5,167 nucleotides of DNA from JBHIER01 sp046760705 [NCBI: bacterium] (GTDB lineage: Bacteria; JBHIER01; G020348925). The DNA is taken from assembly GCA_046760705.1 (NCBI GenBank), contig JBHIER010000267.1, forward strand, positions 1 through 5,167, in the 5' to 3' direction. Position 1 is the stretch's first letter; every line of letters begins with the position of its first letter. Under the pieces are notes generated by a model. That model worked only from the letters and a program-made list of their open reading frames with translations, searched no databases and was not told the origin of the DNA. A program made the translations under genes and the position numbers. This document shows positions 1 to 5,167 of this stretch, piece by piece.

Positions 1-32
1 CTGTTGATTCGGCACCCTGTACAAACCAAGTG

Positions 33-43
33 AAAGGAGGGAG
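33..43 (+). promoter_or_regulatory. Strong Shine-Dalgarno ribosome binding site
   Basis: The purine run AAAGGAGGGAG contains AAGGAGG at 34-40, a near-perfect match to the anti-Shine-Dalgarno sequence. Five bases separate it from the ATG at 46, which is good spacing. It favours ATG 46 over the in-frame GTG at 43, which would sit too close, and over the internal Met codon at 103, which would cut through the signal peptide. Only 45 bases lie upstream of the ATG, so no promoter can be assigned. Confidence 0.9.
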
Positions 44-45
44 TG

Positions 46-165
46 ATGATTCAAGGGCTTTGTAGACAGAGACTGTCTCTCGGTCTGATCCTGGCAGTGG
101 GGATGTTGGTCTTATTCTGGTATCCCCATCTGGGAGTTTGTCAACAGATTCCGAAGGCGAGCGCC
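46..165 (+). other. N-terminal signal peptide (Sec type), residues 1 to about 40
   Basis: Arg7 and Arg9 precede an uninterrupted hydrophobic stretch, about residues 10-26 (Leu, Gly, Ile, Ala, Val, Met, Phe, Trp), followed by a Pro-containing c-region. Ala38-Ser39-Ala40 fits an A-x-A signal peptidase I site, and cleavage after Cys32 is a possible alternative. The segment L-G-V-C at 29-32 is a poor lipobox because position -1 is Val, so a lipoprotein is less likely. The exact cleavage site is uncertain; export is well supported and agrees with the Cys-rich, calcium-binding body of the protein. Confidence 0.85.
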
Positions 166-3100
166 CTGGTCTCTGAAGCCAAGGTGTTGGAGCTGGCGGA
201 GCAATTCATTCAGAGTGGTCGGGGAGGCATGAGCTTTTTGGCCGGGGCGCGAGCGGGGAAGCCGGAGCTGGTATCCGGCGAATGGCGCGTGCCGATCCTC
301 AAGGACGGCAAATCGCTGGGCCTTTTTCATGCCCGAGCCACCCCGCTGAAGGACGGCGCTATACCGGTATGGTTTGCTGGACCAGGGGATAGTCAGCCCA
401 CCAAGGCTGCGACCTCAGCCAGGAGGGGCTCGCCAATTTTGGACCAGCGGATCCCCGGAGCGAAAGGCAGAGCCAGAGGTAAAGATGGTGCCGTGGGGAG
501 GCTGCCGACCAAAGCTCCCCTCAGACGGGGGGAAAAGAGTGCTGAGAAGGGTAAAAAGGCCGTCGGCCAGATGGGTGCCCCCGGGACTGCGCCCAGGGAG
601 GCTTCTGTGGCTGAGAGATCTTCGCGGGCCGGGGCTCGCGACAAAAAAGCCCCCACCGGCGAGCAGATCACACATGCCGCCCAGGGAGAGTCCCGAGCAT
701 TCAAACCGACCCGGGGTCCCTGGTCAAAAGAGTATAGGCAACACAGGCCATCCACTGCCGCGTCGAGACCGGAAGTCATCAAACGTGCTCCGGAAAAACT
801 CAATAGGGGTAAATCTTCGAAAAGTCCTGACGACGAACATGTGTCCACCGGCGATGACTGCGGTGACCCGGTCAAGGTGACACTGCCGGCCGACCTCCCT
901 TATGTGGATGCCAACACCACCTGCGGCCGAATTGATGACTACAGGGGAACCTGCCTGGATCCCTGGGACGGCGGGGAAGACATTATATACGAACTGACTG
1001 TCACTGAGATGGTTGACATTCTGATCACCTTGGATCCGAAAGGCACCGCATGGACCGGCTTCTGTGTGGACGATAATTGTCCCCCTGATTCCAGTTGCCT
1101 CGGGCAGAGCACCTCTGCCAGCGGTGATCCCCACGCCATATGTTGTCTGACACTGGATCGAGGTACTTACTATATTATGGTGGATACCTGGCCTTCACCG
1201 GATTGCATCCCGGAATTCGACCTGTTCATTGAGGCTTGCGAACCTTGTGTGGGAGTTGAATGTCCTCCCGGCGGTCTGGATGAAGATGAACCCTGCGGCG
1301 ACGACACCAACGGCGGGTGCAATTCCGATCCACCCGTCTTCACGGATATAAACTGCGGGGAAACGTACTGCGGTACAGCCTGGGCTGAAGATGGCACTCG
1401 CGACACCGATTGGTACCAGCTTGTGCTGACCGAATCGAAAACCATCACCTGGACCGTCGAGGCGGAGTTTGAGGTTATGATCGGTATCGGCGAGACAGAC
1501 CCACCTGGTTCCGGGGACTGCGCTGATATGACAGGGTATTTGAACCCTTATGCGGTCGGCTGCCCCTGTGAGGAAATCTCTGTGCAAGCAACCCTGGCCC
1601 CTGGAACCTATTGGCTTTTTGTGGCTCCAGCAGAGTTTGAGGGGTATTCGTGCAGCCAGGGACCGTGGGACTATGTCGCCTCGTTAGACTGCGTGGAGCC
1701 GTGCCAGATGGTGCTGCTGGAGGATTTCATGTGCCACGATCCCTGGGATGCCTATTACACCCGGACCGATACCTTTTACACCTGCGACTGGATGGCCTGG
1801 AAGCACACCGTTTGGAATACGAGCGACTGCCTGGATAGCGGGTCGGCCTGCTTCGTTTTTTACTATCCAGACGGCTCCTACTATACTGACCTTTGTGTGG
1901 AACTTGAGGCCGGCTGGGACGAGTACTGGGTCGCGGTGGGCATCTACATCTGTGGTGAAGATCCGCAACTCTCCCCTGGCACCTGGTCGGTGGAGGTCTG
2001 GCAGGGGAGTGTGCTCGAGGCGGTGAACAAATTTGAGATCATAGACTGCTGCCCGCCCGTCCTTTTGGATGAGGTCATGTGCCGGGATCCTTACAGCCCC
2101 CATGAGACTGAGACCTACACCTTCTGTACCTCCGATGCTTGGGCGGCTAAGTGGGCCCTGTGGAACTCCGAGCAGTGTCCGAACACCGTTTGGGCTGCTT
2201 TCGACTTTTATGATCCGGATGGCTACTACTACCTCAGCATATATGAGTACATCGCACCTGGCTACGCCGAATGGTACACCTGGGCGGCGATTTGGATCTG
2301 TGGGGCCTACCCAGCCGATTTCCCGGGCACCTGGAAAGTGGATATCTTGGCCCCCACCTGTTACTACTGGGACACCAATGAGTTCGACATCATTGAACAG
2401 GAGTGCCCGGCAGTGCTGGTGGAGGACTTCATGTGCCGCGATCCTGAGAACGATCCCTACGGCACCCAGACCGATACCTTTTACACCACCGACTTATGGG
2501 CAGCCAAATACACCGTATGGAACACCGAGGGATGCCAGGACTGCTATCCTCCTGTCTGCATCGACTTCTGGGATCCCGACGGAAACTGGTACTGGGGTTG
2601 GTGTTGGACCATCCCACCGGGGGAGCTTGACTACTGGCTCTGGGCGGCGATCTATATCGCGGGTTATTACCCGGCCGACAATTCGGGTACCTGGTGGGCT
2701 GATGTCTGGCTCTGTGATTCATTGATGGCGGAGAATGCCTTCGATATCGTCATCCCTACTTGTGTGGTTGAATGTCCTCCCGGCGGCCTGGATGAAGATG
2801 AGCCCTGCGGCGACGACATCAACGGCGGGTGCAATTCGGACCCGCCCGTCTTCACGGACATCAACTGCGGGGAAACATATTGTGGCTTAGCTTGGGCTGA
2901 AGATGGCACTCGCGACACCGATTGGTATCAACTGATGGTGGACGAAACAAAACCCGTCACTATGACCGTTATAGCGAATTTTCCTGTCGTGGCGGGATTC
3001 GCTGAAACCGACCCACCGGGTTCGGGCAATTGTGATGATGCTACAGGGGGGATATACCCTTATGCGCTTGGCTCCCCCTGTGGGGAAATTTCTGTGCAGG

Positions 3101-5167
3101 ACACCCTGAATCCTGGAATCTATTGGCTGTTCGTGGCCCCGCAGGATTTGGATGGCTATCCATGCCCGGGGCCGTGGGAATACGTCATGCGGGTAGACTG
3201 CGAAGTGGTGGTGGACCGCGATAACGATGGCATTCCGGACGATGAGGACAACTGTCCGGATGATCCCAATCCCTATCAAACGGATGGTGACCACGACGAG
3301 GTGGGTGATGTGTGTGACAACTGCCCTGATCATTACAACCCCTTTCAGGAGGACGGCGATGGTGACGGTTATGGCACCGCGTGCGATTGCGATGAGCCGG
3401 ACGTGCTGCCCGGTGTCGACCTGTTCACGACGCCGCCGGGCGGGGCCACATTCCAGGATTTCAGCGGGTTTCCGATTCCGGCCGACTTCTTCGGCCCCGG
3501 CTCGGACCCATTTGATGGCACCATCGTGCTCGGGGGCGTGCCGCTGAATACGAACCCGCCGGGTGTGCTGGGTCCGACCGACGTGATTGTCGAGCGGAAG
3601 GAGAAGGCGCACCTGCCCGACCCGTGTGCCAGCTCTGACGTGGTGCCTATCGAAATCGTGGCCCTGTCCCTGGTCAGCAGCCAACCGATCACCGTCACCT
3701 ACGGCGGCGGCTCGCCGGAGCTGTGGGACGTGCAGGTATGCCTGTCGAACCAGGTTCCCCAACCGCAAGGAACGATGACGATCAACCACGAACATCCTGA
3801 CGGCGGCACGTTCACGGCCGATCTTCCGGTTATTCCGCGATTTGTCTTCACCCGTCAGCCGGACGGAGCAGTGCGGGTCTTGGATCCGCCCCTGCCACCG
3901 ATCACCTTTACCACGCGGAACGGACACTGGGTGCACTGTGACCCTGGTTTCGGCCTGTTCACCTCGCCCGATTGTGGGCTCACCGTGGATCACGATTGCG
4001 ACGGCGTGGCTGATGTATCGGTGGCGGCCAGCAGCAATTTTGTCGCTGGTGTGCGGGGCATTTCCGATGTCTGTCCCGCTAACTGCACCAACCCGCCGAT
4101 AGAGTTCCAGAAGCGTCTGACAAAGGAGGAGGAACTGCTGGCGGCCCACGGCGTCCTGCCAGCTCAGGAGTGCTACTCTGATATGGACGAGGACGGGATT
4201 TGCGACGACGCCGACAACTGCCCGGAGGTTCCGAACCCGCTCCAGGAGGACCTGGACGACGACGGCGTGGGCGACCCCTGTGATAACTGCCCGGACATCT
4301 GTAACCCGTTCCAGGAGGACAGCGATCACGACGGCGTAGGCGACGCCTGCGATGTTGAAGGGGAGGTCGTGGCTTGGCTCGGATGTGATGACTTCTATTC
4401 CGGGACGCAGGTGGATGTGCCAATCATCATTGACATGACCGGGATGAATCCACCGGATGACAAGTTGGGCAGCTTCACCGGTTCGTTGGATTGGGATACA
4501 AGCCTGGTGGCCTACGCGAGTGATTCTGGCATCCTGGCAGGCTTCACCGGGGTGGTCAATGTCTCCCCTGGACATATAGCTTTCAATGGGGCCAATCCAA
4601 CAGGTGTTGGGGGAGAGGTGACTGTGCTGATCGTCACTTTTGATGTCATCGGTGCGGATAGTTCTACGGGGACTCTCGAACTGGACTTTTCGGCCATGGC
4701 TGCGGCCGGGACCTTTACGGACCTGCTGCCGTACCTCACGGTCAACGACTGCGAATTTCACATCGTGCCTCCTGGACTTTGTGGTGACATCAACGATGAT
4801 GAACAATGCAACTCAACTGACGCTCTGATCGTCCTCTCCTACGATGTGGGCTTGGACATACCTCCTGAATTCCTGGAGAAAATTAATGCTGGATGTGGAG
4901 ATATTAACGCCGACAATTCTACAAATTCCACCGATGCATTGATCATTCTGTCCCACGATGTGGGTATTCCGGTTCCCTTCCCCATCTGTGATGTTGGTTG
5001 TCCGTGTCCGGGTGCTCCGACCCACAAGACTGTTTCCGTGGCAGGGGTAAAGGTTTCTGCCTCGCCATCTGATTTCATCTTGGTCAAGGGAGAGCTCATC
5101 ACCGTTCCGGTTGAGGTTGATCTGGCCGGGACCGAGGAACTCCTGGGCAGCTTCACTGCTACTGTGG
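46..5167 (+). CDS. Giant secreted multidomain protein with PPC-like, TSP3, cohesin-like and dockerin-like modules (3' end missing)
   Basis: One frame is open from the ATG at 46 to the window edge: 1707 full codons, no stop. An in-frame TGA at 31-33 bounds it upstream, and a strong ribosome binding site ends 5 bases before the ATG, so the start is well supported. Seen in the translation: a signal peptide, a basic linker, three PPC-like beta domains (two are duplicates), three tandem Trp/Cys-rich domains, two blocks of Asp-rich TSP3-like repeats around an unassigned beta module, a cohesin-like domain, a paired EF-hand dockerin-like module, and the start of another cohesin-like domain. Cysteines are very frequent from residue 270 on, which fits oxidative folding outside the cytoplasm. 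No catalytic motif was recognised. By family knowledge, TSP3 and dockerin loops bind calcium and cohesins bind dockerins. The inferred role is a surface or extracellular scaffold or adhesin. Its partners, C-terminal anchor and operon are outside the window. The gene and frame are near certain; the function is tentative. Confidence 0.96.
166..387 (+). other. Small N-terminal domain of unknown family, residues about 41-114
   Basis: This is a compact alpha-then-beta pattern. An amphipathic helix is likely at about 41-57 ([14 protein letters not shown]), then a Gly-rich turn, then alternating hydrophobic strands around GEWRVPIL (78-85), [11 protein letters not shown] (91-101) and IPVWFAGPG (106-114). 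The helix followed by a W-x-V-P-x strand resembles small propeptide-like (PepSY/FTP-style) domains in layout, but no diagnostic motif is visible. It lies directly between the signal peptide and the basic linker and contains no cysteine, unlike the rest of the mature protein. The family is not recognised. Confidence 0.45.
388..831 (+). other. Strongly basic low-complexity linker, residues about 115-262
   Basis: This stretch is rich in Lys, Arg, Ala, Gly, Pro and Ser, with no cysteine and no regular strand pattern, so it is probably disordered. I count 19 Arg and 16 Lys against 13 Asp/Glu in residues 115-260, a net charge near +22, whereas the rest of the mature chain is acidic. Twelve of the 19 Arg codons are AGA or AGG, a usage almost absent from the rest of the gene. 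It may contact acidic envelope polymers or the protein's own acidic repeats, or be a plain spacer; this is inference. The reading frame stays continuous with both flanks. Confidence 0.7.
853..1239 (+). other. PPC-like Cys-rich beta domain 1, residues about 270-398
   Basis: The domain opens with D-D-C-G-D-P and contains T-T-C-G-R-I-D-D-Y (291-299), a G-G-E-D-I-I-Y-E-L strand (309-317), a V-D-D-N-C-P segment (341-346), an [11 protein letters not shown] strand pair (370-380), and a closing F-D-L-F-I-E-A-C. This order (opening D/C turn, D-x-x-Y strand, then a late G-T-Y-x-x-x-V strand) is typical of bacterial PPC-like beta-sandwich domains in secreted proteins. In that family the domain is non-catalytic and often aids secretion or binding. 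Several cysteines suggest disulfides. The fold assignment rests on motif order only. Confidence 0.6.
1255..1692 (+). repeat. PPC-like domain 2, duplicate copy A, residues 404-549
   Basis: Copy A of a long intragenic duplication; copy B lies 1512 bases (504 codons) downstream. It starts with a Cys/Asp-rich head ([17 protein letters not shown]), continues through C-G-E-T-Y-C-G and D-T-D-W-Y-Q-L, and ends with the [10 protein letters not shown] strand and a G-P-W-D-Y turn. D-T-D-W-Y plus P-G-T-Y-W-x-F-V is a PPC-style core. The first 56 residues match copy B at 54 positions; the remaining 90 match at about 53. A role in binding or spacing is inferred; no catalytic residues are apparent. Confidence 0.8.
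1711..2049 (+). repeat. Trp/Cys-rich Ig-like tandem repeat 1, residues 556-668
   Basis: First of three tandem domains of about 115 residues. It shares with the other two an opening V-L-x-E-x-x-M-C-x-D-P block (Met562, Cys563), a T-D-T-F-Y strand, W-N at 590-591, a P-D-G turn at 608-610, an aromatic strand ([10 protein letters not shown]), and P-G-T-W at 644-647 followed by a V-E-V-W strand and F-E-I-I at the end. The W, PDG and PGTW pattern recalls an Ig-like beta-sandwich module of bacterial surface proteins, but I cannot name the family with confidence. Confidence 0.75.
2059..2406 (+). repeat. Trp/Cys-rich Ig-like tandem repeat 2, residues 672-787
   Basis: Second copy, beginning 116 residues after repeat 1. 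Conserved marks are M-C-R-D-P (678-682), W-A-A-K (699-702), W-N at 706-707, D-P-D-G at 723-726, the aromatic strand W-Y-T-W-A-A-I-W-I (743-751), Y-P-A-D (755-758), P-G-T-W (760-763) and F-D-I-I near the end. It is visibly closer to repeat 3 than to repeat 1, sharing M-C-R-D-P, W-A-A-K, W-A-A-I and Y-P-A-D. Cysteines at 679, 694, 711, 752, 772 and 787 suggest disulfides. Confidence 0.75.
2413..2763 (+). repeat. Trp/Cys-rich Ig-like tandem repeat 3, residues 790-906
   Basis: Third copy, with M-C-R-D-P (796-800), T-D-T-F-Y (809-813), W-A-A-K-Y (818-822), W-N at 825-826, D-P-D-G (843-846), [11 protein letters not shown] (863-873), Y-P-A-D (875-878), G-T-W (881-883) and F-D-I-V near the end. It is extremely aromatic: residues 842-866 alone contain eight Trp. 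The following residues run directly into duplicate copy B of the PPC-like domain. Solvent-exposed aromatics in such repeats often bind carbohydrate, but that is only a possibility here. Confidence 0.75.
2767..3201 (+). repeat. PPC-like domain 3, duplicate copy B, residues 908-1052
   Basis: Copy B of the domain at residues 404-549. The head (908-963) differs from copy A at only two residues (Thr to Ile at 925, Thr to Leu at 948), while the rest has diverged to about 59% identity with one single-residue gap. A 35-base stretch at 2893-2927 is identical to 1381-1415. The same core strands are present: [13 protein letters not shown], and Y-W-L-F-V-A-P. It leads straight into the TSP3-like repeats. 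Confidence 0.8.
3208..3390 (+). repeat. Thrombospondin type 3-like calcium-binding repeats, block 1, residues 1055-1115
   Basis: Asp-rich loops follow one another: [15 protein letters not shown] (1057-1071), [15 protein letters not shown] (1080-1094) and [12 protein letters not shown] (1103-1114). The spacing of Asp/Asn, Gly and Cys-Pro is typical of TSP3 repeats, which wrap calcium ions and form a stiff stalk in known proteins. The tail [10 protein letters not shown] also resembles the short metal-binding motif that often follows such loops in bacterial secreted proteins. Calcium binding is inferred from family knowledge. Confidence 0.88.
3415..4170 (+). other. Beta-rich module of unknown family, residues about 1124-1375
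   Basis: About 250 residues lie between two TSP3-like blocks. They are rich in Pro, Gly and beta-prone strands (for example [33 protein letters not shown]). The segment D-H-D-C-D-G-V-A-D at 1315-1323 is one isolated TSP3-like loop near its C-terminal side. Residues 1350-1375 form a likely short charged helix ([15 protein letters not shown]) that joins it to the next block. Third-position GC is clearly higher here (125 of 160 codons from 3421 to 3900) than in the flanks. No known family is recognised. Confidence 0.5.
4180..4353 (+). repeat. Thrombospondin type 3-like calcium-binding repeats, block 2, residues 1379-1436
   Basis: Loops [15 protein letters not shown] (1379-1393), [15 protein letters not shown] (1402-1416) and [12 protein letters not shown] (1425-1436) follow the TSP3 pattern closely, with N-P-L-Q-E-D and N-P-F-Q-E-D linkers. 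The N-P-F-Q-E-D linker also occurs in block 1. It leads directly into the cohesin-like domain, so in the mature protein it probably acts as a calcium-stiffened stalk presenting the C-terminal modules. Confidence 0.9.
4357..4773 (+). other. Cohesin-like domain 1, residues about 1438-1576
   Basis: The strand order fits a cohesin jelly-roll: an opening strand, then [15 protein letters not shown] (1452-1466), [15 protein letters not shown] (1474-1488), a G-F-T-G-V-V-N-V loop, G-H-I-A-F-N-G-A (1509-1516), a Gly-rich turn, then [11 protein letters not shown] (1525-1535) and a terminal strand ending near 1575. The V-P-I-x-I-D, F-x-x-x-L-x-W-D and L-x-x-x-x-F-x-V positions are those shared by cohesins. 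Length of about 140 residues is normal. Cohesins bind dockerins; its partner here is unknown. Related surface beta-sandwich domains cannot be excluded. Confidence 0.75.
4780..4977 (+). other. Dockerin-like module with two EF-hand-type calcium loops, residues 1579-1644
   Basis: Two near-identical halves are separated by 38 residues: loop 1 at 1581-1592 ([12 protein letters not shown]) and loop 2 at 1619-1630 ([12 protein letters not shown]). Each has ligands at loop positions 1, 3, 5, 9 and 12 (Asp, Asn, Asp, Asn, Asp) and is followed by A-L-I-(V/I)-L-S-(Y/H)-D-V-G. Both loops carry Ser-Thr at positions 10-11, the pair known for cohesin recognition in Clostridium thermocellum type I dockerins, but positions 17-18 are Leu-Ser rather than Lys-Arg. 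The module lies internally between two cohesin-like domains, unlike the usual C-terminal position. Confidence 0.88.
5026..5167 (+). other. Cohesin-like domain 2, partial, residues about 1661-1707 and onward
   Basis: After a Cys/Pro-rich spacer (residues 1646-1660) a new beta domain begins. [14 protein letters not shown] (1682-1695) and L-L-G-S-F-T-A-T-V (1699-1707) line up with the equivalent parts of cohesin-like domain 1 ([11 protein letters not shown] and L-G-S-F-T-G-S-L). The window ends within the domain, so its length and what follows are unknown. The match in both position and order makes a second cohesin-like domain likely. Confidence 0.65.

Follow-up and report, generated by a model that had tools for sequence, protein, structure and literature searches.

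A cohesin-dockerin-cohesin chain as a possible single-chain form of a two-gene, probably T9SS-anchored surface system of KSB1 bacteria

Introduction

The window, i.e. the whole stretch of 5,167 nucleotides analysed here, ends inside a reading frame in which a dockerin is flanked by two cohesin-like modules. What does a protein do that carries both halves of a binding pair on one chain? Cohesin-dockerin modules are not confined to cellulosomes, and to our knowledge few of those found elsewhere have been tested for a role. An earlier sequence-only reading suggested that copies of the protein join head to tail into a fibre or lattice, or close intramolecularly, without enzyme cargo. We propose instead, with a probability of about one half, that the large secreted surface protein encoded in the window ends in an attachment cassette, and that this cassette unites on one chain a two-gene system anchored through the type IX secretion system (T9SS).

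Results

Module map of the window protein

Residue numbers count from the ATG at position 46. The features are as follows:

46..5166, plus strand: open frame of 1707 residues with a signal-peptide-like N-terminus (judged by eye), running off the window's 3' edge without a stop
3208..3396, plus strand: thrombospondin type 3-like Asp-rich repeats, block 1 (edges by eye; Pfam TSP_3 below cut-off)
4177..4353, plus strand: thrombospondin type 3-like repeats, block 2, directly 5' of cohesin 1 (edges by eye; Pfam TSP_3)
4363..4773, plus strand: cohesin 1 (profile match at residues 1450-1570)
4774..4980, plus strand: type I dockerin with two repeats and NSTDAL in each (profile residues 1577-1645)
4981..5019, plus strand: 13-residue remnant of a Cys tail, which in intact form is the C-terminus of the relatives' dockerin proteins
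5020..5046, plus strand: join of nine residues, THKTVSVAG, in place of the stop codon, start and signal-peptide-like stretch of relatives
5047..5166, plus strand: beginning of cohesin 2, truncated where the window stops (profile from residue 1671 to 1707)

The order cohesin-dockerin-cohesin and its coordinates, as first read from the letters, were borne out by profile boundaries, Pfam Dockerin_1 and a cohesin fold match. Scanning pieces of the window against Pfam and NCBIfam returned nothing beyond Dockerin_1, sub-threshold TSP_3 (five stretches, the best at 1376-1400) and sub-cut-off MtsC and Omp28. The latter two NCBIfam identities (MtsC at 1378-1437) were rejected, as the matches sit on the thrombospondin-like repeats and far below the cut-offs. 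Pfam found neither carbohydrate-active nor carbohydrate-binding modules in the window, which is thus not cellulosomal in this sense; the earlier statement that no carbohydrate-active domain is present holds. The body of the protein matched four of the 82 genomes of our KSB1-phylum set, mostly via the repeats. None of these four is among the eight genomes that encode dockerins of the window's class (A3; its cohesin class is A2, both named after the alignments), and because the body is unmatched in those eight, the lineage given here for the window protein is tentative. Two scans of viral contigs found no relative.

The dockerin and cohesin 1

The dockerin passes the curated cut-off of Pfam Dockerin_1 (PF00404; 27.1 to 33.1 bits against 22.9), with E 4.9e-6 within the whole protein and 6.3e-8 alone, and the top-ranking PDB chains for it are dockerins from cellulosomes (E 0.002). 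Both repeats carry the calcium-loop Asp/Asn residues, each in a 15-residue stretch, in columns that are invariant among 18 sequences. Like the CelS dockerin, it consists of two calcium-loop repeats with the letters NSTDA; this motif is kept in both repeats of 14 of the 18 dockerins and is identical in the CelS alignment.

Cohesin 1 is more distant from known families. For the module itself, no match to Pfam Cohesin (PF00963) was listed at E up to 10, whereas nine of the 19 sequences in its A2 alignment do match (best 4.8e-9). A PDB sequence search with a first four-row alignment returned no cohesin. With the 19-row profile the best row was the non-cellulosomal Archaeoglobus fulgidus cohesin 2xdh, at an E of 0.29 that is not significant alone. 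The structure models reached moderate confidence, with a mean pLDDT of 48 when cohesin and dockerin were modelled together and of 56 for cohesin 1 by itself. For the joint model, the best 44 Foldseek rows against the PDB were all cohesins, cohesin-dockerin complexes or scaffoldin parts, with E between 2e-4 and 2e-2 and ten at or below 0.001; these include 2o4e and 3kcp, which we take to be such structures although their PDB titles do not say so. For the cohesin-alone model, the first 26 VIA-align rows were cohesins or cohesin complexes (Z 9.2 to 7.8), closely followed by an unrelated streptococcal adhesin at Z 7.7. 2xdh is among the matches of both searches; it is archaeal and differs from the window module in sequence (18-20% identity). 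The dockerin part of the joint model has a pLDDT of about 30, so that no cohesin-dockerin contacts can be read from it. Since one relative matches cohesin 1 and dockerin jointly (53% identity, E 2.6e-64), the call of this pair is not due to chance. According to these models cohesin 1 has a cohesin fold. Close relatives of the module pass PF00963, the window module itself does not.

A3 dockerin genes and their neighbours

The KSB1 set contains 19 A3 dockerins, which end secreted proteins. Several of these are peptidases: papain-, subtilisin- and C39-type domains occur on some of the dockerin chains, and CBM9 in one (L041). For this dockerin class, the idea of a system lacking enzyme cargo therefore fails. 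Fourteen of the 19 have at least 500 bases of contig behind them. In eight of the 14 the next gene encodes an A2 cohesin, in one more such a gene follows after a second dockerin gene, and five (four in G014, one in G001) lack an adjoining cohesin gene. A cohesin start also follows a fifteenth A3 dockerin (G014:C42), which has only 295 bases left. Two of the loci, G040:C292 and G041:C125, are near copies.

Among the nine directly following cohesin genes, seven carry a T9SS-type domain, one is cut by the contig end, and one complete gene (L045 187-726) is without it. NCBIfam T9SS type A exceeded its cut-off in all three downstream cohesin genes and all four fused chains scanned; the window ends before the domain present in these 7/7 relatives could appear. 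The relatives of the source bacterium, the KSB1 group, bear the T9SS: the translocon component SprA_N was found in 13/13 genomes, picked for matching A2, versus 0/14 controls. That dockerin and second cohesin are often encoded by separate neighbouring genes, with the T9SS domain mostly behind the cohesin, points to surface attachment.

Non-A3 dockerin chains are built differently. A T9SS domain lies in the chain itself in 19 of 26, versus none of 18 A3 chains; these counts were put in manually, and the Fisher tests on them ignore relatedness. L053, which its contig end truncates, is neither among the 18 nor in the tail count. Eight of the 26 dockerins clearly belong to chains of the order cohesin-dockerin-cohesin-T9SS domain. 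The 26 comprise 25 from one search plus G001:C278 (E 0.00113, just over the threshold), which was added in the knowledge that cohesins adjoin it; without it the counts are 18/25 (T9SS domain), 7/25 (fused) and 13/25 (neighbouring cohesin, see below). One of the 19 T9SS-bearing chains, G001:C259, has a dockerin that the custom dockerin profile missed. Cohesins between dockerin and T9SS domain are weak in L055, L056 (second frame), L065, L068, L069 and L080 (E 0.006 to 0.04), and none was found there in L064 and L070.

Cohesin 2 and the in-frame join

About 40 of some 130 residues of cohesin 2 lie in the window. They match with E 3.3e-6 in a profile that itself includes the window, and across 39 columns they share 51% identity with a relative's complete cohesin. 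The A2 and A3 profiles contain the window and loci later scored, so that E-values of those rows are not independent. In a comparison with 18 rows, the best four were downstream cohesin genes of relatives; another such gene, L049 7643-8050, was the least similar of the 18 (23%). Elsewhere a stop codon and a signal peptide keep the two genes apart; the window lacks both and is thus the one-chain form of the pair.

Could this fusion be an assembly error that united two genes? That the A2 and A3 matches in the 82 genomes include no other fused A3 chain would suit an artefact, but the 5.1 kb frame without a stop, the clean join (tail remnant, nine residues, cohesin start) without a signal-peptide remnant and the occurrence of the fused order in other dockerin classes make it very improbable.

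Class matching of cohesins and dockerins

In a count limited to cohesins that Pfam or A2 detects, a same-strand cohesin lay within 4 kb (same chain included) of 11 of the 19 A3 dockerins, all of them A2, and of 14 of the 26 other dockerins, none of them A2. The fused chain L075 (G040:C259) has no neighbour in that count and two cohesins by the custom profile. Mapped onto a 63-cohesin tree, the class of the local dockerin requires 14 changes versus 42.1 when shuffled, and none of 200 shuffles came down to that value. All 16 A3-labelled cohesins fall into one starred set of 20, the remaining four of which are unlabelled; this clustering is seen although G014, G041, G053 and G066 contribute both A3 and other labels. 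NQ, DL, II and YDA need two changes each, and class NH is unclustered (500/500 shuffles as low). The tree was built by a quick method from 124 columns and 63 rows, and 27 of its 60 inner branches are open. Class labels were set by hand, with 12 rows unlabelled for lack of a dockerin on their contig, and cohesin 2 of the window was omitted for its length. That the class of a dockerin largely predicts where its neighbouring cohesins fall is indirect support for the view that the dockerin and cohesins of the window were made for each other. The same pattern also follows if whole loci were inherited together.

Discussion

The attachment reading builds on what is directly seen, i.e. the modules, the class matching, the gene order, the sorting domains of relatives and the in-frame join. 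Exported proteins of relatives have a dockerin at their end, in some cases preceded by a cohesin, and the next gene often encodes a cohesin with a T9SS sorting domain. This domain would export the second cohesin and fix it at the outer membrane, where the dockerin would bind the anchored cohesin, which is of the same class. With two genes this binding would be in trans; in a fused chain the partner would sit on the same molecule (in cis) or on an adjacent copy. The window gene is accordingly predicted to run on into a T9SS domain. If the dockerin takes the anchored cohesin, cohesin 1 would be free to receive a further protein that bears a dockerin of this class, and cargo could be stacked at the cell surface. 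As a counterpoint, a cohesin in cis could leave the dockerin unavailable.

A head-to-tail fibre, in which the dockerin of one copy would bind the cohesin of the next to give a surface polymer, appears unlikely. A cohesin and a dockerin of one class do share the chain, and cohesin 1-dockerin dyads recur in four of 18 A3 chains of relatives; however, the other 14, which have no cohesin of their own, could only cap such a chain, and the partner gene mostly carries an anchor. While the module calls of the sequence-only reading stand, we have no finding that is particular to a fibre or lattice.

The dockerin might also be paired permanently with cohesin 2 (or 1) as an intramolecular clasp, giving a stiff stalk before the anchor. 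The recurrence of the order cohesin-dockerin-cohesin-T9SS in eight chains is compatible with this, and the spacing between dockerin and cohesin 2 (by profile edges, 25 residues in the window, 30-45 in those eight) may be long enough to fold back. Yet the pair would be superfluous in the two-gene forms if it served as a stalk only, and the four G014 A3 dockerins without a neighbouring cohesin better suit capture in trans; judged from these gene arrangements, a clasp is rather doubtful.

There is a small chance that the pair acts as a secretion adaptor, by which proteins that lack a T9SS signal are ferried across the outer membrane by a cohesin-T9SS carrier encoded next door. Cargo with a class-specific dockerin and Cys-rich tail would fold in the periplasm and then bind the carrier. 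Once the genes are fused, as in the window, no adaptor would be needed, and the decayed Cys tail there agrees with this.

Finally, the modules could have kept their folds and lost binding, as structural leftovers. Many dockerin-like modules outside cellulosomes are not known to have a partner, which would be in keeping with this, as would the distance of cohesin 1 from Pfam Cohesin. Gene pairing, class matching and the conservation of residues beyond the calcium ligands, above all the CelS-like NSTDA, argue against it, and we regard it as improbable.

The cellulosome of Clostridium thermocellum is anchored by S-layer modules. Its type I pairs share the two folds with the window, which differs in having no cellulase or carbohydrate-binding module and in that its cohesins flank the dockerin; the neighbouring anchor in the window's relatives is a T9SS domain rather than S-layer modules.

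Our literature search for dockerins in KSB1, or dockerins with cohesins in Latescibacteria, found no paper, and that for T9SS with dockerins in candidate phyla found only PMC8542988. In the part of that paper considered here, Ca. Stygibacter (Cloacimonadota) is described as having a cellulosome-like complex in which enzymes end in dockerins and a single multi-cohesin scaffoldin of 3,755 residues has a C-terminal domain that serves attachment to the cell's own surface (PMC8542988). C-terminal dockerins on enzymes and a cohesin protein whose C-terminal domain would attach it to the surface are shared with the KSB1 relatives. Judged by the same part of the paper, the KSB1 set differs in that its downstream genes mostly encode a single cohesin each and form gene-by-gene pairs, and the window in its fused cohesin-dockerin-cohesin chain in place of a single multi-cohesin scaffoldin. 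ANME archaea possess proteins in which one dockerin is combined with as many as five cohesins (PMC9012536); these resemble the window in having both modules on one non-cellulosomal chain. They differ in being archaeal, and pairing of neighbouring genes is not described in the portion of that source considered.

If the pairs bind class-specifically, they would provide orthogonal plugs and sockets for protein engineering. For the organisms themselves, gene pairs, fused chains and matching classes together yield a concrete prediction of binding partners in an uncultured phylum, and they connect the cohesin-dockerin pair with a probable role of the T9SS in attaching peptidases, among other proteins, to the surface.

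Module order in the window protein

The window protein ends in a cassette of two cohesins around a dockerin:

46-5166, + strand: open frame of 1,707 residues, 3' end open at the window end
residues 1450-1570: cohesin 1 (profile built from relatives)
residues 1580-1634: Dockerin_1 (Pfam, over the cut-off)
residue 1671 onward: start of cohesin 2 (profile built from relatives)

The cohesin-dockerin-cohesin order proposed in the sequence-only reading was confirmed at these positions by Pfam, by the profile of relatives and by cohesin-like models. Apart from Dockerin_1 and weak matches to thrombospondin type 3 (TSP3) repeats, Pfam matched no family in the window protein; cohesin 1 itself goes unseen, and Pfam matches cohesin in nine of the 19 rows of its alignment. 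With cohesin 1 models of moderate confidence, the first 44 Foldseek rows are solved cohesins or their complexes (the titles of two of these entries do not say so). VIA-align returned cohesins or complexes in its first 26 rows (Z 9.2 to 7.8), followed by an unrelated adhesin (Z 7.7).

The window dockerin (4774-4980) lacks both Cys residues common in relatives of its class (LSC; F/Y-C before PMN) and instead has a Cys ahead of the first calcium loop and a longer inter-repeat stretch. Further upstream, two very similar blocks (1258-1690 and 2761-3200) were recognised by eye, sharing a 17-residue stretch followed by DTDWYQL. Three similar repeats lie between them, at about 1700-2760; contig G060:C121 matches the last one twice, in adjoining stretches (38-40%). 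The roughly 255 residues between two TSP3-like blocks (3406-4170) matched no Pfam family.

Relatives in the KSB1 phylum

The one named relative from the contig scan is a MAG of candidate division KSB1 with two tandem cohesins (56% identity in the best segment). Among 82 genomes of its phylum, 13 match window 4357-5166, the best being G066, which aligns over cohesin 1 and the dockerin (53% identity, E 2.6e-64). By profile, dockerins of the window's class (A3) occur at 19 places in eight of the 82 genomes and cohesins of its class (A2) at 24 places in 13, which include all eight A3 genomes. The type IX secretion (T9SS) translocon family SprA_N is present in 13/13 genomes versus 0/14 controls.

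Dockerin and cohesin as neighbouring genes

In G066, the dockerin protein is a papain-type peptidase with a cohesin and a dockerin at its C-terminal end and a stop 19 residues past the dockerin. The ATG of the following frame lies 26 bases beyond that stop; this frame encodes a cohesin and a T9SS-type domain behind a signal-peptide-like start. Of the 19 A3 dockerins, 14 have 500 or more bases of contig downstream: an A2 cohesin gene follows directly in eight of these and after an intervening second dockerin gene in one; the remaining five (four in G014, one in G001) have none following. A fifteenth dockerin, with 295 bases of contig left, has a cohesin start behind it, and the other four lie at most 288 bases from the contig end. 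Among the nine directly following cohesin genes, seven carry a T9SS-type domain, one is cut and one is complete without it. The NCBIfam T9SS type A sorting domain scored over the cut-off in 3/3 downstream cohesin genes and 4/4 fused chains scanned. The one complete downstream gene without the domain is L045 187-726 (G041:C125), a cohesin frame of 180 residues lying between dockerin genes.

The A3 dockerin proteins themselves carry no T9SS domain (0/18). All 18 complete ones (L039-L054) have a tail, CPx(4-6)CxGC, 1-3 residues from the C-terminus, which is possibly a sorting or maturation signal. Among the bodies of the 16 scanned are peptidases of papain-, subtilisin- and C39-like type, a CBM9 protein, a beta-helix, and sortilin and FG-GAP repeats.

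The window as a fused form

Judged by sequence, the window cassette is a fused form of this two-gene pair. In place of G066's tail, stop codon and signal peptide, the window carries a tail cut down to 13 residues, a join of nine residues and the cohesin start, all in frame. The Cys-rich tail is eroded in the window. Compared with 18 rows over 35-42 comparable columns, the four best matches of cohesin 2 are all downstream-gene cohesins (51, 50, 45 and 42%); its identity to the window's own cohesin 1 is 31%, and the downstream cohesin of L049 (7643-8050) comes last (23%).

The 82 genomes yielded no further fused A3 chain. Among the 26 non-A3 dockerins of the 13 genomes, eight lie in clear cohesin-dockerin-cohesin-T9SS-domain chains (L058, L059, L061, L062, L063, L066, L067 and L075; cohesin 2 E 1.7e-10 or better), or 7/25 without G001:C278 (L058), which was added by hand; in others, dockerin and T9SS domain come with a cohesin that is weak or stands alone. 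L062 (2161-8503, G053:C333) has four frames in a row: cohesin-dockerin-cohesin-T9SS, two cohesin-dockerin frames and cohesin-T9SS. Since fused chains occur outside A3 and L062 holds fused and separate frames together, split pair and fused chain look interchangeable.

The profile finds eight cohesins in a 2,213-residue open frame at L071 1-6639 (G040:C656; start cut), which also has a weak T9SS-type domain; this is a multi-cohesin scaffoldin in the KSB1 phylum.

Matching of dockerin and cohesin classes

A same-strand cohesin within 4 kb accompanies 11 of the 19 A3 dockerins, always A2, and 14 of the 26 others, never A2. A tree of 63 cohesins requires 14 changes of the local dockerin class, where shuffling gives 42.1 on average; one starred set of 20 takes in all 16 A3-labelled cohesins. 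Four classes require two changes each, and the small class NH does not cluster. The matching is more than an effect of genome ancestry, since A3 labels and other labels both come from G014, G041, G053 and G066. Shared descent of entire loci may explain it in part.

Proposed working

Published work proposes surface-anchored cohesins with dockerin enzymes and a C-terminal attachment domain in Ca. Stygibacter (PMC8542988), and describes chains with one dockerin and several cohesins in ANME archaea (PMC9012536). In the literature searched, nothing links dockerins with KSB1. Within that scope, the pairing of genes one by one and the fusion of such a pair are new; surface-anchored cohesins had already been proposed.

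Three rival readings are less likely, each with no specific support: a fibre built through cohesin-dockerin pairs, a lasting clasp within one chain, and modules that no longer bind. Most likely, a surface cohesin with a T9SS anchor takes the dockerin of its neighbour, and the fusion would be the covalent version of this arrangement. The modules, the order of the genes, the sorting domains and the matching of classes are observed, while anchoring and binding are inferred: the T9SS domain would export the cohesin and fix it at the surface, where the neighbouring protein's dockerin would bind it. Once the two are fused, their covalent join would replace or assist that bond. Some dockerin-bearing proteins of the class (in G014) have no adjoining cohesin gene, and cohesin 1 of the fused form may be left free for other dockerin-bearing proteins of the same class.
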